Source: Ilumatobacter fluminis
Lineage (GTDB): Bacteria; Actinomycetota; Acidimicrobiia; Acidimicrobiales; Ilumatobacteraceae
Direction of reading: 5' to 3'
Assembly (NCBI RefSeq): GCF_004364865.1
Contig: NZ_SOAU01000001.1
Span: 3,442,001 to 3,506,000 of the forward strand
Length of the DNA: 64,000 nucleotides
Shown one piece after another: positions 1-64,000 of this stretch (the first letter of the stretch is position 1; every line of letters starts with the position of its first letter). The notes under the pieces were generated by a model that was given only the letters and a program-made list of their open reading frames with translations, did not search any database and was not told the DNA's origin. The translations under genes and the position numbers were made by a program.

Positions 1-732
1 ATCGACCCTGCCCGCTACGCCGATTCGAGGCCGCAGGACACGTTCGACGGGACGTTCTCCGACGTCGGACCGATCGTCGGCGGCACGGAGTGGGAGATCC
101 GGATCGGCGGACGCGGCGAGGTGCCGGCAAACGCCGTCGCTGCGGTCGTCAACCTGACGATGGTCGGTCCGGCAGCGAACGGGCACGCCACGATCCATCC
201 GTGCGACGACCGGCCGACGGCGTCCCACGTCAACTACGGACCCGGCGAGGTGGTGCCGAACGGCGCCATCGCGCGGTTGTCCGACCGTGGGTCGATCTGC
301 GTGTACACCCACGCGACGAGCCACGTCCTCGTCGACGTGGCCGGGTTCGTGGCAGCCGGTCCGACGATCTCGACGCAGACACCGGCTCGGTACGCCGACT
401 CCCGTCCCGAGGACACCTTCGACGGGAAACGTTCGAACCTCGGCCCGCTCGGGGCGGGCGACACGATCGAGATCCCGATCGCCGGTCGCGGCGGGGTCCC
501 GGCCGACGCGACGGCCGCGATCGTGAACCTGGCGGTGATCCGCCCCGACGGGCCCGGCCACGCCACGATCTACCCCTGCGGCGAGGTGCCGAACGCCAGC
601 AACATCAACTACACCGCCGGCACCGTGAGGGCGAACAACGCGATCGTGAAACTGTCACCGAGTGGCACGTTGTGCCTGCGTACGCATGCCGCGACCCACT
701 TCCTGCTCGACGTCGTCGGACATCTGTCGTGA
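1..732 (+). CDS. Secreted repeat-domain protein, C-terminal part (5' truncated)
   Basis: The reading frame is open from base 1 to the stop at 732, so the gene begins before the window. It encodes the last 243 residues. Two copies of a repeat of about 120 residues are visible, each opening with PARYADSRP, continuing with TFDG and GRGxVPA, then a hydrophobic VVNLTM-type strand, a Cys pair (HPCDD/SICVY and YPCGE/TLCLR) and ending V/LDVxG. The paired cysteines suggest one disulfide per repeat, hence an extracytoplasmic protein. I know this repeat type from large secreted or surface proteins of Acidimicrobiia, but not its function. The catalytic or anchoring part, if any, lies upstream. The next gene is convergent. 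Confidence 0.8.
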   Translation: MDPARYADSRPQDTFDGTFSDVGPIVGGTEWEIRIGGRGEVPANAVAAVVNLTMVGPAANGHATIHPCDDRPTASHVNYGPGEVVPNGAIARLSDRGSICVYTHATSHVLVDVAGFVAAGPTISTQTPARYADSRPEDTFDGKRSNLGPLGAGDTIEIPIAGRGGVPADATAAIVNLAVIRPDGPGHATIYPCGEVPNASNINYTAGTVRANNAIVKLSPSGTLCLRTHAATHFLLDVVGHLS

Positions 733-816
733 GCGGTTCACGCTCCGTTCACGCCCCTCGTGCACGATGACACGGTCCGATCGCCGGCCTCACCACGGGA
801 ACCTGGTACGGCGATC

Positions 817-874
817 GTGAGTGCGCTCGGGTGCTCGGGTTTCGGCGGAAACCGAGCACCCGGGCCGCACTCAC
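817..874. repeat. Imperfect intergenic inverted repeat between convergent genes
   Basis: Arms starting GTGAGTGCG and ending CGCACTCAC flank GTGCTCGG/CCGAGCACC with a GGCG centre; pairing is imperfect in the middle. It fills most of the gap between two converging genes, so a bidirectional terminator is the simplest reading. No T-tract follows on either strand. Confidence 0.55.
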
Positions 875-895
875 CCCCGGCTGCTGCTGCGACGC

Positions 896-1738
896 TCAGG
901 CGGCGCCGATGGTGGTCCGGTGGAGCAGGCGGTCGTAGCCGTCGTAGCCACCGGTCGCCTTGTGCAGCACCGACCGGTTGTCCCACATCGTCAACATGCC
1001 GGGCTCCCACCGGTGCCGGTACACGAACTCGTCACGGGTCTGCCACGCGTACATCTCGAACAGCAGGTCGCGCTCGTCGTCGCCGCTCATCCCGTCGATC
1101 CCGATGATGTAACCGATGCAGCCGAACAGGCCGAGCCGCCCCGTCTCGGGGTGCGGGCGGATGATCGGGTGCAGTTGCGTCGCCATCGCCGACTCACTCG
1201 GCCGGATCGACATGCTGCGGTCGGTCTGCTGGTCGTCGTCGCCGTACATGCCGCTCGGCGCGTACCCTCCGCGAGCCGAGTGGACGGCCTGCTTGCCCTC
1301 GAGCCGTTGACGCAACGCGTCGGGCATCGCGTCGAGCGCGGCGTGCTGGTCGGCGTAGAGCGTGTCGCCACCATGCGGCGGGATGGTGATGCCGTAGAGG
1401 CAGGTGCCGGCCGGCGGGCGCTCCTGGAAGCTCCAGTCGCTGTGCCAGTTCTCCGCGAACAAGGGCGCCGTCTCGTCGGCGCGACGAGAGATGGCGATGA
1501 CGTGCTCCCGGCCGTCGACCGGCGCGATGAACGGGTCGTCGCCGAAGGGACCGAAGGCGAGGGTGAAGCGTTCGAGGTCGTCGTCACCGAGCTGCTGGTC
1601 GGGGAACGACAGGACGTGATGTTCGAGCCATGCCATCCGGATGTCGGCGATCGTCGTGTCGTCGAGGGGACGGGTCAGATCGACCCCTCGCACCAGTGCC
1701 CCGCACACCTGCCCCGTCGGTTCGATCTCGATCCCCAT
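896..1738 (-). CDS. TauD/TfdA-family Fe(II)/2-oxoglutarate dioxygenase
   Basis: 280 residues, the usual length for TauD/TfdA enzymes. These hydroxylate a small substrate (taurine, alkyl sulfates, phenoxyacetates and others) with 2-oxoglutarate and O2. The iron facial triad is visible: H99 and D101 in NWHSDWSF, and distal H259 in SVLHKAT. R270 in DRLLHRTT is placed to hold 2-oxoglutarate. The start ATG has no Shine-Dalgarno; TACGGT lies 8 bases upstream (1747-1752), consistent with a leaderless mRNA. A TetR regulator lies just upstream on the same strand, but nothing shows that it controls this gene. The substrate cannot be assigned. Confidence 0.9.
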   Translation of the reverse strand: MGIEIEPTGQVCGALVRGVDLTRPLDDTTIADIRMAWLEHHVLSFPDQQLGDDDLERFTLAFGPFGDDPFIAPVDGREHVIAISRRADETAPLFAENWHSDWSFQERPPAGTCLYGITIPPHGGDTLYADQHAALDAMPDALRQRLEGKQAVHSARGGYAPSGMYGDDDQQTDRSMSIRPSESAMATQLHPIIRPHPETGRLGLFGCIGYIIGIDGMSGDDERDLLFEMYAWQTRDEFVYRHRWEPGMLTMWDNRSVLHKATGGYDGYDRLLHRTTIGAA

Positions 1739-1746
1739 GGACGCGC

Positions 1747-1752
1747 ACCGTA
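1747..1752 (-). promoter_or_regulatory. Predicted leaderless -10 (dioxygenase)
   Basis: TACGGT on the minus strand, 8 bases before the ATG at 1738; no Shine-Dalgarno in between. Confidence 0.4.
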
Positions 1753-1762
1753 GACGCGAGCA

Positions 1763-2440
1763 TCACGACGACCCGAGCCGTGCCGCCGCGTAGGCGGCGA
1801 CCATCGTCTCGAGCTCGGCGAGCGCCGCCTCCCGACCGGGCGACGAGGGTGGGTGGACGACGAGTGTGTGTCGGACCGTCTCGACGATCAGCTCGATGAC
1901 GTCGCGTGCGTCGGCGGTGTCGGGCGAGGAGCCTTTCGGGCCGCTCGGAGCGCGCTGGCCGAGCAGGCCGAGCAGGCCGAGTCGTTCGACGAACGTGTCG
2001 ACGAGCGCGGTGCGCACGACACGTCCGGGCGAGTCGTCACCGTCGGGTCGGAGGTCTTGCGCGAGTCGGTAGTAGCCGGCGTGCGCACGCTGGAGTTCGG
2101 CTGCGCAGCGGACGAGGCTGCGGACCGTGGCGTCGATGTCGCGGTCGTCGCCGGCGGCGTCGAGCACGGCGGCGAAGGCGTGGGCAGCATCGTCCAGATA
2201 GCGCTGCGCCAGGGCGTCGGCGATCGCTCGCTTGTCGTCGAAGAAGCGGTAGAGCGCGCCGACCGACACGCCGGCCCGTTCGGCGATCGCGGTCGTCGTC
2301 GCTCCGGCCAGCCCGTGTCGGGCGAACTCGACGTCGGCGGCCGCGACGAGCCGGTCGAGGGTGTCCCTCGACCGGCTCTGCTGCGGTGTCGACTTCAGCT
2401 CGATGTCACCAGGATCGCACCGTTCGACTGCCTCGCGCAC
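1763..2440 (-). CDS. TetR/AcrR-family transcriptional regulator
   Basis: The N-terminal helix-turn-helix is clear: LVAAADVEFARHGLAGATTTAIAERAGVSVGALYRFF is the standard TetR pattern. A variable helical ligand-binding domain follows, about 225 residues in total. The frame is open up to 2482, but the extra 14 residues look non-native, so I start at the GTG at 2440; a CTG at about 2397 is also possible. With the GTG start the gene overlaps the 3' end of the SGNH hydrolase gene (stop at 2395), implying coupling to that gene. The ligand is unknown. Candidate targets are the flanking dioxygenase or itself. Confidence 0.8.
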   Translation of the reverse strand: MREAVERCDPGDIELKSTPQQSRSRDTLDRLVAAADVEFARHGLAGATTTAIAERAGVSVGALYRFFDDKRAIADALAQRYLDDAAHAFAAVLDAAGDDRDIDATVRSLVRCAAELQRAHAGYYRLAQDLRPDGDDSPGRVVRTALVDTFVERLGLLGLLGQRAPSGPKGSSPDTADARDVIELIVETVRHTLVVHPPSSPGREAALAELETMVAAYAAARLGSS

Positions 2441-3708
2441 GTGACACGATCGTCGGTCGTGGCCCACGCTCCTGCGAGACACTGACCGAGCGCCGCATGG
2501 CCTGCGGCATTGGGGTGCCAGCTCTCCTGGCAGCGCTGGAAGAACGACTCACAGTCGGCGAACAGTCGGTTGATGTCGTTCTTGTCGTAGCCGGAGATGC
2601 TGGTGATGTAGGCACCCGACGAGTTCGTGACGCGCACCGGTGTCGCGAGCGTGCCGCTCGGGCTGTTCGACTGCTCGCACAGGCGGGCGCCGTCGAACGC
2701 CTGCTGCACGTTCAGGTAGGCGAGATCGTCGCCCGGGAACTGGGTCGTCATCCGTCCGAACACATCCTCGACCATGGTGCCGAGGTTGGCCGAGAAGCGG
2801 TGGGCCGGAGCCAGCGACGCCCGGTGCGCCGGGCACCCGCCGGCGTAGCGTTCGGCGCCGAGGGCACGGAACTTGTCGCGGGTGTCGGTGCGACGCTTCT
2901 CTTTGTAGAACTTGTCGTCGAAGTCGTGCGGGAGCGGGTTCGTGTAATCCTGCAGCACGACGCGGTGCTGTCCGTCGGCGTCGACCTCGTCGAGCACGGC
3001 CAGGATCTGCGCAACCGCGGCTGCGGTCTCGTCGGTGGCCGCCGCGAGTTCGGCCGAGGTGGCGAGGTCGTTGTCGGTGCACGGGTCTTCGCTCGGGACG
3101 GGCTCGCCCTCCCACCAGCTGGCGAGCGGCACCCAGAACTCCCACCAGCCGATCCAGGCGTCGGAGATGAACCGCCCGGCGCACTCGGCGGCAGCGGAAC
3201 CGAACGTGAACGAGGAGTTGTTCGACCCGAGCCCGATCAGGACGAGGTCGATGTCGTGGGTCTGCGCGACGGCGCGGAGCTGGTCGATCTGCGATGCGAC
3301 GTCGCGCCCGCTCGCACGTGCCGACGACGGGTTGGCCATGTCGTGCGGCTGACCGCCCGAACAGGCGAGGTTGAACCGTGTCGAGATGCCGCTCAGGTTC
3401 GCGACCTCGATCGAGGCGTTGGCCGAGCGGTGGCAGAAGAAGGCGTTGCTGTTGGCGGCCGAGAACCCCGGGTCGCCCTGGGGCACCCCGGCGGCGTTCG
3501 GCACGGCTCGGTAGGCGCCGGCGCCTTCACCGCTGATGAAACTGTCGCCCATCGCGACGGCCGCCGTCGGCAGCGCCGCCGACGACGTCGACGGTGCACC
3601 GGCGACGACACCGGTGAGGCCGGCGAGCGCCAGTGCCCCCAGCACCGACACGCGACGACGGAATGCACGCGTCGATGCAGGCGCGGTTGATCGAGTGGAT
3701 CGAGTCAT
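2395..3708 (-). CDS. Secreted SGNH/GDSL-type esterase
   Basis: 437 residues with a Sec signal peptide: a basic N-terminus with RRR, a hydrophobic stretch LGALALAGLTGVVAG, and cleavage probably near residue 43. Block I is AMGDSFISGEGAG with nucleophile S56. A GLGSNNSSF segment fits block III, and SWHPNAAGH near the C-terminus carries the catalytic Asx/His pair of block V. Several cysteines in the mature part suggest disulfides. Such enzymes hydrolyse esters or lipids outside the cell. The start has a good Shine-Dalgarno (GGGGGGAAG) about 5 bases upstream. The TetR gene overlaps its 3' end. Confidence 0.87.
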   Translation of the reverse strand: MTRSTRSTAPASTRAFRRRVSVLGALALAGLTGVVAGAPSTSSAALPTAAVAMGDSFISGEGAGAYRAVPNAAGVPQGDPGFSAANSNAFFCHRSANASIEVANLSGISTRFNLACSGGQPHDMANPSSARASGRDVASQIDQLRAVAQTHDIDLVLIGLGSNNSSFTFGSAAAECAGRFISDAWIGWWEFWVPLASWWEGEPVPSEDPCTDNDLATSAELAAATDETAAAVAQILAVLDEVDADGQHRVVLQDYTNPLPHDFDDKFYKEKRRTDTRDKFRALGAERYAGGCPAHRASLAPAHRFSANLGTMVEDVFGRMTTQFPGDDLAYLNVQQAFDGARLCEQSNSPSGTLATPVRVTNSSGAYITSISGYDKNDINRLFADCESFFQRCQESWHPNAAGHAALGQCLAGAWATTDDRVTCARQSNGAILVTSS

Positions 3709-3822
3709 GTTCTTCCCCCCAGAAGAAATGTGAATGATCCTTCATGTTCGCGTCCGTGCCGTGACGCGTCAAGCACCGAGGGTGAACCAGCGGGATGGGC
3801 GTCGAGGCGCCGGGGTGGGCGG

Positions 3823-4986
3823 TCAGTGGGCGAGGCCGGGGGCGCAGAGGCCCTCGAGCTCTTGCACGATGATGCGGTCTCGATTGTCCCAGGTGACCTC
3901 GTTGGAGGGGTCGGCCTTGAGGTTGAAGACCCGGAACTCCATCTCGGTCGTGTCGACCGACAGGATGCGACCGATCAGCGGATCGCCGAGGTCGAGGATG
4001 ACCTTGATGGTCTCGAGGGCCTGGATCGACCCGACGATGCCGGGCAATACGCCCAGCACGCCGGCCTCCGCGCAGCTCGGCGCGAGTTCGGCCGGGGGCG
4101 GCTCGGGCACCATGTCGCGGTAGGTCGGGCCGGCCTTCGGGTGGAACACGCTGACCATGCCTTCGAACCGGAAGATCGAGCCGTGGACGACCGGGATGCC
4201 GAGCTTCACCGAGGCATCGTTGAGCAGGTAGCGGCTCGGGAAGTTGTCGGCGCCGTCGACGATCACGTCGTAGCCCTCGATGATGTCCATGATGTTGGTC
4301 GCATCGAGGCGGGTGTCGTAGGTGACGACGTTGACGTCGGGGTTCAGCATCGTCAGGGTCTGCTTGGCCGAGTCGACCTTGCGGTGACCGATGCGGTCGA
4401 CGTTGTGCAGGATCTGACGCTGCAGGTTCGAGGCGTCGACGTCGTCCATGTCGACGATGCCGATCGTGCCGACGCCGGCGGCCGCGAGGTACATCGCGGC
4501 GGGCGAACCGAGTCCGCCGGCTCCGAGCATGAGCACCTTGGCGTCGAGCAGCTTGGCCTGACCTTCGACGCCCACCTCGGGGAGCAGGAGATGCCGCTTG
4601 TAGCGATTCATCTGCTCGGGGTTCAGCGAGACGGGCGCCTTCCACGGACGGCCCTCGTCCTTCCAACGACCGAAGCCACCGTCCATCGACTCGACGACGT
4701 CGTAGCCGAGCTCGTTCATCGTCTTGGCGGCGAACGCCGAACGAACCCCACCGGCGCAGTAGACGACCACCGGCGTGGTCTTGTCGGGGATCCGACTCTC
4801 GATCTGGGCCTCGAGGTGCCCGCGGGGAATGTGGATGGCGCCGGCGAGGGCACCCTCCTGGTATTCGTCGGGCTCACGGACGTCGAGCACGGTGTAGCCG
4901 TCGGCGATGTGCTGCGCTGCGGTGTCGGTCGAGATCTCGGTGATCTCGGACTTCGCTGCGGTCAGCAGGTCTCGAAAGGTTGCCAT
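3823..4986 (-). CDS. moeB: Rhodanese-MoeB/ThiF-type adenylyltransferase fusion
   Basis: 387 residues. Residues 15-112 form a rhodanese domain with active-site C77 in YCAGGVRS. Residues about 126-387 form an E1-like adenylyltransferase with the ATP loop GAGGLGSP (155-162), SNLQRQ, the VDGADNF Asp motif and the thiol C305 in APSCAEAG. The role is activation of a small sulfur-carrier protein (MoaD or ThiS type) for molybdopterin, thiamine or thiolation pathways, with the rhodanese giving persulfide sulfur. In the familiar MoeZ/MOCS3 arrangement the rhodanese is C-terminal; here it is N-terminal. The two CxxC zinc motifs of E. coli MoeB are not seen. No carrier gene is adjacent. A terminator hairpin lies just upstream. 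Confidence 0.88.
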   Translation of the reverse strand: MATFRDLLTAAKSEITEISTDTAAQHIADGYTVLDVREPDEYQEGALAGAIHIPRGHLEAQIESRIPDKTTPVVVYCAGGVRSAFAAKTMNELGYDVVESMDGGFGRWKDEGRPWKAPVSLNPEQMNRYKRHLLLPEVGVEGQAKLLDAKVLMLGAGGLGSPAAMYLAAAGVGTIGIVDMDDVDASNLQRQILHNVDRIGHRKVDSAKQTLTMLNPDVNVVTYDTRLDATNIMDIIEGYDVIVDGADNFPSRYLLNDASVKLGIPVVHGSIFRFEGMVSVFHPKAGPTYRDMVPEPPPAELAPSCAEAGVLGVLPGIVGSIQALETIKVILDLGDPLIGRILSVDTTEMEFRVFNLKADPSNEVTWDNRDRIIVQELEGLCAPGLAH

Positions 4987-5000
4987 AGACCCGAAAACCT

Positions 5001-5034
5001 ACCAACCCGGTCGGGTATTCCCGACCGGGTTGGT
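5001..5034 (-). terminator. Rho-independent terminator of the beta-helix gene
   Basis: Perfect 15-bp stem (5001-5015 with 5020-5034) and a 4-base loop. Read on the minus strand it is followed by AGGTTTTCG. It ends transcription coming from the surface-protein gene before moeB. Confidence 0.75.
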
Positions 5035-5046
5035 CACGGTTCGATC

Positions 5047-5069
5047 CGGACGGTCCGTCGGACCGTCCG
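5047..5069. repeat. Second hairpin downstream of the beta-helix gene
   Basis: 10-bp perfect stem CGGACGGTCC/GGACCGTCCG with a 3-base loop, between the stop codon at 5077 and the terminator at 5001-5034. Probably part of a tandem termination region. Confidence 0.55.
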
Positions 5070-5076
5070 AACGGGG

Positions 5077-8055
5077 TCAGCTCTGGCGCTTGGCCGTCCG
5101 ACGAACGCCGGCGCCGAGGGCGATCAAGCCCGCTCCGACGGCGGCGATCAGGCCGTTCGTCGAGTCGCTGCCGGTGGGCGGCAGCGTGGCGGCGAGCACC
5201 TCGACCTCGAAGGTCTCGGTCGCCGTCGCATCCCCGTCGCTGACGGTGATCGTGATCGTCGCCGTCCCCAGGGCCGGACCGGCCGTCAACTCGATGACCC
5301 GTTCGACGACGGTCGCCTCGAAGAAGGCCTCCGAGTCGCCCCCACCGGGCCCGGTGGTCAGGTTCGTGAAGAGGCCGGGCTGGTCGGACTCGACGGTGAT
5401 CACGAACTCTGCGTCGTCATCGGGGTCGGTGACGGTGAACGGGATCGTGAGCGAACCACCGGGGTTGGTGACCACGTTCGCCAGCGGCGAGATCGACGGG
5501 CCGCCGCCGGGCGTCGAGTCCGGCACGGTCGTCGTCGTGGTGGTCGTGGTCGTCGTGGTGGTGGTCGTCGTGGTGGTCGGGTTCGGGTCGTCCTGGAACT
5601 CGACGGCACCGATGTCGATCGTGCGCACGACGCGAGTGGCGCCGCGCTGGTCTTCGACGAACTCGGCCGGCTCGTCGCCGCCGGCGTCGATCGCCGGCGA
5701 ACCGACCACCGGTTCGCGCGTCTCGGTCTCGCCACCGTTGTCCTGCAGCGGCCCGAGTTCGGGATCGTCGGCGAACACGAGGTTGGTACCGATGACGTCG
5801 GTCTGCTCGACGGTCGGCAGGATCGAGTTGCGCACGTCGAGGCTCGACTCGTACAGCTCGAACGCACGGGCCGCACCGTTGCCGGCGATGATCGACCGGT
5901 TCACCGTCACCTCGGCGTACTCGGCGTCGATCGCTTCGCCGTCGGACAGTGTGTTGCCCGACAGGGTGCTCTGGGTCACCTCGAGCGAGGCGTAGGCCAC
6001 GTCGATCAGCGCCGTCACGTCGTTCGACGCGATCGTCGTCTGGCGGATGGCGAGTGCGGACTCGTAGCCGTCGATCAGCTCGTCACCGCCCGTGTTGCCG
6101 GAGATGGTGGAGTCGGTGATGACGAGCTCCGACTCGTACACGTTGATGACGTCATCGCCCGACTCGTTGTCGACGATCGAGGTGTCGTGCACGTCGACGA
6201 ACGAGCCCTGTGCCTGGATCGCTCCGTCGTCGTAGAGCGCCGTGTTGCCCGAGATCGTCGACCCGTGGATCAACGCCGAACCGTAGAACACATTCACGCC
6301 GGCACCCTCGAACGCAACATTGTCGGCGACCGAGCTGTTCTCGATCACGATGTCGACCTGACCGGCGAGCACGCCACCGCCCATCCAGAAACCACGGCGC
6401 GGCCCGGACTCGGCCCCGGCGCGGTTGCCGGAGATCACCGAATCGACGATGTGCAGGTCGGGTTGCCCCTCGACGACGATCTGTTCGATCTGCTCTCGTG
6501 GATCCTCTCGACGGCGGAAGTCGTCGATCATCACACCGGCGCCGAGTCCCGACACGTTGCCGGCGATCGTGGAACCCGAGATCTCGGCGTCGAGGTACGA
6601 GTTGTTGGAGAAACGGACGCCACCTCCGGCGCCGCCGACGGTGTCGTACGGAGCCTCCTCGACCACGATGTCCTCGGTCATCCCGACCGGGCCGTACAAG
6701 ATCGGCCCATACGAGATGCGCACCGTCTCGTTGTTCGACACGGTCGAACCACTGATGTCGACCGACAGGTAGTCGTTGTTGCGGATCGAGACGCCGGCGC
6801 CGTTGTTGGCCGTGTTCTCGGTGACCGTGGACTCGACGAGTTCGAACGAGCTCTCGTAGCCGCGCTCGACCAGGATGCCGCCACCGGAACCGCCGAAGTC
6901 GTACGGGCTGGCGTACCCGGGCCCCTCGTAGAATTCGGGGCGACCTTCCATCTGCGCCGTGTTGCCGCTGATCGTGGACGCCCGGATGATCAGGCTCGAG
7001 TCGTCGAGGCCTTGGGCGTGGACGCCACCGCCGTTGCCGGCCTCGTTGTCGGTGATCGTCACGCCCTGCAGGGTGACGGTCGACTCGTAGACGTCGTTCA
7101 GCTCGATGCCACCGCCGGGGCCGGCGTAGCCAGGGCCGATCAGGAACGGCTCGGGCTGGTACGGCTCGTCGTATGCCGACATCGTGGAGTTGCCCGTGAT
7201 CACGGTGTCCGTGATGGTCATCGTGGTGTCGTAGAGCTCGTCGACGGCGATGCCGGCGCCCGACCCGGCGCGGTTTCGGGCGATGTACGAATTCGAGATC
7301 GACACGGGTGCGTAGATCTCGTCGAGCAGGATCCCGCCGCCCGACGCGAGCACGCGGTTGTCGACGATGTCGGTGTCGTCGATGACGACGGGCAGGTCCA
7401 TCTCGTCGGCGTACACACCGCCGCCGATGAACCCCGTGTTGCCACTGATCGTGCTGTTGCGGATGATCATGCCGCCGCTCGACGTGTCGAGCGTTGCCAT
7501 GTTGTCGGCTCGCCGAACGCGGACGCCGCCGTCACCGTTGTCGGAGACCGTGCCGGCGTCGAGGACGAACGAACCACCCGAGGCGCGAACGCCGACGCCG
7601 TCGTTGCCGGTGATCACGACGTCGGTCAAGCGGAGATCGGTCTCGTAGGCCAGGATGCCGGAGCCGTCGGCACCGCTGATCGTCAGGCCCGACACCGACC
7701 CGACGAGCGGCTGTCCGTATTGGCCGAAGTAGAGCGCCGTGGCGGGCGACGAGATCGTGATCGCGTCGGTGCCCGGTCCGATGATCGCGAGATCGTCGGT
7801 GATCCGAAGTGTGCCGTAGAGGTTGATCGCTCCACTCAGCCCGTCGGCGAAGGTGATCGAGTCTGCGCCCGCTGCGGCGTTCGCGTCCGTGACCGCTTGG
7901 TGCAAGCTGCCTGCGCCGACCGCATCGAGGGTGGTCACCTCGAACGAGGCCGCCGAGACCGGTTGACCGTTGACGACGATCGAGCCGCCCATCACGGTGA
8001 CCGTGGCCGCCGCTCCGACGCGCGCCAGAGCGCGTGCATCCATCCGCTGTGTCAT
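5077..8055 (-). CDS. Cell-surface parallel beta-helix protein with LPxTG-like anchor
   Basis: 992 residues. The ATG at 8055 is chosen because GGAAGGAA lies just upstream; an upstream ATG at 8094 lacks such a site. Order: signal peptide (about 1-38, cut near SAAS); a long right-handed beta-helix of repeated STISGNT / GGGVxxxD / ITDTVITGN turns; a choice-of-anchor-Q-like block (SPAIDAG, DQRGATR, DIGAVEF); a poly-Thr tract; an Ig/cadherin-like domain with VTDPDDDAEF; and finally LPPTG, a hydrophobic helix and RRTAKRQS. This is a classic sortase sorting signal, so the protein is probably wall-linked. The sortase is not in this window. Substrate or adhesion role is unknown. Confidence 0.87.
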   Translation of the reverse strand: MTQRMDARALARVGAAATVTVMGGSIVVNGQPVSAASFEVTTLDAVGAGSLHQAVTDANAAAGADSITFADGLSGAINLYGTLRITDDLAIIGPGTDAITISSPATALYFGQYGQPLVGSVSGLTISGADGSGILAYETDLRLTDVVITGNDGVGVRASGGSFVLDAGTVSDNGDGGVRVRRADNMATLDTSSGGMIIRNSTISGNTGFIGGGVYADEMDLPVVIDDTDIVDNRVLASGGGILLDEIYAPVSISNSYIARNRAGSGAGIAVDELYDTTMTITDTVITGNSTMSAYDEPYQPEPFLIGPGYAGPGGGIELNDVYESTVTLQGVTITDNEAGNGGGVHAQGLDDSSLIIRASTISGNTAQMEGRPEFYEGPGYASPYDFGGSGGGILVERGYESSFELVESTVTENTANNGAGVSIRNNDYLSVDISGSTVSNNETVRISYGPILYGPVGMTEDIVVEEAPYDTVGGAGGGVRFSNNSYLDAEISGSTIAGNVSGLGAGVMIDDFRRREDPREQIEQIVVEGQPDLHIVDSVISGNRAGAESGPRRGFWMGGGVLAGQVDIVIENSSVADNVAFEGAGVNVFYGSALIHGSTISGNTALYDDGAIQAQGSFVDVHDTSIVDNESGDDVINVYESELVITDSTISGNTGGDELIDGYESALAIRQTTIASNDVTALIDVAYASLEVTQSTLSGNTLSDGEAIDAEYAEVTVNRSIIAGNGAARAFELYESSLDVRNSILPTVEQTDVIGTNLVFADDPELGPLQDNGGETETREPVVGSPAIDAGGDEPAEFVEDQRGATRVVRTIDIGAVEFQDDPNPTTTTTTTTTTTTTTTTTVPDSTPGGGPSISPLANVVTNPGGSLTIPFTVTDPDDDAEFVITVESDQPGLFTNLTTGPGGGDSEAFFEATVVERVIELTAGPALGTATITITVSDGDATATETFEVEVLAATLPPTGSDSTNGLIAAVGAGLIALGAGVRRTAKRQS

Positions 8056-8143
8056 GTGTTTCCTTCCGCTGATGTGGTGTGCGCCCAGCCGCACGAGGTC
8101 GATATCGGTGTTGTGCTGGGAGAACTTGAGGCGAAACTCCTGG

Positions 8144-11065
8144 TCAGCCCGCTGAGGCCAGCGCTTGAGTCGGGACGACGAACGAGCGGACGTGCTGTTC
8201 GGCGTCGAGATCGACGAGGTGGGCGTGACCGTCGCCGGTGATTACCTGGAGGTCGAACACCTCCTGGACGAGGCCGTCGAACCGGACGAACCCGACCGTC
8301 GCCGCCGTCTCGAGATCGACGATCCACAACCCCGAGTGGCGGGGCTCGGTGCTCTGGGTGAGCGGTAGCCCGGCGAACACCGATTCGCGCACCTGCGACA
8401 ATCCGATCAGGGCGTAGCGGCCGATGAACTCCATCCCGCGGGTGAAGCCGGGCAAGGTGGTGACGACCTCGGCGTCGCCGGTGTCGGGGTCGATCCGGCT
8501 GAGCGACCCCTTGCCCGACTCGAGCACCCACAGCTGGTCACGGTGCCAGCGGGGCGAGTGCGGCATGCAGAGGCCTCGGGTCATGATCTCGTCGGCGTCC
8601 ACGTCGATGATCAGCCCACCGAACGCCTTGGTGTCGCGCCAGCCCTGCGCCTGGTCGGACTCGCTGAACGCCGTCACGTAGCGGGGGCGGCCGTCGCGCA
8701 GCGCCATGCCGTTGAGATGGCAGCGATCGTCGGCACTCAGGCCGGTCACGAACGGAGGTCGCCAGCGCGGCACGAAGCTGTGATCGGCGTCGAGGGTGGC
8801 GAGACACGAGAACTTGGTCGCCACGATCCACAATTCGCCGTCGGCGTCGTACTCCATCTCGTGGATCGAGATGTCGCCGGTCACGTGTCGCTGCCGCAGC
8901 ACGTACGCCGACGAGTAGGCGCCTGCCGGTTCGATCTTCGCGGCGACCGCCGGCTGATCGCGGTACGTCCACACCTCGTTGGCGGTGCCGACCGCCAGGT
9001 GACCGCCGGGTTTGGCCGCCATCCCCATCGGGCGCGGCATCGCAGTGAAGTGGGTGTTGAGCACGCCGTCCATCGACCGCAGCGTGATCATCCGGCCGCT
9101 CTGGTACGTCGACAACAGCACGTTGGCGTTCGCCTTGGCGAGCAACTCCGGCACGGTGCCGGTGTGCACGCTCGCCAACGGGTGCTTCCCGCCGGCGGTC
9201 GGGGCGGGGCGCTTCGGCCGCGACGTCGCCGCTGGGGCCGTCCCGGCCGCCGTCGACGCAACGGCGGCGGCACGTTCGGCCGTCGCCTTGAGCCGCGGAA
9301 GCACCTCGTTCAACTCGGTCGAGTTCATGCGCCACTTGTCGGGGTTCGGCGGCGTGAGCGTGTGGCGGGAGAGCGGCAACGGGTCGGCGAGGTCGTGTTC
9401 CCACGACAGATCGACGGCGGCACAAATCCGCTCGATCTCGGGCAACGGATCGGCGACGAGTCGGTCGTAGCCGGCGACGGTCCACCGTCCCGGAGCGACT
9501 CGTTCCAGGTCGTCGAGGATCTTGTTGGTGGTGTACTCCCATTGGGCGGCGCACACCTCCTGGACCGACTTGCCGACGAGGTCCTGCCACCCGGGCGTCA
9601 GGAGCAGCGACCACGGCAGCCCGGTCCAACCCGGCAGCTCGGGATAGGTGACGAAGCCGCCCGAGCGCCACGCGTCGATCATCGAACTGATCTCGTCGCG
9701 CGGGCCACGTGACAGGAACACGTAGCGGGCATCGGGGAACACCGTGTCGAGGAACTCGATCCGCAGCGCGTTCTTCGGGGTCTTCTCGAGGAACCGGAGG
9801 CCGGTCGCGTTCATCGGCGGCGGCTGACCGTTGCGGTCGACGAGCCGCTCGAACCAGGCGTCTCGGAGTGCGGCAACGACCGCGTCGGTCGCATCGGCGG
9901 CCGACAGCTCGTTCGAGTGCCAGTCGTGGTGGTCGGGTCGGAGCGCCGGGAACTGTTCGATCAGCTGATGGCTCTCGCCGCCGATCGAGAACACGTCGGG
10001 CGAATTGCCGAGCGTCTCGAAGAGCAGGGTGCTGCCCGCCCGTGGGGGCGACACGATGATGACGGGTCGGTCGAATCGCGGGTCGGCGGCGCGGACCGGC
10101 GACGTCTTCGGTTCGAGTGGCGCCGGTTCGCTGACGACGACCCGAGATGCTGCGGGGTCGGGTGCGTCGGTGAGCGCCGAGCGTGCAAGCCACGACATCG
10201 CGAGCGATGCGGCCGAGGCACCGTTGTACGGCAGTCGGGCATCCGGCAAGCCGCCGAGTTCCGTGGCGAACCGGTCGACCTCCCGGCGGTAGCCGGCGGC
10301 ATGTGGTGACGGGCCATGGAGCGCCCAGAGTGTCTTCCACGCGTCGAGGAACCCGGTGCATGCCGACCGGAGCGAGGCGGCTGCGTCGCCGTCGGGCAGC
10401 AACTCGAACAGATCCTCGGCGATCGCCTGCTGCTGACCGGGCGGCATCACATCGGGCAGGTTGGTCTGCTCGGGCAACACGACCGGTCGGCGACTCGGGT
10501 CGAACGGCACCTCGATCGGATCAGCACCGGAGCGGATCTGCTCCCACAGCTGCGGCGTGCCGACGGTGTCGACCACGAGGTGCACGCGGCTCTGTTCGCC
10601 AGGGTTCACCACGTTGTGGATGGCCAGGGTGTCGAAGACCCACGACTCACCGGCGGCCATGTGGGTGCTCGCCGAACCCGACACGAACGTCACGTCGGGT
10701 GTCGTGATGATCGGCACGTGGATCCGCACGCGATCCTTCCAGTACAGGTGGGCATCGAAGTGAGGGGTCGCCTCTCCCCCGGCGTCGATGCGCATCAGCC
10801 GCGTTCGACCGACCGGGACGCCGAACGCCGCGACCACCTGGGCGAGGTACGGGCTCTGATCGAGCCACGGCGTCGGGGCCTGGACCCCACCGATCGTGTC
10901 GTCGGTCGGGTCGCCACCGGTCGACACGAGCAGCACCGCTGAGTTGCCGACATGGCCGGTCGGGTGGCCTCGCCACGCCTCGTCCGGCAGGGCGTCGACG
11001 TCGGCGCGGAGGCGTTCGGCGTCGAACTGATACGGCAGTCGGATGAACGGGCGGGTGAGCTGCAT
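8144..11065 (-). CDS. Three-domain protein: Asp/Asn beta-hydroxylase, sulfotransferase, TIGR03032
   Basis: 973 residues, no signal peptide. Residues 1-180 match aspartyl/asparaginyl beta-hydroxylases: HFDAH with H102 and D104, RIHVPI, WVFDTLAIHNV with H150, and R160 for 2-oxoglutarate. Residues about 333-595 are a sulfotransferase: the PAPS 5'-phosphosulfate loop SPPRAGSTLLFE (339-350), the 3'-phosphate strand YVFLSRGPRDEISSMI, and a helical tail. After an Ala/Pro linker (about 598-630), residues 632-973 match the TIGR03032/DUF4915 beta-propeller-like family (LLSTYQSGRM, RPMGMA, LWVLESGKG). No frameshift is needed, so this is one polypeptide. A role in modifying a peptide or glycan is inference. 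The next gene upstream, the sirtuin, is on the same strand. Confidence 0.88.
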   Translation of the reverse strand: MQLTRPFIRLPYQFDAERLRADVDALPDEAWRGHPTGHVGNSAVLLVSTGGDPTDDTIGGVQAPTPWLDQSPYLAQVVAAFGVPVGRTRLMRIDAGGEATPHFDAHLYWKDRVRIHVPIITTPDVTFVSGSASTHMAAGESWVFDTLAIHNVVNPGEQSRVHLVVDTVGTPQLWEQIRSGADPIEVPFDPSRRPVVLPEQTNLPDVMPPGQQQAIAEDLFELLPDGDAAASLRSACTGFLDAWKTLWALHGPSPHAAGYRREVDRFATELGGLPDARLPYNGASAASLAMSWLARSALTDAPDPAASRVVVSEPAPLEPKTSPVRAADPRFDRPVIIVSPPRAGSTLLFETLGNSPDVFSIGGESHQLIEQFPALRPDHHDWHSNELSAADATDAVVAALRDAWFERLVDRNGQPPPMNATGLRFLEKTPKNALRIEFLDTVFPDARYVFLSRGPRDEISSMIDAWRSGGFVTYPELPGWTGLPWSLLLTPGWQDLVGKSVQEVCAAQWEYTTNKILDDLERVAPGRWTVAGYDRLVADPLPEIERICAAVDLSWEHDLADPLPLSRHTLTPPNPDKWRMNSTELNEVLPRLKATAERAAAVASTAAGTAPAATSRPKRPAPTAGGKHPLASVHTGTVPELLAKANANVLLSTYQSGRMITLRSMDGVLNTHFTAMPRPMGMAAKPGGHLAVGTANEVWTYRDQPAVAAKIEPAGAYSSAYVLRQRHVTGDISIHEMEYDADGELWIVATKFSCLATLDADHSFVPRWRPPFVTGLSADDRCHLNGMALRDGRPRYVTAFSESDQAQGWRDTKAFGGLIIDVDADEIMTRGLCMPHSPRWHRDQLWVLESGKGSLSRIDPDTGDAEVVTTLPGFTRGMEFIGRYALIGLSQVRESVFAGLPLTQSTEPRHSGLWIVDLETAATVGFVRFDGLVQEVFDLQVITGDGHAHLVDLDAEQHVRSFVVPTQALASAG

Positions 11066-11132
11066 GCAGCCCGGGAACCTAGTGAGACATGCCCCTCGGC
11101 CGGGGGATCGTCACGAGAACGTCAAGTTGGTG

Positions 11133-11885
11133 TTATTTCGTACGTCGTACGAGGTCGGGGAGGATGTCGGCGATCTGGCCGATCAGCAGGTGGTCGGCGT
11201 GGCGGTCCATCTCGGTCGGCTGACCGTTGAGGATGATCACGGTCGATCCGGTCCGCTTCGCCGTCGGCACACAGTTGGCTGCCGGGTACACGCTCAGCGT
11301 CGACCCGATGGCCAGCATGAGATCGCACTCCTCGCTCACCCGCAGGGCGCGGTCGATCACCTCGGGGACGAGCGACTGTCCGAAGCTGATCGTGTCCGAC
11401 TTCAAGATGCCGCCACAGACGAGGCACGGCGGATCGGCCTCACCGGCCCGCACACGATCGAGCGATTCGCTCATCGGGCGCCGGTCGTTGCAGTTCCAGC
11501 ATCGGGTGAATCGGACGGTGCCGTGCACCTCGATCACGTTCTCGGGGTCGTGCCCCGCCGCCTGGTGCAGCCCGTCGACGTTCTGGGTCACCACGGCGTG
11601 CAAGCGGCCGCGCCGCTCGAGCTCGTAGACGCACTCGTGCCCGAGGTTCGGTTCGGCCGTCCAGACCTGGGCGTCGAGCCGGTTCAGCCATGCCGCTCGC
11701 CTGACCTCGGGGTCGTCGAGGTAGTGGCTGATGTGCGAGGCCTTCTCGGCGGCGGGGTTCTTCGTCCAGATCCCCTTCGGCCCGCGGAAGTCGGGGATGC
11801 CGGAGTCGGTCGAGATCCCGGCGCCGGTGAGCACCACGATCCGCTCGGCGTCGGCAATCGCCTGTGCAGCAGCCTCCACGTTCAT
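11133..11885 (-). CDS. cobB: Sir2-family NAD-dependent protein deacylase
   Basis: 250 residues. NAD motifs GAGIS and GIPDFRG, the catalytic TQNVDGLHQAAG with the HG histidine in EVHGTVRFTRC, and a zinc site CWNC...CLVC are all present, followed by GSTLSVYPAA. It removes acyl groups from lysines with NAD as co-substrate; CobB-type enzymes also act on acyl-CoA synthetases. The frame is open to 11939, but the ATG at 11885 is chosen because CACACT lies 6 bases upstream (leaderless) and the upstream residues are unlike sirtuins. The TTG-initiated gene at 12024 is divergent. Confidence 0.92.
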   Translation of the reverse strand: MNVEAAAQAIADAERIVVLTGAGISTDSGIPDFRGPKGIWTKNPAAEKASHISHYLDDPEVRRAAWLNRLDAQVWTAEPNLGHECVYELERRGRLHAVVTQNVDGLHQAAGHDPENVIEVHGTVRFTRCWNCNDRRPMSESLDRVRAGEADPPCLVCGGILKSDTISFGQSLVPEVIDRALRVSEECDLMLAIGSTLSVYPAANCVPTAKRTGSTVIILNGQPTEMDRHADHLLIGQIADILPDLVRRTK

Positions 11886-11891
11886 CCGATC

Positions 11892-11897
11892 AGTGTG
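11892..11897 (-). promoter_or_regulatory. Predicted leaderless -10 (sirtuin)
   Basis: CACACT on the minus strand, 6 bases before the ATG at 11885. Confidence 0.45.
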
Positions 11898-12023
11898 CCG
11901 TCTCCGAGCCGATCCGCCGAACCGGGGCGACGTCCCCATGGGTCCGGTTTCCGCAACGGCGGTCCCGTCACCTTCCTGTGGGCACCGGCTTCCCTCCGGA
12001 CGACCTCGCTCCTGGAGACCGTT

Positions 12024-12653
12024 TTGGACACCACACCGTCAACACCTACACCGCCAACGCCCGCACCGTCGACACCCACACCGCCAACGCCCACTGCGTC
12101 GACACCCACTGCGTCGACACCCACACCGCCGACACCCACACCGTCGAACGGCGCCGGGACGCCGCACGCTCGGATTCGGCCCTGGGCCGATCCGGTCGTC
12201 GACGCCAACGGGCACGACCCGCGCAGTGCGTATGCCGAGCGCTACTGGCTCAGCGTCATCGGACCCACCGCCACCTTGATCATGCGCCGTCTCGCCGACG
12301 AGTTCGACCGCGACCCCGATGGGTTCGTGATCGACCTCGCCCACACGGCGACCACGATGGGCCTGTCGTACACCAAGGGAGCGAACTCGCCGTTCGGCAA
12401 GGCGCTCCACCGTTGCGTCATGTTCGGACTCGCCCAGCCGACGCCCGACGGGTTCGTCGTCCGTCGCAGACTGCCGAACGTCGCGCAGCGGCATCTCAGC
12501 CGCCTTCCCGACGACGTACAACGCGCCCACTACGAGTGGACCCGCCGCACGATCCAGCTCGATCGCCGTCGGATCGAGCAGCGCCTCGTCGAACTGGGCG
12601 TGCCGCCCACGGCCGCCGCCCGCGCGAGCGAGGCGGCCGCCCTGGCGAGCTGA
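12024..12653 (+). CDS. Unknown protein with Pro/Thr repeat N-terminus
   Basis: 209 residues, not recognised. The first 40 or so residues are an almost pure (S/A)TPTPPTP repeat, encoded by tandem DNA repeats between 12030 and 12150. The remaining 165 residues look like a compact alpha/beta domain: an ERYWLSVIGPTATLIMRRLADEF helix, a GLSYTKGANSPFGKALHRCVMFGLAQ segment, a short RRRLP strand and a C-terminal helical pair rich in Arg/Glu. This could be winged-helix-like, but I cannot prove it. The TTG start is chosen because GGAG sits 6 bases before it; the open frame extends upstream over the sirtuin promoter. It is divergent from the sirtuin. Confidence 0.65.
   Translation: MDTTPSTPTPPTPAPSTPTPPTPTASTPTASTPTPPTPTPSNGAGTPHARIRPWADPVVDANGHDPRSAYAERYWLSVIGPTATLIMRRLADEFDRDPDGFVIDLAHTATTMGLSYTKGANSPFGKALHRCVMFGLAQPTPDGFVVRRRLPNVAQRHLSRLPDDVQRAHYEWTRRTIQLDRRRIEQRLVELGVPPTAAARASEAAALAS
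12030..12150 (+). repeat. Tandem low-complexity repeat coding for Thr/Pro linker
   Basis: Degenerate head-to-tail copies of units like ACACCGCCAACGCCC and GCGTCGACACCC, in frame with the 12024 gene. A site where length variation between strains would be expected. Confidence 0.6.
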
Positions 12654-12686
12654 CGACCGGCGAGCGGGCGGCGAGCGAGCGGCTCG

Positions 12687-14147
12687 TCAGGCCGGTTCGA
12701 AGCCGCAGGCGAAGTCGACCAGCAGGCGCGTGCCGAACCCGACCGCACCCTTCGACTTCCACCCGGCGTCGCCCTCGGCGTTCATCGGACCGGCGATGTC
12801 GAGATGCGCCCACGGCACGTCGCCGACGAACTCCGACAGGAAGATCGCCGCCGTCGTGGCCCCGGCGTACGGGCCGCCGATGTTGCGCATATCGGCCACG
12901 ACCGAGTCGAGCAGCTTGCGGTACTTGTCGCGCGCCAGCGGCATCTGCCACAGCGGTTCGTCGGTCGTGTCGGCCGACGCGATCAACGCGTCGACGACCG
13001 GCTGCGACGAACCGATGACCGCGGCGTACTCGGTGCCGAGCGCTGCCATGGCCGAGCCGGTGAGGGTCGCGATGTCGACGATCACGTCGGGTTCGGACTC
13101 GGCGGCGAGCGACAGCCCGTCGGCGAGGATGAGGCGGCCCTCGGCGTCGGTGTTCTGCACCTCGACCGTCTTGCCGTTGCGAATGGTGAGCACGTCACCG
13201 AGCTTGAGCGCCGAGCCCGACGGCATGTTGTCGGTGCACATGAGCCACGCGGTGACCCGGTTGCGGCAGCCGAGGTCGCGCAGCGCCGTCATCGTCGAGA
13301 GGACCGCAGCCGCACCCGACATGTCCATCTTCATGAGGGCGTGCATGGGGTTGCTCGGCTTGATGCTGATACCGCCGGAGTCGTACATGACGCCCTTGCC
13401 GACGAGTGCGACGTCGGCCTTGGGGCGGCGCGGGGTGTAGGTGAGCTTGACCATGCGCGGCGGCTCGGTGGAGCCGGCGTTCACGCCGAGGATGCCGCCA
13501 CAACCGAGCACCGTCAGCTGGTCCTTGTCGAACACCTCGACGTCGAAGCCGTACTCGGCGCCGAGCTCGACCGCCTGGGCGGCGATGTCGCGAGCGTTCA
13601 ACAGGTTCGGCGGCGTGTTCGCGAGCTCGCGGGCGAGCCGGGCGGCCCTCGACGTGGCGATGCCGGCGGTCACGCCCTCCTTCGCCTGCTTCGACGCCTT
13701 GGCCGGCATCACCAGCGTCGCATCGGTGAGCGGGTTCGCGATCGACGCATCGTTCTTCGAACCGACGTAGCGGTAACTCGCGAGCAGGACGCCCTCGGTG
13801 ACCGCCTGCGCCGCCGCGGCGACGCTCACGTCGTCGGCCGCCACCATCGGCAGCGTCGTGGCGAGTGAGGCGCGCTTGCCGCACGCTCGGGTGAGCGCGG
13901 CGGCCGCGTCGCGGAGTTCGTTCGCGCTCAGGCCGTCACCAGCGCCGACGGCAACCATCGTCGCGCCCTTCGACGAGGGCACGGCGAGCACCTGGCCGGC
14001 AGCGCCGGTGAACCCGTTCGCCTCGAGCGCCGAGCGCGAAAGACCGAGCTGGCGAGGCACCGTGCCGGACGACCGGACCGGGACGCCGACGACCTCGGCA
14101 GACGTAGGGACAGAGCTCGCAACCGCTACTGCGGCGTGGTTCGTCAT
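12687..14147 (-). CDS. pepA: Leucyl aminopeptidase (M17)
   Basis: 486 residues, the usual M17 length. The C-terminal catalytic domain carries VGKGVMYDSGGISIKP (metal-binding Lys and Asp), MKMDMSGAAAV and the family signature NTDAEGRLILADGL at about residue 330. It releases N-terminal residues from peptides in the cytoplasm as a hexameric di-metal enzyme. The ATG at 14147 is used; an ATG nine bases upstream (14156) is equally possible. The open frame continues for 1.6 kb antisense to aapJ and is not coding there. It is divergent from the amino-acid importer, so peptide breakdown and amino-acid uptake genes share an upstream region. Confidence 0.93.
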   Translation of the reverse strand: MTNHAAVAVASSVPTSAEVVGVPVRSSGTVPRQLGLSRSALEANGFTGAAGQVLAVPSSKGATMVAVGAGDGLSANELRDAAAALTRACGKRASLATTLPMVAADDVSVAAAAQAVTEGVLLASYRYVGSKNDASIANPLTDATLVMPAKASKQAKEGVTAGIATSRAARLARELANTPPNLLNARDIAAQAVELGAEYGFDVEVFDKDQLTVLGCGGILGVNAGSTEPPRMVKLTYTPRRPKADVALVGKGVMYDSGGISIKPSNPMHALMKMDMSGAAAVLSTMTALRDLGCRNRVTAWLMCTDNMPSGSALKLGDVLTIRNGKTVEVQNTDAEGRLILADGLSLAAESEPDVIVDIATLTGSAMAALGTEYAAVIGSSQPVVDALIASADTTDEPLWQMPLARDKYRKLLDSVVADMRNIGGPYAGATTAAIFLSEFVGDVPWAHLDIAGPMNAEGDAGWKSKGAVGFGTRLLVDFACGFEPA

Positions 14148-14192
14148 GCCCGCCATGATGCCGGATTCCGCGGGCGGCGACCACACAGGGTC

Positions 14193-14198
14193 TTGACA
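14193..14198 (+). promoter_or_regulatory. -35 of the aap operon promoter
   Basis: A perfect TTGACA, followed 17 bases later by TGCTAG (14216-14221), with TAGTGT as an alternative -10. This gives a leader of roughly 125 bases before aapJ. The leader holds a GC-rich hairpin around 14306-14331; I recognise no riboswitch class. Confidence 0.5.
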
Positions 14199-14351
14199 AG
14201 CACGCAACACGTGACTGCTAGTGTCGCTTGAACGCTTTGTACAACTGTGGCGTCGCGATGGTTCCCGATCGATGTGCGACTCCCGGTTCTGCAGCGTGGA
14301 CATGGGGGCACGACCACGCGTGCGCCCGCACACACCTACATGGGAGGACAG

Positions 14352-15530
14352 ATGACCCGAACGGTCACGACCAAGCGCTGGAAGTTCGCAGCCGGCCTGG
14401 CAGCGGTTGCACTCGTTGCCGGAGCCTGCGGAGGCGACGACGACGATGCCGATGACGGCGACGACGACGTCGCCACCGACGACAGCGCCGCCGACAGCGA
14501 CGACAGCAGCGACGACAGCGGTGACGACTCGACCGACGACACGGTCGAGGTCACCCAGGACGGCAGCGTGCTCGCTGCGGTCCAGGACCGCGGCACGCTC
14601 GTGTGCGGCGGCAACAACGGCCTCGCGGGCTTCGGCTCGATCGACGCCGCGACCGGTGAAGCGTCCGGTTTCGACATCGACTTCTGTCGTGCACTCGCCG
14701 CCGCGGTGCTCGGCGATTCCGAAGCGATCGAGATCAAGGCACTCGAGGCAGCCGAGCGATTCCCGACGCTGCAGTCGGGCGAGATCGACGTGCTGATCCG
14801 CAACACCACCCGCACCGCCAGCCGCGACGGCGCCGAGCAGGCCACGTTCCTGCACACGACGTTCTACGACGGCCAGGGCTTCATGGTGCCCGCCGACACC
14901 GGCTTCACCACCCTCGAAGACCTCGCCGGAGCGACCGTCTGCGTGCAGACCGGTACCACGACCCTCACCAACCTGAACGCCGTGTCGACCGACCGTGGTC
15001 TCAACATGACGGCGCTCGAGTTCGAGTCGAACGACCAGCTGAACCCGGCCTTCCAGGCCGGCCAGTGCGAGGCCTGGACCTCCGACGCGTCGCAGCTCGC
15101 CTCGTTCGCCGCCGGCATGGAGATGGAGACGACGATCCTCCCCGAGATCATCTCGAAGGAGCCACTCGGCCCCGCAGTCGCCGACGGTGACAGCCAGTGG
15201 GCGCAGGTCGTCGACTGGGCGACCATGGCCACCATCCAGGCGTGGGAGTACGGCATCGACTCGACCAACGTCGACGACTTCCTCACCAGCGAGGACTCGA
15301 ACATCCTGACGTTCCTCGGCCAGCCCGTCACCGACGCGGACGGCAACGAGGCGGTCAAGGACCTCGGCCTCGGCCTGCCCAACGACTTCGCCTATCAGGT
15401 GATCAAGCAGGTCGGCAACTACCAGGAGATCTTCGAGGCCAACCTGGCCCCGATCGGTCTCACGCTGGAGGGCAGCCCGAACGATCTGTGGACCAACGGT
15501 GGTCTGCAGTACGTGCCGCCGTTCCGCTGA
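14352..15530 (+). CDS. aapJ: Amino-acid ABC transporter substrate-binding lipoprotein
   Basis: 392 residues. A lipoprotein signal ends in LVAGAC with lipidated C26. It is followed by an Asp/Ser-rich acidic linker (about 28-60) that holds the binding domain off the membrane. The rest is a family-3 solute-binding protein of the AapJ/YhdW type: RGTLVCGGNNGLAGF, GFDIDFCRALAAAVLGD, IDVLIRNTTRT, YDGQGFMV. It captures polar or general L-amino acids and delivers them to the AapQMP complex encoded immediately downstream. The ATG has GGGAGGA upstream. Two strong hairpins separate it from aapQ, a usual device to make more binding protein than membrane subunits. Confidence 0.92.
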   Translation: MTRTVTTKRWKFAAGLAAVALVAGACGGDDDDADDGDDDVATDDSAADSDDSSDDSGDDSTDDTVEVTQDGSVLAAVQDRGTLVCGGNNGLAGFGSIDAATGEASGFDIDFCRALAAAVLGDSEAIEIKALEAAERFPTLQSGEIDVLIRNTTRTASRDGAEQATFLHTTFYDGQGFMVPADTGFTTLEDLAGATVCVQTGTTTLTNLNAVSTDRGLNMTALEFESNDQLNPAFQAGQCEAWTSDASQLASFAAGMEMETTILPEIISKEPLGPAVADGDSQWAQVVDWATMATIQAWEYGIDSTNVDDFLTSEDSNILTFLGQPVTDADGNEAVKDLGLGLPNDFAYQVIKQVGNYQEIFEANLAPIGLTLEGSPNDLWTNGGLQYVPPFR

Positions 15531-15543
15531 TCGGACACTGATG

Positions 15544-15571
15544 TGTGTCGGGCCCACCCGGGCCCGACACA
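15544..15571 (+). terminator. First hairpin between aapJ and aapQ
   Basis: Perfect 12-bp stem TGTGTCGGGCCC/GGGCCCGACACA with a 4-base loop, 13 bases after the aapJ stop. No T-tract, so partial termination or 3'-end protection of the aapJ message is more likely than full termination. Confidence 0.65.
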
Positions 15572-15580
15572 CCTGAACGG

Positions 15581-15612
15581 GAGGGCCCGGCCGGTCGACC
15601 GGCCGGGCCCTC
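15581..15612 (+). terminator. Second hairpin between aapJ and aapQ
   Basis: A perfect 32-base palindrome centred on TCGA, 9 bases after the first hairpin, with about 67 bases remaining to the aapQ start. Confidence 0.6.
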
Positions 15613-15679
15613 GTCGGACCGAGGCGCGAGTCGACGCGCCGCGAAGGGGATGGACGATGGGGAAACGAGGACCGGAATC

Positions 15680-16993
15680 GTGATGCTCGCGATCGATGCC
15701 ACCACGCTGGTGATGAGCCTGCTCTGGCTCCTGGGCGCTGGCGTGGCCGCCACACTCGGCTACGTCATCTACCGGCTGGGCAACCAGATCTGGGCGATGA
15801 TCCGCCAACGCCGCTACGACAAGGCCAACGGCCAGCTCGCGCCGCCGTGGCGCGACACCAAGGTCATCGCCGTCGTCGCCCAGATCGCGTTCGCGATCGT
15901 CGTCGTCGCCGTCGGCTGGTTCCTGTGGGGCAACTTCACCACCCGCACCGACCGGATCGGCCTCGAACTCAACTTCGACTTCCTCGACCAACCCGCCGGC
16001 ATCACCATTGCCGACAACCCGCTCTCACCTGCCGACACGGTGTCGGAAGCCCTCGTCGCGGGCTTCATGAACACGATCCGGGCGATCATCGTCGGCATCC
16101 CGCTCTCGGTGTTGCTCGGCACCCTGATCGGCATCGCCCGCCTCTCGACCAACTGGCTGCTCAGCAAGGCAGCGACCGCCTACGTCGAGTTCTTCCGCAA
16201 CATCCCGCCACTCGTCGTCATCATCTTCGTGTGGTCGGGCGTCTACCTCACCTCGTTCCCGAGAGCCACCGAATCGTGGCGACCGCTCGGTGGCTGGCTC
16301 GTGCTGAACAACGCCCGATTCGGTTTCCCGTCGGTCGTCGGCCTCGACAACTTCGTGGCATTCCGTTGGATCATCCTGATCGCCCTCGTCGCCGCCGTCG
16401 TCGTCGGCGTGTGGCGCACGAACGTCCACGTCAAGACCGGCGCCGCCCACCACCGCATCCTGTGGGGGCTCGGCACGTTCCTCGCGATCGCCGTGGTCGC
16501 CTACGTCGTGCTGGGCGGGCCGGCCGACTTCTCCAAGCCGCTCCTCAGCGAGAACGGTCGTGAGTTCTCCGGCGGCATCTGGATGCAGATGCCGTACGCC
16601 GCACTCGTGTCGGGTCTCGTGCTCTACACCGCCAGCCACATCGCCGAGATCGTGCGCGGCAGCATCCAGGCCGTCGACAAGGGGCAGGTCGAGGCCTCCG
16701 AGGCGCTCGCGCTGTCGAGCTTCCAGCGTTACCGGTTCGTGATCCTGCCGCAGGCGATGCGCATCGCGTTCCCGCCCTTGATCAACCAGTTCCTGAACTT
16801 CTCGAAGAACACCTCGCTGGCGCTCGCGATCGGCTTCGCCGAGACCACGTCGATCATCCAGAACCTGAACGGGCAGTCGCTCCCGGCACCGCAGCTCACC
16901 TTGTTGCTCATGCTGATGTACCTGCTGCTCTCGCTGATCCTGTCGCTGATCGGCAACCTCATCAACCGTCGACTCCAGATCGTGGGGCGCTGA
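15680..16993 (+). CDS. aapQ: Amino-acid ABC transporter permease
   Basis: About 437 residues, with TM helices throughout. The HisMQ/GltK-type permease core begins near NTIRAIIVGIPLSVLLGTLIGIARLS, and the ATPase-contacting EAA loop is EIVRGSIQAVDKGQVEASEALALSSFQRYRFVILPQAMR. AapQ-type permeases are longer than HisQ because of extra N-terminal and internal segments, as here (an internal pair of TM segments around the VAAVVVGVW stretch). The start is uncertain: GTG 15680 has GAGG 9 bases upstream and is chosen; ATG 15683 and ATG 15650 are alternatives. The stop at 16993 is one base from the start of aapM. Confidence 0.9.
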   Translation: MMLAIDATTLVMSLLWLLGAGVAATLGYVIYRLGNQIWAMIRQRRYDKANGQLAPPWRDTKVIAVVAQIAFAIVVVAVGWFLWGNFTTRTDRIGLELNFDFLDQPAGITIADNPLSPADTVSEALVAGFMNTIRAIIVGIPLSVLLGTLIGIARLSTNWLLSKAATAYVEFFRNIPPLVVIIFVWSGVYLTSFPRATESWRPLGGWLVLNNARFGFPSVVGLDNFVAFRWIILIALVAAVVVGVWRTNVHVKTGAAHHRILWGLGTFLAIAVVAYVVLGGPADFSKPLLSENGREFSGGIWMQMPYAALVSGLVLYTASHIAEIVRGSIQAVDKGQVEASEALALSSFQRYRFVILPQAMRIAFPPLINQFLNFSKNTSLALAIGFAETTSIIQNLNGQSLPAPQLTLLLMLMYLLLSLILSLIGNLINRRLQIVGR

Positions 16994-16994
16994 C

Positions 16995-18434
16995 ATGGCT
17001 GATCAGTTCGTCGAAACACACATGGGTGGAGAAGATCCGCAGGTCCCCTTCGACGACCACCCATCGGTCCCGCACCTGCCGCCGGGTGAGTGGGTCAAGA
17101 AGAACCTCTTCAACTCGAAGCTGAACTCGGTCATCACGGTCGTGTTCGGTCTGATCGTGCTCTGGGTCGCCTACTTCTCGATCACCTGGCTGATCGACGC
17201 CGACTTCACGATCATCCGCGACACGTTGCGCGTGTTCATGATCGGCAGCTTCCCCGACGACGAGTTGTGGCGTCTGTGGGTGCAGGGGTATCTGCTCATG
17301 TTCGCGATCGGGTTCGCGAGCGGGGCGCGTGCACGTACCAGCTTCGAACAGGCCAGGCTCCAGGGCGTCGGCGTGGAGCCGCAGTCGCTCCTCGGGTTGC
17401 TGCGACGGTTCTGGCCGATCATCCTCGCCCTGGTCGTGTTCGCCTCGTTCGCGAAGACGATCTCCCCGATGATCCTGGTGGTCACCTCGGTCGCCACGGC
17501 GATCGTCGCCCGGTACGTCGGTTGGGCGTCGCCCGCCGCCGTCCGGCTCCGGTCGGGCTACGTCGCCGCCCTGCTCGTGATCGCGTCGATGCTGGTGGTC
17601 GCCGGCACCTCGAAGTTCGGTGGCGTGGTCGTCGGCCTGGTCCTGTTCTCCTGGGCCTTCACCGAGTTCCGCCGCGGCGACCCGTCCACCTCCGGCGCCC
17701 AGGAGGCCGTGCGCTGGATCATCCCGATCGTCATCGGTGTGGCGGCCTACTTCGCGATCGCCTCGATCGGCTTCGAGGGGTTCGGCTGGAAGGATTGGGG
17801 CGGCCTCTACGTCAACGTGTTCACGGCGGTGATCGGCATCGTGCTCGGTCTGCCGCTCGGCATCCTGCTCGCACTCGGGCGGCGCTCCGATCTGCCGGTC
17901 GTCAAGACCACGTCGGTGCTGTTCATCGAGTTCGTGCGTGGCGTGCCGCTGCTGTCGCTGCTGATCTTCTCGATCGTCTTCCTGCCGTTCTTCCTCCCGC
18001 CGTCGTGGGAGACACCGGCGGCGCTCACGCTCGCGATCGTCGTGATCGCTGGCTTCTCCGCCGCCTACATCGCCGAGATCGTGCGAGGCGGCCTCCAGGC
18101 CGTGGCGAAGGGCCAGACCGAGGCGGCGCAGGCGCTCGGCCTCGCCCCCGGGCCGATGCAGCGCTTCATCGTGCTGCCGCAGGCGCTGCGTGCCGTCATC
18201 CCGGCGATGGTCGGCCAGTTCATCTCCCTCTTCAAGGACACCTCGCTGCTGTTCGCCGCCGGCGTCCTCGAGTTCCTCGGCGCATCGACGATCGCCAACA
18301 ACCAGCCCCAGTTCCTGGGGCGTGGCCTCGCCCCCGTCACGCTGCTGTTCGTGGCGTTCGGGTTCTGGGCCTTCTCGTACAACATGTCCCGTGAGAGCCG
18401 CCTCCTCGAGAAGCGACTCGACACCAGCCGCTGA
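16995..18434 (+). CDS. aapM: Amino-acid ABC transporter permease
   Basis: 479 residues; the partner permease of AapQ. An N-terminal soluble stretch of about 40 residues is followed by several TM helices (about 45-65, 95-110, 140-250), then the conserved permease core from [21 protein letters not shown], with the EAA loop [39 protein letters not shown] near residue 360. Translation is probably coupled to aapQ, because only one base separates the genes. Together the two permeases form the translocation path for the amino acid delivered by AapJ. Confidence 0.91.
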
Positions 18435-18457
18435 GATCCGGATCAGGAGCAACACCC

Positions 18458-19240
18458 ATGAGTCCCACCACGGTCAACACCGATGCCACCGAGATCACCG
18501 GCGGCACCGGGCAGGTGATGATCGAAGTCGAGAAGATGCACAAGTTCTTCGGCGACTTCCACGCACTGAAAGACATCGACCTCAAGGTCGGCCAGCAGGA
18601 AGTGGTCGTCGTCATCGGCCCGTCGGGTTCGGGCAAGTCGACGCTCATCCGGTGCATCAACCGGCTCGAGCGCCACGACCGCGGCAAGATCGTCGTCGAC
18701 GGCATCGAGCTCTCCGACGACGTGCGCAACATCCAGGAGATCCGACGCGAGACCGGCATGGTCTTCCAGTCGTTCAACCTGTTCCCGCACCTCACGGTGA
18801 TGGAGAACATCACGCTGGCACCGCGCAACGTTCGCAAGATCCCGAAGGCCGAGGCCGACGCCACGGCGATGGAGCTGCTCGAGCGGGTGAAGATCCCGCA
18901 GCAGGCCAACAAGTACCCGGGACAGATGTCGGGTGGCCAGCAGCAGCGTGTGGCGATCGCCCGCACCCTGGCGATGAAGCCGAAGGTCGTCCTGTTCGAC
19001 GAGCCGACGTCGGCACTCGACCCCGAGATGGTGAAAGAGGTCCTCGACACCATGAAGGACCTCGCCAACGACGGCATGACGATGATCTGTGTGACGCACG
19101 AGATGGGCTTCGCCCGCGAGGTCGCCGACCGCGTCGTGTTCATGGCCGACGGCGAGATCGTCGAGGTCGGCAGCCCCGAGCACTTCTTCACCGACCCCCA
19201 AGAAGAACGCACCAAGCTCTTCCTCAGCCAGATCCTCTGA
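18458..19240 (+). CDS. aapP: Amino-acid ABC transporter ATP-binding protein
   Basis: 260 residues. Walker [10 protein letters not shown] (about residues 53-61), Q-loop [14 protein letters not shown], signature [15 protein letters not shown], Walker [15 protein letters not shown] and the H-loop CVTHEMGFA are all intact, so it is an active ATPase of the GlnQ/HisP class. As a dimer it powers AapQM. It lies 23 bases after aapM with AGGAG before the ATG, so the four aap genes form one operon. A deaminase gene follows after 4 bases and may be co-transcribed. Confidence 0.94.
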
Positions 19241-19244
19241 CCCG

Positions 19245-19883
19245 ATGATCGCCGGCCTCGAGCAGCCGTGGCGGGTGGCGTTCGAGGAGGCGTGGGCGTC
19301 GTGGGTCGCCGGCAACTTCGGGATCGGCGCCGCCGTCGTCGACCCGGCCGACGGCTCGATCGTGTCGTCCGGCCGAAACCGGGTCGCGCAGACGGAACGG
19401 GAGCCCGGTCTGCTGTCGGGCAACATGACGGCGCACGCCGAGATGAACGCGTTTGCTGCGCTCGACCGCTTCAACGCCGAGGGTCTGCACGTCTACACCA
19501 CCCTCGAGCCGTGCATCATGTGCATCTCGACATCGATGCTGCTCAAGGTCGCCCACGTCCACTTCGCCGCCGGTGACGAGTTCTACGAGGGCCTCGATGA
19601 CCTCTGGGGTGGCCACGCCCTGACCCGAGAGCGCCTGCCGGCCGCCACCGGGCCGTTCACCGGCGAGCACGCCCGGCTGGCGGCGTTCGCCCGGTTCCTG
19701 CCGATGTCGTTCACGCTGCGGCACTTCCCCGGCCGCACCGCCGATCAGCGGGCGCGTACCGAACATCCGGAACTGGCGGCGCTGATCGACGAACTGCTGG
19801 CGGACGGTTCGATCGACGACCTCCGCACGATCGACACGGTCGACACCGCCCTCGCCACCCTCTGGCCACGCCTCCCGCGCTGA
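19245..19883 (+). CDS. Zinc-dependent nucleoside/deoxycytidylate-type deaminase family protein
   Basis: 212 residues. The CDA/tRNA-adenosine-deaminase fold signature is complete: HAEMNAF supplies a zinc ligand His and the catalytic Glu, and PCIMC supplies the two Cys ligands. Residues after about 130 form a C-terminal extension with no recognised domain. The likely chemistry is hydrolytic deamination of a base, nucleoside or pterin-like substrate; which one cannot be told. It starts 4 bases after aapP, suggesting it is the last gene of the aap operon, although a functional link to amino-acid uptake is not obvious. Confidence 0.82.
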   Translation: MIAGLEQPWRVAFEEAWASWVAGNFGIGAAVVDPADGSIVSSGRNRVAQTEREPGLLSGNMTAHAEMNAFAALDRFNAEGLHVYTTLEPCIMCISTSMLLKVAHVHFAAGDEFYEGLDDLWGGHALTRERLPAATGPFTGEHARLAAFARFLPMSFTLRHFPGRTADQRARTEHPELAALIDELLADGSIDDLRTIDTVDTALATLWPRLPR

Positions 19884-19896
19884 CCCCTGGCCGAAT

Positions 19897-19937
19897 GCGT
19901 GAACAAACTGCGGAATGATTCCGCAGTTTGTTCACGC
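19897..19937. terminator. Perfect 19-bp inverted repeat between convergent genes
   Basis: Arms of 19 bases (19897-19915 and 19919-19937) with a 3-base centre, much more AT-rich than the surroundings. It sits 13 bases after the deaminase stop and contains the TGA stop of the converging thioesterase gene. Likely a bidirectional terminator. Confidence 0.65.
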
Positions 19938-20774
19938 CTTGGTCGGGTGGGTGGGGGTGGTGAGGTGGACTTCGGCGACGATGCAGCGCAGGTCGTCCTG
20001 GCCTTCGTCGATGACCTCGACCATGGCGAACGTCGAGCCGTCGTCGCGTGCGTGCGCCGTCGGGACGGCACGGAACGGACCGACCGTGGCCGGTGCGAGG
20101 TAACGCAGCAGCGCTCCCCCGGGTTGCGACGACTCGCCCGCGGCACCGACGGCGGCTTCGGTCACCAGATCGAAGGCGACACCGCCGTGCAGCCCACCGA
20201 AGCCGTTGCGGCTCGCGCCGCTGAGCGACATCCGACAGGTCGTGCCGCCGGGCTCGCGCTCGATGCCGATGATGTCGTGGAGTCGGCCGTCGAGGCGGCA
20301 CTCACCGTCGAACGCCGACATGAACCTCTTGCGCCACGCCTCGCGATCGCCGTCGTGCATCGCCGCCGCCATCTCGGGTGACGGCTTCATCGTCACGATC
20401 TGTTGGGTGCTCTCGGCGACACGGACCCCGGCGTCGTCGAGGATCTCGAGGTGCACGATCGTCGTCCGCTTGCCCGAACGCAACGCCGTCGCGGTGGCGA
20501 AGAGTCGCTCGCCCGTCGGCCGGGCGATTCGGTTGATGCTGATGTCGGCATGCAGGAACGGGCCCATGTCGACCGCCTGCGACGAGGCCATGTCACAGAA
20601 CACGCCGAGCACCCCGAAGTCGACATGGCCGTCGTCCTCCAGCACCATCGGCGACACATGGAGGTGCAACCGGTTGCCGCACGGCCCGTCGGGGTCGGGG
20701 GCGTGCAGACCGATCTTGTTGATCACGTGATCGGCCATCGGGTTCCGTGGCGCGTCGGCCGGCTGCTCGGTCAT
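19932..20774 (-). CDS. Two-hotdog-domain acyl-CoA thioesterase family protein
   Basis: 280 residues made of two hotdog folds in tandem. The N-terminal half has HVDFGVLGVFCDMASSQAV and RPTGERLFATATALRSGKRTTIVHLEI. The C-terminal half has NGFGGLHGGVAFDLVTEAAVGAA and LAPATVGPFRAVPTA. PaaI-like thioesterases usually have one such domain and dimerise; a fused pair gives an internal pseudo-dimer. It probably hydrolyses an acyl-CoA thioester. ATG 20774 is preferred over GTG 20789 because GACAAT lies 6 bases upstream of it (leaderless). Its stop codon falls inside the inverted repeat at 19897-19937. Confidence 0.78.
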   Translation of the reverse strand: MTEQPADAPRNPMADHVINKIGLHAPDPDGPCGNRLHLHVSPMVLEDDGHVDFGVLGVFCDMASSQAVDMGPFLHADISINRIARPTGERLFATATALRSGKRTTIVHLEILDDAGVRVAESTQQIVTMKPSPEMAAAMHDGDREAWRKRFMSAFDGECRLDGRLHDIIGIEREPGGTTCRMSLSGASRNGFGGLHGGVAFDLVTEAAVGAAGESSQPGGALLRYLAPATVGPFRAVPTAHARDDGSTFAMVEVIDEGQDDLRCIVAEVHLTTPTHPTKA

Positions 20775-20780
20775 CGGACG

Positions 20781-20786
20781 ATTGTC
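20781..20786 (-). promoter_or_regulatory. Predicted leaderless -10 (thioesterase)
   Basis: GACAAT on the minus strand, 6 bases before the ATG at 20774. Confidence 0.4.
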
Positions 20787-20825
20787 CACGATCGCTGCGG
20801 CGCGCGCCCAACCGGCGGGTACTCC

Positions 20826-20861
20826 GGGGATGGCGGGTCGAGGGGGAGATCCGCCATCCCC
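20826..20861 (-). terminator. Hairpin after the sugar permease operon
   Basis: 11-bp perfect stem GGGGATGGCGG/CCGCCATCCCC with a 14-base loop, 10 bases past the stop codon of the MalG-type permease gene. No T-tract. Confidence 0.5.
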
Positions 20862-20871
20862 GAGAGGCCGG

Positions 20872-22689
20872 TTACTTCACCGAGCCCGACAGGTCGATCC
20901 CCTTGAGGAAGATCTTCTGCAGGCCGAGGAAGACCAGGATCGGCACCAACATGCCCAACAAGGCGCCCGCCTGGATGAGCGGGATGTTGGCGTCGTAGAG
21001 GCCGAGGAACTGGTACAGACCGATCGAGATCGGCTGCAGGTCGGGCCGTGCGGCGAGGTAGAGCAAGGGCTCGAGGAAGTCGTTCCAGGCGAAGAAGAAG
21101 TGGAACAGCGCCACGGCGAGCAACGCACCCTTCGCCTGCGGCAGGATCACCGTCAGGAGGGTGCGCAGCGGCCCGGCACCGTCGATCGCCGCCGCCTCGT
21201 CGAGGTCGCGCGGGATCGTCAGGAAGAACTGCCGCAGCAGGAAGACGTTGTACGCGTTCGCGAAGAAGTGCGGGATGATCAGGGGCCACCACGTGCCGAT
21301 CCAGCCGAGCCGGTCGAACACGATGTAGGTCGGCACCAGGGTGACGAACCGCGGCAGGATGATCGTCGCGATCAGCGACAGCATGATTAGCCCCTTGAAC
21401 GGCATCCGGAATCGCGACAGGCCGTAGGCGACGAGCGTCGACGACATGATCGTGCCCGCCATGCCGAGACCGGCGATGATCGCCGTGTTCCGGAGCTTGG
21501 TGCCGAAGTCCATCGCACGCCACGCGTCGGGGTAGTTCTTGAGCGTCGGGTCGAACTCGAGGACCGGATCGATGGTCTGGATGCGGCCCTCCCACACGAT
21601 CGGCTCGGCGTCGACGTCGTCGGGATCGACGAACACGCTCGACTCGGCGCCGCGTTCGAGCAGGGCGAGTTGCACCGTGCCGTCGTCGGTCGGGACCTCG
21701 TACAACTCGAGCTGGCGGACCTCGACGTTGAAGGTCTCGTCGAGCGTCGTCGCGAGGGCGGCGTCGCCGGTGTCGACCGCCTCGGGCGCCTGCACGGCAG
21801 GGTCGAGGAAGGCGGACGGGTCGCCGTCGAGCGAGATGATGCCGACACCGTTCAGGCTCCCGTCGGCGGCCGGCACCGTGTACAGCACGGCCTCGTCGAG
21901 CGAGATCCCGAGCTGTTCCTCGACGACCGGGCCGAGGCCTTCGTAGGTGAAGTCCCAGTCGACGCGTGTCGGCAACTGGTCGACCGGCACGAGGGCGTTG
22001 ATCGCGGCACCCGGGCGCAACAGCGCGAGCGACGGATTGCCCCCGTCGGGGTCGGGCATCGCGAACAGGGCGACCTGGTCGATGGCGTAGCCCGACTCGA
22101 CGAGTGCGGCATCGAGTGACTCGGTCGAGCCGTCGAACTCGAGCGGTTCGGGTGCTGCGGCGCCGCTGATGAGCACCGCCGCGTCCTGGCCCGGCATGAG
22201 CAGGCTGACGCCCGATCCCGAGCGACCGGTCGTGCCGGCCGAGTAGACCGTCACGTCGGCCGGATCGGCGCCCGCTGCTTCGAGTTCGGCGAGGAACGTG
22301 TCCCAGCTGCCGTCCCAGTCGAAGACCTCGGCGTCGGCGCCACCGGCTCCTTCGGGGAGCAGGGTGATCGCCTGGAGCTCGCCGTCGGGTCCGGTGATGC
22401 GAACCAGGTCGAACTGGGCGTCGGCGTACTCGGCGGTGACCGCCGACTTCGGCAGGATCGTGCCCTGGGCGATCTGCGACTCGGTCTTGAGCGAGGTCAC
22501 GAACATGTAGCCGAACGGCAACAGGAACAGCACAACGATGCCCATCGTGAACATCGTCAGCAGCGATCCCCAGAGGAAGCGCTTGCTGCGGCCGTCGAGC
22601 TCGCTGTACGTCGTGGTCGGTTCCTTGCCCAGGTTCGGCAGCTTCCGCTGCTTCTGCTCGGCGGTGGGGGGATCGGAGGTGACGGTCAT
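20872..22689 (-). CDS. Carbohydrate ABC permease (MalG type) with large repeat insertion
   Basis: 605 residues; MalG-type permeases are normally about 280. TM1 is near 39-66. Residues about 385-605 contain the usual remaining helices and the EAA loop LDEAAAIDGAGPLRTLLTVI (496-515). In between, roughly 85-370, lies an extra hydrophilic segment that must sit outside the membrane. It consists of five related units of 50-60 residues, each beginning with a strand of the type VALFAMPDPDGG, LYTVPAADG or LYEVPTDDG, followed by a SLALLRPGA-like strand and an acidic loop. Membrane subunit of the oligosaccharide importer; its ATG overlaps the stop of the MalF-type gene (TGATG). The insertion may dock the binding protein. 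Confidence 0.9.
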   Translation of the reverse strand: MTVTSDPPTAEQKQRKLPNLGKEPTTTYSELDGRSKRFLWGSLLTMFTMGIVVLFLLPFGYMFVTSLKTESQIAQGTILPKSAVTAEYADAQFDLVRITGPDGELQAITLLPEGAGGADAEVFDWDGSWDTFLAELEAAGADPADVTVYSAGTTGRSGSGVSLLMPGQDAAVLISGAAAPEPLEFDGSTESLDAALVESGYAIDQVALFAMPDPDGGNPSLALLRPGAAINALVPVDQLPTRVDWDFTYEGLGPVVEEQLGISLDEAVLYTVPAADGSLNGVGIISLDGDPSAFLDPAVQAPEAVDTGDAALATTLDETFNVEVRQLELYEVPTDDGTVQLALLERGAESSVFVDPDDVDAEPIVWEGRIQTIDPVLEFDPTLKNYPDAWRAMDFGTKLRNTAIIAGLGMAGTIMSSTLVAYGLSRFRMPFKGLIMLSLIATIILPRFVTLVPTYIVFDRLGWIGTWWPLIIPHFFANAYNVFLLRQFFLTIPRDLDEAAAIDGAGPLRTLLTVILPQAKGALLAVALFHFFFAWNDFLEPLLYLAARPDLQPISIGLYQFLGLYDANIPLIQAGALLGMLVPILVFLGLQKIFLKGIDLSGSVK

Positions 22690-23654
22690 CAGCGCTCCTC
22701 GTACTCGTAGTGCACCCAGTACTTCGCCGACCAGAACAGCAGCAGGGTGAGCGAGAAGACGACGATGAACATCGCCCAGGCGAGCGCCGCGCCGTATCCC
22801 ATCCGGAAGTTGACGAAGGTCTCGTTGTAGAAGTGCATCGTGTAGAAGAGTGCGATGTTGTCGACGCCGCCGTTGCGATCGGTGAGCGCGAACGGCACGA
22901 GGAAGTACTGACCGAGGCCGACCAGCAGGATCACGATGTTGTAGAAGGTGATCGGCGAGATCATCGGCCAGGTGACGTCACGGAACAGGCGCCATGTGCC
23001 GGCGCCGTCGATGCTGGCCGCCTCGTAGAGATCACGCGGCACGCCGTTGAGCGATGCGATGAAGATGATCATCGCGTTGCCGATGCCCCACAGCCCGATG
23101 TAGGCGAGGGTCGGCATGATCCAGGCGGACGACCGGAGGTAGTCGGGCGAGTCGACGCCGAACCAGCCGAGGAACTTCGCCCACCAACCCGACTGCGGGT
23201 TGAGGTAGAAGCGCCAGACGATCACGGCGGCGATGAACGGCACCATGGAGGGGAGGTAGAACAGGACGCGGAAGAAGCCGCGCCCCCAGAGGTGCTTCGC
23301 GGTGAGCAGGTAGGCCAGGGCCAATGGCACGAAGATGCCGAGCGGGACGGCGAAGCACGCGAACTTGAGGGTGACCCACAAACCGTGCGAGACACGGGGG
23401 TCGTCGAACATCCGCTTCCAGTTGTCGAGGCCGACGAACTCGGTCGGCTCGGTGGAGGCGAGGGTGTAGTTCGTGAAGCTGAGCACGAACGAGGCGACGA
23501 TCGGGATCAGGAAGAAGGCGAAGAGGCCGATGATCCAGGGCGAGACGAAGAACAGCCCCCACCGCCGCTCGCGGCGAGCGATGGAGCCGCGTTCGCCCCG
23601 GAGGGAGGAGGAGCCGTGATCCGACTCCTCCCCCCCAGTGAATACTGCTGTCAT
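22689..23654 (-). CDS. Carbohydrate ABC permease (MalF/UgpA type)
   Basis: 321 residues, normal for the family. A cytoplasmic N-terminus rich in Arg is followed by six TM helices, with the EAA loop VPRDLYEAASIDGAGTWRLF at about residue 205. This is the first of the two permeases of the sugar importer; it pairs with the enlarged MalG-type subunit translated from the overlapping next gene. The binding-protein gene is 38 bases upstream. In contrast to E. coli MalF, the large periplasmic loop is absent here, while the partner permease carries one. Confidence 0.92.
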   Translation of the reverse strand: MTAVFTGGEESDHGSSSLRGERGSIARRERRWGLFFVSPWIIGLFAFFLIPIVASFVLSFTNYTLASTEPTEFVGLDNWKRMFDDPRVSHGLWVTLKFACFAVPLGIFVPLALAYLLTAKHLWGRGFFRVLFYLPSMVPFIAAVIVWRFYLNPQSGWWAKFLGWFGVDSPDYLRSSAWIMPTLAYIGLWGIGNAMIIFIASLNGVPRDLYEAASIDGAGTWRLFRDVTWPMISPITFYNIVILLVGLGQYFLVPFALTDRNGGVDNIALFYTMHFYNETFVNFRMGYGAALAWAMFIVVFSLTLLLFWSAKYWVHYEYEER

Positions 23655-23692
23655 GTGTCAGTCCGGGTCGTAGGTGGTGTTGATGGTCCGGG

Positions 23693-25264
23693 TCAGCCTT
23701 CGGCTGCGGCCCAGATCTCGTTGAGTTGGGCCTCGATCTCGGCGGCACGTGCGTCGACGTCGAGCGTCGGGTCACCGCTGATCTCGCCTTCCAACTCCTC
23801 GATCAGGGTCAACGACTCGAGGTAGGCCGGCATGTACGACTCGTGGCTCGGCACGTCGGGGTACTGACCGCCCGCGACGATGACGTCCCACGTCACGCCC
23901 TGGTCGAACGTGGCGTCCAGATTCGCGAAGTAGTCGGCCTGGATGTCGGGACGGGCCGGCATGGCGCCGTAGATGGTGAGCAGGTCGAGCGCGATGTCGT
24001 CCTGGAAGTAGGTCAGCACCGCGAACGCCTCGTCGGGGTTCTCCGTGTCCTTGTGGATCCGGAAGATGTCGGCGTGCAGCTTCGACACGACGTTGCCCTC
24101 GTAGCTCGGCACGATCGCCAGATCCCAGAACTTCGCGGCGTTGCCGTCACCGTCGAACAGGCAGCACGTGTACCACTGGTGCGTGTTCGCCATGGCGACC
24201 TTGCCCGAGTTGAACGCGTTACCGGCGAGGAGGTCGGAGTCGATCTCGGTCTGGTCCGGGACGAAGCCCGACTCGTGCTTGGCGGCGTGGTACCAGTTCC
24301 ACTCCTCGACCCACTGCTCGGGGATCGCTGCGGTGCCGTCCTCCTGGAGGATCTTGCCGGCGCCGAAGAAGGTGCCCTGCGCCATCGGCGGCTCGGTCCA
24401 CTGGTGGATGTAACCCCACTGGACCGTGTCGTCCTTGTCGAAGCCCTCCTCGGTGGCGTTGAGGCCGGCCGAGTCGATGGTCATGAGCTTGCCGATCTCT
24501 TCGACCTTGGCCCAATCCCAGGTGCCTTCGTACTCGGTGCCCTCGCCGTAGACGGCGGTGCCGTCGGGGCCGTACTCCTGGGGCGGGTACGGCAGGCCGG
24601 CGGCGTCGAACAGCTCGGTGTTGAAGAACATCGCCGACGGGTACGACGCGAACGGCAGGCCGCGAAGCGCACCGTCGTCGTCGACCCACGCCTCGACCTG
24701 GGCGGTCGGGTAGATCGACAGGTCGTACCCGGTCGACTCGATCAGCGGATCGAGATCGAGGTACTGGCCGGCGAAGGAGTTCGACCCCTCGCGGCCGACC
24801 GGGCCGATGATGTCGGGGGCGTTGCCCGCTGCGATCTGGGTCGCCAGCGTCTGGGCGGCCGTCTCGTTGGGCACGAACTCGACCTCGATCTGGATGTCGT
24901 CGTGGGTCGAGTTGAAGTCGTCGACCAGCGCTTGCTGGCGGTCGATCTGCTCGTCCTGCGAGCCGGTACCGAGACCGACGAACCACCGAACGGTGGTGGC
25001 GTCACTCGCCGGTTCCTCGGCGGGTTCCTCGGCGGCGGTGTCGGCCGGTTCCTCGGCGGGTTCTTCGGCCGGTTCTTCGGCCTCTTCGGCCGGTTCCTCG
25101 GCGGGTTCTTCGGCCGGTTCTTCGGCCTCCTCCGCTGGTTCCTCGGCGGGTTCTTCGGCGTCCGACGAATCGTCGTCGCCGCCGCACGCGGCGGCGACCA
25201 ACGCCAGGCTGAGCACGACGGCGCCGACTCGGGCACCGCGTGAGGTACGCGTCCTGCGTAGCAT
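23693..25264 (-). CDS. Carbohydrate ABC transporter substrate-binding lipoprotein
   Basis: 523 residues. Lipoprotein signal LALVAAACGG with lipidated C27, then a linker of alternating Glu-Glu-Pro-Ala units (about 33-80), then a family-1 extracellular solute-binding fold (TVRWFVGLGTG, FNSTHDDIQIEVEFVPNE, GNAPDIIGPVG, LRGLPFASYPSAMFFNTELF). The ATG at 25264 has AGAAGGAG upstream; the frame extends further but without a start signal. It delivers an oligosaccharide to the two permeases downstream. The neighbouring GH1 and GH2 enzymes suggest a beta-manno- or beta-gluco-oligosaccharide. The LacI gene lies 99 bases upstream on the same strand. Confidence 0.92.
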   Translation of the reverse strand: MLRRTRTSRGARVGAVVLSLALVAAACGGDDDSSDAEEPAEEPAEEAEEPAEEPAEEPAEEAEEPAEEPAEEPADTAAEEPAEEPASDATTVRWFVGLGTGSQDEQIDRQQALVDDFNSTHDDIQIEVEFVPNETAAQTLATQIAAGNAPDIIGPVGREGSNSFAGQYLDLDPLIESTGYDLSIYPTAQVEAWVDDDGALRGLPFASYPSAMFFNTELFDAAGLPYPPQEYGPDGTAVYGEGTEYEGTWDWAKVEEIGKLMTIDSAGLNATEEGFDKDDTVQWGYIHQWTEPPMAQGTFFGAGKILQEDGTAAIPEQWVEEWNWYHAAKHESGFVPDQTEIDSDLLAGNAFNSGKVAMANTHQWYTCCLFDGDGNAAKFWDLAIVPSYEGNVVSKLHADIFRIHKDTENPDEAFAVLTYFQDDIALDLLTIYGAMPARPDIQADYFANLDATFDQGVTWDVIVAGGQYPDVPSHESYMPAYLESLTLIEELEGEISGDPTLDVDARAAEIEAQLNEIWAAAEG

Positions 25265-25363
25265 GGTGGATGTTCTCCTTCTGATGGGCTGTAGACAGGC
25301 TTGAAGTCGTGGGAACGGCTGGGGTCCGACTCGTCCTCGGGCTCCAGCGCGCATGGGTGGCGG

Positions 25364-26365
25364 TCAGGGTCGGGTCGTCGAACCTCCTTGCACCAGTGGC
25401 GGCACGATCGAGACCGAGGTCAGTCCGGCCTCGCCGTGCACGAGCTTGTTGAGGAGTTCGACCGCAGTGCGTCCGATCTCGTCGAAGGGTTGGATGACAC
25501 TCGTGATCGTCGGTTCGATGACCTCGTCGAACGCCGTCCCGTCGAAACCGACGACGAGCACGTCGTCGGGCACCCGGAATCCCGACCGGGCGCCGCTGAG
25601 GATCGCACCGACGGCCATCTCGTCGTTCGAGGCGAAGATCCCGTCGACCCCCTTCTCGAACAGCTCGGCACCCGCCGGCAGACCGGATGCACGACTGAAC
25701 CGGCCGTGGGCGATGAGGGCCTCGTCGACCGGACGACCGGCCCGGTCGTGGGCGAGGCGATAGCCGTCGAGACGGGCGCGAGCGTCGGCACGGTCGAGCG
25801 GGCCGGCGATGCAGCCGACGCGCTCGCAGCCCTGCTCGAACAGGTGCGTCACGGCGCCGGCGGCCGACTCGGTGTTCTCGACATCGACGCTCAACACGTC
25901 GTCACGGGTGGGGTGGGTGCCGATCAGGACGGTCGGCAGGACGGAGTCGAAGAGCTCGTCGACCCACTGCTTGTCGGCGGCGACCGAGCTGATGAGCAAG
26001 CCGTCGATGAGGCCGTCGCGCAGGATGTGGTTGACCGTATCGCCGGGTTCTTCTGCGGCGAGGTGGAGCATCATGCCGAGGTCGAGTTGCGAGGCAGCTC
26101 GTCCGACCGCGTGTGTCATGGCGGCGCCGTAGGGGTCGACCCGCAGGTCGTCGGACGGGATCACGAGCCCGATGACCGACGAGCGACCGGATGCGAGGTT
26201 CTTCGCTGCCCGGTTCGGGCGAAAGCCGAGGTGGTCGGCGATCCGGTTGACCCGTTCACGGACGTCGCTGCGGACGCCGGGACGGTCGTTGAGTGCACGC
26301 GACGCCGCCGATCGGGACACCCCGCTCAGTCGTGCGACATCGTCGAGCGTGACCTTCTGTTCCAC
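25364..26365 (-). CDS. LacI-family transcriptional regulator
   Basis: 333 residues. The N-terminal DNA-binding region VTLDDVARLSGVSRSAASRALNDRPGV with the hinge FRPNRAAKNLASG is followed by a periplasmic-binding-protein-like effector domain (IGLVIPS, GLLISS, GIFASNDEMAVGA, VVGFDGTAFDEVI). The GTG start at 26365 has GGGAGG a few bases upstream. It most likely represses the sugar importer and the divergent glycosidase operon until the sugar binds. Two palindromic LacI-type sites lie in the divergent region, at 26474-26487 and 26617-26630. Confidence 0.93.
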   Translation of the reverse strand: MEQKVTLDDVARLSGVSRSAASRALNDRPGVRSDVRERVNRIADHLGFRPNRAAKNLASGRSSVIGLVIPSDDLRVDPYGAAMTHAVGRAASQLDLGMMLHLAAEEPGDTVNHILRDGLIDGLLISSVAADKQWVDELFDSVLPTVLIGTHPTRDDVLSVDVENTESAAGAVTHLFEQGCERVGCIAGPLDRADARARLDGYRLAHDRAGRPVDEALIAHGRFSRASGLPAGAELFEKGVDGIFASNDEMAVGAILSGARSGFRVPDDVLVVGFDGTAFDEVIEPTITSVIQPFDEIGRTAVELLNKLVHGEAGLTSVSIVPPLVQGGSTTRP

Positions 26366-26473
26366 GCAACCTCCCCCCGAGATCTTCGCTTGCCGTATCG
26401 TTGCACGGGCAGGTCGTCGGGACCCACTCGCAATGTTTCCGACAGGTTGCCGCCCGAAGAACGACCCTTGAAC

Positions 26474-26487
26474 TGGAAACGCTTCCA
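26474..26487. promoter_or_regulatory. LacI-family operator 1
   Basis: TGGAAACGCTTCCA, a palindrome with central CG of the type bound by LacI/GalR proteins, in the divergent lacI/GH1 region, 109 bases upstream of the lacI-type start. Confidence 0.75.
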
Positions 26488-26593
26488 TGTTACGGTTCGG
26501 TTCGTTCGCCTGTCAATACAGACCGTTGATCTGTGCTCTGACCAGGGCAAATGCCGATCCGATGTGACCGATGACCTGAAGGAACCTCATCCT

Positions 26594-27961
26594 GTGACTG
26601 CTGTTGCTCCCATGACTGAAAGCGCTTCCACAACGCCTGCATCGCGCGCGTTCCCCACCGATTTCGTGTGGGGAGCAGCGACGTCGTCGTTCCAGATCGA
26701 GGGGGCGTCGGACGCCGACGGCAAGAGCGAGAGCATCTGGGATCGTTTCTGCGCGACACCGGGCACGATCATCGACGGCACCGACGGCACCCGCGCCTGT
26801 GACCATTACAACCGGGTCGCCGACGACGTCGCGCTGATGGTCGATCTCGGACTCACGGCCTACCGCTTCTCGATCGCGTGGCCGCGCGTCGTCCCGGGCG
26901 GCACGGGCGAGGTCAACGCCGCCGGACTCGACTTCTACGACCGTCTCGTCGACGAGCTGCTCGCGGCCGGGATCACGCCATATCCGACGCTCTACCACTG
27001 GGACCTGCCCCAGGTCCTGCAAGACCAGGGCGGGTGGACGAACCGGGCGACCGCCGAGGCGTTCGCCGACTACGCGGCCGCCACCGTCCGTCGGCTCGGC
27101 GACCGAGTGACCCGCTGGACGACGGTGAACGAACCGTACGTGATCGCCAACCTCGGCTACCTGACCGGGGAGCACGCACCCGGCCACCGAGACCTGGACG
27201 AGGCACTCGCCGCGAGCCACCACGTCCTGCTCGCACACGGCATGGCACTCCGGGCCATCAAGGAGATCGAGCCCTCGCACGAGGTCGGCGTCGTGATCAA
27301 CTTCACGCCGGTCACCCCGGTCGGCGATTCGCCGTTCGCACGCGAACGCCAGCAGATCGTGAACGAGTTCGAGAACCGCTGGTACTCCGACCCCATCGCC
27401 GGGCGCGGCTACCCGGCCTTCGCCACCGAACGGCTCGGCTGGGATCAGGCCGAGGTGCTGCCGGGCGATCTCGATCTCATCGCCCAACCGGTCGACTTCT
27501 TCGGGATCAACTTCTACACCCGCAAGTTCGTGGCGGCGATCGACGGCGAGCGGGGCGACCGAGGCGACGAGACGGCCATGGGGTGGGAGATCCACCCGCC
27601 TGCCCTCGGCGACCTGCTGCGCTTCCTCGACGACGAGTACGACTTCCCGAAGCTCCTCATCACCGAGAACGGCGCGGCGATGCCCGACACCGAACGAGAC
27701 GCAGACGGCCGTGTGGCCGACCACGATCGCATCGCCTACCTCCGTGGCCACCTCGAGCAGGTGGCCGGCGCCATCGAGCAGGGCGTCCCGATCGAGGGCT
27801 ACTTCGCCTGGTCGCTGCTCGACAACTTCGAGTGGGCGTGGGGCTACGGCCCCAAGTTCGGGATCGTCGAAGTCGACCCCGACAGCCTCGAACGGCGCCC
27901 CAAGCGCAGCGCGCTCTGGTACGCCGACCTCATCCGATCCGGCTCACTGCCCACCGACTGA
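26594..27961 (+). CDS. GH1 family beta-glycosidase
   Basis: 455 residues, the standard GH1 size, no signal peptide, so it acts in the cytoplasm. FVWGAATSSFQIEGA opens the barrel. The acid/base Glu is in TTVNEPYV (about residue 180) and the nucleophile Glu in LLITENGAAMPD (about 357). W-rich FAWSLLDNFEWAWGY lines the glycone site. It probably hydrolyses imported beta-glucosides or beta-mannosides. The start is GTG 26594, with AAGGAA 9 bases upstream; an ATG at 26612 has no ribosome site. A LacI operator lies inside codons 8-13. It is the first gene of an operon with the ATPase subunit and the beta-mannosidase. Confidence 0.94.
   Translation: MTAVAPMTESASTTPASRAFPTDFVWGAATSSFQIEGASDADGKSESIWDRFCATPGTIIDGTDGTRACDHYNRVADDVALMVDLGLTAYRFSIAWPRVVPGGTGEVNAAGLDFYDRLVDELLAAGITPYPTLYHWDLPQVLQDQGGWTNRATAEAFADYAAATVRRLGDRVTRWTTVNEPYVIANLGYLTGEHAPGHRDLDEALAASHHVLLAHGMALRAIKEIEPSHEVGVVINFTPVTPVGDSPFARERQQIVNEFENRWYSDPIAGRGYPAFATERLGWDQAEVLPGDLDLIAQPVDFFGINFYTRKFVAAIDGERGDRGDETAMGWEIHPPALGDLLRFLDDEYDFPKLLITENGAAMPDTERDADGRVADHDRIAYLRGHLEQVAGAIEQGVPIEGYFAWSLLDNFEWAWGYGPKFGIVEVDPDSLERRPKRSALWYADLIRSGSLPTD
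26617..26630. promoter_or_regulatory. LacI-family operator 2, inside the GH1 coding region
   Basis: TGAAAGCGCTTCCA, a near palindrome with the same TTCCA half-site as operator 1. It starts 23 bases into the GH1 gene, a position suited to blocking early elongation or forming a loop with the site 143 bases upstream. Confidence 0.65.
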
Positions 27962-27996
27962 GCACCGGACCGAACACCGAACACCTGGGGGACACC

Positions 27997-29141
<1,145 letters not shown>

Positions 29142-29145
<4 letters not shown>

Positions 29146-31616
29146 CCGCGCCGGTCACGACCCACCTGCACGACGGGTGGACGCTCCACCAGCACCGCCG
29201 CGCCGAGGGGGCACCCGCCGTCGAACCGATCCCGGCAACGGTGCCCGGCGGCGTCTTCACCGACCTCCTCGCTGCCGGCGTCATCCCCGATCCGTTCGAG
29301 AGCACGAACGAGGCCGCGGTGGCGTGGGTCGCCGGATGCGATTGGCGGTTCCACGGCGAGTTCACCGTGGACGACGGACACCTCGCGCACGATCATCTCG
29401 AGCTCTGTTTCGACGGACTCGACACGCTCGCCGAGATCTCGATCAACGACACCATCATCGCCGTCACCGAGAACATGCACCGGCGGTACCGATTCGACGT
29501 CGCAGCATTGGCCCGACCTGGCGTCAACACGATCGACGTCGTCGTGCGATCGGCGACCGACGCGGCCGAGCGTCGACGCGAGCGTGAGGGGGACTGGCCG
29601 ACGGCGAACTTCGGTCGTCCGTTCAACTACATCCGCAAGATGGCGTGCAGCTGGGGCTGGGACTGGGGCCCGTGGCTCACCGACGCCGGCATGTGGCGCC
29701 CGGTTCGGCTCGTTGCATGGTCGGCCGCCCGGCTCGGCGACGTCCGACCGCACGTGTCGGTCGACGCCGACGACCACGGTCGCCTCGACGTCGAGGTCGA
29801 TGTGGCATCGACCGGCGGCGCGACCGTGGCCGTCGCGGTCGTCGATCCCGACGGTGTCGAGGTATGCCGACACGACGTCGCGTTCGCCGGCGATCGCGTC
29901 CGGGTCGCGCTCGACGTCGGCGCGGTCCGACGATGGTGGCCACACACGCTCGGCGACCAGCCCCTCTACCGCCTCGACGTGAGCCTGCTCCAAGGCGGCC
30001 AACGCGTCGACGGGCGCTCGATGCGTATCGGGTTCCGCACCGTGGAGCTCGACACCACGCCCGACGCGAACGGGTCCGCCTTCCGGTTCCTCGTCAACGG
30101 CCGCCCGATGTTCGTGCACGGGATCAACTGGATCCCCGACGACGTCTTCGTGAGCCGCATCGACGCCGAGCGCTACCGCGAACGGATCGGGCAGGCGATC
30201 GATGCCAACGTCGACCTGCTCCGTGTGTGGGGCGGCGGCATCTACGAAGACGACGCCTTCTACGACGCCTGTGACGAGCTCGGCGTGTTGGTCTGGCAGG
30301 ACTTCCTGTTCGCCTGCGCGGCCTATCCCGAACACCTCCTCGCCGACGAGGTCGAGGCCGAGGCCCGCGACAACGTGTCTCGCCTGATGCATCACACGTC
30401 GCTCGCGATCTGGAACGGCAACAACGAGAACATCTGGGGCTTCTGGGACTGGGCGTGGCAGGAGGTGCTCGAGGGGCGACCGTGGGGTGCCGGCTTCTAC
30501 CACGAGCTCCTCCCGTCGGTCTGTGCCGAGCTCGATCCCGGCCGTCCGTACTGGCCGGGCAGTCCGTTCTCGGGTTCGACCGATGTCGCGCCGAACGCCG
30601 ATGCACACGGATGTGTCCACGTGTGGGACGTCTGGAACCAGATCGACCTCGTTCGCTATCGCGATCGAACGCCCCGCTTCGCCTCCGAGTTCGGCTGGCA
30701 GGCCCCTCCCTCGGTACGGACCCTCGAGGAGTATCTCGATCCGGCCGAACTGAACCGGTCGTCCGACGCCTGGTTCACCCACCAGAAGGCGGCCGACGGT
30801 GACCTCAAGCTCGATCGCGGCATCGAACCCCGATTCGGCACGGTCGACGACTTCGACGCGTTCTGCTACGCAGCCCAGGTCGTGCAGGCCCGGGCGATCC
30901 GCACGGGCGTCGAACACTTCCGCTCGCTCAAGCCGTACTGCATGGGCACCGTGTGGTGGCAGCTGAACGACTGCTGGCCCGTCACCAGCTGGGCGGTGAT
31001 CGACTCGCGGACCCGCCGCAAGCCGGCGTGGTACGCACTGCGCGACGCCTACCGGCCCCGCCTCCTCACCGTGCAGCCGCGTGGCGACCGTCTGGTCGTG
31101 TTCGCGATCAACGACACCGACCGACCGTGGCACGTCACGACCGAGGCGGTGCGGCGTTCGGCGACCGGCGACATCGTGTCGAGCGAACCGGTCGAACTGG
31201 CCGTCGCTCCCGACGGCATCGCCTCGTTCACGCTCACCCCCACCACCGGCGCCCGCTCCGACGTGCTGACCGTCGGCGATGTCGATGATGATGCCGGGCG
31301 GGCATGGTGGTGGTTCGCCCTCGATCGTGAGGCGCCACTGCCGACACCGAACCTGTCGTTCGATGCGTCACACGACGGCGACGACCTGGTCGTGACCGTG
31401 ACGTCCGACGTCGTGGTCCGCGACCTGGCGATCTTCCCCGAGCGGGTCCATCCCGACGCGACCGTCGATCGTCAACTGGTCCACCTGCTCCCCGGCGAAC
31501 CGGCCACGTTCCGCATCAGCGGTGTGGCCGAGTCCGACCTTGACGCGCTCACCACCCTGCCGGCCCTCCGCCACACCGCCACCCTCACCTCCCTCGACCG
31601 CCCCACGAAGGCGTGA
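29142..31616 (+). CDS. GH2 family beta-mannosidase
   Basis: 824 residues with no signal peptide, typical of GH2 beta-mannosidases. N-terminal sugar-binding domain with DGLDTLAEISIND, the characteristic CSWGWDWGPWL motif, a beta-sandwich, the TIM barrel from FVHGINWIPDD, acid/base Glu in IWNGNNEN (about 428), nucleophile Glu in FASEFGWQA (about 516), then C-terminal sandwiches. It releases mannose from the non-reducing end of beta-mannosides. The GTG start overlaps the stop of the ATPase gene by four bases, indicating translational coupling. With the GH1 enzyme this argues for uptake and intracellular use of manno- or glucomanno-oligosaccharides. Confidence 0.93.
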
Positions 31617-31621
31617 ACTCC

Positions 31622-31640
31622 GTGCGCACCCGGTGCGCAC
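31622..31640 (+). terminator. Hairpin after the glycosidase operon
   Basis: Perfect 9-bp stem GTGCGCACC/GGTGCGCAC around one base, 5 bases after the beta-mannosidase stop; no T-tract. Confidence 0.5.
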
Positions 31641-31673
31641 ATTGATCACGCATTCACCGGGGTGAACCGGGGG

Positions 31674-33458
31674 TCAGACGGGTTGGGAGGCGGTCCAGGC
31701 GGCGGCGAGACGGGCGTAGTGGCCGTCGAGTTCGACCAGCTCGGCGTGGGTGCCGAGTTCGGCGAGACGACCGCGCTCCACGACGGCGATCCGATCGGCC
31801 CGCTGTACGGTGCTCAGTCGGTGGGCGACGACGATCGTCGTGCGTCCGTCGGTGAGCCGTTCGAACGCCTGCTCGACGAGTGCCTCGGTGCCCGGGTCGA
31901 GACTCGACGTCGCCTCGTCGAGCACGAGCACCGCCGGGTCGACCAACGCCGCCCTGGCCAGCGAGACGAGCTGCCGCTCCCCCGCCGACAGGCGTGATCC
32001 GCGTTCGCGCACCTCGGTCGCGAGACCGTCGGGGAACTCCTCGAATCGAGCCCGCACACCGATCGCATCGAGGGCGCGCACCAGATCGTCATCGGTCGCG
32101 TCGGGTCGGGCGATGCGAAGGTTGTCGGCGATCGTGCCGTCGAAGAGGAATCCCTCCTGCGGGACGACGACGATCCGGTTCCGCAGCGACGCCAGCGTCG
32201 CGTCGCGCAGATCGACACCACCGAAGCGGACGTGCCCCTCGGTCGGGTCGTACAACCGGGCGACGAGCTTCGCGAGCGTCGACTTGCCGGCACCGGTGGG
32301 ACCCACGAGCGCGATCCGCTCGCCCGACGCGATCGTGAGGTCGACATCGGCGAGCACCGGCGTGCTGGTGCGGGGATACGTGAACCCGACCCCGTCGACG
32401 GCGAGTTCGCCCGACTCCGGCAGATCGACCGCGCCGTGGTGCTCGTCGACGTCGGGGGTCGTGTCGAGGATCTGGAACATCTTGGCGAGCGAAGCGGTCG
32501 ACGCCTGGAGCGTGTTGTACAGCTGCGACAGCTGCTGCACCGGTTCGAACAGGCTCGACAACAACAGGACGACGCCGACGACGGTACCGGTCGACACCTG
32601 GCCGCTCGACGCCAGCCAGCCGCCGGCTCCGATCACGATCGCCGTGGCGAGCACACCGAAGAACTCGACCGCGCCGAAGTACCACGTGGACACCTTCACG
32701 CTGTGGAGGTGCGCGTCGTAGAGCTGGCGGTTGATCACGGCGAAGCGCCGTCGCTGCTCGCCTTCGCGCACCGACGCCTGGATGACACGGACGCCGGTGA
32801 TGTTCTCCTGGATCGCCGAGAGGTTCTCGCCGACGCGCTCGCGCACCTCGAGGTAGGCCTCGTTCGAGTCGCGTTGGAAGCGACGCGTCGCCACGATGAT
32901 GAACGGCATCACCAGCAGGCCGAGCAGGGTGAGCTCCCACGACATGATGAGCAGGACGATCAGCGCGAACACCAGCAGGATCGCCGCCGACACGAACTGC
33001 AGCAGCCCCCACTGCACGAGTTCCGACATCGATTCCATGTCGGCGGTCATGCGCGAGACGAGAACGCCGGCCTTGTTCCGATCGAAGAATGCGAGGCCTT
33101 GTCGCTGGATGTGGGCGAACAGTCGGAGCCGGAGCGATCGGAGGAAGCCCTCGCCCGCCCGGTTCACGAAGATGTACTGCTGGCGCGACCCGATGAGGGC
33201 GACGATCACCACGACGATGTAGATGCCGATCGCCAGGTTGAGGGCGCCTCGGTCGCCCTTGGCGATGCCCTCGTCGATGCCGTAGCGCAGCAGCAGCGGC
33301 CCGATGATCGTGGTGCTCGTGGCAAGGGTGACGAAGCCGAGCGTGGCGAGCGCGAGCTTGCGCTGCGGCTTGGCGAACCGCGCCGCACGACGCAGCACCT
33401 GCTTCGCCTCGTCGGCGTCGAGGCGGTCTTCCTCGCTGACGGCGCTCCCGCCCCACAT
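31674..33458 (-). CDS. ABC exporter half-transporter (catalytically complete NBD)
   Basis: 594 residues: six TM helices (about 30-320) fused to an ATPase domain. Walker A GPTGAGKST, the variant signature LSAGERQLVSLARA, Walker B VLVLDEATSSLD with the catalytic Glu, and the switch His in VVAHRLSTV. The ATG overlaps the stop of the upstream half-transporter (TGATG), so the two are made together as a heterodimer of the TM287/288 or LmrCD type. Such exporters move lipids or hydrophobic drugs outward. Substrate unknown. Confidence 0.92.
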   Translation of the reverse strand: MWGGSAVSEEDRLDADEAKQVLRRAARFAKPQRKLALATLGFVTLATSTTIIGPLLLRYGIDEGIAKGDRGALNLAIGIYIVVVIVALIGSRQQYIFVNRAGEGFLRSLRLRLFAHIQRQGLAFFDRNKAGVLVSRMTADMESMSELVQWGLLQFVSAAILLVFALIVLLIMSWELTLLGLLVMPFIIVATRRFQRDSNEAYLEVRERVGENLSAIQENITGVRVIQASVREGEQRRRFAVINRQLYDAHLHSVKVSTWYFGAVEFFGVLATAIVIGAGGWLASSGQVSTGTVVGVVLLLSSLFEPVQQLSQLYNTLQASTASLAKMFQILDTTPDVDEHHGAVDLPESGELAVDGVGFTYPRTSTPVLADVDLTIASGERIALVGPTGAGKSTLAKLVARLYDPTEGHVRFGGVDLRDATLASLRNRIVVVPQEGFLFDGTIADNLRIARPDATDDDLVRALDAIGVRARFEEFPDGLATEVRERGSRLSAGERQLVSLARAALVDPAVLVLDEATSSLDPGTEALVEQAFERLTDGRTTIVVAHRLSTVQRADRIAVVERGRLAELGTHAELVELDGHYARLAAAWTASQPV

Positions 33459-35242
33459 CAGCCGGCCCCCTCGGTCACACCGTCGGCATCGGCGAGTTCG
33501 GCATCGGCGAGTTCGGCGGCGGCGAGCACGGCCCGGTAGTGCGGTTCACGTGCGAGGAGCTCGTCGTGAGCACCGTCGGCGACCACGCGTCCGTCGGCGA
33601 CGAGGACGACCCGGTCGGCCATGGCGATGGTGCCGGCACGGTGGGCGATGACGATGGTGGTGCGCCCGTCCATCACCGTCGACATGGCGTCTCGGATCTG
33701 GTGCTCCTTGGTCGGGTCGACGGCGCTCGTCGCGTCGTCGAGGATCAGCACGGCGGGGTCGGACACGATCGAGCGGGCGATCGCGATCCGCTGCCGTTGT
33801 CCGCCCGACAGCGAGAACCCGCGTTCGCCGATGATCGTGTCATAGCCGTCGGGGAGGTCGTCGATGAAGTCGGCCGCACCGGCGAGCTCGGCTGCACGGC
33901 GCACCTGTTCGGGCGTCGCCTCGGGGTGGGCGAACGCGATGTTGGCGCCGACGGAATCGTGGAACAGCAGGGTGTCCTCGAAGACCAACCCGACCGACCG
34001 GCGGACGTCGGCGACGGTGAGGTCTCGCAGATCGGTGCCGTCGAGCGCGATCGAGCCGTGCTGGGGGTCGTAGAAGCGGATGAGCAGCCGGGCCACCGTC
34101 GACTTGCCGCTGCCGGTCGAGCCGACGATCGCCACCGACGTGCCCGGCTCGATGTCGAGGTCGAAGCCGTCGAGCACCGGCTCGTCGGCGTCGTAGCCGA
34201 ATCTGACGTCGTCGAAACGAACGGCACCCTCGGTAGGCCGAGGCCGGGGGTCGTCCGGATCGACGATCTCGGGCGTCACGCTCATCACCTCGTCGACGCG
34301 TTCGAGTGCGGCGGTCGCCCGTTGCGCCCAGGCGACGGTCATGCCGATCGTGCGCAACGGCCAGACGAGCATCTGGACGTAGATGTTGAACGCCACGAGT
34401 TCGCCGAGCTGCATCTCGCCGTTGATGACCTGATAGCCGCCGATGCCGAGGACGGCGATGAGGCCGATCGACGGGAGCAGTTCGTTGATCGGCAGGTGCA
34501 TCGCCCGGATCCGGGCGGCGTCGAGCGACACGTTGCGGATGTCGTCGGCCTCGGCTTCGAGCTTCTTCGCCTGGACCGGCTCGGCGCCGAAGCCCTTGAC
34601 GACGCGAACCCCGGCCACGGTCTCCTCCACCACCGTGGCGAGCTGCGCCTGCTCCTGCTGGACCGCACGGACGGCCGGATGGATGCGGGTCGAGAAGGTG
34701 CGGGCGTTGACGAGGAGGAACGGCAGTGGCACGAGCGCGAACAGCGCCAAGTAGGCGTTCATCGAGAACAGCACGATCGTGACCACGACGACGAGGAACA
34801 GGTTCGACACGGTCAGCGGGATCATGACGACGAACGCCTGGATCTGGTTCAGGTCGCTCGACGCCCGGCTCATCAGCTGGCCCGTCTGGGCCCGGTCGTG
34901 GTAACCGATGTGGAGGCAGAGGATGTGATCGAGGAGCCGCTCGCGAAGCCGTCGTTCGACGAGCCGGCTCTGCGAGAACGCGACGTATCGGCGGGCTGCG
35001 GTGAACGTGCCGGTCACGAGACCGGCGAGTGCGATCAGGGCGGCCCAGCCCCAGGCGCTCTCGGCGCCTTCGATCGAGCGGTCGATCGCGAGGCGCACCA
35101 GCTGGGGAACGGCGATCTTGCCGAGCGTCCACAGCAGGCCGACTCCCACCCCGAGCGCCAGTCCGAGCCACTGGCGACGCAAGAGCGCCAGCAGCGGCTT
35201 CCAGGCCGCTCGGGATGGGGTGGTACTCGAAGGCTCGCTCAC
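33458..35242 (-). CDS. ABC exporter half-transporter (degenerate catalytic site)
   Basis: 594 residues, six TM helices and an ATPase domain. Walker A GSTGSGKST and signature LSGGQRQRIAIARS are canonical, but Walker B reads VLILDDATSAVD: the catalytic Glu is Asp. That is the hallmark of the non-hydrolysing site of heterodimeric exporters, and the partner gene supplies the matching altered signature (LSAGE). The GTG start follows TACGGT by 9 bases. The first gene of a two-gene operon. The upstream neighbour, the CoA-transferase, is on the same strand 33 bases away and could read into it. Confidence 0.92.
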   Translation of the reverse strand: MSEPSSTTPSRAAWKPLLALLRRQWLGLALGVGVGLLWTLGKIAVPQLVRLAIDRSIEGAESAWGWAALIALAGLVTGTFTAARRYVAFSQSRLVERRLRERLLDHILCLHIGYHDRAQTGQLMSRASSDLNQIQAFVVMIPLTVSNLFLVVVVTIVLFSMNAYLALFALVPLPFLLVNARTFSTRIHPAVRAVQQEQAQLATVVEETVAGVRVVKGFGAEPVQAKKLEAEADDIRNVSLDAARIRAMHLPINELLPSIGLIAVLGIGGYQVINGEMQLGELVAFNIYVQMLVWPLRTIGMTVAWAQRATAALERVDEVMSVTPEIVDPDDPRPRPTEGAVRFDDVRFGYDADEPVLDGFDLDIEPGTSVAIVGSTGSGKSTVARLLIRFYDPQHGSIALDGTDLRDLTVADVRRSVGLVFEDTLLFHDSVGANIAFAHPEATPEQVRRAAELAGAADFIDDLPDGYDTIIGERGFSLSGGQRQRIAIARSIVSDPAVLILDDATSAVDPTKEHQIRDAMSTVMDGRTTIVIAHRAGTIAMADRVVLVADGRVVADGAHDELLAREPHYRAVLAAAELADAELADADGVTEGAG

Positions 35243-35275
35243 GCTCCGACCACCGTACCCAGGGATGGGCCGGTC

Positions 35276-36502
35276 CTAACCGTCGGAAGTCTCGTTCGTC
35301 CGACGATGCTCCGCGCGTCCCGCTCGTGCGGCGAGTTCGGCCCGCACCTCGTCGGTGTGTTCACCCAGGTTCGGCCCGACGTCGCGCACCGAGCCCGGCG
35401 TGCGGGAGAACCTCGGCACGATGCCGTTCATCGGTGTCTCGAAGCCGGCGCGGGCGGTCCGGCGCACGACCATGTCGCGGGCGAGATAGTGCGGGTCGGT
35501 GATCATGTCGGGCGCGGTGTAGACGCGTCCGGCGGGTACGCCGTGTTCGGCGAGGAGCGCGAGGAGGTCGGCCGATGTGCGGGTCGATGCCCAGTCGGCG
35601 ACGATCCGGTCGAGTTCGTCGGCGTTGCGCCCCCTCGGCCCGTGTTCGGCGAACCGGTCGTCGGTCGACAGGTCGGTGCCCGCGAGATCGGGCGCCATCG
35701 CTGCGGCCAGGCGCCGGAACACCGTGTCGGCGTTGGCGGCGATCAGCACCTCTGATCCATCGGCACAGGGATAGGCGTTGGCGGGGGCGACGCCCGGCAG
35801 GACGCCACCGGATCGCTGGCGGACGACTCCGCCGACCTCGTAGTCGACCATCGTCGACTCCATCAACGAGGCAACGGCCTCGTAGATCGCCACGTCGACG
35901 CTCTGCCCGACGCCGCTCCGCTCTCGCTCGTGCAGCGCCGCGAGTGCGCCCATCACCGCGTGCATGGCGGCGAGCGAGTCGCCGAGACTGATGCCGCATC
36001 GGGCCGGTGGGCGATCGGGGTCGCCGGTCGTGTGTCGGATGCCGCCGACCGCCTCGCCGATCGATCCGAACCCGGCCTCGGCGGCTCGCGGTCCGGTCTG
36101 ACCGAACCCAGAGACGTGGACGACGATGACGCCGGGGTTGGTGCTGCGCAGGGTCTCGTCGTCGAGACCGAACTCGGCGAGACGGCCGGGCCGGAAGTTC
36201 TCGAGCACGATGTCGGCGGTGTCGGCCAGCGCCCGGACGAAGGCGAGCCCGTCGGGGTCGTGGAGATCGGCGACGACCGACCGCTTGTTGCGAGCGATCG
36301 CGGGCCACCACAGGCTGTCGCCGTCGTCGGTGGTCACACCCCACGAACGCATCGGGTCGCCCGTGCCGGGGTTTTCGATCTTGATCACGTCGGCGCCGTA
36401 GTCGCCGAACAGCTGGCCGGCGAACGGGCCGGCGATGAAGCTGCCGAGTTCGAGGACCCGGATGCCCTCGAGCGGGCCGGCCGAAGACGGTGCGATCGAC
36501 AT
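35276..36502 (-). CDS. CaiB/BaiF-family (class III) CoA-transferase
   Basis: 408 residues. EGIRVLELGSFIAGPFAGQLFGDYGADVIKIE opens the family fold, NKRSVVADL and LVENFRPG-type segments (VLENFRPGRLAEFG) follow, and the catalytic Asp is expected in GQSVDVAIYEA. These enzymes transfer CoA between carboxylic acids, for example in carnitine, oxalate or aromatic acid breakdown. ATG 36502 is chosen since the family starts about here; the open frame upstream crosses the divergent promoter. It faces a VOC/CMD/GntR operon, and both promoters carry the same ATTGC..ACAA element, so one pathway and one regulator are likely. Confidence 0.92.
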   Translation of the reverse strand: MSIAPSSAGPLEGIRVLELGSFIAGPFAGQLFGDYGADVIKIENPGTGDPMRSWGVTTDDGDSLWWPAIARNKRSVVADLHDPDGLAFVRALADTADIVLENFRPGRLAEFGLDDETLRSTNPGVIVVHVSGFGQTGPRAAEAGFGSIGEAVGGIRHTTGDPDRPPARCGISLGDSLAAMHAVMGALAALHERERSGVGQSVDVAIYEAVASLMESTMVDYEVGGVVRQRSGGVLPGVAPANAYPCADGSEVLIAANADTVFRRLAAAMAPDLAGTDLSTDDRFAEHGPRGRNADELDRIVADWASTRTSADLLALLAEHGVPAGRVYTAPDMITDPHYLARDMVVRRTARAGFETPMNGIVPRFSRTPGSVRDVGPNLGEHTDEVRAELAARAGRAEHRRTNETSDG

Positions 36503-36505
36503 GCC

Positions 36506-36519
36506 AATTGCATACAACT
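36506..36519. promoter_or_regulatory. Putative GntR operator at the CoA-transferase promoter
   Basis: AATTGCATACAACT, an inverted TTG/CAA pair, overlapping the presumed -10 (TATGCA on the minus strand) of the CoA-transferase gene. Matches the site at 36603-36616. Confidence 0.45.
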
Positions 36520-36585
36520 CGACTGCGCCCAAGCGCAACAACTCGCCGAGCATCAGCGACTGTAACGACTCTGTCGGTCGGCCGC

Positions 36586-36614
36586 TTGACGTCGATGCAG
36601 CAATTGCGCACAAT
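36586..36614 (+). promoter_or_regulatory. Leaderless promoter of the VOC operon with overlapping operator
   Basis: TTGACG (36586-36591), 17 bases, then CACAAT (36609-36614), 6 bases before the ATG at 36621, so transcription should begin at the start codon. ATTG-CGCA-CAAT (36603-36614) forms an inverted pair over the -10 and resembles the site at 36506-36519. Confidence 0.6.
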
Positions 36615-36620
36615 CCAGAC

Positions 36621-37154
36621 ATGAACGAGTTCGAGTTCCGGGGGATCAATCACCTCGCGCTGGTGTGCGAGGACATGGGCCGCACGGTCGACTTCTACGA
36701 GGGCGTGCTCGGCATGCCGCTCACGAAGACGATCCAGCTGCCCGGGGGAGGCCAGCACTTCTTCTTCGACTGCGGGGGCGGCGACTCGCTCGCGTTCTTC
36801 TGGTTCCCCGACGCGCCGGCGCGCGCACCCGGCATCGCATCCCCGGCGGGTCGGGTCGACCGCGGCGACTTCGTGACCGCCCACGGCTCGATGAACCATG
36901 TCGCCTTCGACGTGCCGGCCGAGCGCATCGACGAGTACGTCGAGCGCCTGCGCGCCGCCGGCGTCGACTGCACCGACGTCGCCAACCATGACGACTCCGA
37001 GTTCGGGATCGCCGCCGAACCCCACGACGGGGTGTTCGTCCGCTCGATCTACTTCATGGACCCCGACGGCATCCTGCTCGAGTTCGCCGCGTGGCAACGC
37101 CGGCTGACCACCGACGACGTCCGCCACGCGCCGGCTCGACCGATCTCGGCCTGA
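36621..37154 (+). CDS. VOC-family (glyoxalase/dioxygenase fold) protein
   Basis: 177 residues, two beta-alpha-beta-beta-beta modules. Metal ligands are expected at H11 (INHLALVCEDM), at H92 (MNHVAFDV) and at a Glu in DGILLEF near the C-terminus. Candidates include a lactoylglutathione lyase-like isomerase or an extradiol dioxygenase. No Shine-Dalgarno; the promoter predicts a leaderless mRNA. It is the first gene of an operon with a CMD-type protein (3 bases away) and a GntR regulator, divergent from a CoA-transferase. This set looks like a small catabolic module, substrate unknown. Confidence 0.88.
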   Translation: MNEFEFRGINHLALVCEDMGRTVDFYEGVLGMPLTKTIQLPGGGQHFFFDCGGGDSLAFFWFPDAPARAPGIASPAGRVDRGDFVTAHGSMNHVAFDVPAERIDEYVERLRAAGVDCTDVANHDDSEFGIAAEPHDGVFVRSIYFMDPDGILLEFAAWQRRLTTDDVRHAPARPISA

Positions 37155-37157
37155 ACC

Positions 37158-37814
37158 GTGCCGCGCCTCGATCCCGTCTCCCGCGCCGACAACACCGACC
37201 CGCTCGTCGAGTCGATGTACGGCCTCCTGTTCGGCGACCGCGACCCGGCGGTCGAGCCCGGCACCGCGACGGGGACACCCGGCGACTGGTGGACCGTCTT
37301 CGCCAACGACACCAAGGTCTTCGAACACGCCATCCAGGGCTTCGGCGTGTACCGATCGGTCAGCATCGACCCGATACTGCGCGAGTGGGCACAAGCCCGC
37401 GCCGGGTACGCGACCCAGAGCCAGTTCGTGTTCTCCCAGCACTGCAAGGCGCTGCGCGGCCTCGGCGCGACCGAGGAGCAGATCGCTGCGATCCCCCACT
37501 GGTCGGCAGCCGACTGCTTCGGAGAGGTCGACCGGCTCGTCCTGGCCTACACCGACTGTCTCGTCTACGACCTCGGCCGCGTGCCCGACGCCCTGTTCGA
37601 CCGGTTGCGTGGACACTTCTCCGACCGAGAGCTGCTCGAACTCACTTATGTTGCGTCGCTCTACATGATGCACGGCGTCATGTCGCGCGCGTTGCGCACC
37701 GAGTGGGACGACGTCGACGAGCGGGTCACCGAGGTTTTCGTCGACGATGCCGACGACGACCTGCTCCGCATCTCTGCCGATGACGTCGAGAGCAGCGACG
37801 GCGAGGCCGGATGA
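37158..37814 (+). CDS. Carboxymuconolactone decarboxylase/AhpD-fold protein
   Basis: 218 residues, all-alpha. The AhpD-like core covers about 75-130 (WAQARAGYATQSQFVFSQHCKALRGLGATEEQIAAI) with a second helical part DRLVLAYTDCLVYD. The CxxC of AhpD is replaced by SQHC, with a single Cys, so a peroxidase role is doubtful. Related proteins in catabolic gene sets act as decarboxylases or hydrolases. The GTG start follows the VOC stop by 3 bases, and its own stop overlaps the GntR start by ATGA, so the three genes are translated as one unit. Confidence 0.82.
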   Translation: MPRLDPVSRADNTDPLVESMYGLLFGDRDPAVEPGTATGTPGDWWTVFANDTKVFEHAIQGFGVYRSVSIDPILREWAQARAGYATQSQFVFSQHCKALRGLGATEEQIAAIPHWSAADCFGEVDRLVLAYTDCLVYDLGRVPDALFDRLRGHFSDRELLELTYVASLYMMHGVMSRALRTEWDDVDERVTEVFVDDADDDLLRISADDVESSDGEAG

Positions 37815-38533
37815 CCGACAGCTTCGCCACCGCCACCTCGAACGACGTCGCCCGCGTCTACGACGGGGTGCGGCGGGGCATCGTCGAGGGCGACTTCCTG
37901 CCGGGCACGCGTCTCGTGGAGCAACGACTCGCCGAGCTGTTCGACTGCTCACGCACACCGGTGCGCGAAGCGGTACGCCGTCTCGAATCGGAAGGGCTCG
38001 TCGTCGTCGAACGCAACCGCGGGGCACGCGTCCGTCCGTTGTCGGAGCACGAGATCGCCGACCTGTACGACGTGCGCGCCCGGCTCGAGGGGTATGCAGC
38101 GTCGCTGGCGGCGACGCGCCACGAGCACGCCGACCTGATCGGGCTCCGCAGCGCGCTCGAGCGCTTCGAGCGCGCGACCGAGGCCGGGCTCCGGTCACGC
38201 GACGACCGCGCCGTCGTCCGCGACCTCGACGCCGCCAACGCCGACTTCCACGAGTCGTTGCTCGCGATGAGCCGCCACAGCCGGATCCGGAGCCTGGTCC
38301 ATGCGGCGGTCGACGCGCCGCTCGTGTTCCAAGCGCTGCAGCACTTCGAACCGACCGAACTGGAACGTTCGGCGACGTTCCACCGACTGATCGCCGAGGC
38401 GGTCGGCGCCCGTGAGCCCGAGCGGGCCGAACGCCTGATGGTCGAACACGTGCTGCAAGGTCGCGACACCTTGCTCGCCGGCTTGTCCGAGGTCGCCGAC
38501 GTCGCCGAGCTGTTCGCCGCCAGGCCCGGCTGA
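37811..38533 (+). CDS. GntR-family regulator, FCD subgroup
   Basis: 240 residues. N-terminal winged helix: GIVEGDFLPGTRLVEQRLAELFDCSRTPVREAVRRLESEGLVVVERNRGARV. The C-terminal FCD all-helical effector domain contains the metal/ligand pattern DLYDVRARLEGYAA, ANADFHESLLAMS and FHRLIAEAVGA. As the last gene of the VOC-CMD-GntR operon it most likely controls its own operon and the divergent CoA-transferase gene through the paired ATTGC..ACAA elements, released by a carboxylate effector. Confidence 0.92.
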   Translation: MTDSFATATSNDVARVYDGVRRGIVEGDFLPGTRLVEQRLAELFDCSRTPVREAVRRLESEGLVVVERNRGARVRPLSEHEIADLYDVRARLEGYAASLAATRHEHADLIGLRSALERFERATEAGLRSRDDRAVVRDLDAANADFHESLLAMSRHSRIRSLVHAAVDAPLVFQALQHFEPTELERSATFHRLIAEAVGAREPERAERLMVEHVLQGRDTLLAGLSEVADVAELFAARPG

Positions 38534-38596
38534 ACCGGACGAGTCGTGCGGCACGAAGCCCGCGCGGCCGACTCCGCACGCGCCCGTCGCTCGCCG

Positions 38597-38602
38597 TAGT
38601 GT
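38597..38602 (+). promoter_or_regulatory. Predicted leaderless -10 (aldehyde dehydrogenase)
   Basis: TAGTGT, 8 bases before the ATG at 38611; no Shine-Dalgarno. Confidence 0.35.
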
Positions 38603-38610
38603 CGGCACTC

Positions 38611-40047
38611 ATGGAGATCTCCCCGAACGCGACCAAGTTCTACATCGACGGCCAGTGGGTCGAGTCGTCCACCGGCGACACCCTCGACGTCATCAATCCC
38701 GCCACCGAGGAACCGATCGCCACGATCGCACTCGGCGGCCAGGCCGACGTCGACGCCGCCGTCGCCGCTGCCCAGCGTGCCTTCGAGTCGTGGTCGCAGA
38801 CCTCGATCGACGAGCGCACCGCGATCCTCAACAAGGTCACCGAGCTGATCGGTGCACGTGCCGACGATCTCGCCAACGCCATCAGCGCCGAGATGGGTGC
38901 GCCGCTCGGTCTCGCCAAGGCCGCGCAGGCGGCGAGCGGCCTCGCTCACTTCGCGACGACGGCCGCCGTCCTGCCGAGCTTCGAGTTCGAAGAACAGCTC
39001 GGCAACTCGCTCCTGGTCAAGGAGCCGATCGGTGTCGTCGGCATGATCACGCCGTGGAACTGGCCGATCAACCAGATCTCGTGCAAGGTCGCGCCGGCTC
39101 TCGCCGCAGGCTGCACGATGGTGCTCAAGCCGTCGGAAGTCGCCCCGTTGAACGCGATCATCTTCGCCGAGATCCTCGACGAGGCCGGTGTGCCCGCCGG
39201 CGTGTTCAACCTGGTGAACGGTGACGGCGCCGGTGTCGGCTCGTACATGTCGGGCCACCCCGGCGTCGACATGATGTCGTTCACCGGCTCCACCCGCGCC
39301 GGCGTCGAGGTCGCCAAGAACGCCGCCCCGACCGTCAAGCGGGTCGCCCAGGAGCTCGGCGGCAAGTCGGCCAACATCATCCTCGACGACGCCGACTTCG
39401 CCGAGGCGATCGGCCGCGACGCGTTCGGCATGTGCATGAACTCGGGCCAGTCGTGCAACGCGGCCACTCGCATGCTCGTCCCGAAGAGCCGCATGGACGA
39501 GGCGGCCGCGATCGCCAAGGCCGCGATGGAGGCCGTGGTCGTCGGCCCTCCGTCGCAGGACGGCACGACGATCGGACCGGTCGTGTCCGAGGTGCAGTGG
39601 AACAAGATCCAGGACCTCATCCAGGCCGGCATCGACGAGGGCGCGACCCTGGTCGCCGGCGGCACCGGTCGCCCGGACGGACTCGACGCCGGCTACTACA
39701 TCCGCCCGACGCTGTTCGCGAACGTCACCAACGACATGCGCATCGCCCGTGAGGAGATCTTCGGTCCGGTCCTCGTCATCATCGGCTACGACGATGACGA
39801 CGACGCCGTACGCATCGCCAACGACACGCCCTACGGACTGTCGGGCTACGTGTCGGGCAGCCCCGAGCGCGCCATGGCGATCGCCCGCCGTATCCGGACC
39901 GGCAACATGCACGTGAACGGTGCCGGGCCCGACTTCCAGGCGCCGTTCGGCGGCTACAAGCAGTCGGGCAACGGCCGTGAGTGGGGCAGCCTCGGCCTCG
40001 AAGAGTTCCTCGAGACGAAGGCGATCATGGGAGCCCCCGCCAGCTGA
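38611..40047 (+). CDS. NAD(P)-dependent aldehyde dehydrogenase
   Basis: 478 residues, normal for the ALDH superfamily. PWNWPINQISCKVAPALAAG with VLKPSEVAPL binds the cofactor, FTGSTRAG is the dinucleotide loop, the general base Glu is in QELGGKSANI (about 248) and the nucleophile Cys in MNSGQSCNAATR (about 282). It oxidises an aldehyde to the acid; the substrate is not predictable from sequence. ATG 38611 is preferred to GTG 38599. It stands alone, convergent with the ArsC-family gene, with a strong hairpin in between. Confidence 0.93.
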   Translation: MEISPNATKFYIDGQWVESSTGDTLDVINPATEEPIATIALGGQADVDAAVAAAQRAFESWSQTSIDERTAILNKVTELIGARADDLANAISAEMGAPLGLAKAAQAASGLAHFATTAAVLPSFEFEEQLGNSLLVKEPIGVVGMITPWNWPINQISCKVAPALAAGCTMVLKPSEVAPLNAIIFAEILDEAGVPAGVFNLVNGDGAGVGSYMSGHPGVDMMSFTGSTRAGVEVAKNAAPTVKRVAQELGGKSANIILDDADFAEAIGRDAFGMCMNSGQSCNAATRMLVPKSRMDEAAAIAKAAMEAVVVGPPSQDGTTIGPVVSEVQWNKIQDLIQAGIDEGATLVAGGTGRPDGLDAGYYIRPTLFANVTNDMRIAREEIFGPVLVIIGYDDDDDAVRIANDTPYGLSGYVSGSPERAMAIARRIRTGNMHVNGAGPDFQAPFGGYKQSGNGREWGSLGLEEFLETKAIMGAPAS

Positions 40048-40070
40048 TCACCGAGCACCGGAGTCGAACC

Positions 40071-40096
40071 GGGCCGCCGACGCGAGTCGGCGGCCC
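40071..40096. terminator. Bidirectional terminator hairpin
   Basis: 10-bp perfect stem GGGCCGCCGA/TCGGCGGCCC with a 6-base loop, between the convergent aldehyde dehydrogenase and ArsC-family genes. Confidence 0.65.
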
Positions 40097-40103
40097 GCTC
40101 GCG

Positions 40104-40460
40104 TCAGGACGACAGGAGCTCGGCGACGCGTTCTTTGGGGCGGCCGATGATGGCGGCGTCGTCGGTCACGACGACGGGACGCTGCATGATCATCTTGTTG
40201 TCGAGGATCACCTGGACGATCTGATCGACCGTCCGGACGTCGTCGTCGGACAGCTCCAGCTTCTTGAACAGGCTGTCGCGCCGGACCAGGTCGGTCGGCG
40301 GGTCCTCGAGCTTGGCGATGATGTCACGCAAGGTCGCCTCGTCGGGCGGGTTCTTGCGATACACGACGATGTCGGCGTCGACCCCGAGTTCTTCTGCAAT
40401 GCGCACGGCATTGCTCGACGAGTTTCAATTTGGGTTGTGGTAGATGGTCACCTTGGCCAT
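40104..40460 (-). CDS. arsC: ArsC-family oxidoreductase with in-frame TGA at the catalytic Cys (candidate selenoprotein)
   Basis: One frame runs from ATG 40460 to the stop at 40104 with a single internal TGA at 40425-40427. Read as Sec it gives 118 residues, the ArsC length, starting MAKVTIYHNPNUNSSSNAV. In E. coli ArsC the segment is YHNPACGTSRN, so the TGA is exactly catalytic Cys12. The three Arg equivalents (LVRRD, QRPVVV, IGRPKE) and H8 are kept; the Arg four residues after the Cys is Ser. A 7-bp hairpin with loop CGTGC begins 10 bases after the TGA, as in bacterial SECIS elements. TACGGT lies 6 bases before the ATG, supporting this start. Without Sec decoding the gene would be broken; annotators would call only the part after the TGA. 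No ars operon is nearby, so arsenate may not be the substrate. Confidence 0.75.
40396..40414 (-). promoter_or_regulatory. SECIS-like hairpin
   Basis: Minus-strand RNA GCAAUGC-CGUGC-GCAUUGC: perfect 7-bp stem, 5-base loop with G as its second base. The loop begins 17 bases after the UGA, inside the 16-37 base range described for bacterial SECIS elements. Confidence 0.6.
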
Positions 40461-40466
40461 GGCGCC

Positions 40467-40472
40467 ACCGTA
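40467..40472 (-). promoter_or_regulatory. Predicted leaderless -10 (ArsC-family gene)
   Basis: TACGGT on the minus strand, 6 bases before the ATG at 40460. Confidence 0.45.
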
Positions 40473-40608
40473 CCCCGAGATCACGATGGCGGGCCGGGTC
40501 GATCCACGCCGGCGGCTCGCGATGTGACACCCCCTCCGTAGGGTGCCTCGTACCGACTTCCCCTCGACAACCGCCGGTGTCCCACCGGCCCCACCGTTCG
40601 AGGTCATC

Positions 40609-41064
40609 ATGTCCCGACCCACCGGCATCCACCGGTTCCCACGCGCCCACATCGACCCGATCGTCGATCCGGCGACCGCACTCTCCCTGTTCCGTCGGGC
40701 GCTCGCCGTCCCCCGGCGCCACGAGACGGTCATCGTCCTCCTCGACGACCGGCGATGCGGCTTCTCGATCGTGACCGTCGACGGCACCGACGAACCCGAC
40801 CACGTCCTCGGTGCCATCGAGTGCTTCACCCACCCGCCCCTGGTCGAGAACGGCCTCGACGCGCTCCTCGTGGCGACCGATCGGACCGCGGACGGCGGCA
40901 CCGAACCGGGCGACGCCGATCGATGGTTCGAGATGTGCGACCTGACCGATCAGGCGGGCGTCGAACTCGTCGAGTGGTTCGTCTTCGGCCGCACGATCAG
41001 CTGTCCGCGTGATCTGGTGGGTGCGCCGCCGCGCTGGCGCGGGCTCGACGCTCGCTCGGCGTGA
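40609..41064 (+). CDS. Unknown small protein
   Basis: 151 residues, not recognised. It looks like a compact alpha/beta protein: ETVIVLLDDRRCGFSIVTVDG, EPDHVLGAIECFTHP, LDALLVATDRT and VELVEWFVFGRTISCPRDLVG alternate strands and helices. No signal peptide or TM segment. ATG 40609 has GAGG 5-6 bases upstream; an in-frame GTG at 40543 is possible. A TAGGGT at 40539-40544 would place transcription start about 58 bases before the ATG. The last 68 bases overlap, antisense, the end of the DUF4031 gene. Confidence 0.72.
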   Translation: MSRPTGIHRFPRAHIDPIVDPATALSLFRRALAVPRRHETVIVLLDDRRCGFSIVTVDGTDEPDHVLGAIECFTHPPLVENGLDALLVATDRTADGGTEPGDADRWFEMCDLTDQAGVELVEWFVFGRTISCPRDLVGAPPRWRGLDARSA

Positions 41065-41305
41065 GGCGCAAGCCCGCTGCCCGCAGCCGCCGGACGAGCT
41101 CTCTGCTCTCGACGACCGTCGCCCCGTTGTCGATCAGTTCGGCGCGGTACTCGTCGGGGATGTCGTAGTGGTCACCCTGGAACCCTCGGCGCGGAATGCC
41201 GTTGGCGTCGGCGAACGCGTGGAGCTCGTCGAGCGACTCGTCGCTGACGAGATGGCACCACTTTCGGCCGCGGAACCACCAGCGGGCTTCGTCGATCAGG
41301 ATCGT
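40997..41305 (-). CDS. DUF4031-domain protein
   Basis: 102 residues. VTILIDEARWWFRGRKWCHLVSDESLDELHAFADANGIPRRGFQGDHYDIPDEY is the conserved DUF4031 core, a small actinobacterial family of unknown function. GTG 41305 is chosen because the family begins at this point with MTVYVD-like residues; an ATG at 41338 would add 11 residues. The C-terminal 30 residues are Arg/Ala-rich. It converges with and overlaps the unknown gene ending at 41064, and is divergent from the HD-domain gene, with which the longer form would even share a CATG start. Confidence 0.85.
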   Translation of the reverse strand, partial: TILIDEARWWFRGRKWCHLVSDESLDELHAFADANGIPRRGFQGDHYDIPDEYRAELIDNGATVVESRELVRRLRAAGLRLTPSERRARASAAAHPPDHADS

Positions 41306-41323
41306 CACGGGCTCCGAGCCTGC

Positions 41324-41329
41324 CACACT
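41324..41329 (+). promoter_or_regulatory. Predicted leaderless -10 (HD-domain gene)
   Basis: CACACT, 7 bases before the ATG at 41337; no Shine-Dalgarno. Confidence 0.5.
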
Positions 41330-41336
41330 GGTGTGC

Positions 41337-42017
41337 ATGAGTGGCGACGAGCGAGAGCTCCACCTCGCCTGGCTGCGTCACGTGGGGATCGGTGCCGACG
41401 CCGAGCACTGGTTCGACACCGTCATGGGCGCGCACCGCGCCGAGGGCCGGCACTATCACACGGCCCGACACGTGCGTTGGGTGGTGCAGCACGTCCGCAC
41501 CCTCGCACCGGCAGCCGACGTCGCCGACGCCGACCTCGACATCGTCGTCGCGGCGGCGTTCTTCCACGACGTCGTCTACGACCCGACGGCATCCGACAAC
41601 GAGACGGCGAGCGCCGCCATGGCCCGTCGGGCGCTCACCGACCTCGGGTGGCCGCCCGAGCCGACCGAACGCGCCGCGACCATGATCGAGGCGACTGCGA
41701 ACCACGGCGCCGACTGCGTCGACCGTGCGACGTGCGTCATGCTCGCCGCCGACCTCGGCGTGCTCGCCGCCGAGCCGGGCGCGTACAGCGATTACGTCCG
41801 CAACGTGCGCAAGGAGTACGGCCACCTCGACGACGCGTCGTGGCGAGCGGGACGAACGGCGTTCGTGCGGTCGATGCTCGAGCGCGCCTCGATCTTCCCG
41901 GCGTCGCTCCGACTCGAGCAGTGGGAGAAGCGGGCCCGCGCGAACTTCACCGCCGAGTTGGCGGCGATGCAGCCGCTCAGCGGCGGAGACGGCGAGAGCG
42001 ACGCACCCGAACCCTGA
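41337..42017 (+). CDS. HD-domain metal-dependent hydrolase family protein
   Basis: 226 residues. The helical HD signature is visible: YHTARHVRWVVQHV supplies the first His, AAFFHDVVYDP gives the HD pair, and ANHGADCVDRA plus LAADLGVLA supply later metal ligands. This matches the predicted HD phosphohydrolase family often annotated as N-methyl-D-aspartate receptor NMDAR2C-like. Likely a phosphoric-ester hydrolase of unknown substrate. The start ATG 41337 is supported by CACACT 7 bases upstream; the frame is open before it but the residues there are antisense to DUF4031. Confidence 0.85.
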   Translation: MSGDERELHLAWLRHVGIGADAEHWFDTVMGAHRAEGRHYHTARHVRWVVQHVRTLAPAADVADADLDIVVAAAFFHDVVYDPTASDNETASAAMARRALTDLGWPPEPTERAATMIEATANHGADCVDRATCVMLAADLGVLAAEPGAYSDYVRNVRKEYGHLDDASWRAGRTAFVRSMLERASIFPASLRLEQWEKRARANFTAELAAMQPLSGGDGESDAPEP

Positions 42018-42099
42018 TCGGCTCGGCCTGCGGCCCGCGAGCGGTCGCCACGGCAGCCAATCCGAGGAAGGCAGCGAGGCTGTACCAAAGGGTCGTCAT
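41977..42099 (-). CDS. Candidate 40-residue single-pass membrane protein
   Basis: Too short for standard ORF lists. ATG 42099 opens a 40-codon frame: one hydrophobic helix (LWYSLAAFLGLAAVATA, residues 4-20) followed by a strongly basic tail ending VRVRRSRRLRR. TACACT lies 7 bases upstream, the same spacing as at many genes here. The last 41 bases overlap, antisense, the end of the HD-domain gene. The promoter match and the membrane-plus-basic-tail layout argue for a real gene, but no homology supports it. Confidence 0.4.
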   Translation of the reverse strand: MTTLWYSLAAFLGLAAVATARGPQAEPIRVRVRRSRRLRR

Positions 42100-42106
42100 C
42101 ACGTGC

Positions 42107-42112
42107 AGTGTA
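42107..42112 (-). promoter_or_regulatory. Predicted leaderless -10 (small membrane protein)
   Basis: TACACT on the minus strand, 7 bases before the ATG at 42099. A TCACGTGC/GCACGTGA pair (42099-42106 and 42122-42129) brackets it and could be an operator. Confidence 0.35.
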
Positions 42113-42221
42113 CGCACAATCGCACGTGACGACCAGTGCAGGTTCGGTCAAGGATCAGCGGACGTTCAGCCACGACGGCGACGCACCCCGAGCCGCAGCC
42201 GGCCGAGCGAACCCCACGGCA

Positions 42222-42227
42222 TAGGGT
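42222..42227 (+). promoter_or_regulatory. Predicted leaderless -10 (M20 peptidase)
   Basis: TAGGGT, 6 bases before the ATG at 42234. Confidence 0.45.
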
Positions 42228-42233
42228 GACGCC

Positions 42234-43589
42234 ATGACCGAACGCGCCCTGACCGCCGAGACCGTCGAGCTGCTGCAGACCATGATCCAGAACGCGTGCG
42301 TCAACGACGGAACCCGCGAGTCGGGCGAGGAGACCCGGAACGCCGACACGCTGCAGCACTTCATGGAGGGTGCCGGGCTCGACGTGCAGCGCTTCGAGGC
42401 GGTCGAGGGACGAGCGTCGATCGTCGCCCGCATCGAGGGATCCGACCCCGATGCTCCGTCGTTGTGCCTGATGGGTCACACCGACGTGGTGCCGGTCAGC
42501 CCCGACGGCTGGAGCCGAGATCCGTTCGGCGGTGAGCTGGTGCGCAACGACGACGGTGTCGAAGAGGTCTGGGGCCGCGGCGCAATCGACATGTTGAACC
42601 TCACCTCGTCGATGGCGGTCGCCTTCCGCGATCTCGCCCGGAGCGGATTCCGGCCGAAGGGCGACCTCATCTACTTCGGCGTCGCCGACGAGGAGGCCGG
42701 CGGCACGTGGGGCGCCGAGTGGATGTTCGAGCACCACCCCGAGGCGATCGACGCCGACTACTGCCTGACCGAGCTCGGTGGCTGGTCGACCGTCGACGAT
42801 CACGGGCACCGTCACGTGACGGTGAACGTCGGCGAGAAGGGCCTGGCGTGGCGCCGGCTGCGGGTCAGCGGCACACCCGGTCACGGCTCGATGCCGTTCG
42901 GTGCCGACAACGCGCTCGTGAAGGCGGCCGAGGTGGTGCGCCGGTTGTCGGAATACCGGCCGAACCCGCGGCTCGGTCCCACGTGGACCGGTTTCGTCGA
43001 CTCGTTGTCGATCCCGGCCGAGCTGAAGTCGGCGATGCTCGACCCGGAGCGGGTCTACGACGCGATCTCGACCCTGCCGGTCCCCCAGGCCCGGATGTGT
43101 CATGCGCTCACCCACACGACGATCTCGCCGAACGTCGCCGAGGGCGGGCAGAAGACGAACGTCATCCCCGACACCGTCGACATCGAGGTCGACATCCGCA
43201 CGGTGCCGGGCACCTCGTACGACGACGTGAAGGCGATGCTCGACGACGCACTCGGCGACCTCGCGCCCCACGTCGACGTGACCGACCTCCAGGTGGGCGT
43301 CGCGACGGAGTCGCCGACCGACAACGATCTGTGGGACACGATCAGCAAGCGGACCCAGATCGTCTACCCCGACGCCACGCTGGTCCCCGGTCTCGTGGTG
43401 GGCGGCACCGACGCCCGCTTCTATCGGCAACGCGGTCGTGTCGCCTATGGCGCCGGCCTGTTCTCGCCCTCGATGGACTTCGCCACCTTCGGCAACCGGT
43501 TCCACGGCCACGACGAACGAATCGACGTCGAGAGCCTCGCCCTCGCCACCGAGTTCTGGATCGGCATCTCGAAAGACCTCGTCGGCTGA
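42234..43589 (+). CDS. M20/M25/M40-family metallopeptidase
   Basis: 451 residues. The di-zinc catalytic domain has LMGHTDVVPV (His and catalytic Asp, about residues 82-84), WGRGAIDML (bridging Asp) and VADEEAGGTWGAEW (catalytic and metal Glu, about 153). The dimerisation domain starts near KGLAWRRLRVSGTPGHGSMP, and a late metal His is in FHGHDERID. These enzymes remove amino acids from dipeptides or N-acyl amino acids (dipeptidase, acetylornithine deacetylase, succinyl-diaminopimelate desuccinylase). The exact substrate cannot be fixed, and no arg or dap gene is nearby. The mRNA is predicted to be leaderless. Confidence 0.92.
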   Translation: MTERALTAETVELLQTMIQNACVNDGTRESGEETRNADTLQHFMEGAGLDVQRFEAVEGRASIVARIEGSDPDAPSLCLMGHTDVVPVSPDGWSRDPFGGELVRNDDGVEEVWGRGAIDMLNLTSSMAVAFRDLARSGFRPKGDLIYFGVADEEAGGTWGAEWMFEHHPEAIDADYCLTELGGWSTVDDHGHRHVTVNVGEKGLAWRRLRVSGTPGHGSMPFGADNALVKAAEVVRRLSEYRPNPRLGPTWTGFVDSLSIPAELKSAMLDPERVYDAISTLPVPQARMCHALTHTTISPNVAEGGQKTNVIPDTVDIEVDIRTVPGTSYDDVKAMLDDALGDLAPHVDVTDLQVGVATESPTDNDLWDTISKRTQIVYPDATLVPGLVVGGTDARFYRQRGRVAYGAGLFSPSMDFATFGNRFHGHDERIDVESLALATEFWIGISKDLVG

Positions 43590-43608
43590 ACCGGCACGCC
43601 GTCCGGGT

Positions 43609-44274
43609 TCACCAGCCGACGAAGGCGCGCATGTGGAAGCGCATCTGGTCGGGTCCGTAGAAGCCGTCGGCGTCGACCGGGCAGGCTCGCCGTGCGGCGC
43701 AGCCCGTCTCGAGACACACCGGTTCGGCGCCCGACCGCACGTACTCACGACACGACACGTGGTCGTAGCCGTCGGCCGTGAACGCGTCGACCGGACACGT
43801 CGTCAGGCACGGCGCATCACAGCCGACGCACGGCGACGTCGCCACGCCGGTCGGCGGGAGCCCCTCGACCGGATCGGCGAACAAGAACGCGCCGCGCAGG
43901 GCGTGCCACAGACCGTCGGTCGGGTGGACGAGCAGCCCGATCGGCGACTGCCACACGTCGCTCGCTCGCTGCGCCCAGCGCTGGAAGGGTTGGAACGGTT
44001 CGTCGCTCGGATGCACGAACTCGGCACCGAACCGTTCGGCGATCGGTCGGAGCCGACGGCGGGTCCAGGCGTCGAGCGGGTCGGGCTCGTCGCGCTCCTC
44101 GGCCCGGAAGATCGGCCACATGGTGCCGCCGACGTTGCCGACGATCACCACCGTCGCCGGCCGACGCCCGTCGGCGAGCACGGGCACCGGATCGTCCGGT
44201 CCGACGGCGAAGCCGCCGCGCGCCACCATGCCGGTCGGCTCGATCGCCGACGCGAGATCGCGGTAGCTCGTCAC
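43609..44274 (-). CDS. 4Fe-4S dicluster protein, QueG-like C-terminus
   Basis: 221 residues. The C-terminal half carries two ferredoxin-like Cys sets: CVGCDAPCLTTCPVDAF, then SCREY, CLETGCAARRACPVDAD. The N-terminal half (VVIVGNVGGTMWPIFRAEE) resembles the non-cluster region of epoxyqueuosine-reductase-like proteins, but no cobalamin site is evident. Likely an electron-transfer or redox protein. GTG 44274 is chosen because TACGGT is 7 bases upstream. It is divergent from the DUF3039 gene and converges with the M20 peptidase. Confidence 0.75.
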   Translation of the reverse strand: MTSYRDLASAIEPTGMVARGGFAVGPDDPVPVLADGRRPATVVIVGNVGGTMWPIFRAEERDEPDPLDAWTRRRLRPIAERFGAEFVHPSDEPFQPFQRWAQRASDVWQSPIGLLVHPTDGLWHALRGAFLFADPVEGLPPTGVATSPCVGCDAPCLTTCPVDAFTADGYDHVSCREYVRSGAEPVCLETGCAARRACPVDADGFYGPDQMRFHMRAFVGW

Positions 44275-44281
44275 GGTCACG

Positions 44282-44287
44282 ACCGTA
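44282..44287 (-). promoter_or_regulatory. Predicted leaderless -10 (Fe-S protein)
   Basis: TACGGT on the minus strand, 7 bases before the GTG at 44274. Confidence 0.4.
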
Positions 44288-44298
44288 CCGATCGGTGG

Positions 44299-44304
44299 CA
44301 CACT
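44299..44304 (+). promoter_or_regulatory. Predicted leaderless -10 (DUF3039 gene)
   Basis: CACACT, 7 bases before the ATG at 44312; no Shine-Dalgarno. Confidence 0.5.
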
Positions 44305-44311
44305 GGGACGC

Positions 44312-44599
44312 ATGTCGGAGTTGCAGACGATGCCCGCCGAGGTCATCCCCGAGATCGACCAGGACACCGAGACCGGCGAACCACCCGTCGCCCACATCGT
44401 CAAGGTCGAGCCGGGCGAGTCGGCGACGGCCAAGGTGCTCGAGGCCCGCATCAACGGCACACCGATCGAGGCGCTGTGCGGCCACGTGTGGGTGCCGGCC
44501 CGCGACCCGAAGCAGCTGCCGGTGTGCGAGGCCTGCAAGGAGATCTACGAGATGTACAAGGTCTTCAACGACGGCCTCCGCGACACGCCCGGCGACTGA
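44312..44599 (+). CDS. DUF3039-domain protein
   Basis: 95 residues. The conserved actinobacterial DUF3039 core is ALCGHVWVPARDPKQLPVCEACKEIYE; its Cys, His and CxxC suggest a structural zinc site. The function is unknown; the family is small, cytoplasmic and widely kept in actinobacteria. A NUDIX gene follows 20 bases downstream and may share the transcript. Confidence 0.9.
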   Translation: MSELQTMPAEVIPEIDQDTETGEPPVAHIVKVEPGESATAKVLEARINGTPIEALCGHVWVPARDPKQLPVCEACKEIYEMYKVFNDGLRDTPGD

Positions 44600-44619
44600 C
44601 GACGTTCGATCGGCGAGCC

Positions 44620-45099
44620 ATGACCGAACCGAACTGGCGGGAGGCGACCCGCGGCCTGGTCATCGACGAGGACGACCGACTCCTGATGGTGAAGTACGTC
44701 TTCCCGAGCGGCGACGTCCGCTGGGGCACACCCGGTGGCGGTCTCGATCCTGGTGAGGATCACATCGTCGGCCTGCATCGCGAACTGCACGAGGAACTCG
44801 GGCTCACCGGCGCCACGATCGGCCCGCACGTGTGGGACCGTCGCCATCTGTTCCCGATGTTGACCGGCCACGACGGCCAGCGCGAGCGTTACTTCCTGGT
44901 GCGGGTCGGCCACTTCGACCCGGTGCCGGCGATCGGCTGGGAGCAGATGCGCGCCGAGTTCCTGCACGACGTCCGCTGGTGGACCGTCGACGAGCTCGAC
45001 GCCTCCCCCGAATCGTGCATCCCGAACCGCCTCACGACCCACCTCCGCACCCTCCTCACCGACGGACCTCCCCCCAGCCCCATCGACATCAGCGATTGA
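44620..45099 (+). CDS. NUDIX hydrolase
   Basis: 159 residues. The Nudix box is complete: GGGLDPGEDHIVGLHRELHEELGLTG fits GX5EX7REUXEEXGU, so it binds Mg and cleaves a nucleoside diphosphate linked to another moiety. The N-terminal ATRGLVIDEDDRLLMVKY and the later WWTVDELDAS are typical of mutT/ADP-ribose type members; the exact substrate cannot be told. It probably shares a transcript with the DUF3039 gene 20 bases upstream. ATG 44620 begins the family-typical region; the frame is open far upstream without meaning. Confidence 0.9.
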   Translation: MTEPNWREATRGLVIDEDDRLLMVKYVFPSGDVRWGTPGGGLDPGEDHIVGLHRELHEELGLTGATIGPHVWDRRHLFPMLTGHDGQRERYFLVRVGHFDPVPAIGWEQMRAEFLHDVRWWTVDELDASPESCIPNRLTTHLRTLLTDGPPPSPIDISD

Positions 45100-45108
45100 T
45101 CCTTCTGG

Positions 45109-45114
45109 GATACT
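45109..45114 (+). promoter_or_regulatory. Predicted leaderless -10 (roadblock gene)
   Basis: GATACT, 6 bases before the GTG at 45121. Confidence 0.45.
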
Positions 45115-45120
45115 GGTGGG

Positions 45121-45495
45121 GTGAGCGGGGAGCAGGCCGAGATCGACCGGATCGTCGACGAGTTCGTCGGCACGACGGCGCACGTGCGCGGGGCGGTGCT
45201 GGGGTCGGCCGACGGTCATCCGCTGGCTGCCCGCCTCGACGACATCGACGCCGAGCCGAGCACCGTCGCGGCGATGGGCGCCGCTGCGCTCGGTCTGTCG
45301 ACCCAGCTCGCCCGGGTCGCCACCGAGGCGACGACCGCCAGCACCTATGTGCGGGCGTCGGGCGTCCAGGTCTGGGTGTTCGACATCGGCAACGCCGCGA
45401 CGCTCACCGTCTTCGGGGCCGAGCACGGCGACGCCGCGGCGATCGTCCAGGCATCGCAGCGTGCGGCCGGCCGCGTGATCACTGCGCTCACCTGA
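45121..45495 (+). CDS. Roadblock/LC7-domain protein
   Basis: 124 residues, one complete roadblock/LC7 fold: IDRIVDEFVGTTAHVRGAVLGSADGHPLAA, AAMGAAALGLSTQLARVA, VQVWVFDIGNAATLTVF. In actinobacteria such proteins (MglB-like) act as partners or GTPase-activating proteins of small Ras-like GTPases, usually beside a DUF742 gene and a GTPase. None of those is adjacent here, so this copy is solitary. It converges on dnaE2. Confidence 0.85.
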   Translation: MSGEQAEIDRIVDEFVGTTAHVRGAVLGSADGHPLAARLDDIDAEPSTVAAMGAAALGLSTQLARVATEATTASTYVRASGVQVWVFDIGNAATLTVFGAEHGDAAAIVQASQRAAGRVITALT

Positions 45496-45501
45496 CAAGC
45501 C

Positions 45502-48500
45502 TCACCGGAAGTCGCGGCTCGGGGTCGACGCCGCCGTCGCCAGCGGGGCGAGGTGCTCGGCGACGACGTTGATCACCCCTTCCGAGCGCTCGAGCCGTCC
45601 GCGGATCACCATCGCCGTCGCGCTGCGCGCCACGGTCCGGAACCGCGCCCAGCATCCTTTCGACACGACGACGTTGATCAGGCCGGTTTCGTCCTCGAGG
45701 TTGAGGAACGTCACGCCCTGCGCGGTCATCGGCCGCTGCCGGTGCGTCACCACGCCCGCGATCGTGACCCGGCTCTTCGGCTCGCACTCCCACAATCCGG
45801 TGGAGGTGACGACACCCAACTCGTCGAGGCGCTCGCGTAGGAAGCGGGTCGGGTGGCCGTCGGGCGACACGCCGGTGGCCCACAGGTCGGCGACCGATTC
45901 CTCGATCGGGGTCATGCCCGGCAGATGCGGCGCCCGCTCGCCGGTCACGATGCCGGGGAGCCGTCCGGGGCGTGACTGTGAGACGGCACCCGCCGCCCAC
46001 AGCGCCTCACGGCGGTCGAGTCCGAAGCACTCGCCGAACACCCCGCCGGTCGCCATCGCCTCCAGGTGCGCGGTGGTGAGATCGGGGACGCGCCGGACGA
46101 GGTCTTCGGGCGAGACGTACTCGCCGTGCTCGACACGGTCGGCCTCGATCCGTTCAGCGAGGTCGGTGCCGATACCACGGATCGATCCGATGCCGAGCCG
46201 CACCGAGTCGCCGCCGTCCTCGAGCGTCGCCGCGGCGAGGGATGCGTTGAGGTCGGGGGTCCGCACGGTCACCCCGTGCCGGCGGGCGTCCTGCACCAGG
46301 GTGTGCGGCGACCAGAACCCCATCGGCTGGGCGTTGATCAACGCCGCGCAGAACGCCGCCGGTTCGTGGTACTTGATCCACGACGAGGCGTAGACGAGGT
46401 AGGCGAAGCTGACCGAGTGCGATTCGGGGAACCCGTAGTTCGCGAACGCCTTCATCTTGTGGAAGATCTCGTCGGCGACGTCGTCGGTGATGCCGCGTGC
46501 CGCCATCCCCGCATACAGCCGTTCGCGCAGCCGTTCCATCCGCGCCGCCGACCGCTTCGATCCCATCGCCTGGCGCAACTCGTCGGACTCGGCCGGGGTG
46601 AACCCGGCGACGTCGATCGCCATCTGCATCAGCTGCTCCTGGAACAGCGGCACCCCGAGCGTCTTGCCGAGTGCGTTCTCGAGCAGCGGGTGGAGGTAGG
46701 TGACCGGCTCCTGGCCATTGCGACGCTTGATGTACGGGTGCACCGACCCGCCCTGGATCGGTCCGGGGCGGATGAGGGCGACCTCGACGACGAGGTCGTA
46801 GAACCGGCGCGGCTTGAGTCGTGGCAGGGTCGCCATCTGGGCGCGCGACTCGATCTGGAACACCCCGACGGTGTCGGCGCGGCACAGCATGGCGTACACC
46901 TCGTCCTCCTGCGGGATGGTGGCGAGGTCGACGTCGTAGCCCCGGTGTTCGGCGATCAGATCCACGGCGTAGTGGAGCGCGGACAGCATCCCGAGGCCGA
47001 GCAGGTCGAACTTGACGAGGCCGGCGTTGGCGCAGTCGTCCTTGTCCCACTGCAGCACGCTGCGGCGTTCCATGCGGCCCCACTCGACCGGGCAGACCTC
47101 GATGACCGGTCGGTCGCAGATGACCATGCCGCCCGAGTGGATGCCGAGGTGGCGGGGTGCGTCCTCGATCTCGGCCGCGAGGTCGAGCACCGGTTCGGGG
47201 ATCGTGCAGTCGGGTTGGGCGCGGGTGGCCTCGACACCGCCCCACCCGTCGATCTGTTTGGCGTAGGCGTCCTGCTGGCCGGTCGAGTGGCCGAGCGCCT
47301 TGGCCATGTCACGGATCGACGAGCGGGCGCGGTACGTGATGACGTTGGCGACCTGGGCCGTGTGGTGGCGTCCGTAGCGCTCGTACACGTACTGGATCAC
47401 CTCCTCGCGGCGATCGCTCTCGATGTCGATGTCGATGTCGGGCGGGCCGTCGCGTTCCGGGGACAGGAACCGTTCGAACAGCAGGCCGAGCGAGACGGCG
47501 TCGGCCTTGGTGATGCCGAGGGCGTAGCAGACCGCCGAGTTGGCGGCACTCCCCCGGCCCTGGCAGTAGATGTCGTTGCGACGGCAGAACTCGACGAGGT
47601 CCCACACCACGAGGAAGTAGCCGGGGAAGCCGAGCTGTTCGACGATGTCGAGTTCGCGGTCGATCGTCTGCCAGGCCCGTGCCCGTCGGCTCAGGTCCTC
47701 CACGATCATTCCGTTCGCCACGGAGGCGGGTGCCGGTCGCTCGCCGTACATCCGTCGGCCGCCCTCTTCGGCGATGTGGCGGAGGTACTCCATCTCGGTG
47801 AGCTGCCGTCCGTCGACCGTCGGGCACGGGAACGGCGGCAGGTCGGGCGCGACGAGCGACAGGTCGAACGCGGCGGCCCGGCCGATCTCGGCGGCGAGTT
47901 CGACGACGCCCGGGTAGCGGGCGAACCGGCTGAGCTGTTCGGCGCCCGATCGCAGGTGGGCTCCCGAACAGGCGGGCAGCCAGGCGTCGAGTTCGTCCAT
48001 GCTGCGCCGGGCGCGCACGGCGGCGATGGCGGTCGCCAGCTTGCGCTGCGACGGGGTGGCGTAGTGGACGTTGTTGGTCGCCACGCACTCGACCCCGACC
48101 CGATGGGCGAGTTCGGCCAGGGCGTCGTTGCGGGCGGTGTCGAGCGGGTCGCCGTGGTCCCACAGTTCGACGAGGACCCGATCGCGCCCGAACGCGCTCA
48201 CCAACCGTTCGAGTTCGCGTCGCGCCGCCGCCGGGCCCGCGTCGACGAGCGCCTCCGGCACGGCCCCCTTGCGGCAGCCGGTGAGCACCCACGAGTTGCC
48301 GGCGACCTGGTCGGCGACGTCCGCGAAGGTGAACTGCGGTGCCCCCTTCTCCCCCGCCAGGTGGCCGTTGCTCAACGCACGTGCCAGCCGGGCGTAGCCG
48401 GTCGGCCCGTCGGCCAACACGAGCAGGTGGGTGCCGTGCGGGTCGGGCGCGTGGGCGTCGGGCAGTTCACCGGTGTCGACCTGGAACAAGGTGTCGCTCT

Positions 48501-48933
48501 CGGCACGGGCGACGTGCTGGTCGACGCCGAGGCCCGGTGTGAGGGTGATCTCGGCCCCGAACACGGTCGGCAGCCCGACCGCACGTGCCGCCTCGGCGTA
48601 GCGGACGACCCCGTAGAACCCGTCGTGGTCGGTGAGGGCGAGCGCCTCGAGCCCGAGCCGGGCGGCTTCGGTCGCCAGCTCCTCGGGGTGCGACGCCCCG
48701 TCGAGGAACGAGTAGTTCGAGTGACAGTGCAACTCGGCGTAGGGGACGGCGCCCGCCACCCTGGTCAGGGAGGGTTCGAACGCCTGGCGCTTGCGACCCC
48801 AGGCGGGCGAGTCGCCGCCGGCGTTCCACGACAGCGAGCCGGGGGCGCGACCGTCGCGACGCAACTGGGCGTTGCGCCCGGACAGCTCGGCTTCGAGCTC
48901 GTTCCAGCTCCACGACGGATTGTTGAAACCCAA
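45502..48933 (-). CDS. dnaE2: Error-prone DNA polymerase III alpha subunit
   Basis: 1143 residues. PHP domain at the N-terminus (AELHCHSNYSFLDGASHPEEL, ALTDHDGFYG), then the palm with the catalytic Asp pair in GPPDIDIDIESDRREEVIQY, the HhH region and a C-terminal OB fold. This is the ImuC/DnaE2 type, which copies past DNA lesions in the SOS response together with ImuA' and ImuB. The start is TTG 48933: the family begins near GFNNPSWSWNELEAELSGR, and GATACT stands 7 bases before it. The longer frame to 48969 would place the LexA box inside the coding region. Confidence 0.93.
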   Translation of the reverse strand: MGFNNPSWSWNELEAELSGRNAQLRRDGRAPGSLSWNAGGDSPAWGRKRQAFEPSLTRVAGAVPYAELHCHSNYSFLDGASHPEELATEAARLGLEALALTDHDGFYGVVRYAEAARAVGLPTVFGAEITLTPGLGVDQHVARAESDTLFQVDTGELPDAHAPDPHGTHLLVLADGPTGYARLARALSNGHLAGEKGAPQFTFADVADQVAGNSWVLTGCRKGAVPEALVDAGPAAARRELERLVSAFGRDRVLVELWDHGDPLDTARNDALAELAHRVGVECVATNNVHYATPSQRKLATAIAAVRARRSMDELDAWLPACSGAHLRSGAEQLSRFARYPGVVELAAEIGRAAAFDLSLVAPDLPPFPCPTVDGRQLTEMEYLRHIAEEGGRRMYGERPAPASVANGMIVEDLSRRARAWQTIDRELDIVEQLGFPGYFLVVWDLVEFCRRNDIYCQGRGSAANSAVCYALGITKADAVSLGLLFERFLSPERDGPPDIDIDIESDRREEVIQYVYERYGRHHTAQVANVITYRARSSIRDMAKALGHSTGQQDAYAKQIDGWGGVEATRAQPDCTIPEPVLDLAAEIEDAPRHLGIHSGGMVICDRPVIEVCPVEWGRMERRSVLQWDKDDCANAGLVKFDLLGLGMLSALHYAVDLIAEHRGYDVDLATIPQEDEVYAMLCRADTVGVFQIESRAQMATLPRLKPRRFYDLVVEVALIRPGPIQGGSVHPYIKRRNGQEPVTYLHPLLENALGKTLGVPLFQEQLMQMAIDVAGFTPAESDELRQAMGSKRSAARMERLRERLYAGMAARGITDDVADEIFHKMKAFANYGFPESHSVSFAYLVYASSWIKYHEPAAFCAALINAQPMGFWSPHTLVQDARRHGVTVRTPDLNASLAAATLEDGGDSVRLGIGSIRGIGTDLAERIEADRVEHGEYVSPEDLVRRVPDLTTAHLEAMATGGVFGECFGLDRREALWAAGAVSQSRPGRLPGIVTGERAPHLPGMTPIEESVADLWATGVSPDGHPTRFLRERLDELGVVTSTGLWECEPKSRVTIAGVVTHRQRPMTAQGVTFLNLEDETGLINVVVSKGCWARFRTVARSATAMVIRGRLERSEGVINVVAEHLAPLATAASTPSRDFR

Positions 48934-48940
48934 GGTCGCG

Positions 48941-48959
48941 AGTATCGAACAAATGTTCG
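48941..48959 (-). promoter_or_regulatory. LexA box abutting the dnaE2 -10
   Basis: CGAACAAATGTTCG (48946-48959) matches the actinobacterial SOS box CGAACN4GTTCG. Its last base is shared with GATACT (48941-48946), the predicted -10, 7 bases before the TTG start. Confidence 0.8.
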
Positions 48960-49051
48960 CCGACCGCAACCTGCCTGCTCACGGAGGAACAGGTACGTGA
49001 GAACGTAGCGATTACCTACTTCACGACGTAGCTGTCGCCTACCCCTGTGCG

Positions 49052-49057
49052 TACAGT
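49052..49057 (+). promoter_or_regulatory. Predicted leaderless -10 (ATPase gene)
   Basis: TACAGT, 6 bases before the ATG at 49064. Confidence 0.45.
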
Positions 49058-49063
49058 TGGGAC

Positions 49064-50155
49064 ATGGAGGAATCGCCGTTCCCGTTCCAGGGCCCGCTCG
49101 ACGCCCGCCACGTGCAGGGTCGCGACGATCTCGTCGGCGACCTGATCGAGCGGGTCACGGCACGCCGGGTCACCGCCCTGCTCGGCCCGCGCCGATTCGG
49201 CAAGACCAGCATCCTGCACCGGGTCGGCGCCGAGCTCGAGGACGCCGGCACCACCGTCGTCCACGTCGACCTGTACGAGGTGTCGTCCACCGCCGATCTC
49301 GCCGTCCGGCTCGATCACGCACTGGCGTCGGTGCGCGGCCCGGCACTCGACCGGCTCCATCACTTCATCTCCGCCGGCGAGATCAACCTCGGGTTCGTGA
49401 AGCTGATGTTCAGCCGTCGCGGCAGCGACCAGCCCGACGCCCTCGCCGTCGTCCACCACCTGCTCGACGGGCTCGTGACCGCTGCCCAGAACACGCCGAT
49501 GCTCGTGGTGTTCGACGAGTTCGGCGGCATCGACCGGGTCGACGGCGCGGCGGGCCTGCTCCGCACCAAGTTGCAGCACCACGTCCGCGACGTCGGGCTG
49601 ATCTTCGCCGGATCGCAGCTGTCGCTGATGCGGGCGATGTTCACCGACGTCGCCCGACCGTTCTACGGCCAGGCCGAGCTCGTCGACGTCGGACCGCTCA
49701 CACCCCGTGCGCTGCGGCAGATCGTCGACCACGGCTTCCGGTCGACCGACCGCGACCCGGGCAACCTGGCGTCGTCACTGATCGAGTTCACCGGCGGCCA
49801 CCCCCAACGGTCGATGCAGCTCGCCGACGCCGCATGGCGACACGCCGTGCCCGACGAGCCGTTCCGGGCCGATCTGTGGGGCATCGCGCTCGACCACGTC
49901 CGCCGCCAGACCGACATGGCCAACGAGACCCTGTTCGCCCACAGTCAGGCCAACGACCAGAAACTGCTCCGCCTGGTGTCGAACGGAGAGCCGATCTTCG
50001 GTGCCGCGGCAGCGGTGATCGGCCTCACCGCCGGATCGGGCCAATCGAGCCGCGACCGCCTGGTCGACCAGGGCGAGATCATGCGCGCCGGCAACGCCTG
50101 GCGCGTCGTCGACCCCGTCTACGCCGACTGGATCCGCCGACGCTTCCCCCTCTGA
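49064..50155 (+). CDS. AAA/STAND-type ATPase (archaeal ATPase-like)
   Basis: 363 residues. P-loop GPRRFGKTS near residue 41, Walker B MLVVFDEFGGIDRV, sensor-like LIFAGSQLSLM, then a winged-helix-like C-terminal region from about 250 (LVSNGEPIFGAAAAVIGLT, RDRLVDQGEI, WRVVDPVYADWIRRRFPL). This is the layout of the archaeal ATPase/Orc1-Cdc6-like family, whose members occur in DNA-related and defence settings, but its role here is not known. Transcribed away from dnaE2. Confidence 0.82.
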   Translation: MEESPFPFQGPLDARHVQGRDDLVGDLIERVTARRVTALLGPRRFGKTSILHRVGAELEDAGTTVVHVDLYEVSSTADLAVRLDHALASVRGPALDRLHHFISAGEINLGFVKLMFSRRGSDQPDALAVVHHLLDGLVTAAQNTPMLVVFDEFGGIDRVDGAAGLLRTKLQHHVRDVGLIFAGSQLSLMRAMFTDVARPFYGQAELVDVGPLTPRALRQIVDHGFRSTDRDPGNLASSLIEFTGGHPQRSMQLADAAWRHAVPDEPFRADLWGIALDHVRRQTDMANETLFAHSQANDQKLLRLVSNGEPIFGAAAAVIGLTAGSGQSSRDRLVDQGEIMRAGNAWRVVDPVYADWIRRRFPL

Positions 50156-50197
50156 GCCACCCCAGGTGCGCCCGAATCGCACCCGAAGGATCGCTGT

Positions 50198-50203
50198 CAC
50201 ACT
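50198..50203 (+). promoter_or_regulatory. Predicted leaderless -10 (SHOCT gene)
   Basis: CACACT, 7 bases before the ATG at 50211. Confidence 0.5.
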
Positions 50204-50210
50204 GCTGCCC

Positions 50211-50696
50211 ATGTTCGGCAAGAAGATCAAGGACCCGGTCGCAGGACACGCTCAGGTCCTCGGCGTCGGCGTCCCGACCGAGAGTCAGGGCCGAATCATG
50301 CGGATCCGACTGCAACTGCTGATCGAGGCACCGGGCGTCGCACCGCAGCAGATCGACACCGGGATGATGGTCAAACGCGTCAACATCCCACAGGCCGGCA
50401 TGGTCCTCCCGGTCACCGTCGATCGCGGCAACCCGAAAAGGTGGGAGATCGACTGGGACACGGCCCCGACACGCCAGAGCCTCATCGACGCACAGGCCCA
50501 GGCAATCATCGACGCCGGCGGCATCGACGCCACACACGGCACCAGACACGACACCACACCCGACACCGCATCGCCGAACACGGCCGATGACCGGCTCACG
50601 CTCCTCGAGCGGGCAGCCGCGCTCCACGCCGACGGGGTCCTGACCGACGACGAATTCGCGGCCGAGAAGGCCCGCATCATGCATCAGCACCCGTGA
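50211..50696 (+). CDS. SHOCT-domain protein of unknown function
   Basis: 161 residues. The C-terminal 30 residues, RLTLLERAAALHADGVLTDDEFAAEKARIM, are a SHOCT helix pair, a short oligomerisation module found at protein ends. The N-terminal 90 residues (MFGKKIKDPVAGHAQVLGVGVP, MRIRLQLLIEAPGVAPQQ, ILPVTVDR-like strands) resemble a small beta-barrel seen with SHOCT domains; the middle is Thr/Asp-rich linker. No membrane segment. The start is supported by CACACT 7 bases upstream. A further unknown gene follows after 12 bases. Confidence 0.82.
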   Translation: MFGKKIKDPVAGHAQVLGVGVPTESQGRIMRIRLQLLIEAPGVAPQQIDTGMMVKRVNIPQAGMVLPVTVDRGNPKRWEIDWDTAPTRQSLIDAQAQAIIDAGGIDATHGTRHDTTPDTASPNTADDRLTLLERAAALHADGVLTDDEFAAEKARIMHQHP

Positions 50697-50708
50697 GGAG
50701 AGACGCCA

Positions 50709-51110
50709 ATGGGCATTTTCGACAAGGCGAAGGACGCATTCTGGAAAGTCGCAGAGGTCGCTGTCGTCAACCGCGAGCAGGGACTCCACTTTCACGACCT
50801 CGCGGCGCCGGGCGATCCGCCGACGCCGGGTTCGCTCGCCGAAGCCGCCGCCCACACGCCCGAGGTCGCGAGCGCGTCGTTCCCCGACCATCCCGACACC
50901 CGGTGGGCGGTCGACCGGTCGTGGGCGAGCGACGGCTACGCAATCGTGTCCGCCACACCGTCGGCCGACATCGGCTACGCACAGGTTGCGTTCGCCTACC
51001 GGTGCGAGGGCGATGCGGTGTACCCGGTGGGCTCCTACGTCCCCGGTGAGCAGGGGTGGACGCTCCTGACCGCTGCCGGCGACATGCCGGCGACGCTCTC
51101 CGAATCCTGA
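50709..51110 (+). CDS. Unknown small protein downstream of the SHOCT gene
   Basis: 133 residues, not recognised. The N-terminus MGIFDKAKDAFWKVAEVAVVN is an amphipathic helix; the C-terminal half WASDGYAIVSATPSADIGYAQVAFAYRCEGDAVYPVGSY is beta-rich. GAGGAGA before the ATG is a strong ribosome site, as expected for an internal operon gene. It is likely co-expressed with the SHOCT protein 12 bases upstream. Confidence 0.75.
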   Translation: MGIFDKAKDAFWKVAEVAVVNREQGLHFHDLAAPGDPPTPGSLAEAAAHTPEVASASFPDHPDTRWAVDRSWASDGYAIVSATPSADIGYAQVAFAYRCEGDAVYPVGSYVPGEQGWTLLTAAGDMPATLSES

Positions 51111-51129
51111 CCCGGCCGGGCGGCCTCGG

Positions 51130-51684
51130 CTACGACGGGGCGAGGGTGCGGAGCAGCGCCGTGAGGCGGTCGTCGGAGGCGCGTTCGATGGCGGCGGGCC
51201 AGTCGAGCCATTCGATCTCCTGACTCTCGCCTTCGGGCGGGTTCGGGTCGGCATCGCCACCGTCGACCACGTAGCGCAGGTCGAGGTGGGTGTGACCTCG
51301 CCCGCCGGCGTGCACATCGACGTGGACGAGGTGCGGCACACCGGCCCAGCCGTCACGGTCGCCGACGTCGGTGAACGACACGGCGAGACCCGTCTCCTCC
51401 TCCGCCTCGCGCAACGCCGCCTCCCACGGCGACTCACCCGGATCGATGTGACCACCGGGCTGGAGCCAGAGTCCGAGCCGCTTGTGCTTCAGCAGCAGCA
51501 CGCCGCGCGGACCGACGACGATCGCCGAGCCGGTCACGTGCACCGGGTCGAGTTCCTGATCGAGCGGGTCGTTCAGGCGATCGAACTCGGAGAGCGTTCG
51601 TTCGATCGACCGGGCCTCGTCGTCGTCGATCGGGTCACGTTCCGTGACGGTTCGGCGGACGAGTTCGAGCAGGTCGTGACGCAC
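51130..51684 (-). CDS. NUDIX hydrolase
   Basis: 184 residues. Nudix box GGHIDPGESPWEAALREAEEETGLAV is complete. A helical N-terminal stretch (DLLELVRRTVTERDPIDDDEARSIERTLSEFDRLNDP) precedes it, a form seen in NUDIX members acting on NDP-sugars or bulky substrates. GTG 51684 is chosen because TACCGT is 6 bases upstream; the frame is open to 52254, antisense to the response regulator, and not coding there. It is divergent from the response-regulator gene, with 108 bases between the starts. Confidence 0.88.
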   Translation of the reverse strand: MRHDLLELVRRTVTERDPIDDDEARSIERTLSEFDRLNDPLDQELDPVHVTGSAIVVGPRGVLLLKHKRLGLWLQPGGHIDPGESPWEAALREAEEETGLAVSFTDVGDRDGWAGVPHLVHVDVHAGGRGHTHLDLRYVVDGGDADPNPPEGESQEIEWLDWPAAIERASDDRLTALLRTLAPS

Positions 51685-51690
51685 GTCTTC

Positions 51691-51696
51691 ACGGTA
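51691..51696 (-). promoter_or_regulatory. Predicted leaderless -10 (NUDIX gene)
   Basis: TACCGT on the minus strand, 6 bases before the GTG at 51684. Confidence 0.4.
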
Positions 51697-51792
51697 TCCA
51701 GAAGGAATTTCGTCAAGGCGCTTGAGTTCCCGGAATCGTCGACCGATACAGCAATCAAGCCGATCCTCCCCGCCTCGGCCAGAGAACGAATC

Positions 51793-52635
51793 ATGGAACC
51801 ACACGACCAGTTTGCACCCCGAGTGTTGCTCGCCATCGACGATCTCCGTCTGCGACGCACCAACGAAGCCGGCCTTCGCAGCGCCGGGTTCGCCGTCAGC
51901 GCGCCGAGCGACGCCGACGCCGTGCAGATCCTGGCCGAATCCTTCTCCCCCGACGTGCTGGTGATCGACACCGACATGGAGGGTCCCGACCACAAGCCGC
52001 TCTACCAGCGTCTTCGCGACGACACCGACAGTTATCTGCTGTGCATCGACGCCGCCGGCCGCGACCGGGCCCGCGTCGAGCTGCTCCGCTTCGGTGCCGA
52101 CGACGCGGTGTCGGTACCCGTCACCCCCGACGAGATCGTCGCACGGTGCCATGCCCTCATGCGTCGGCCCCGAGAGATCCGCCGTGCCGAATGGGACGGA
52201 CCGCAGCAGAGTGTGATCACGCTCGGCCCGCTGGTGGTCGACACCGGCCGCCACGAGATCCGCCTCGGCGACGAGGAGGTCCAGGCGACCCGCATCGAGT
52301 TCTCACTGCTCGAGCACCTGTGCCGTCGACCGACCGAGGTGGCGTCACGATCCGAGCTGCTCGAGTCGGTGTGGGGACCGAACTGGGTCGGCGACACCCA
52401 CGTGGTCGACGTCCACCTGTCGAACCTGCGACGCAAGCTCGACAAGGCCGACGACTCGCTCCGTGTGGTCCACACGGTTCGCGGGGTCGGCTTCCGGATC
52501 AGCAACGAGATCCTCGACGCCGCCGAAGCCCAGGTCACGAGCGGCATGCCGGTGACGACCCGGGACGAGCCGGAGCACGACGAACGCGAGCCCGAGCCCG
52601 CCTCGTCGATCGCCACCGGCACCATCCTCGGCTGA
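51793..52635 (+). CDS. OmpR/PhoB-type response regulator with degenerate receiver, orphan
   Basis: 280 residues. The receiver (about 8-125) has the acidic pair in LLAIDD and the phosphoacceptor Asp in VLVIDTDMEG. The conserved Thr/Ser is replaced (LLCIDAAG) and the conserved Lys of the KP motif is missing (AVSVPVTPDE), so normal phosphorylation switching is doubtful. The winged-helix DNA-binding domain (about 140-235) is intact: FSLLEHLCRRPTEVASRSELLESVWG, VDVHLSNLRRKL, VHTVRGVGFRI. About 40 acidic residues follow, longer than PhoB. No histidine kinase gene is adjacent. Confidence 0.88.
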   Translation: MEPHDQFAPRVLLAIDDLRLRRTNEAGLRSAGFAVSAPSDADAVQILAESFSPDVLVIDTDMEGPDHKPLYQRLRDDTDSYLLCIDAAGRDRARVELLRFGADDAVSVPVTPDEIVARCHALMRRPREIRRAEWDGPQQSVITLGPLVVDTGRHEIRLGDEEVQATRIEFSLLEHLCRRPTEVASRSELLESVWGPNWVGDTHVVDVHLSNLRRKLDKADDSLRVVHTVRGVGFRISNEILDAAEAQVTSGMPVTTRDEPEHDEREPEPASSIATGTILG

Positions 52636-52653
52636 ACGCTCCGGCCGACCCGG

Positions 52654-54234
52654 TCACCCGTACGTCGCCAACAGCACCCAGCGCTGCTGTTCGAGCGCGA
52701 CGAGGTGCGCCACCCCGTGTTCGGTGACGAGCTGGAATCGCGCCAGACGACGCGCCCGATCGGACCACCATCGCTGCTCGACCGGCCAGGGCCCGACCCA
52801 CGCCCGCACGGCGTGGCGAGCGTGTCCGGCGACGAGCACGGCAGGTGCCTCGCTCACGTCACCACGCCCCGACACCCGCACCGGCGCTCCGCTCGCTCCG
52901 GCGACGACCACCTCGACCGGCTCGGCGTACACGACGGTCGGTGACGGCGCCGGAAGGGCGCCCGGCCACGGACCACCCGACGGCCGTGCCCGGTCGGCCA
53001 GCTCCTCGACGTCGATCGACGATGCGGGCTCCCACCGGTAGCGCTCGTCGGGCAGGCGCCCGCCGTTCCACACCGGCACGCGCACCTGGTCGTCACCGGC
53101 GAGGCCGGTGAGGCGAGCCACGGCACGGCCGGCGTCGAGGTCGGCCTGCGACCGTTCACCCCACAACCGCGACTGGACCCCGTCGTCGCTGCGGACCTCG
53201 TCGGGGATCAGGCGGACGAGCACGATGCCACCGGTGATGGCACCGGGTTGCGACACCCACCCGTCGAGCTGCCACCGGACGCGCTCGACCATCGACGTCG
53301 CCGACATCCCCCGGTCGCGGTACCAGGCCCGCTCGGACCGCTCCCCGTGTTCGGACTCGGCGACCACGACGAGTCGGGTGCACACCCGACCGTCGGCGGC
53401 CAACCCCCCGGCCAACTGGTCGGCCAACCGCTTGGCGACGAAGACGACCGTGTCGAGCTGGTGGATCGGGTCGTCGAAGGGGTGTTCGGCCCACCATTCG
53501 GGTGGCGGGTCGGTCGTGGCCAGCGCCCGATCGTCGGCACCGCTGGCGACCCGGTGGGCGCGACGGCCCTCGTCACCGAAGCGGGCGAACACGTCGCCGG
53601 GGTCGAGTTCGGCGACGTGCCCGAGGGTGCGGAGCCCCATCCGGACGAACAGGTCGACGAGGTCGGGGGTGATCTCTCCGAGGCCGGCGAGCCACGACAC
53701 GGGCAATCGGGCGACGAACTCGGGGCCGGCGTCCGGCTCGACGACGACGGTCCGCTCGGCGCGCCGCGACGCGACACGGGCGGCGATCGTGGCGGCCGAA
53801 CGACCGTCGGCGATCCCGACGGCGACCGGGGCGATCGGGCCGACCCGTTCGACGAGCTGATCGGCGAGTGAGCGGTCGCCGCCGAAGTAGCGCGACGGGC
53901 CGCGGGCGGCGACGGCGATCAGGCCGGGTTCGACGATCTCGAGCCGAGGCGCCATGTCAGCGACCAGGCGGACGACCGGCTCGAACTCGCGTGCGTCACG
54001 ATCGGGGTCGTGCTCGAACAGGTCGAGTTCGGGGCAGATCGACTGGGCCTGCCGGCGGCGGTGGCCGACCTGCACCCCGACCTCGCGGGCCGGTGGATTG
54101 GCGGCGACGACCCGGTTGGCGTGCAGCACCACCGACGGCCGTTCCGGGTCGGCGTGCGCGGCGACGACCGGCCAATCGGGGCACCAGACGGCGACCATCC
54201 GGGTCGGCACCGCTCGGGTCGACGCGGTGGACAT
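52654..54234 (-). CDS. imuB: ImuB, inactive Y-family polymerase subunit of the SOS mutasome
   Basis: 526 residues. Y-family fold whose catalytic start is altered: VAVWCPDWPVVAA replaces the usual DxDxFFASVE, so it cannot polymerise. It bridges DnaE2 and the sliding clamp in lesion bypass. VGIADGRSAATIAARVAS, LAGLGEITPDLVDLFVRMGLRTLGHVA (HhH) and the palm/little-finger regions follow. The open frame reaches 54777, but ATG 54234, 4 bases after the imuA' stop, gives the normal ImuB length. It is in an operon with imuA' under the LexA box at 54969-54982; dnaE2 is 4 kb away on the same strand. Confidence 0.9.
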   Translation of the reverse strand: MSTASTRAVPTRMVAVWCPDWPVVAAHADPERPSVVLHANRVVAANPPAREVGVQVGHRRRQAQSICPELDLFEHDPDRDAREFEPVVRLVADMAPRLEIVEPGLIAVAARGPSRYFGGDRSLADQLVERVGPIAPVAVGIADGRSAATIAARVASRRAERTVVVEPDAGPEFVARLPVSWLAGLGEITPDLVDLFVRMGLRTLGHVAELDPGDVFARFGDEGRRAHRVASGADDRALATTDPPPEWWAEHPFDDPIHQLDTVVFVAKRLADQLAGGLAADGRVCTRLVVVAESEHGERSERAWYRDRGMSATSMVERVRWQLDGWVSQPGAITGGIVLVRLIPDEVRSDDGVQSRLWGERSQADLDAGRAVARLTGLAGDDQVRVPVWNGGRLPDERYRWEPASSIDVEELADRARPSGGPWPGALPAPSPTVVYAEPVEVVVAGASGAPVRVSGRGDVSEAPAVLVAGHARHAVRAWVGPWPVEQRWWSDRARRLARFQLVTEHGVAHLVALEQQRWVLLATYG

Positions 54235-54238
54235 GGCG

Positions 54239-54955
54239 TCAACTCGCTCGGTGGAGATCGACCGTGTCGTGACGGTCGACGTCGTCGGCACGATGGTCGA
54301 CCGGGTGCACGCCGGTCTGCACCACGTCGACCCGACCGTCGGGACCGGGCAACCAGCAGTCGATCGTGACCGGCCGGGGGACGCGACGCCCGGCCGAACC
54401 GATCGTGACCCGGCGGGCCATGAGCCTGCCGCTCCCCTGCTCGATGCCGATCCAGGCGACCTCGTCGGTCGACAGGTCGATGTCGGCCCCGATCGACGGT
54501 GCGTGTTCACCGACCGGGGGGACGGCGAGCAGGACGCCACCGCGCGCCTGCAGACGCTGTCGGAGTTTGCGCATCTGGCGATCGGCGCCACGCGGCGGGC
54601 AGGTGAGCAGGAGCTCGAACCCGTCGGCCGCAGCGGCGAGCCGTTCCGCCCATTCGACCGGCCCCGATGCCGGGATCTGCACGATGCGCTCGGGAGCGAT
54701 CCCGTGTTCGATCGCTGCTTCGACACCGAAGCCGTCGACCCCGACCACCGCCAACCAGGCACCGTCGGCGACACCACGGGCGGCGGTGGCGATGGCGAGC
54801 GAACGAGCCGCCACGCCTGCGAACGACACGACGTGGCCGCGACGGAGGCCGGCGTCGGGGAACAGGGGTGTCAGCGCCGGCTCGACCGCGATCGCACGGT
54901 CGCGGACCGGGACCAAGTCGGAGGTCCGGATGACGGAGGGAAGGCTGGCGGCCAC
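54239..54955 (-). CDS. imuA': ImuA'-type RecA-fold protein of the SOS mutasome
   Basis: 238 residues. A RecA-like fold lacking a clear Walker A: LFPDAGLRRGHVVSFAGVAARSLAIATAARG, AWLAVVGVDGFGVEAAIEHGIAPERIVQIP, FELLLTCPPRGADRQMRKLRQRLQARGGVLLAVP. This matches actinobacterial ImuA' (SulA/RecA-like), which binds ImuB and is needed for induced mutagenesis. The GTG start has GATAAT 8 bases upstream and a LexA box overlapping that. First gene of the imuA'-imuB operon. Confidence 0.85.
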   Translation of the reverse strand: MAASLPSVIRTSDLVPVRDRAIAVEPALTPLFPDAGLRRGHVVSFAGVAARSLAIATAARGVADGAWLAVVGVDGFGVEAAIEHGIAPERIVQIPASGPVEWAERLAAAADGFELLLTCPPRGADRQMRKLRQRLQARGGVLLAVPPVGEHAPSIGADIDLSTDEVAWIGIEQGSGRLMARRVTIGSAGRRVPRPVTIDCWLPGPDGRVDVVQTGVHPVDHRADDVDRHDTVDLHRAS

Positions 54956-54963
54956 CCGGACAG

Positions 54964-54982
54964 ATTATCGAACATGTGTTCG
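54964..54982 (-). promoter_or_regulatory. LexA box abutting the imuA' -10
   Basis: CGAACATGTGTTCG (54969-54982), an SOS box with the same halves as at dnaE2, overlapping by one base GATAAT (54964-54969), the predicted -10, 8 bases before the GTG start. Confidence 0.82.
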
Positions 54983-55049
54983 CTTGTCGACTCGCTGCCG
55001 ACCGATGTGAAGCCCTGATGTGACGACCCGACGATCGGGTCGAGGACGA

Positions 55050-55511
55050 TCAGCCTTGCTTCGCCTTCCAGCGTTCGCGGGCGGCGCGGCTGCGCTCGAG
55101 CAGGTGTGCCGGGACGCGCTTGGCGGCCTCGGACAACTCGGCGTCGCCCTCGCCGCCGCCACCCGACGATTCGGCGGCGGGCTCGTCGGGCTGCAGGTCT
55201 TCGAACGACGGCGGCTGCACACCCGGCTTCCAGTACCGGTACATCTCGGCGACGATCGGGGCGAGGCCGTCGGTGTCGTGGCCCTTGGCCACGTCGACCG
55301 TGACCACGTTGGCGTACACGTGCACCGCACCGACCTGGCCGGTGTCGAACAGCAGGCTCGCGAGGCGGGCGCCCGGCGTGTCGATGCCGACCGTGTCGGC
55401 CGACGACCCGTACCGCTCGTGGCCCATCCCCGAGAGGGAACGATTCAGTTCGAACCGCACCACACCCGGCGTGGCACTCGGCTTTTCGACGACTCCGACG
55501 AGCTGACCCAT
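55050..55511 (-). CDS. NifU/Nfu N-terminal-like domain protein
   Basis: 153 residues. TPGVVRFELNRSLSG, ARLASLLFDTGQVGAVHVYANVVTVDVAKGHDTDGLAPIVAEMYRYW follows the Nfu N-terminal pattern (strand, helix, V..V.I...VTV). The NifU C-terminal CxxC domain is absent, so a role in Fe-S assembly is only possible. The C-terminal 50 residues are Gly/Glu-rich with a basic helix (AAKRVPAHLLERSRAARERWKAK). ATG 55511 is chosen; the frame continues upstream through the inverted repeat at 55574-55623. Confidence 0.72.
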   Translation of the reverse strand: MGQLVGVVEKPSATPGVVRFELNRSLSGMGHERYGSSADTVGIDTPGARLASLLFDTGQVGAVHVYANVVTVDVAKGHDTDGLAPIVAEMYRYWKPGVQPPSFEDLQPDEPAAESSGGGGEGDAELSEAAKRVPAHLLERSRAARERWKAKQG

Positions 55512-55573
55512 AGGGATCACAGGATAACCACGGCGATGCCGAGCGTTGCAGTGCGCTCGCGGCTCGCCGTTCA

Positions 55574-55623
55574 CGTTCATGTCGCGCTGAGTTCCCTCTG
55601 CGGAACTGAGCGCGACATGAACG
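55574..55623. repeat. Long inverted repeat between divergent genes
   Basis: 22-base arms (55574-55595 and 55602-55623) with a 6-base centre and a single mismatch, between the NifU-N gene and trkH. Since the flanking genes diverge, it is not a terminator of either. Confidence 0.6.
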
Positions 55624-55668
55624 GACGGTGGTGACTCGGCGACGACGGGGACGCGGGTGTTGCGACAG

Positions 55669-55674
55669 TACGCT
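55669..55674 (+). promoter_or_regulatory. Predicted leaderless -10 (trkH)
   Basis: TACGCT, 8 bases before the GTG at 55683. Confidence 0.35.
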
Positions 55675-55682
55675 CCGATTTC

Positions 55683-57023
55683 GTGGTCATCCGGCGAGCA
55701 CTCGGTGCGATCCGCAACCCGGCACAGCTCGTCCTCGCCGCTTTCGTCACCCTGATCCTCGTCGGGACGGCCCTGCTGTCGTTGCCGTTCGCCTGGGACG
55801 ACGACTCGTCCCATCGGTTCGTCGACGCATTGTTCTGGTCGACCTCGGCGTCGACGGTCACCGGGCTCGGCACGACCGACATGTCGGGGTTCTCGCTGTT
55901 CGGAGAACTCGTGCTCCTCGGCCTGATCCAGCTCGGCGGCTTCGGCATCATGACGATCGGCTCGGTGTTCGCCCTCGTCGCCTCACGGCGGATCGGGCTC
56001 CGCCAGCGGATGCTCGCCCAGGCCGAGATCGGGGCGGTCGACATCGGCGAGCTCCGCAGCCTGATCGGGGCGATCGCCAAGATCACCGTCGGGGTCGAAC
56101 TCGGCATCGCCACGATCCTGTTCGTCCGGTTCGTCGCCCACGACGACATCGGCGTCGCACGAGCGGCCTACAGCGGCCTCTTCCACGGCGTGTCGGCGTT
56201 CAACAACGCCGGCATCTCCCTCTACTCCGACAGCCTGGTGCAGTTCGCCGACGACCCGTTCGTGGTGTTCCCGATCACGTTCGCGTTCATCATCGGCGGA
56301 TTCGGCTTCCCGGTCCTCGTCGAGTTCGGCCGCCGGATCAAGCCCCGGCGGTGGAGTCTCCACACCCGCATCACCGTCGCGGCCACCGCCGTGCTGCTCG
56401 TCGCCGGACCGTTCCTCGTGCTCGTGCTCGAATGGACCAACGTCGACACGCTCGGTCCGATGGGGATCTGGGACAAGCTGCAGGCCGCCTGGTTCCAGGG
56501 CGTCACGCCGCGCACCGCCGGCTTCAACACGATCGACATCGGCGCGATGCACGACGAGACCCTCAACATCATGACGTGCCTGATGTTCATCGGCGCCGGG
56601 CCGGCGTCGACCAGCGGCGGCATCAAGGTCACCACCTTCGCCGTGCTCGGTTTCGCGATGTGGTCGGAGGTGCGCGGCGACAGCGACATCAACATCTTCC
56701 GCCGTCGACTCCCGGTCGGGATCTCGCGTCAGGCGATGACGATCGCACTGCTGTCGCTCACGATCGTGTTCACGACCGCCGTCATCCTCGACACGATCTC
56801 GCCGTTCAGCTTCACCCAGACGTCGTTCGAGGCGGCGTCGGCGTTCGGCACGGTCGGGCTCTCGACCGGGATCACCGGTGCACTCCCGACGTTCGGCCAA
56901 CTGGTGCTGGTCGTCGTCATGCTCGCCGGCCGGATCGGACCCACCACGTTCGTGATGGCGCTCGCACTCCGTCAGCGGCAGCGGGCGTACGCTTTCCCCG
57001 AGGAACGCCCGATCATCGGGTGA
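55683..57023 (+). CDS. trkH: TrkH/KtrB-family potassium uptake channel subunit
   Basis: 446 residues with about eight or more TM segments arranged as four M1-P-M2 repeats. Filter-region Gly motifs are visible: STVTGLGTTD, SAFNNAGISLY, TPRTAGFNTIDIG and SAFGTVGLSTGIT. It conducts K+ (or Na+/K+) inward, gated by a cytoplasmic RCK ring. The ring protein TrkA is encoded 35 bases downstream, so the two genes form a complete two-component Trk/Ktr system. The GTG start has no Shine-Dalgarno. Confidence 0.93.
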   Translation: MVIRRALGAIRNPAQLVLAAFVTLILVGTALLSLPFAWDDDSSHRFVDALFWSTSASTVTGLGTTDMSGFSLFGELVLLGLIQLGGFGIMTIGSVFALVASRRIGLRQRMLAQAEIGAVDIGELRSLIGAIAKITVGVELGIATILFVRFVAHDDIGVARAAYSGLFHGVSAFNNAGISLYSDSLVQFADDPFVVFPITFAFIIGGFGFPVLVEFGRRIKPRRWSLHTRITVAATAVLLVAGPFLVLVLEWTNVDTLGPMGIWDKLQAAWFQGVTPRTAGFNTIDIGAMHDETLNIMTCLMFIGAGPASTSGGIKVTTFAVLGFAMWSEVRGDSDINIFRRRLPVGISRQAMTIALLSLTIVFTTAVILDTISPFSFTQTSFEAASAFGTVGLSTGITGALPTFGQLVLVVVMLAGRIGPTTFVMALALRQRQRAYAFPEERPIIG

Positions 57024-57058
57024 TGCCGCTGCGGCGGCCAGGAGCACCACGGAGCACG

Positions 57059-57766
57059 ATGCCCGACAAGATCATCAACACCATGCTGGGTGGGCTGACC
57101 CACGAGCGGGTCCGCCACGAGGGCGAGATCATCGTGATCGGTCTGGGCCGGTTCGGGTCGGCCCTGGCGACCACCCTCATCGAGCTCGGTTACGAGGTGC
57201 TCGGCGTCGACTCGAATCCGGAGATCGTCCAGAACCAGTCGGGCAACCTGACCCACGTCGTGCAGGCCGACACGACCAACGTCCGGGCACTGCGCCAGAT
57301 CGGTGCCGCCGATGCCGTCACCGCCGTCGTGTGCATCGGCACCGGCATCGAGGCGAGCGTCCTCACCACCGCGGCACTCGCCGACCTCGGCGTGAAGAAC
57401 ATCTGGGCCAAGGCGATCACCGAACCGCACGGCCACATCCTCCGTCGGGTCGGCGCGCACAACGTCGTGTTCCCCGAGGCCGACATGGGCCAACGCGTCG
57501 CCCACCTGGTGACCGGCCAACTGCTCGAGTTCCTGGCCCTCGACGAGGACTTCGTGATCGGCGAGCTGGCGGCACCCGACGAACTGATCGGTGTTCCCTT
57601 GGGCAACACGAACCTGCGCGCCCAGTACAAGGTGACCGTCGTGTGCGTGAAGCCGGCGGGCGGGCAGTTCACGTACGCCGACCGCGACACCGTGCTGTCG
57701 AAGAGCGACCTGATCGTGATCGCCGGCCACCGCGCCGACGTCGAACGCTTCAGCGAACGCGACTGA
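57059..57766 (+). CDS. trkA: TrkA/KtrA-type RCK regulatory subunit
   Basis: 235 residues. RCK_N Rossmann domain with EIIVIGLGRFGSALATTLIELGYEVLGVDSN (NAD(H)/ATP-binding Gly motif) and RCK_C from about 150 (EDFVIGELAAPDELIGVPLGNTNLR). A single RCK pair, as in KtrA, rather than the tandem TrkA of E. coli. It forms the cytoplasmic gating ring of the TrkH channel encoded just upstream. ATG 57059 has GGAG upstream; an in-frame ATG at 57023 overlapping the trkH stop (TGATG) would add 12 residues. Confidence 0.92.
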   Translation: MPDKIINTMLGGLTHERVRHEGEIIVIGLGRFGSALATTLIELGYEVLGVDSNPEIVQNQSGNLTHVVQADTTNVRALRQIGAADAVTAVVCIGTGIEASVLTTAALADLGVKNIWAKAITEPHGHILRRVGAHNVVFPEADMGQRVAHLVTGQLLEFLALDEDFVIGELAAPDELIGVPLGNTNLRAQYKVTVVCVKPAGGQFTYADRDTVLSKSDLIVIAGHRADVERFSERD

Positions 57767-57775
57767 CCATCCGAG

Positions 57776-58924
57776 TCAGCGACCTTCGAGCGCGTCGGCG
57801 AGCACGTCGGGGAAGCGGTCGGGGGTACAGCTCATGACCGTCGCGCCGAGGGCGGCGAGGTCGGCGGCCGCCTGCTGATCGTGCACCGGCGCACCCTCGT
57901 CGCTCAGCGCGAGCAGACACAACACCCGCACGCCCGACTGCACCATCCGGGCGACACGTGCCCGCATCAGGTCGGCGTTGCCGCCCTCGAACAAGTCGCT
58001 GATCAGCACCAGCACGGTCTCGTTCGGGCGGGTGATCAGTCGGCGGCAGTAGCCGAGCGCCTCGGCGATGTCGGTGCCGCCACCGAGCTGCACGCCGAAC
58101 AGGACGTCGACGGGATCGTGCAGCACCGGGGTGAGATCGGTGACCGAGGTGTCGAACGCGATCAGCTGGGTCCGCAACGCCGGCAGCTGCGCCAACACCG
58201 CACCGAACAGCGACGCGTACACGACGCTGTCGGCCATCGAGCCCGACTGGTCGACAGCGATGACAACGTCTTTCGCCAAGCTGCGCTGGCGTCGACCGAA
58301 ACCGACGAGCCGTTCGGGGATAACGGTGCGGTAGTCGGGCTGGTAGTGCCGCAGGTTGGCGTGCACGGTGCGACCCCAGTCGACGTCGCCGGCACGTGGT
58401 CGGCGGGTCCGGTTGGCGCGTGCCAGGGCGCCGTGTACGGCGGCGCGGGTGCGGTCGGTCAGACGCCGTTCGAGATCGGCGAGGACGGAGGCGATCACCT
58501 GGCGGGCCGTCGCTCGCGTCTCGTCGGGCAAGAGGTGGTTGAGCTCGACGAGCGTCGTGACGAGGTGCAGGTCGGGTTCGATCGACTCGAGCAGCTCGGG
58601 TTCGAGCAGGAGCTGCTTCAGGTCGAGCCGGTCGATCGCATCGCGCTGCATCACCTGCACCACCGGGGTCGGGAAGTAGGTGCGGATGTCGCCCAACCAG
58701 CGCGCGACGCGAGGCGCCGACTTGCCGAGACCGCCCGCCCGGCCGCTCCCACGACCACCCCGCCGTGGCTGCGACTCCTGGTCGTAGACAGCGCCCATGG
58801 CGGCGTCGATGCGGACGTCGTCACCGTTCAGGCCGGCGCCGGTGCCGTCGGCGTCGCCGCCACCGAGCACGAGCCGCCACCGCCGCATCCGCTCGGCCTC
58901 CGACACCCGCTGCGGATCGCTCAC
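57776..58924 (-). CDS. VWA-domain protein of a MoxR-DUF5682 operon
   Basis: 382 residues. The C-terminal von Willebrand A domain has an intact MIDAS: DVVIAVDQSGSMADS, then LGGGTDIAEALGY and VLISDLFEGG. The N-terminal 190 residues are helical and charged with a Gly/Arg-rich patch (QPRRGGRGSGRAGG), then a conserved LDLKQLLLEPELLESI segment. The gene starts with GTGA overlapping the stop of the DUF5682 gene. VWA proteins commonly work with MoxR-type ATPases to remodel or insert metal into target proteins. Confidence 0.9.
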   Translation of the reverse strand: MSDPQRVSEAERMRRWRLVLGGGDADGTGAGLNGDDVRIDAAMGAVYDQESQPRRGGRGSGRAGGLGKSAPRVARWLGDIRTYFPTPVVQVMQRDAIDRLDLKQLLLEPELLESIEPDLHLVTTLVELNHLLPDETRATARQVIASVLADLERRLTDRTRAAVHGALARANRTRRPRAGDVDWGRTVHANLRHYQPDYRTVIPERLVGFGRRQRSLAKDVVIAVDQSGSMADSVVYASLFGAVLAQLPALRTQLIAFDTSVTDLTPVLHDPVDVLFGVQLGGGTDIAEALGYCRRLITRPNETVLVLISDLFEGGNADLMRARVARMVQSGVRVLCLLALSDEGAPVHDQQAAADLAALGATVMSCTPDRFPDVLADALEGR

Positions 58925-61140
58925 GACGACACCTCCGACGACACCTTCGACGAGTGCACGGCGAGACCGAGCAGGTGTCGCACCGTGGTGAGTGCGGCGT
59001 CGACACGGGAGGCGTCGAGATCGGGCCCGTAGCCGGCGACGGCGTCGCGTTGTTCACCGGCCACGAGTCGCCCGAGTTGGCGTCGCTCGGCCGACTCGAA
59101 CGCGCCGAACGTCCGCCGGAGCAGCGGCACGGTCTCGTCGAACGCCTGCGGCGCAAGCGACGACAGCCAGCGGTCGACCACGGCGAGCAGGTCGGTGTCG
59201 TGCACCAGCACGGCACCGCTCCCGGCCAGGAATCCCTCGACGAACGCAGCACCGGCCGCCGGCGGTGTGCCGCCAGAGAGGGCGCGGCCGAGTCGGCGCT
59301 CGACGGTGCCGCTGTCCCACCGGCCGGCGTCGTGCAGGATGCGGGTCGCCCGGCCGTGCACCAGCCCGTGCCCGGCGATCTCGGCGAGCTGCTCGAGCAC
59401 CTCCGGGTAGGCACGTCGGCGAGCGGCGTGGTCGACCAGGGCGAGCGCCTGCTGCGCCTCGCTGAGTCGTTCGACCATCAACGCCGCGGCGTCGTCGTCG
59501 AGCGAGGCACAGGCCGGCACGAGTCCGGCCAGCACCCGGACGACGAGACCGTCGAACACCGAGGCGAGCGCATCGCGATCGGTCGTGCGCACGTCGCCGT
59601 ACCGCTGCGCGGTGGCCAGCGGGCCGAGTGCCGCCATGAGGTCGCCGACGTCGGGGTCGTGGGCCGCCCGCGTCGCGAGCTCGTGGACGATCGGGTCGAC
59701 GGCGTCGGGGAGATCGGCCAGCAGGGCCAGGTCGAGCGACGACGCCAGATCGACGAGCCGGCTGGCGTCGCCGGACCGCTCGACCAGGCGACGGGTGGCC
59801 GCCTGCTCGACGGTGGTGCCGTACCCGGCGTACTCGATGATTCGGATCGACCACTCGGGCCGCCACGCCAGCTCCCAGGTCTCGCGGAACGTACCGCTCG
59901 AACCGCGGCCGTCGGTGAGGGTGCCCCACGGCACCCCGATCGCGGTCAGCTGGTGCAGCAGGTGCGAGCGGCGCAACCCGTTCGGGGTCCGGAGGTCGAG
60001 TTCGACCGTCGTGTCGCCCGACTCGGGCTTGAGCCGCGCCGAACGCTGCCGTTTGGCGAGATCGCGGGCGAGGGGCACCTGCGGGGCGTCGTCGGGTACG
60101 CCACCGATCGCGTCGCCGACGACGAGCTCGCGCCGCACGAGGGGCCGGCCGCCCATCACCGCGTCGGCGGCGTCGAGCACCTCGTCGAGCCCGGCGTGCG
60201 GGCGTTGCCGGAGAGCGGCGAGGGCGTCGGCCATTCGGGTCGCGGCGATCAGATGGTCGGGCGAGGCGGACAGGTCGGCGCGGCGCAGCACCTGGGCGGC
60301 GTCGACGAAGAACCGGGCGACGCCGTCGGGGCCGGGGTGGCGGAAGACGTGGTCGTACCAGCCGGGGCTGCGCACACCGGCGCCGTAGCCGGTTGCCGTG
60401 GCGAGCCGCTGGTGGGTCCACGGCACCCAGCTGACCGCCACCTTCACCTTGGGCAGTCCGCGCAGCGTCGCGTTGTCGGCGGTGGCGGTCGTGGCCCCCG
60501 ACGCAGTGACGTCGAGGGCGGGCACGTGCCACGCCCCGCACACCACGACCACTCGGTCGTGCTCCTTCAGCCCGGCCCTGATGCGCTTGCGCATGTGGGC
60601 CTCCCGCTGCTCCTCGCCAGTGGAGGTGATCGTGCCGGAGCGGACTGCCGCCATTGCCTCGGCGACCGCCTCGAACGCGGGAAGGCCGTCGCCACGGTGT
60701 TCGATCACGTCCTCCCACCACCGCTCGGCATCGGGCTCGCCGGCTGCGGCGGCGAGTGCACCGAGCGGGTCGACCGGTGCCCCACCTGCGTCGGTGAGCC
60801 GTTCGTCGTCGGGACCGCCGGCGAGGGTGTTGGCGAGCGGCAGGTCGATCGCCTCGACGGGAACCCGGTGCTCGTTCGCCCATCGGATTGCCTGCCACTC
60901 GGGGCTGAACGACGCCAGCGGGGCGAACACCGCCCGGTGTGGCTGGTCGAGCACGTGGCCGAGCAGTGCGACCGGCGGGACGAGCCCCTCGGATCCGACC
61001 CACTCGAACGCTGCCGTCGTCTCGGCGGGCGACTCGACCAGGACGACGTCGGGCGCCAGCTCGTCGAGCGCGGCGAGCACCGACCGGGCCGAGCCCGGCC
61101 CGTGGTGCCGGATCCCGAGCAGGTGCAGCTGCGCCACCAC
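58921..61140 (-). CDS. DUF5682-family protein (TraB/ChaN-like N-terminus)
   Basis: 739 residues. The start LHLLGIRHHGPGSARSVLAALDELAPDVVLVESP resembles the GxxHxGPGSAR...VLVE pattern of the EreA/ChaN/TraB superfamily, whose members are metal-dependent hydrolases or haem-binding proteins. CGAWHVPAL could supply another ligand His. The rest is largely helical with no known domain; WVPWTHQRLATATGYGAGVRSPGWYDHVF is a conserved DUF5682 block. No TM segments or signal. GTG 61140 follows the MoxR stop by 4 bases. The MoxR-DUF5682-VWA order is a recurring actinobacterial unit whose client is unknown. Confidence 0.85.
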   Translation of the reverse strand: MVAQLHLLGIRHHGPGSARSVLAALDELAPDVVLVESPAETTAAFEWVGSEGLVPPVALLGHVLDQPHRAVFAPLASFSPEWQAIRWANEHRVPVEAIDLPLANTLAGGPDDERLTDAGGAPVDPLGALAAAAGEPDAERWWEDVIEHRGDGLPAFEAVAEAMAAVRSGTITSTGEEQREAHMRKRIRAGLKEHDRVVVVCGAWHVPALDVTASGATTATADNATLRGLPKVKVAVSWVPWTHQRLATATGYGAGVRSPGWYDHVFRHPGPDGVARFFVDAAQVLRRADLSASPDHLIAATRMADALAALRQRPHAGLDEVLDAADAVMGGRPLVRRELVVGDAIGGVPDDAPQVPLARDLAKRQRSARLKPESGDTTVELDLRTPNGLRRSHLLHQLTAIGVPWGTLTDGRGSSGTFRETWELAWRPEWSIRIIEYAGYGTTVEQAATRRLVERSGDASRLVDLASSLDLALLADLPDAVDPIVHELATRAAHDPDVGDLMAALGPLATAQRYGDVRTTDRDALASVFDGLVVRVLAGLVPACASLDDDAAALMVERLSEAQQALALVDHAARRRAYPEVLEQLAEIAGHGLVHGRATRILHDAGRWDSGTVERRLGRALSGGTPPAAGAAFVEGFLAGSGAVLVHDTDLLAVVDRWLSSLAPQAFDETVPLLRRTFGAFESAERRQLGRLVAGEQRDAVAGYGPDLDASRVDAALTTVRHLLGLAVHSSKVSSEVSS

Positions 61141-61144
61141 AACC

Positions 61145-62236
61145 TCAGCCGAGGGCGCGACAGGCGTCGTAGAAGTCGCCCCAGCCGTCGCGATGGGCGA
61201 CGACCGACTCGAGGTACTCCCGCCAGGCAACACCGTCGTGGGTCGGGTCGCGCACGACGGCGCCGACCACACCGGCGGCGACGTCGTCGGCGCTCAACTG
61301 CCCCGACCCGAAGTGTGCGGCGAGCGACAACCCGTTCGTGACGACCGAGATCGCCTCGGCGGTGCTCAGGGTGCCCGAGGGCACCTTGAGGCTGGTGCCG
61401 CCGTCGGCGGTCTGGCCGTCTCGCAACTCACGGAAGACCGTGACGACCCGACGGATCTCGTCGGCCGACGACGGCACGGGCGGCAGCGCGAGTGCCGTGC
61501 CGAGCTCGTTGACGCGTTGCGCGACGATCGCGATCTCCTCGTCGGCGGTGTCGGGCAGCGGGAGCACGACCGTGTTGAACCGTCGGCGGAGCGCAGCCGA
61601 CAGGTCGTTCACACCGCGGTCGCGATCGTTGGCCGTGGCGATCACGTTGAAGCCGCGGGTCGCCAAGACCTCGGTGTCGAGCTCCGGGATCGGCATCGAC
61701 TTCTCGCTCAGCGCGGTGACGAGCGCGTCCTGCACGTCGGAGGGCATGCGGGTGAGTTCTTCGACGCGGGCGATCGCACCGGCCTGCATCGAGCGGTAGA
61801 TCGGCGACGGGACGAGCGCTGCCTCGGTCGGGCCCTCGGCCAGGAGCCGCGCATAGTTCCACCCGTACCGGAGGGTCTCCTCGGTGGTGCCGGCGGTGCC
61901 CTGAACGAGCTGTGTCGAGTCGCCGCTGATCGCTGCTGCGAGGTGTTCGCTCACCCAGGTCTTGGCCGTGCCGGGCACCCCGAGCAGCAGGAGCGCCCGG
62001 TCGGTGGCGAGGGTCGCGACCGCCACCTCGATCAGGCGACGCTTGCCGACGTACTTCGGCGCGATCACCGTGCCGTCGGGCAGGGTGCCGCCCATCAGGT
62101 ACTCGACGACTGCCCACGGCGACAGCCGCCAGTTGGGCGGCCGCTCCCGATCGTCGTGCTCGGCCAGCGCCGCCAACTCGTCGGCGTACTGCACCTCGGC
62201 GTGCGGCCGCAACACATCCCGGTCGTTCTCACCCAT
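61145..62236 (-). CDS. MoxR-type AAA+ ATPase
   Basis: 363 residues. Walker A GVPGTAKTW (Lys and Thr present), Walker B-like region around AIARVEELTRMPSDVQDALVTALSEK, sensor I NVIATANDRD and the Arg-finger area LSAALRRRFNTVVLPLPD. First gene of the operon with DUF5682 and VWA proteins; by analogy with MoxR/VWA pairs it drives conformational activation of a partner. ATG 62236 has TAGCGT 8 bases upstream. The frame to 62566 runs over the inverted repeat and is not coding. Confidence 0.9.
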   Translation of the reverse strand: MGENDRDVLRPHAEVQYADELAALAEHDDRERPPNWRLSPWAVVEYLMGGTLPDGTVIAPKYVGKRRLIEVAVATLATDRALLLLGVPGTAKTWVSEHLAAAISGDSTQLVQGTAGTTEETLRYGWNYARLLAEGPTEAALVPSPIYRSMQAGAIARVEELTRMPSDVQDALVTALSEKSMPIPELDTEVLATRGFNVIATANDRDRGVNDLSAALRRRFNTVVLPLPDTADEEIAIVAQRVNELGTALALPPVPSSADEIRRVVTVFRELRDGQTADGGTSLKVPSGTLSTAEAISVVTNGLSLAAHFGSGQLSADDVAAGVVGAVVRDPTHDGVAWREYLESVVAHRDGWGDFYDACRALG

Positions 62237-62244
62237 CGCTCCCG

Positions 62245-62250
62245 ACGCTA
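62245..62250 (-). promoter_or_regulatory. Predicted leaderless -10 (MoxR operon)
   Basis: TAGCGT on the minus strand, 8 bases before the ATG at 62236. Confidence 0.35.
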
Positions 62251-62280
62251 CCCAAGGGGTGTCACAGATGGGGTCGAGCG

Positions 62281-62353
62281 AATGGGGTCGGATACGTTTC
62301 GTCGACCGCTCGGTCCACGAGGTGCTGGCCGACGAAACGTATCCGACCCCGTT
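62281..62353. repeat. Long inverted repeat with GGGGTC core, divergent intergenic
   Basis: 24-base arms (62281-62304 and 62330-62353) with one mismatch, 25 bases apart, between the MoxR and MmcQ genes. Each arm carries GGGGTCGGATACG, comparable to the GGGGTCAGGCACC core of the repeats at 63760-63846. Confidence 0.7.
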
Positions 62354-62375
62354 CGGCGTGGGGCATGCTGGGGGG

Positions 62376-62717
62376 ATGATCGAGGAGTTGGAGGAGCTCG
62401 CGCTGTCGTTCCCGGAGGCGTGGCCCGACGAGCCGTGGGGTGACCGGGTGGTGAAGGTCGGCAAGAAGATCTTCGTCTTCCTCGGCGACACCGATCGACC
62501 GGTCGTGACCGTCAAGCTGCCCGAGTCGCGAGACCACGCGCTCTCGTTCCCCGAGGCCTTCCCCACCCGCTACGGCCTCGGCAAACACGGCTGGGTCACG
62601 ATCTTCGTCGACGTCGTTCCGGAGGAGGAGCGAGACGTCCTGTTCGATTTCGTCGAGGAGTCGTACCGCGCCGTCGCCACCAAGACCCTCGTCAAACGCC
62701 TCGACGCCCAGACCTGA
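62376..62717 (+). CDS. MmcQ/YjbR-family protein
   Basis: 113 residues, one MmcQ/YjbR domain: LALSFPEAWPDEPWGDRVVKVGKKIFVFLG, VTVKLPESRDHALSFPEAFPTRYGLGKHGWVTIFV, VEESYRAVATKTLVKRL. The fold resembles CyaY/double-wing DNA-binding proteins; the cellular role is not settled. GGGGGG precedes the ATG directly, and CATGCT is 6 bases upstream, so either a leadered or leaderless start is possible. It is followed by a GNAT gene after 51 bases. Confidence 0.87.
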   Translation: MIEELEELALSFPEAWPDEPWGDRVVKVGKKIFVFLGDTDRPVVTVKLPESRDHALSFPEAFPTRYGLGKHGWVTIFVDVVPEEERDVLFDFVEESYRAVATKTLVKRLDAQT

Positions 62718-62755
62718 CGGTCGAAACCTCTGGCGATCAGCGCTCACCGCGTCAC

Positions 62756-62761
62756 TACCGT
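62756..62761 (+). promoter_or_regulatory. Predicted leaderless -10 (acetyltransferase)
   Basis: TACCGT, 7 bases before the ATG at 62769. Confidence 0.4.
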
Positions 62762-62768
62762 CGTCGGT

Positions 62769-63761
62769 ATGCATCTGGCGGAGCGGTTGTCACTTCCGGA
62801 GGGGTACGCGGCTCGGCCGTATGCCGGCGCAGCCGACCATGCGGCGATGGCGGCACTGCTCACCGAGTACCGGCTCGTCACGGGCGACCCCGAGACGGTC
62901 ACCACCGAGCAACTCGACCAGAGCTACGCCCATCTCACCGATTGCGACCCCGACCTCGACATCGCCCTCGTCGAACGCGACGGAACGCTGGTCGCCTACA
63001 CCCGGCCGGTCCACCACGACCTCGAACAGACGACCGACCTGATCGTGTTCGTCCCGACCCTGCCGACGCACTTCGGTGCCGACCTCTTCCACGGGCTCGC
63101 CGACGGCTGCGAGGCGCACCTCCGCAAATGGATCACCGAGCGACCCGCCCGCTACCGCGGCTACGCCGACCATCCCGGCCCCGGCGTCACGCCGACCGAC
63201 GGTGAGGCGGCCTGGCTCGAAGCACGCGGCTACGAACCGACCGAATGGAGCGCCTCGCTCCGTCGGCCGAACCTCGACGACATCCCCGACCTGCCCCTGC
63301 CCGACGGGATCGAGGTCCGGCCGGTGCAACCGGAGCAGATGCGTGAGATCGTCGCCGCCCACCACGAGTGCTTCCGAGGCGAATGGGACTTCACCGAGAT
63401 CACCGAGCGCGAGTTCGCCCACGTCATCGACGATCCGAGCCGCGACGAGACCCTGTGGCAGGTGGCGTGGGACGGCGACACCATCGTCGGCCAGGTGAAG
63501 CCCTTCATCAACCCAGAGGAGAACGCAGCGCGCGGCTACCGGCGCGGCTACACCGAGTACATCTCGACGCACCGCGACTACCGCAACCGCGGCATCGCCG
63601 GTGCACTCCTCGCCCGGGCGCTGGTCGCCGTTCGCGACCGCGGCATGACCGAAGCGGTGCTCGGCGTCGACACCAACAATCCCGGTGGTGCCTTCCAGCT
63701 CTACACCAAGCTCGGCTTCGAGCTCCAGACCTACGAAGCCATCTACACCAAGCCTGCCTGA
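62769..63761 (+). CDS. Two-domain GNAT acetyltransferase
   Basis: 330 residues with two GNAT folds. The first (about 10-150) lacks a clear acetyl-CoA loop. The second (about 175-330) has HRDYRNRGIAGALLARALVAVRDRGM, the acetyl-CoA pyrophosphate loop, and GVDTNNPGGAFQLYTKLGFE, the C-terminal signature. It transfers an acyl group from CoA to an amine; such double-GNAT proteins include mycothiol synthase-like and antibiotic-modifying enzymes, but no specific match is claimed. Its TGA stop is the first three bases of the palindromic element that follows. Confidence 0.88.
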   Translation: MHLAERLSLPEGYAARPYAGAADHAAMAALLTEYRLVTGDPETVTTEQLDQSYAHLTDCDPDLDIALVERDGTLVAYTRPVHHDLEQTTDLIVFVPTLPTHFGADLFHGLADGCEAHLRKWITERPARYRGYADHPGPGVTPTDGEAAWLEARGYEPTEWSASLRRPNLDDIPDLPLPDGIEVRPVQPEQMREIVAAHHECFRGEWDFTEITEREFAHVIDDPSRDETLWQVAWDGDTIVGQVKPFINPEENAARGYRRGYTEYISTHRDYRNRGIAGALLARALVAVRDRGMTEAVLGVDTNNPGGAFQLYTKLGFELQTYEAIYTKPA

Positions 63762-63788
63762 ACAGAAGGGGTCAGGCACCTTCTGTTC
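63760..63788 (+). repeat. Palindromic GGGGTC repeat, copy A
   Basis: 29-base unit, GAACAGAAGG at one end and CCTTCTGTTC at the other, with centre GGTCAGGCA. It begins inside the TGA stop of the acetyltransferase gene. Copy B (63818-63846) is its exact reverse complement. Confidence 0.8.
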
Positions 63789-63817
63789 AGATTGCTCGGA
63801 GCCCCACCACCCAGCAC

Positions 63818-63846
63818 GAACAGAAGGTGCCTGACCCCTTCTGTTC
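63818..63846 (-). repeat. Palindromic GGGGTC repeat, copy B
   Basis: Exact reverse complement of copy A, 29 bases away. Its end overlaps the TGA stop (63845-63847) of the converging gene. The pair can form one large hairpin or two small ones. Confidence 0.8.
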
Positions 63847-64000
63847 ATTCGAGTTCGGTGAGCATGCGGTGGCGGAGGCGGGCGAGGTCGGCGAGGGCGA
63901 GGGCCTGGCCGACACCGGTGCCCTGCAGTGACGCGGCGACCTCGAGCAGGACGGCGGGACGGCAGCGGGCGAGCAGGTTGACGAGCACGGCACGATCGGG
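63845..64000 (-). CDS. C-terminal end of an unidentified protein (5' end outside window)
   Basis: The last 51 codons of a gene entering from the right. The frame is open to the window edge and ends in a TGA at 63845-63847. The visible part is helical and Leu/Ala-rich (RAVLVNLLARCRPAVLLEVA, ALADLARLRHRMLTELE), without a motif I can name. It converges with the acetyltransferase gene, and its stop lies in the palindromic repeat. Confidence 0.7.
   Translation of the reverse strand, partial: PDRAVLVNLLARCRPAVLLEVAASLQGTGVGQALALADLARLRHRMLTELE

Follow-up and report, generated by a model that had tools for sequence, protein, structure and literature searches.

A fused hydroxylase, sulfotransferase and TIGR03032 propeller in Ilumatobacter fluminis, and a neighbouring secreted beta-helix protein as its candidate substrate

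The bacterial autotransporter heptosyltransferases are cytosolic enzymes, and the beta-helix surface protein is encoded beside the enzyme. Among them, TibC heptosylates the beta-helix of TibA, and the heptosylation sites show a patterned, solenoid-like distribution (PMC4358343). The locus described here has a similar layout with different enzymes. It lies in a stretch of 64,000 nucleotides of the I. fluminis genome (hereafter the window; NCBI RefSeq assembly GCF_004364865.1, contig NZ_SOAU01000001.1, a single contig of 4.78 Mb, positions 3,442,001 to 3,506,000), in which the gene for a three-domain protein, P0001, is followed by that of a beta-helix protein, P0002. We tentatively propose, with a probability of roughly 0.45 and on the basis of sequence comparisons, that P0001 is a cytosolic enzyme that would modify the neighbouring secreted protein P0002, its candidate substrate, before export.

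The three-domain gene and its distribution

P0001 (8144..11065, minus strand; the initial annotation stated no strand) is encoded by 973 codons, unbroken from ATG to stop, and the resulting protein of 973 aa has the order hydroxylase, sulfotransferase, TIGR03032 propeller; the plus strand of 8144-11065 holds no gene and has stops inside. The 2-oxoglutarate oxygenase domain (residues 1-200; 10466..11065, minus strand) matches the Pfam family Asp_Arg_Hydrox (PF05118) over residues 71-167, with 46.3 bits against a cut-off of 22.6, and carries the iron and 2-oxoglutarate residues H102-x-D104, H150 and R160, which are conserved among relatives, the HxD-H-R residues being present in 15 of 15 related domains. 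The PAPS sulfotransferase domain (residues 330-600; 9266..10078, minus strand) matches Sulfotransfer_3 (PF13469) over residues 334-556 (89.3 bits; Pfam cut-off of 27); SPPRAGSTLL from residue 339, E364 in GGESH, K428 in EKTPKN, and R453 are likewise conserved among relatives. The third domain (residues 631-973; 8147..9175, minus strand), a predicted six-bladed propeller, matches DUF4915 in Pfam (residues 638-945; 380.9 bits, cut-off of 35) and TIGR03032 in NCBIfam (residues 634-962; 374.8 bits, cut-off of 251.5), and the family residues CHLNG, PHSPR and GFxRG are all found in it. The unbroken frame and these scores confirm that three domains are joined in one protein, as the initial annotation had read from the letters, and the hydroxylase motif and the PAPS loop that it described are both in place; each of the two enzyme domains keeps its expected catalytic residues. 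No signal peptide was seen in P0001 when its sequence was read by eye. Directly upstream, on the same strand, lies a gene for a sirtuin-like deacylase (268 aa, by eye; window 11133-11939, minus strand), and elsewhere in the window a MalG-like sugar ABC permease (605 aa; 20872-22689, minus strand) has an insert of about 300 residues behind its first membrane segment, as judged by eye.

A full-length relative of P0001, with 69% identity, is present in a second single-contig genome, and another, with 63% identity in the best segment, in the MAG of an uncultured Ilumatobacter; the fusion is therefore not an assembly error, and an origin by chance is rejected on the same grounds. Searching for the domain architecture elsewhere, as had been suggested at the outset, returned 16 loci with the same order, in 15 genomes that belong to the window's class and to the Acidobacteriota. 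Besides the window there are 14 further loci, among whose frames a contig end truncates one at the 3′ side and another at the 5′ side. The sixteenth locus is a copy in G187 (L051 8911-11982) that a single in-frame stop interrupts; it reads as two abutting frames, and related genomes have intact copies. The fusion loci span several families of the window's class as well as the class of an Acidobacteriota MAG (G382), and they are sparse. For TIGR03032 matches over the cut-off, fused or not, the window's class gave 14 of 395 genomes and the window's phylum 3 of 296, whereas the class of G382 gave 9 of 148 and its phylum 3 of 199. The idea that P0001 is phage cargo was discarded, as searches with it of viral contigs found nothing related and those of phage records gave short, partial relatives only.

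The modules are also found apart. The sulfotransferase and TIGR03032 domains occur without the hydroxylase in 4 frames, and TIGR03032 occurs without either enzyme in 12, some frames of both kinds being cut by contig ends; a search of 54 genomes for the hydroxylase-sulfotransferase part gave no full match and partial matches in 11. On a betaproteobacterial plasmid, that of Diaphorobacter, the hydroxylase-sulfotransferase and TIGR03032 parts are two genes that overlap by 4 bases, with a divergent neighbour encoding a choice-of-anchor Q protein. Separate homologues without co-occurrence had been named initially as evidence against a joint function; in Diaphorobacter the parts are separate and adjoin. 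Tandem TIGR03032 pairs, with one copy more diverged, are found in L128 (G844:C12), L127 (G916) and L052 (G029), and the pair of G844 has a choice-of-anchor Q gene on each side.

Neighbours, partners and fold of the TIGR03032 domain

P0002 (5077..8094, minus strand) is encoded 49 bp downstream of P0001 on the same strand. It is a right-handed beta-helix protein of 1005 aa when read from GTG (an ATG is found at 8055), with matches to Beta_helix and choice_anch_Q. Its choice-of-anchor Q domain (residues 777-834; 5593..5766, minus strand; 65 bits, cut-off of 25) was re-found at G000:C1:3447593-3447766. By eye, the N-terminus is signal-like, and P0002 is predicted to be secreted; the C-terminus (5080..5184, minus strand), again by eye, has LPPTG, a hydrophobic stretch and a basic tail, resembling an LPXTG-like wall anchor.

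Neighbours of this kind recur. A choice_anch_Q match was found within 7 kb of at least 12 of 28 TIGR03032 loci, counting the matches listed, against 0.73 expected from the genome-wide choice_anch_Q counts (P ~5e-14, a value that, like all P values here for loci, ignores their relatedness). In this count, tandem copies on one contig were taken as one; G974, G382:C28 and the second, under-cut-off copy of G029 were left out, as were other under-cut-off matches (e.g. G424:C16, G444), beside which there is no obvious surface gene, and the choice_anch_Q rows of G958, none of which, among the matches listed, is on its TIGR03032 contig. Choice-of-anchor Q matches number at least 42 in G958 and at least 24 in G971, far above most other genomes listed. 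The gene next to the fusion in G021 encodes a 1223-aa protein with a choice-of-anchor Q domain; in the Ilumatobacter MAG G381 the neighbour is cut by a contig end, and its C-terminal repeats are, by eye, common with the G021 protein, and in G382 the neighbour of the fusion is divergent. Of the 16 loci lacking choice_anch_Q, that of G029 adjoins an LPXTG-like Calx-beta protein, that of G971 FG-GAP proteins, that of G381 the truncated repeat protein just described and that of G534 the apparent end of an FG-GAP protein (by eye), and only smaller secreted-looking ORFs were seen near that of G704 (by eye). No surface gene was found beside the fusion at four loci of one genus, three of which have an AMP-ligase-like gene beside it, and the visible neighbours in G993 and G916 include no surface protein of these kinds. 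The remaining loci are on short contigs; as several contigs end within a few kb, some of the missing neighbours are unseen ones.

A set of 15 plasmid records gave a similar picture: a large surface protein (choice-of-anchor Q, autotransporter, FG-GAP, cadherin-like, VCBS or Ig-like) is the first or second neighbour at 12 of 13 readable TIGR03032 loci, several of the Nostoc copies being close relatives. For Loktanella and Nostoc C052 it is the second neighbour that encodes the surface protein. Left out were H34, which nearly duplicates H33, and a further place in one of the Nostoc records; one Nostoc locus reaches the end of its record. No surface-protein neighbour was found at the Qingshengfaniella locus. 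As a control, 178 CDS in four stretches of the same plasmids included none so annotated, one being a sortase target protein and one large and unannotated. On pNsp_a of Nostoc sp. ATCC 53789 (L069 5850-8065), a TIGR03032 gene that has no sulfotransferase domain lies divergently to cysC (adenylyl-sulfate kinase), the product of which makes PAPS. TIGR03032 is also present in viral contigs (L253, L256-L261): the L253 copy is beside an FG-GAP/RTX giant, that of L259 is between thymidylate synthase-like and DHFR-like ORFs, and a partial copy in L260 is between long tail-fibre-like ORFs.

The enzyme attached to TIGR03032 varies among these loci. On cyanobacterial plasmids its fusion partners are a TPR-Glyco_transf_41 (OGT-like) enzyme (Acaryochloris and Nostoc C057), GNAT domains (three Nostoc plasmids and one from Gloeothece) and, in Synechocystis, TPRs that match glycosyltransferase-9 marginally. 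TPR-Glyco_transf_41 genes also occur as separate neighbours: one overlaps the TIGR03032 gene in G971 and another in G958, and in the viral contig L256 one starts 6 bp after it. That the domain is shared and the class of neighbour constant, whereas the enzymes vary, suggests that TIGR03032 is the part that supplies substrate recognition. TIGR03032 genes without other enzymes also adjoin surface genes, for example in Phyllobacterium and Novosphingobium; because the domain stands alone beside surface genes at many loci, it must have some function without the hydroxylase and the sulfotransferase.

An AlphaFold2 model of the TIGR03032 domain, made with 9 sequences, had a pLDDT of 85.6 and a pTM of 0.86 (a model of full-length P0001, with a pLDDT of 42.7, was set aside). 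Foldseek and VIA-align 2 matched it to six-bladed propellers, the best being the nidogen and LRP/LDLR YWTD domains (Z 24.9, 240 aligned, rmsd 2.8), with kelch propellers also found; the propeller-like C-terminal domain of the initial annotation is thus borne out by the model. Many nidogen, LRP/LDLR YWTD and kelch propellers bind peptides, and the modelled matches would fit, without proving, a docking role.

Alternatively, the propeller could itself be catalytic and carry out the modification or maturation of surface proteins, the hydroxylase and sulfotransferase adding steps on the same protein. Across 44 sequences, the polar residues H735, D780, R781, C782, H783, N785, H836, R839, R876, R893 and E935 are near-invariant; they resemble an active site and could be catalytic, and the solitary TIGR03032 genes of Phyllobacterium and Novosphingobium would agree with this. 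However, most of the top fold matches (nidogen, LRP, kelch) are propellers that bind and do not catalyse, bearing in mind that fold shows no function, and we hold a catalytic propeller to be unlikely. A search of PDB sequences with the TIGR03032 profile gave one weak match, to a quinoprotein glucose dehydrogenase (0.0035). Arylsulfate sulfotransferase, which is also a propeller and was weighed as a candidate for TIGR03032, was absent from the 50 structural matches listed, a result that excludes nothing.

Predicted chemistry on the beta-helix

The initial annotation called the oxygenase an Asp/Asn beta-hydroxylase. This stands for its Pfam family, but the nearest solved relatives are proline hydroxylases, the first being L-proline cis-4-hydroxylase (4.3e-14), and the Asp/Asn label is therefore a family name. 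Compared with solved structures, the sulfotransferase is about equally close to CurM (6.5e-14) and to TPST1 (1.5e-13). As L-proline cis-4-hydroxylase and the small-molecule enzyme CurM are among these relatives, P0001 might tailor a small molecule or lipid, with the surface genes as incidental company; the AMP-ligase-like neighbour in one genus, and the ACP and adenylating genes upstream in Qingshengfaniella, would agree with this. The association with secreted repeat proteins is, however, far above chance and extends across phyla, which makes a small-molecule role improbable. Sulfation of a cell-surface glycan or glycolipid is less probable still: a match to the nodulation protein NoeE is weak (9.7e-4, far below its NCBIfam cut-off) and TIGR03032 of Gloeothece is near glycosyltransferases and a sulfotransferase, but no glycan cluster adjoins P0001 among the translated ORFs of the window (by eye) and the neighbour class is a protein class.

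For P0002 and its relatives, tyrosine is the residue that draws attention. Among ten proteins whose genes adjoin the fusion, or the two-gene version of it, tyrosine is prominent at one part of the coil. We made an exploratory comparison, for which the tyrosine window was picked after viewing the coil profile of these ten proteins: 242 of 518 coil segments (0.47) have Tyr in 17 genomes with the enzyme, vs 80 of 368 (0.22) in 47 genomes without it (40 new controls and 7 from the first set), kinship being ignored and genomes with fewer than four segments (G029 and seven new controls) left out. G632, whose own frame is cut, was placed in the enzyme group by genus, and the G187 copy carries a stop. 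The excess has the same direction in two taxa (12 vs 18 genomes, P 3.6e-4; 4 vs 27, P 0.013). In the window genome, 12 of 26 P0002 segments have Tyr, vs 3 of 18 in two other choice_anch_Q proteins; in the nearest relatives the tyrosines are lacking, with Tyr in 2 of 28 segments for G021 and in 1 of 16 for G381.

The effect is genome-wide, beyond the adjacent protein, and would fit action in trans, especially in the genus with the lone fusion; bulk tyrosine showed no clear difference between adjacent and non-adjacent choice_anch_Q proteins. Acidic flanks of the coil tyrosines were not enriched in the same comparison of enzyme and control genomes. By residue counts, Asn and Gly are lower and Pro is slightly higher in coils of enzyme genomes, none of them decisively; Trp and Lys gave low P values at tiny frequencies, and since the control genomes have few segments, counts of such rare residues mislead. 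APS kinase is present in 16 of the 17 enzyme genomes and is also common in the control genomes searched alongside them. We regard the tyrosine enrichment as a lead.

If P0001 does act on P0002, the propeller would bind a stretch of the long, repetitive chain before export, and the N-terminal enzymes would work along it from one coil to the next, adding hydroxyl and sulfate to exposed side chains. The oxygenase would hydroxylate a side chain of P0002, and the sulfotransferase, with PAPS as donor, would sulfate a side chain found repeatedly on the coils, most likely tyrosine, a choice that the counts above test weakly. The two enzymes might act one after the other on a single residue; the modules are, as described above, also found apart. 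In the initial annotation the substrate was perhaps a peptide or a cell-surface glycan; the neighbourhoods sharpen this to the adjoining secreted protein as the likely, still candidate, target. Modification of P0002 by P0001 is supported by the excess of surface genes beside TIGR03032, by neighbours that remain of one kind although the fused or coupled enzyme differs, by the match of the sulfotransferase to protein-tyrosine sulfotransferases, by the tyrosine counts, and by the apparent lack of a signal peptide in P0001 where P0002 has a signal-like N-terminus. Against it count the absence of the tyrosines from G021 and G381, the acidic flanks that are not enriched, the absence of a surface neighbour in one genus, in G993 and in G916, the solitary TIGR03032 genes beside surface genes and the equal closeness of the sulfotransferase to CurM.

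A broader scheme is possible, if rather doubtful: bacteria would have an undescribed system for decorating giant, repetitive surface proteins ahead of their export, in which DUF4915/TIGR03032 is the propeller that docks the substrate and the enzyme is exchangeable (OGT-like glycosyltransferase, acetyltransferase, sulfotransferase or hydroxylase-sulfotransferase), the version in the window laying a sulfotyrosine ladder, perhaps with hydroxylated residues, along a beta-helix. With modification of P0002 by P0001, TIGR03032/DUF4915, a family without an assigned function, would gain a role that can be tested, and the locus draws attention to surface proteins that may be hydroxylated or sulfated in bacteria that have received little study; to our knowledge, very few cases of tyrosine sulfation in bacteria are known (e.g. 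RaxX), and a patterned, sulfated beta-helix, if true, would represent a type of chemistry new to the cell surface. Our literature search, in a library outside which most subscription papers and all bioRxiv preprints lie, returned nothing that deals with TIGR03032, DUF4915, PF16261 or 'choice-of-anchor Q' and, within the same limits, no description of the three-domain fusion, its neighbourhood or the swapped partners.

Comparison with known systems

By its scores, P0001 is a clear member of the TIGR03032/DUF4915 family in both Pfam and NCBIfam. Like the other PF05118 oxygenases (proline hydroxylases, beta-hydroxylases, AspH), its first domain scores above the family cut-off and has HxD...H...R; its nearest solved relative is L-proline cis-4-hydroxylase. 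The animal AspH is without the Asp of HxD.

P0001 shares the PAPS sulfotransferase fold with TPST1/2 and RaxST, and in an alignment with TPST1 a catalytic Glu and a catalytic Lys of that enzyme fall on E364 and K428. Unlike those enzymes, it is fused to two other domains and is equally similar to CurM, and the acidic tyrosine context is not found in general in its candidate substrates.

As with the bacterial autotransporter heptosyltransferases, a beta-helix surface protein, P0002, is encoded beside the enzyme. P0001 would, like TibC with TibA and AIDA-I (PMC4358343), decorate such a protein before export. Unlike TibC, it has a hydroxylase, a sulfotransferase and a propeller in place of a glycosyltransferase, no domain of the latter kind being found in P0001 by the Pfam or NCBIfam scans, and the chemistry and the folds are thus other ones. 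By analogy, TibC is the closest precedent: P0001 is not a member of its family and would work in a similar way.

Follow-up and report, generated by a model that had tools for sequence, protein, structure and literature searches.

Whether an in-frame TGA ends a gene or is decoded as selenocysteine (Sec) is the question raised by a locus of the actinobacterium Ilumatobacter fluminis, in which a TGA takes the place of the catalytic cysteine codon in a gene of the ArsC family. The locus lies in a stretch of 64,000 nucleotides, which is referred to as the window. Proteins of this kind have been met before, as the original prediction had indicated: a survey of the Sargasso Sea in 2005 described 14 Sec-containing arsenate reductases (COG1393) with a UXXS motif and predicted SECIS elements (PMC1088965), and the GOS survey of 2008 described 77 sequences of "ArsC 1" (PF03960) with the motif UxxS (PMC2398784). 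The Sec ArsC family is also listed in reviews of 2022 and 2026 (PMC13188914), the latter of which calls the functions of such selenoproteins largely uncharacterised. A search of the available literature on selenoproteins of Acidimicrobiia or Ilumatobacter found nothing relevant, and nothing tying the Sec-ArsC family to this clade.

The reading frame and its product

The original prediction described one frame open except for a TGA at codon 12 and gave no strand; the frame is found on the minus strand (Table 1), and a plus-strand reading of 40104-40460 was rejected. With the TGA translated as Sec, the product has 118 residues and starts with MAKVTIYHNPN-U-NSSS. The TGA of codon 12 is the sole in-frame stop before the terminal one, and within the motif HNPN-U-NSSS it is aligned with Cys12 of arsenate reductases, in agreement with the prediction that it stands at the catalytic Cys. 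When TGA is treated as a stop, gene calling would yield either an ORF of 11 codons or one of 100 aa that starts at the GTG at 40406 and is without the active site, so that ordinary annotation would miss or mis-call the gene, as had been foreseen.

Table 1. Positions of the features of the ArsC-family gene in the window
Feature	Position	Strand	Remark
ArsC-family gene, very likely a selenoprotein gene	40460..40104	minus	118 codons plus stop when read through the TGA at codon 12
Start codon ATG	40460-40458	minus	
In-frame TGA, codon 12 (putative Sec)	40427..40425	minus	aligned with the ArsC catalytic Cys
Terminal stop TGA	40106..40104	minus	TGA, TAA or TAG here in homologues
-10 element TACGGT	40467..40472	minus	begins 12 nt before the ATG
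SECIS-type hairpin (candidate)	40414..40396	minus	7-bp stem GCAATGC/GCATTGC with 5-nt loop CGUGC; 10-nt spacer from the TGA

The product matches the Pfam family ArsC (PF03960) with 52.1 bits against a cut-off of 24 and is the sole match to this family in the genome. Among proteins of solved structure, arsenate reductases come nearest (3rdw, E 2.8e-21; 1i9d, E 3.1e-15), and they are also the best fold matches of its AlphaFold model (mean pLDDT 94.5), which superposes on 3f0i with Z 17.1 and rmsd 1.8 over 115 residues and on E. coli ArsC 1i9d with Z 16.0 and rmsd 2.0, likewise over 115 residues. As judged from alignment and model, the protein would have an ArsC-type fold with the catalytic position and the Arg residues in place.

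Compared with the glutaredoxin-dependent ArsC of E. coli plasmid R773 (1i9d, 1jzw), it shares the fold, the motif HNPx-C/U, H8, S15 and the three functional Arg whose retention had been noted at the outset (R60, R94 and R107 in R773 numbering); H8, S15, R94 and R107 are found in 63/63 Sec forms and R60 in 61/63. It differs from R773 ArsC in having Sec for Cys12, a variable Ser for Arg16 and a shorter C-terminus, and its gene is outside any ars operon and belongs to actinobacterial hosts. The Ser in place of the Arg after the catalytic residue had also been pointed out, and position 16 proves to vary freely among the Sec forms. Cys is absent from the window protein and from 62 of the 63 Sec homologues.

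As to the start of the gene, the motif TANNNT is found 12-14 nt upstream of the start in 48 of the 49 homologues with an aligned ATG or GTG, compared with a background of 0.0019 per position. This spacing would place the start of transcription at or beside the start codon and thus give a leaderless mRNA, so the conserved -10 box supports a leaderless ATG in the window gene, as was proposed from its -10 element. Two genes of a diverged clade have an AGGAGG-type site instead.

Decoding machinery and the downstream hairpin

The presence of selA, selB, selD and tRNA-Sec had been put forward as a check, and the genome (4.78 Mb in a single contig) contains all of them: a tRNA-Sec with anticodon tca, selA (405.6 bits), selD (324.5 bits), and selB, which adjoins selA, scores over its cut-off (271.9 bits) and encodes the SelB winged-helix domain. 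The TGA form of the gene occurs in 57 of 150 genomes of the family, and selA or tRNA-Sec is present in 55 of the 57 versus 63 of the 93 others, a co-occurrence with a Fisher p of 1e-5, uncorrected for relatedness. Of the two exceptions, one carries selB, and the second is an assembly of 1.3 Mb that is 74% complete. The formate dehydrogenase alpha subunit FdhA (L108, G000:C1:1377583-1379454), with an internal TGA in DSCNRT-U-HAPSV and then a hairpin with a GGUCU loop, is a second selenoprotein of the genome; the NRT-U-HAPSV position, in the catalytic site, is the usual Sec site of formate dehydrogenase.

The predicted 7-bp hairpin, beginning 10 bases after the TGA with its loop after 17, is found as GCAATGC-CGTGC-GCATTGC. 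Its codons were counted in the 58 close Sec sequences, which are related and non-independent: codon 21 reads ATT in 58/58, whereas in the rest of the gene 15 of 240 Ile codons do so; codon 17 reads AAT in all 52 cases of Asn, against 9 of 51 elsewhere, and AGT in the remaining 6, which are Ser and preserve the pair as G-U; codons 18 and 19 are GCC and GTG throughout; outside the hairpin codons vary freely. The Cys homologues have ATC at codon 21 (4/4) and mostly AAC at codon 17, and the hairpin is lost in them. Over the 63 Sec forms, the bulk folding energy of codons 15-26 is not significant against codon-randomised sequences, with a mean z of -0.5 and 8% of the forms below 0.05. Since high G+C makes stable folds easy, what speaks for the main-clade hairpin is the choice of codons, by which it is held in place, and not its folding energy. 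Covariation of its pairs was not obtained in the main clade because the hairpin is almost invariant there; its outermost pair is missing in 12 of 27 variants. An Rfam search gave no match to a SECIS family.

In the diverged clade the stem of the main clade is absent, and another 7-bp stem with an invariant GGTC loop starts 16 nt after the TGA. In the six sequences available, 97.6% of its cells are paired, versus at most 69% in slid controls, and compensatory changes on both sides occur at 2 of its 7 pairs. The genes with this shifted hairpin are L030, L031, L032, L033, L097 and L122. Taken together, the spacing, the constrained codons and the covarying hairpin of the diverged clade point to a genuine SECIS-type element. 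It is possible, although we hold the combination to be rather unlikely, that the Sec hairpin was replaced within the family (10 nt and loop CGUG(C/A) in the main clade; 16 nt and loop GGUC, like that of FdhA, in the diverged one), that SelB in the hosts accepts both, and that the enzyme reduces oxyanions in a selenium-dependent manner with a non-glutathione partner thiol.

Conservation of the TGA and the Cys forms

Codon 12 was read in 17 loci from one-genome-per-species contigs and in 68 genomes of the same family, the homologue records being labelled Ilumatobacter, Ilumatobacteraceae or Acidimicrobiales. After removal of duplicates, TGA stands at this codon in 63 distinct coding sequences (58 close and 5 more distant), and a search of the phylum gave two further TGA forms (L121 and L122). 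The alignment of homologues suggested as a check thus shows the TGA kept in 65 distinct homologues, the most remote at about 52% identity, and TGC or TGT in 5 close ones. An in-frame UGA so aligned with Cys and so conserved among orthologues marks the gene as a probable selenoprotein gene.

The outcome of ordinary gene calling would suit a pseudogene or a truncated gene, with the TGA a plain stop, and relatives with signs of decay had been named as what would speak for it. However, the TGA is at the same codon in all these homologues, and the full-length set has no other premature stops. The dN/dS after the TGA (0.19-0.27 over the codons past the hairpin, in eight comparisons) indicates purifying selection, and the constrained hairpin and the Sec machinery likewise speak against decay. 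A pseudogene is excluded by this conservation, and the chance that we leave to it is next to nil. Another proposition is that the TGA is read otherwise than as Sec, by misreading as Cys or Trp, or that translation restarts downstream of it. Against this, the window gene and many homologues end in an ordinary TGA, and since TGA, TAA and TAG all occur as terminal stops, TGA keeps its normal meaning as a stop; moreover, the tRNA-Sec with its tca anticodon is present, and TGC is found in a genome that lost the machinery. Nothing was found that speaks for such a decoding, and we regard it as very improbable. The window gene is very likely a functional selenoprotein gene.

The Cys forms bear on the evolution of the family. 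The protein tree needs four Sec/Cys changes, and the sequence of genome G010 falls within a set of Sec relatives (95/80 with its Sec sister). In this genome, which is 99% complete, neither selA nor tRNA-Sec nor a selB above the cut-off is found, and the ArsC-family gene has the TGC and not the hairpin; the nested placement is as would be expected of a Sec-to-Cys reversion. The genomes of the other Cys forms (G011, G015, G026 and G044) still have the Sec machinery, so that Cys can replace Sec without the machinery being lost. The Cys forms placed among Sec forms in the tree are L095 (G010), L022 and L049 (G011) and L088 (G015), and of their genomes only G010 lost the machinery.

Catalysis, substrate and relation to known systems

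It is highly probable, in our judgement, that this is an ArsC-family selenoprotein gene whose UGA-12 is decoded as Sec via SelB and the downstream hairpin and whose product is a single-selenol reductase. The gene itself, its conserved UGA, the constrained hairpin, the Sec machinery and the predicted fold are shown by the analysis, whereas the insertion of Sec, the catalysis, the substrate and the partner thiol are what we infer. In this scheme SelB with Sec-tRNA would read UGA-12 as selenocysteine under the direction of the hairpin, and translation would run on to codon 118. The product would be a Cys-free thioredoxin-fold reductase of ArsC type with a single catalytic selenol, whose selenolate at position 12, amid the conserved His8, Ser15 and Arg residues, would attack an oxyanion or an oxidised substrate, with arsenate as the best guess. 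An external thiol or redoxin would then resolve the adduct; a single catalytic Sec would need such a partner for its recycling.

Regarding the substrate, an arsenate detoxification enzyme that passes arsenite to an ACR3 pump, with mycothiol or a redoxin as reductant, has in our view about an even chance. In its favour, the closest family model is the arsenate reductase TIGR00014 (E 3e-28), H8 and the three Arg are kept, the gene is the genome's only member of PF03960, and the genome contains ACR3 (443 bits) and an MshC-like gene, which hints that mycothiol may be the thiol. On the other side, the score falls just below the equivalog cut-off of TIGR00014 (98.5 against 106.05 bits, in an NCBIfam search with Cys put for Sec), position 16 is free to vary, the match of the MshC-like gene is itself below its cut-off (419.6 against 485.1 bits), and ACR3 lies some 2.7 Mb from the ArsC-family gene, whose conserved neighbours include no arsenic genes. 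The earlier statement that no ars genes are near is right for the immediate flanks, but the genome has this arsenite-efflux gene elsewhere. A selenol oxidoreductase that reduces some oxidised substrate other than arsenate, to which we give a little less than an even chance, would agree with a stand-alone gene without ars linkage and with a position 16 other than Arg, but not with the retention of the Arg residues used by E. coli ArsC, nor with the lack of a second Cys for dithiol chemistry in nearly all Sec forms. The evidence weakly suggests arsenate as the substrate, and since the score is under the equivalog cut-off and ACR3 is distant, we file the protein as an ArsC-family selenoprotein and not as a proven arsenate reductase.

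Some observations on the surroundings may be added. Divergent from the arsC-like gene is a 173-codon ORF (40543-41064, plus strand), followed by DUF4031 and HD-domain genes; it matches no Pfam family, even at E 10, and it stands beside the arsC-like gene in about half of the homologous loci, with 32-71% identity. About 6 kb separate the ACR3 gene (L127, G000:C1:755000-772000) from selB-selA. The MshC-like gene also seemed to have a TGA that might be Sec, but this was rejected, since it is only the stop of the upstream gene.

By its PF03960 domain and its UNSS motif, the window gene appears to belong to the UxxS family of the Sargasso Sea and GOS surveys, whose reads were compared by description; the family, the motif and a predicted SECIS element right after the UGA are common to both. 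The survey sequences are metagenome reads, whereas the window gene stands in a single-contig genome with the full Sec machinery and, unlike them, comes from a family of actinobacteria for which many genomes exist and in which Cys forms and two alternative hairpins occur. A Sec ArsC-like protein of UxxC type (NF041106; PMC13188914) also has Sec at the ArsC catalytic position, but its motif is of dithiol type and that of the window gene is UxxS; NF041106 is not among the NCBIfam matches of the window protein.

The selenoprotein is very likely genuine, with an unusually full body of comparative evidence behind it, but of a kind known since 2005 from ocean metagenomes. What is gained is that the Sec-ArsC family, known mainly from metagenome reads, is now placed in a single-contig actinobacterial genome together with its decoding machinery. 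A close relative without the machinery, which has Cys and no hairpin, provides a natural experiment, and the family offers natural Sec/Cys pairs for testing arsenate reduction by an ArsC selenoenzyme.
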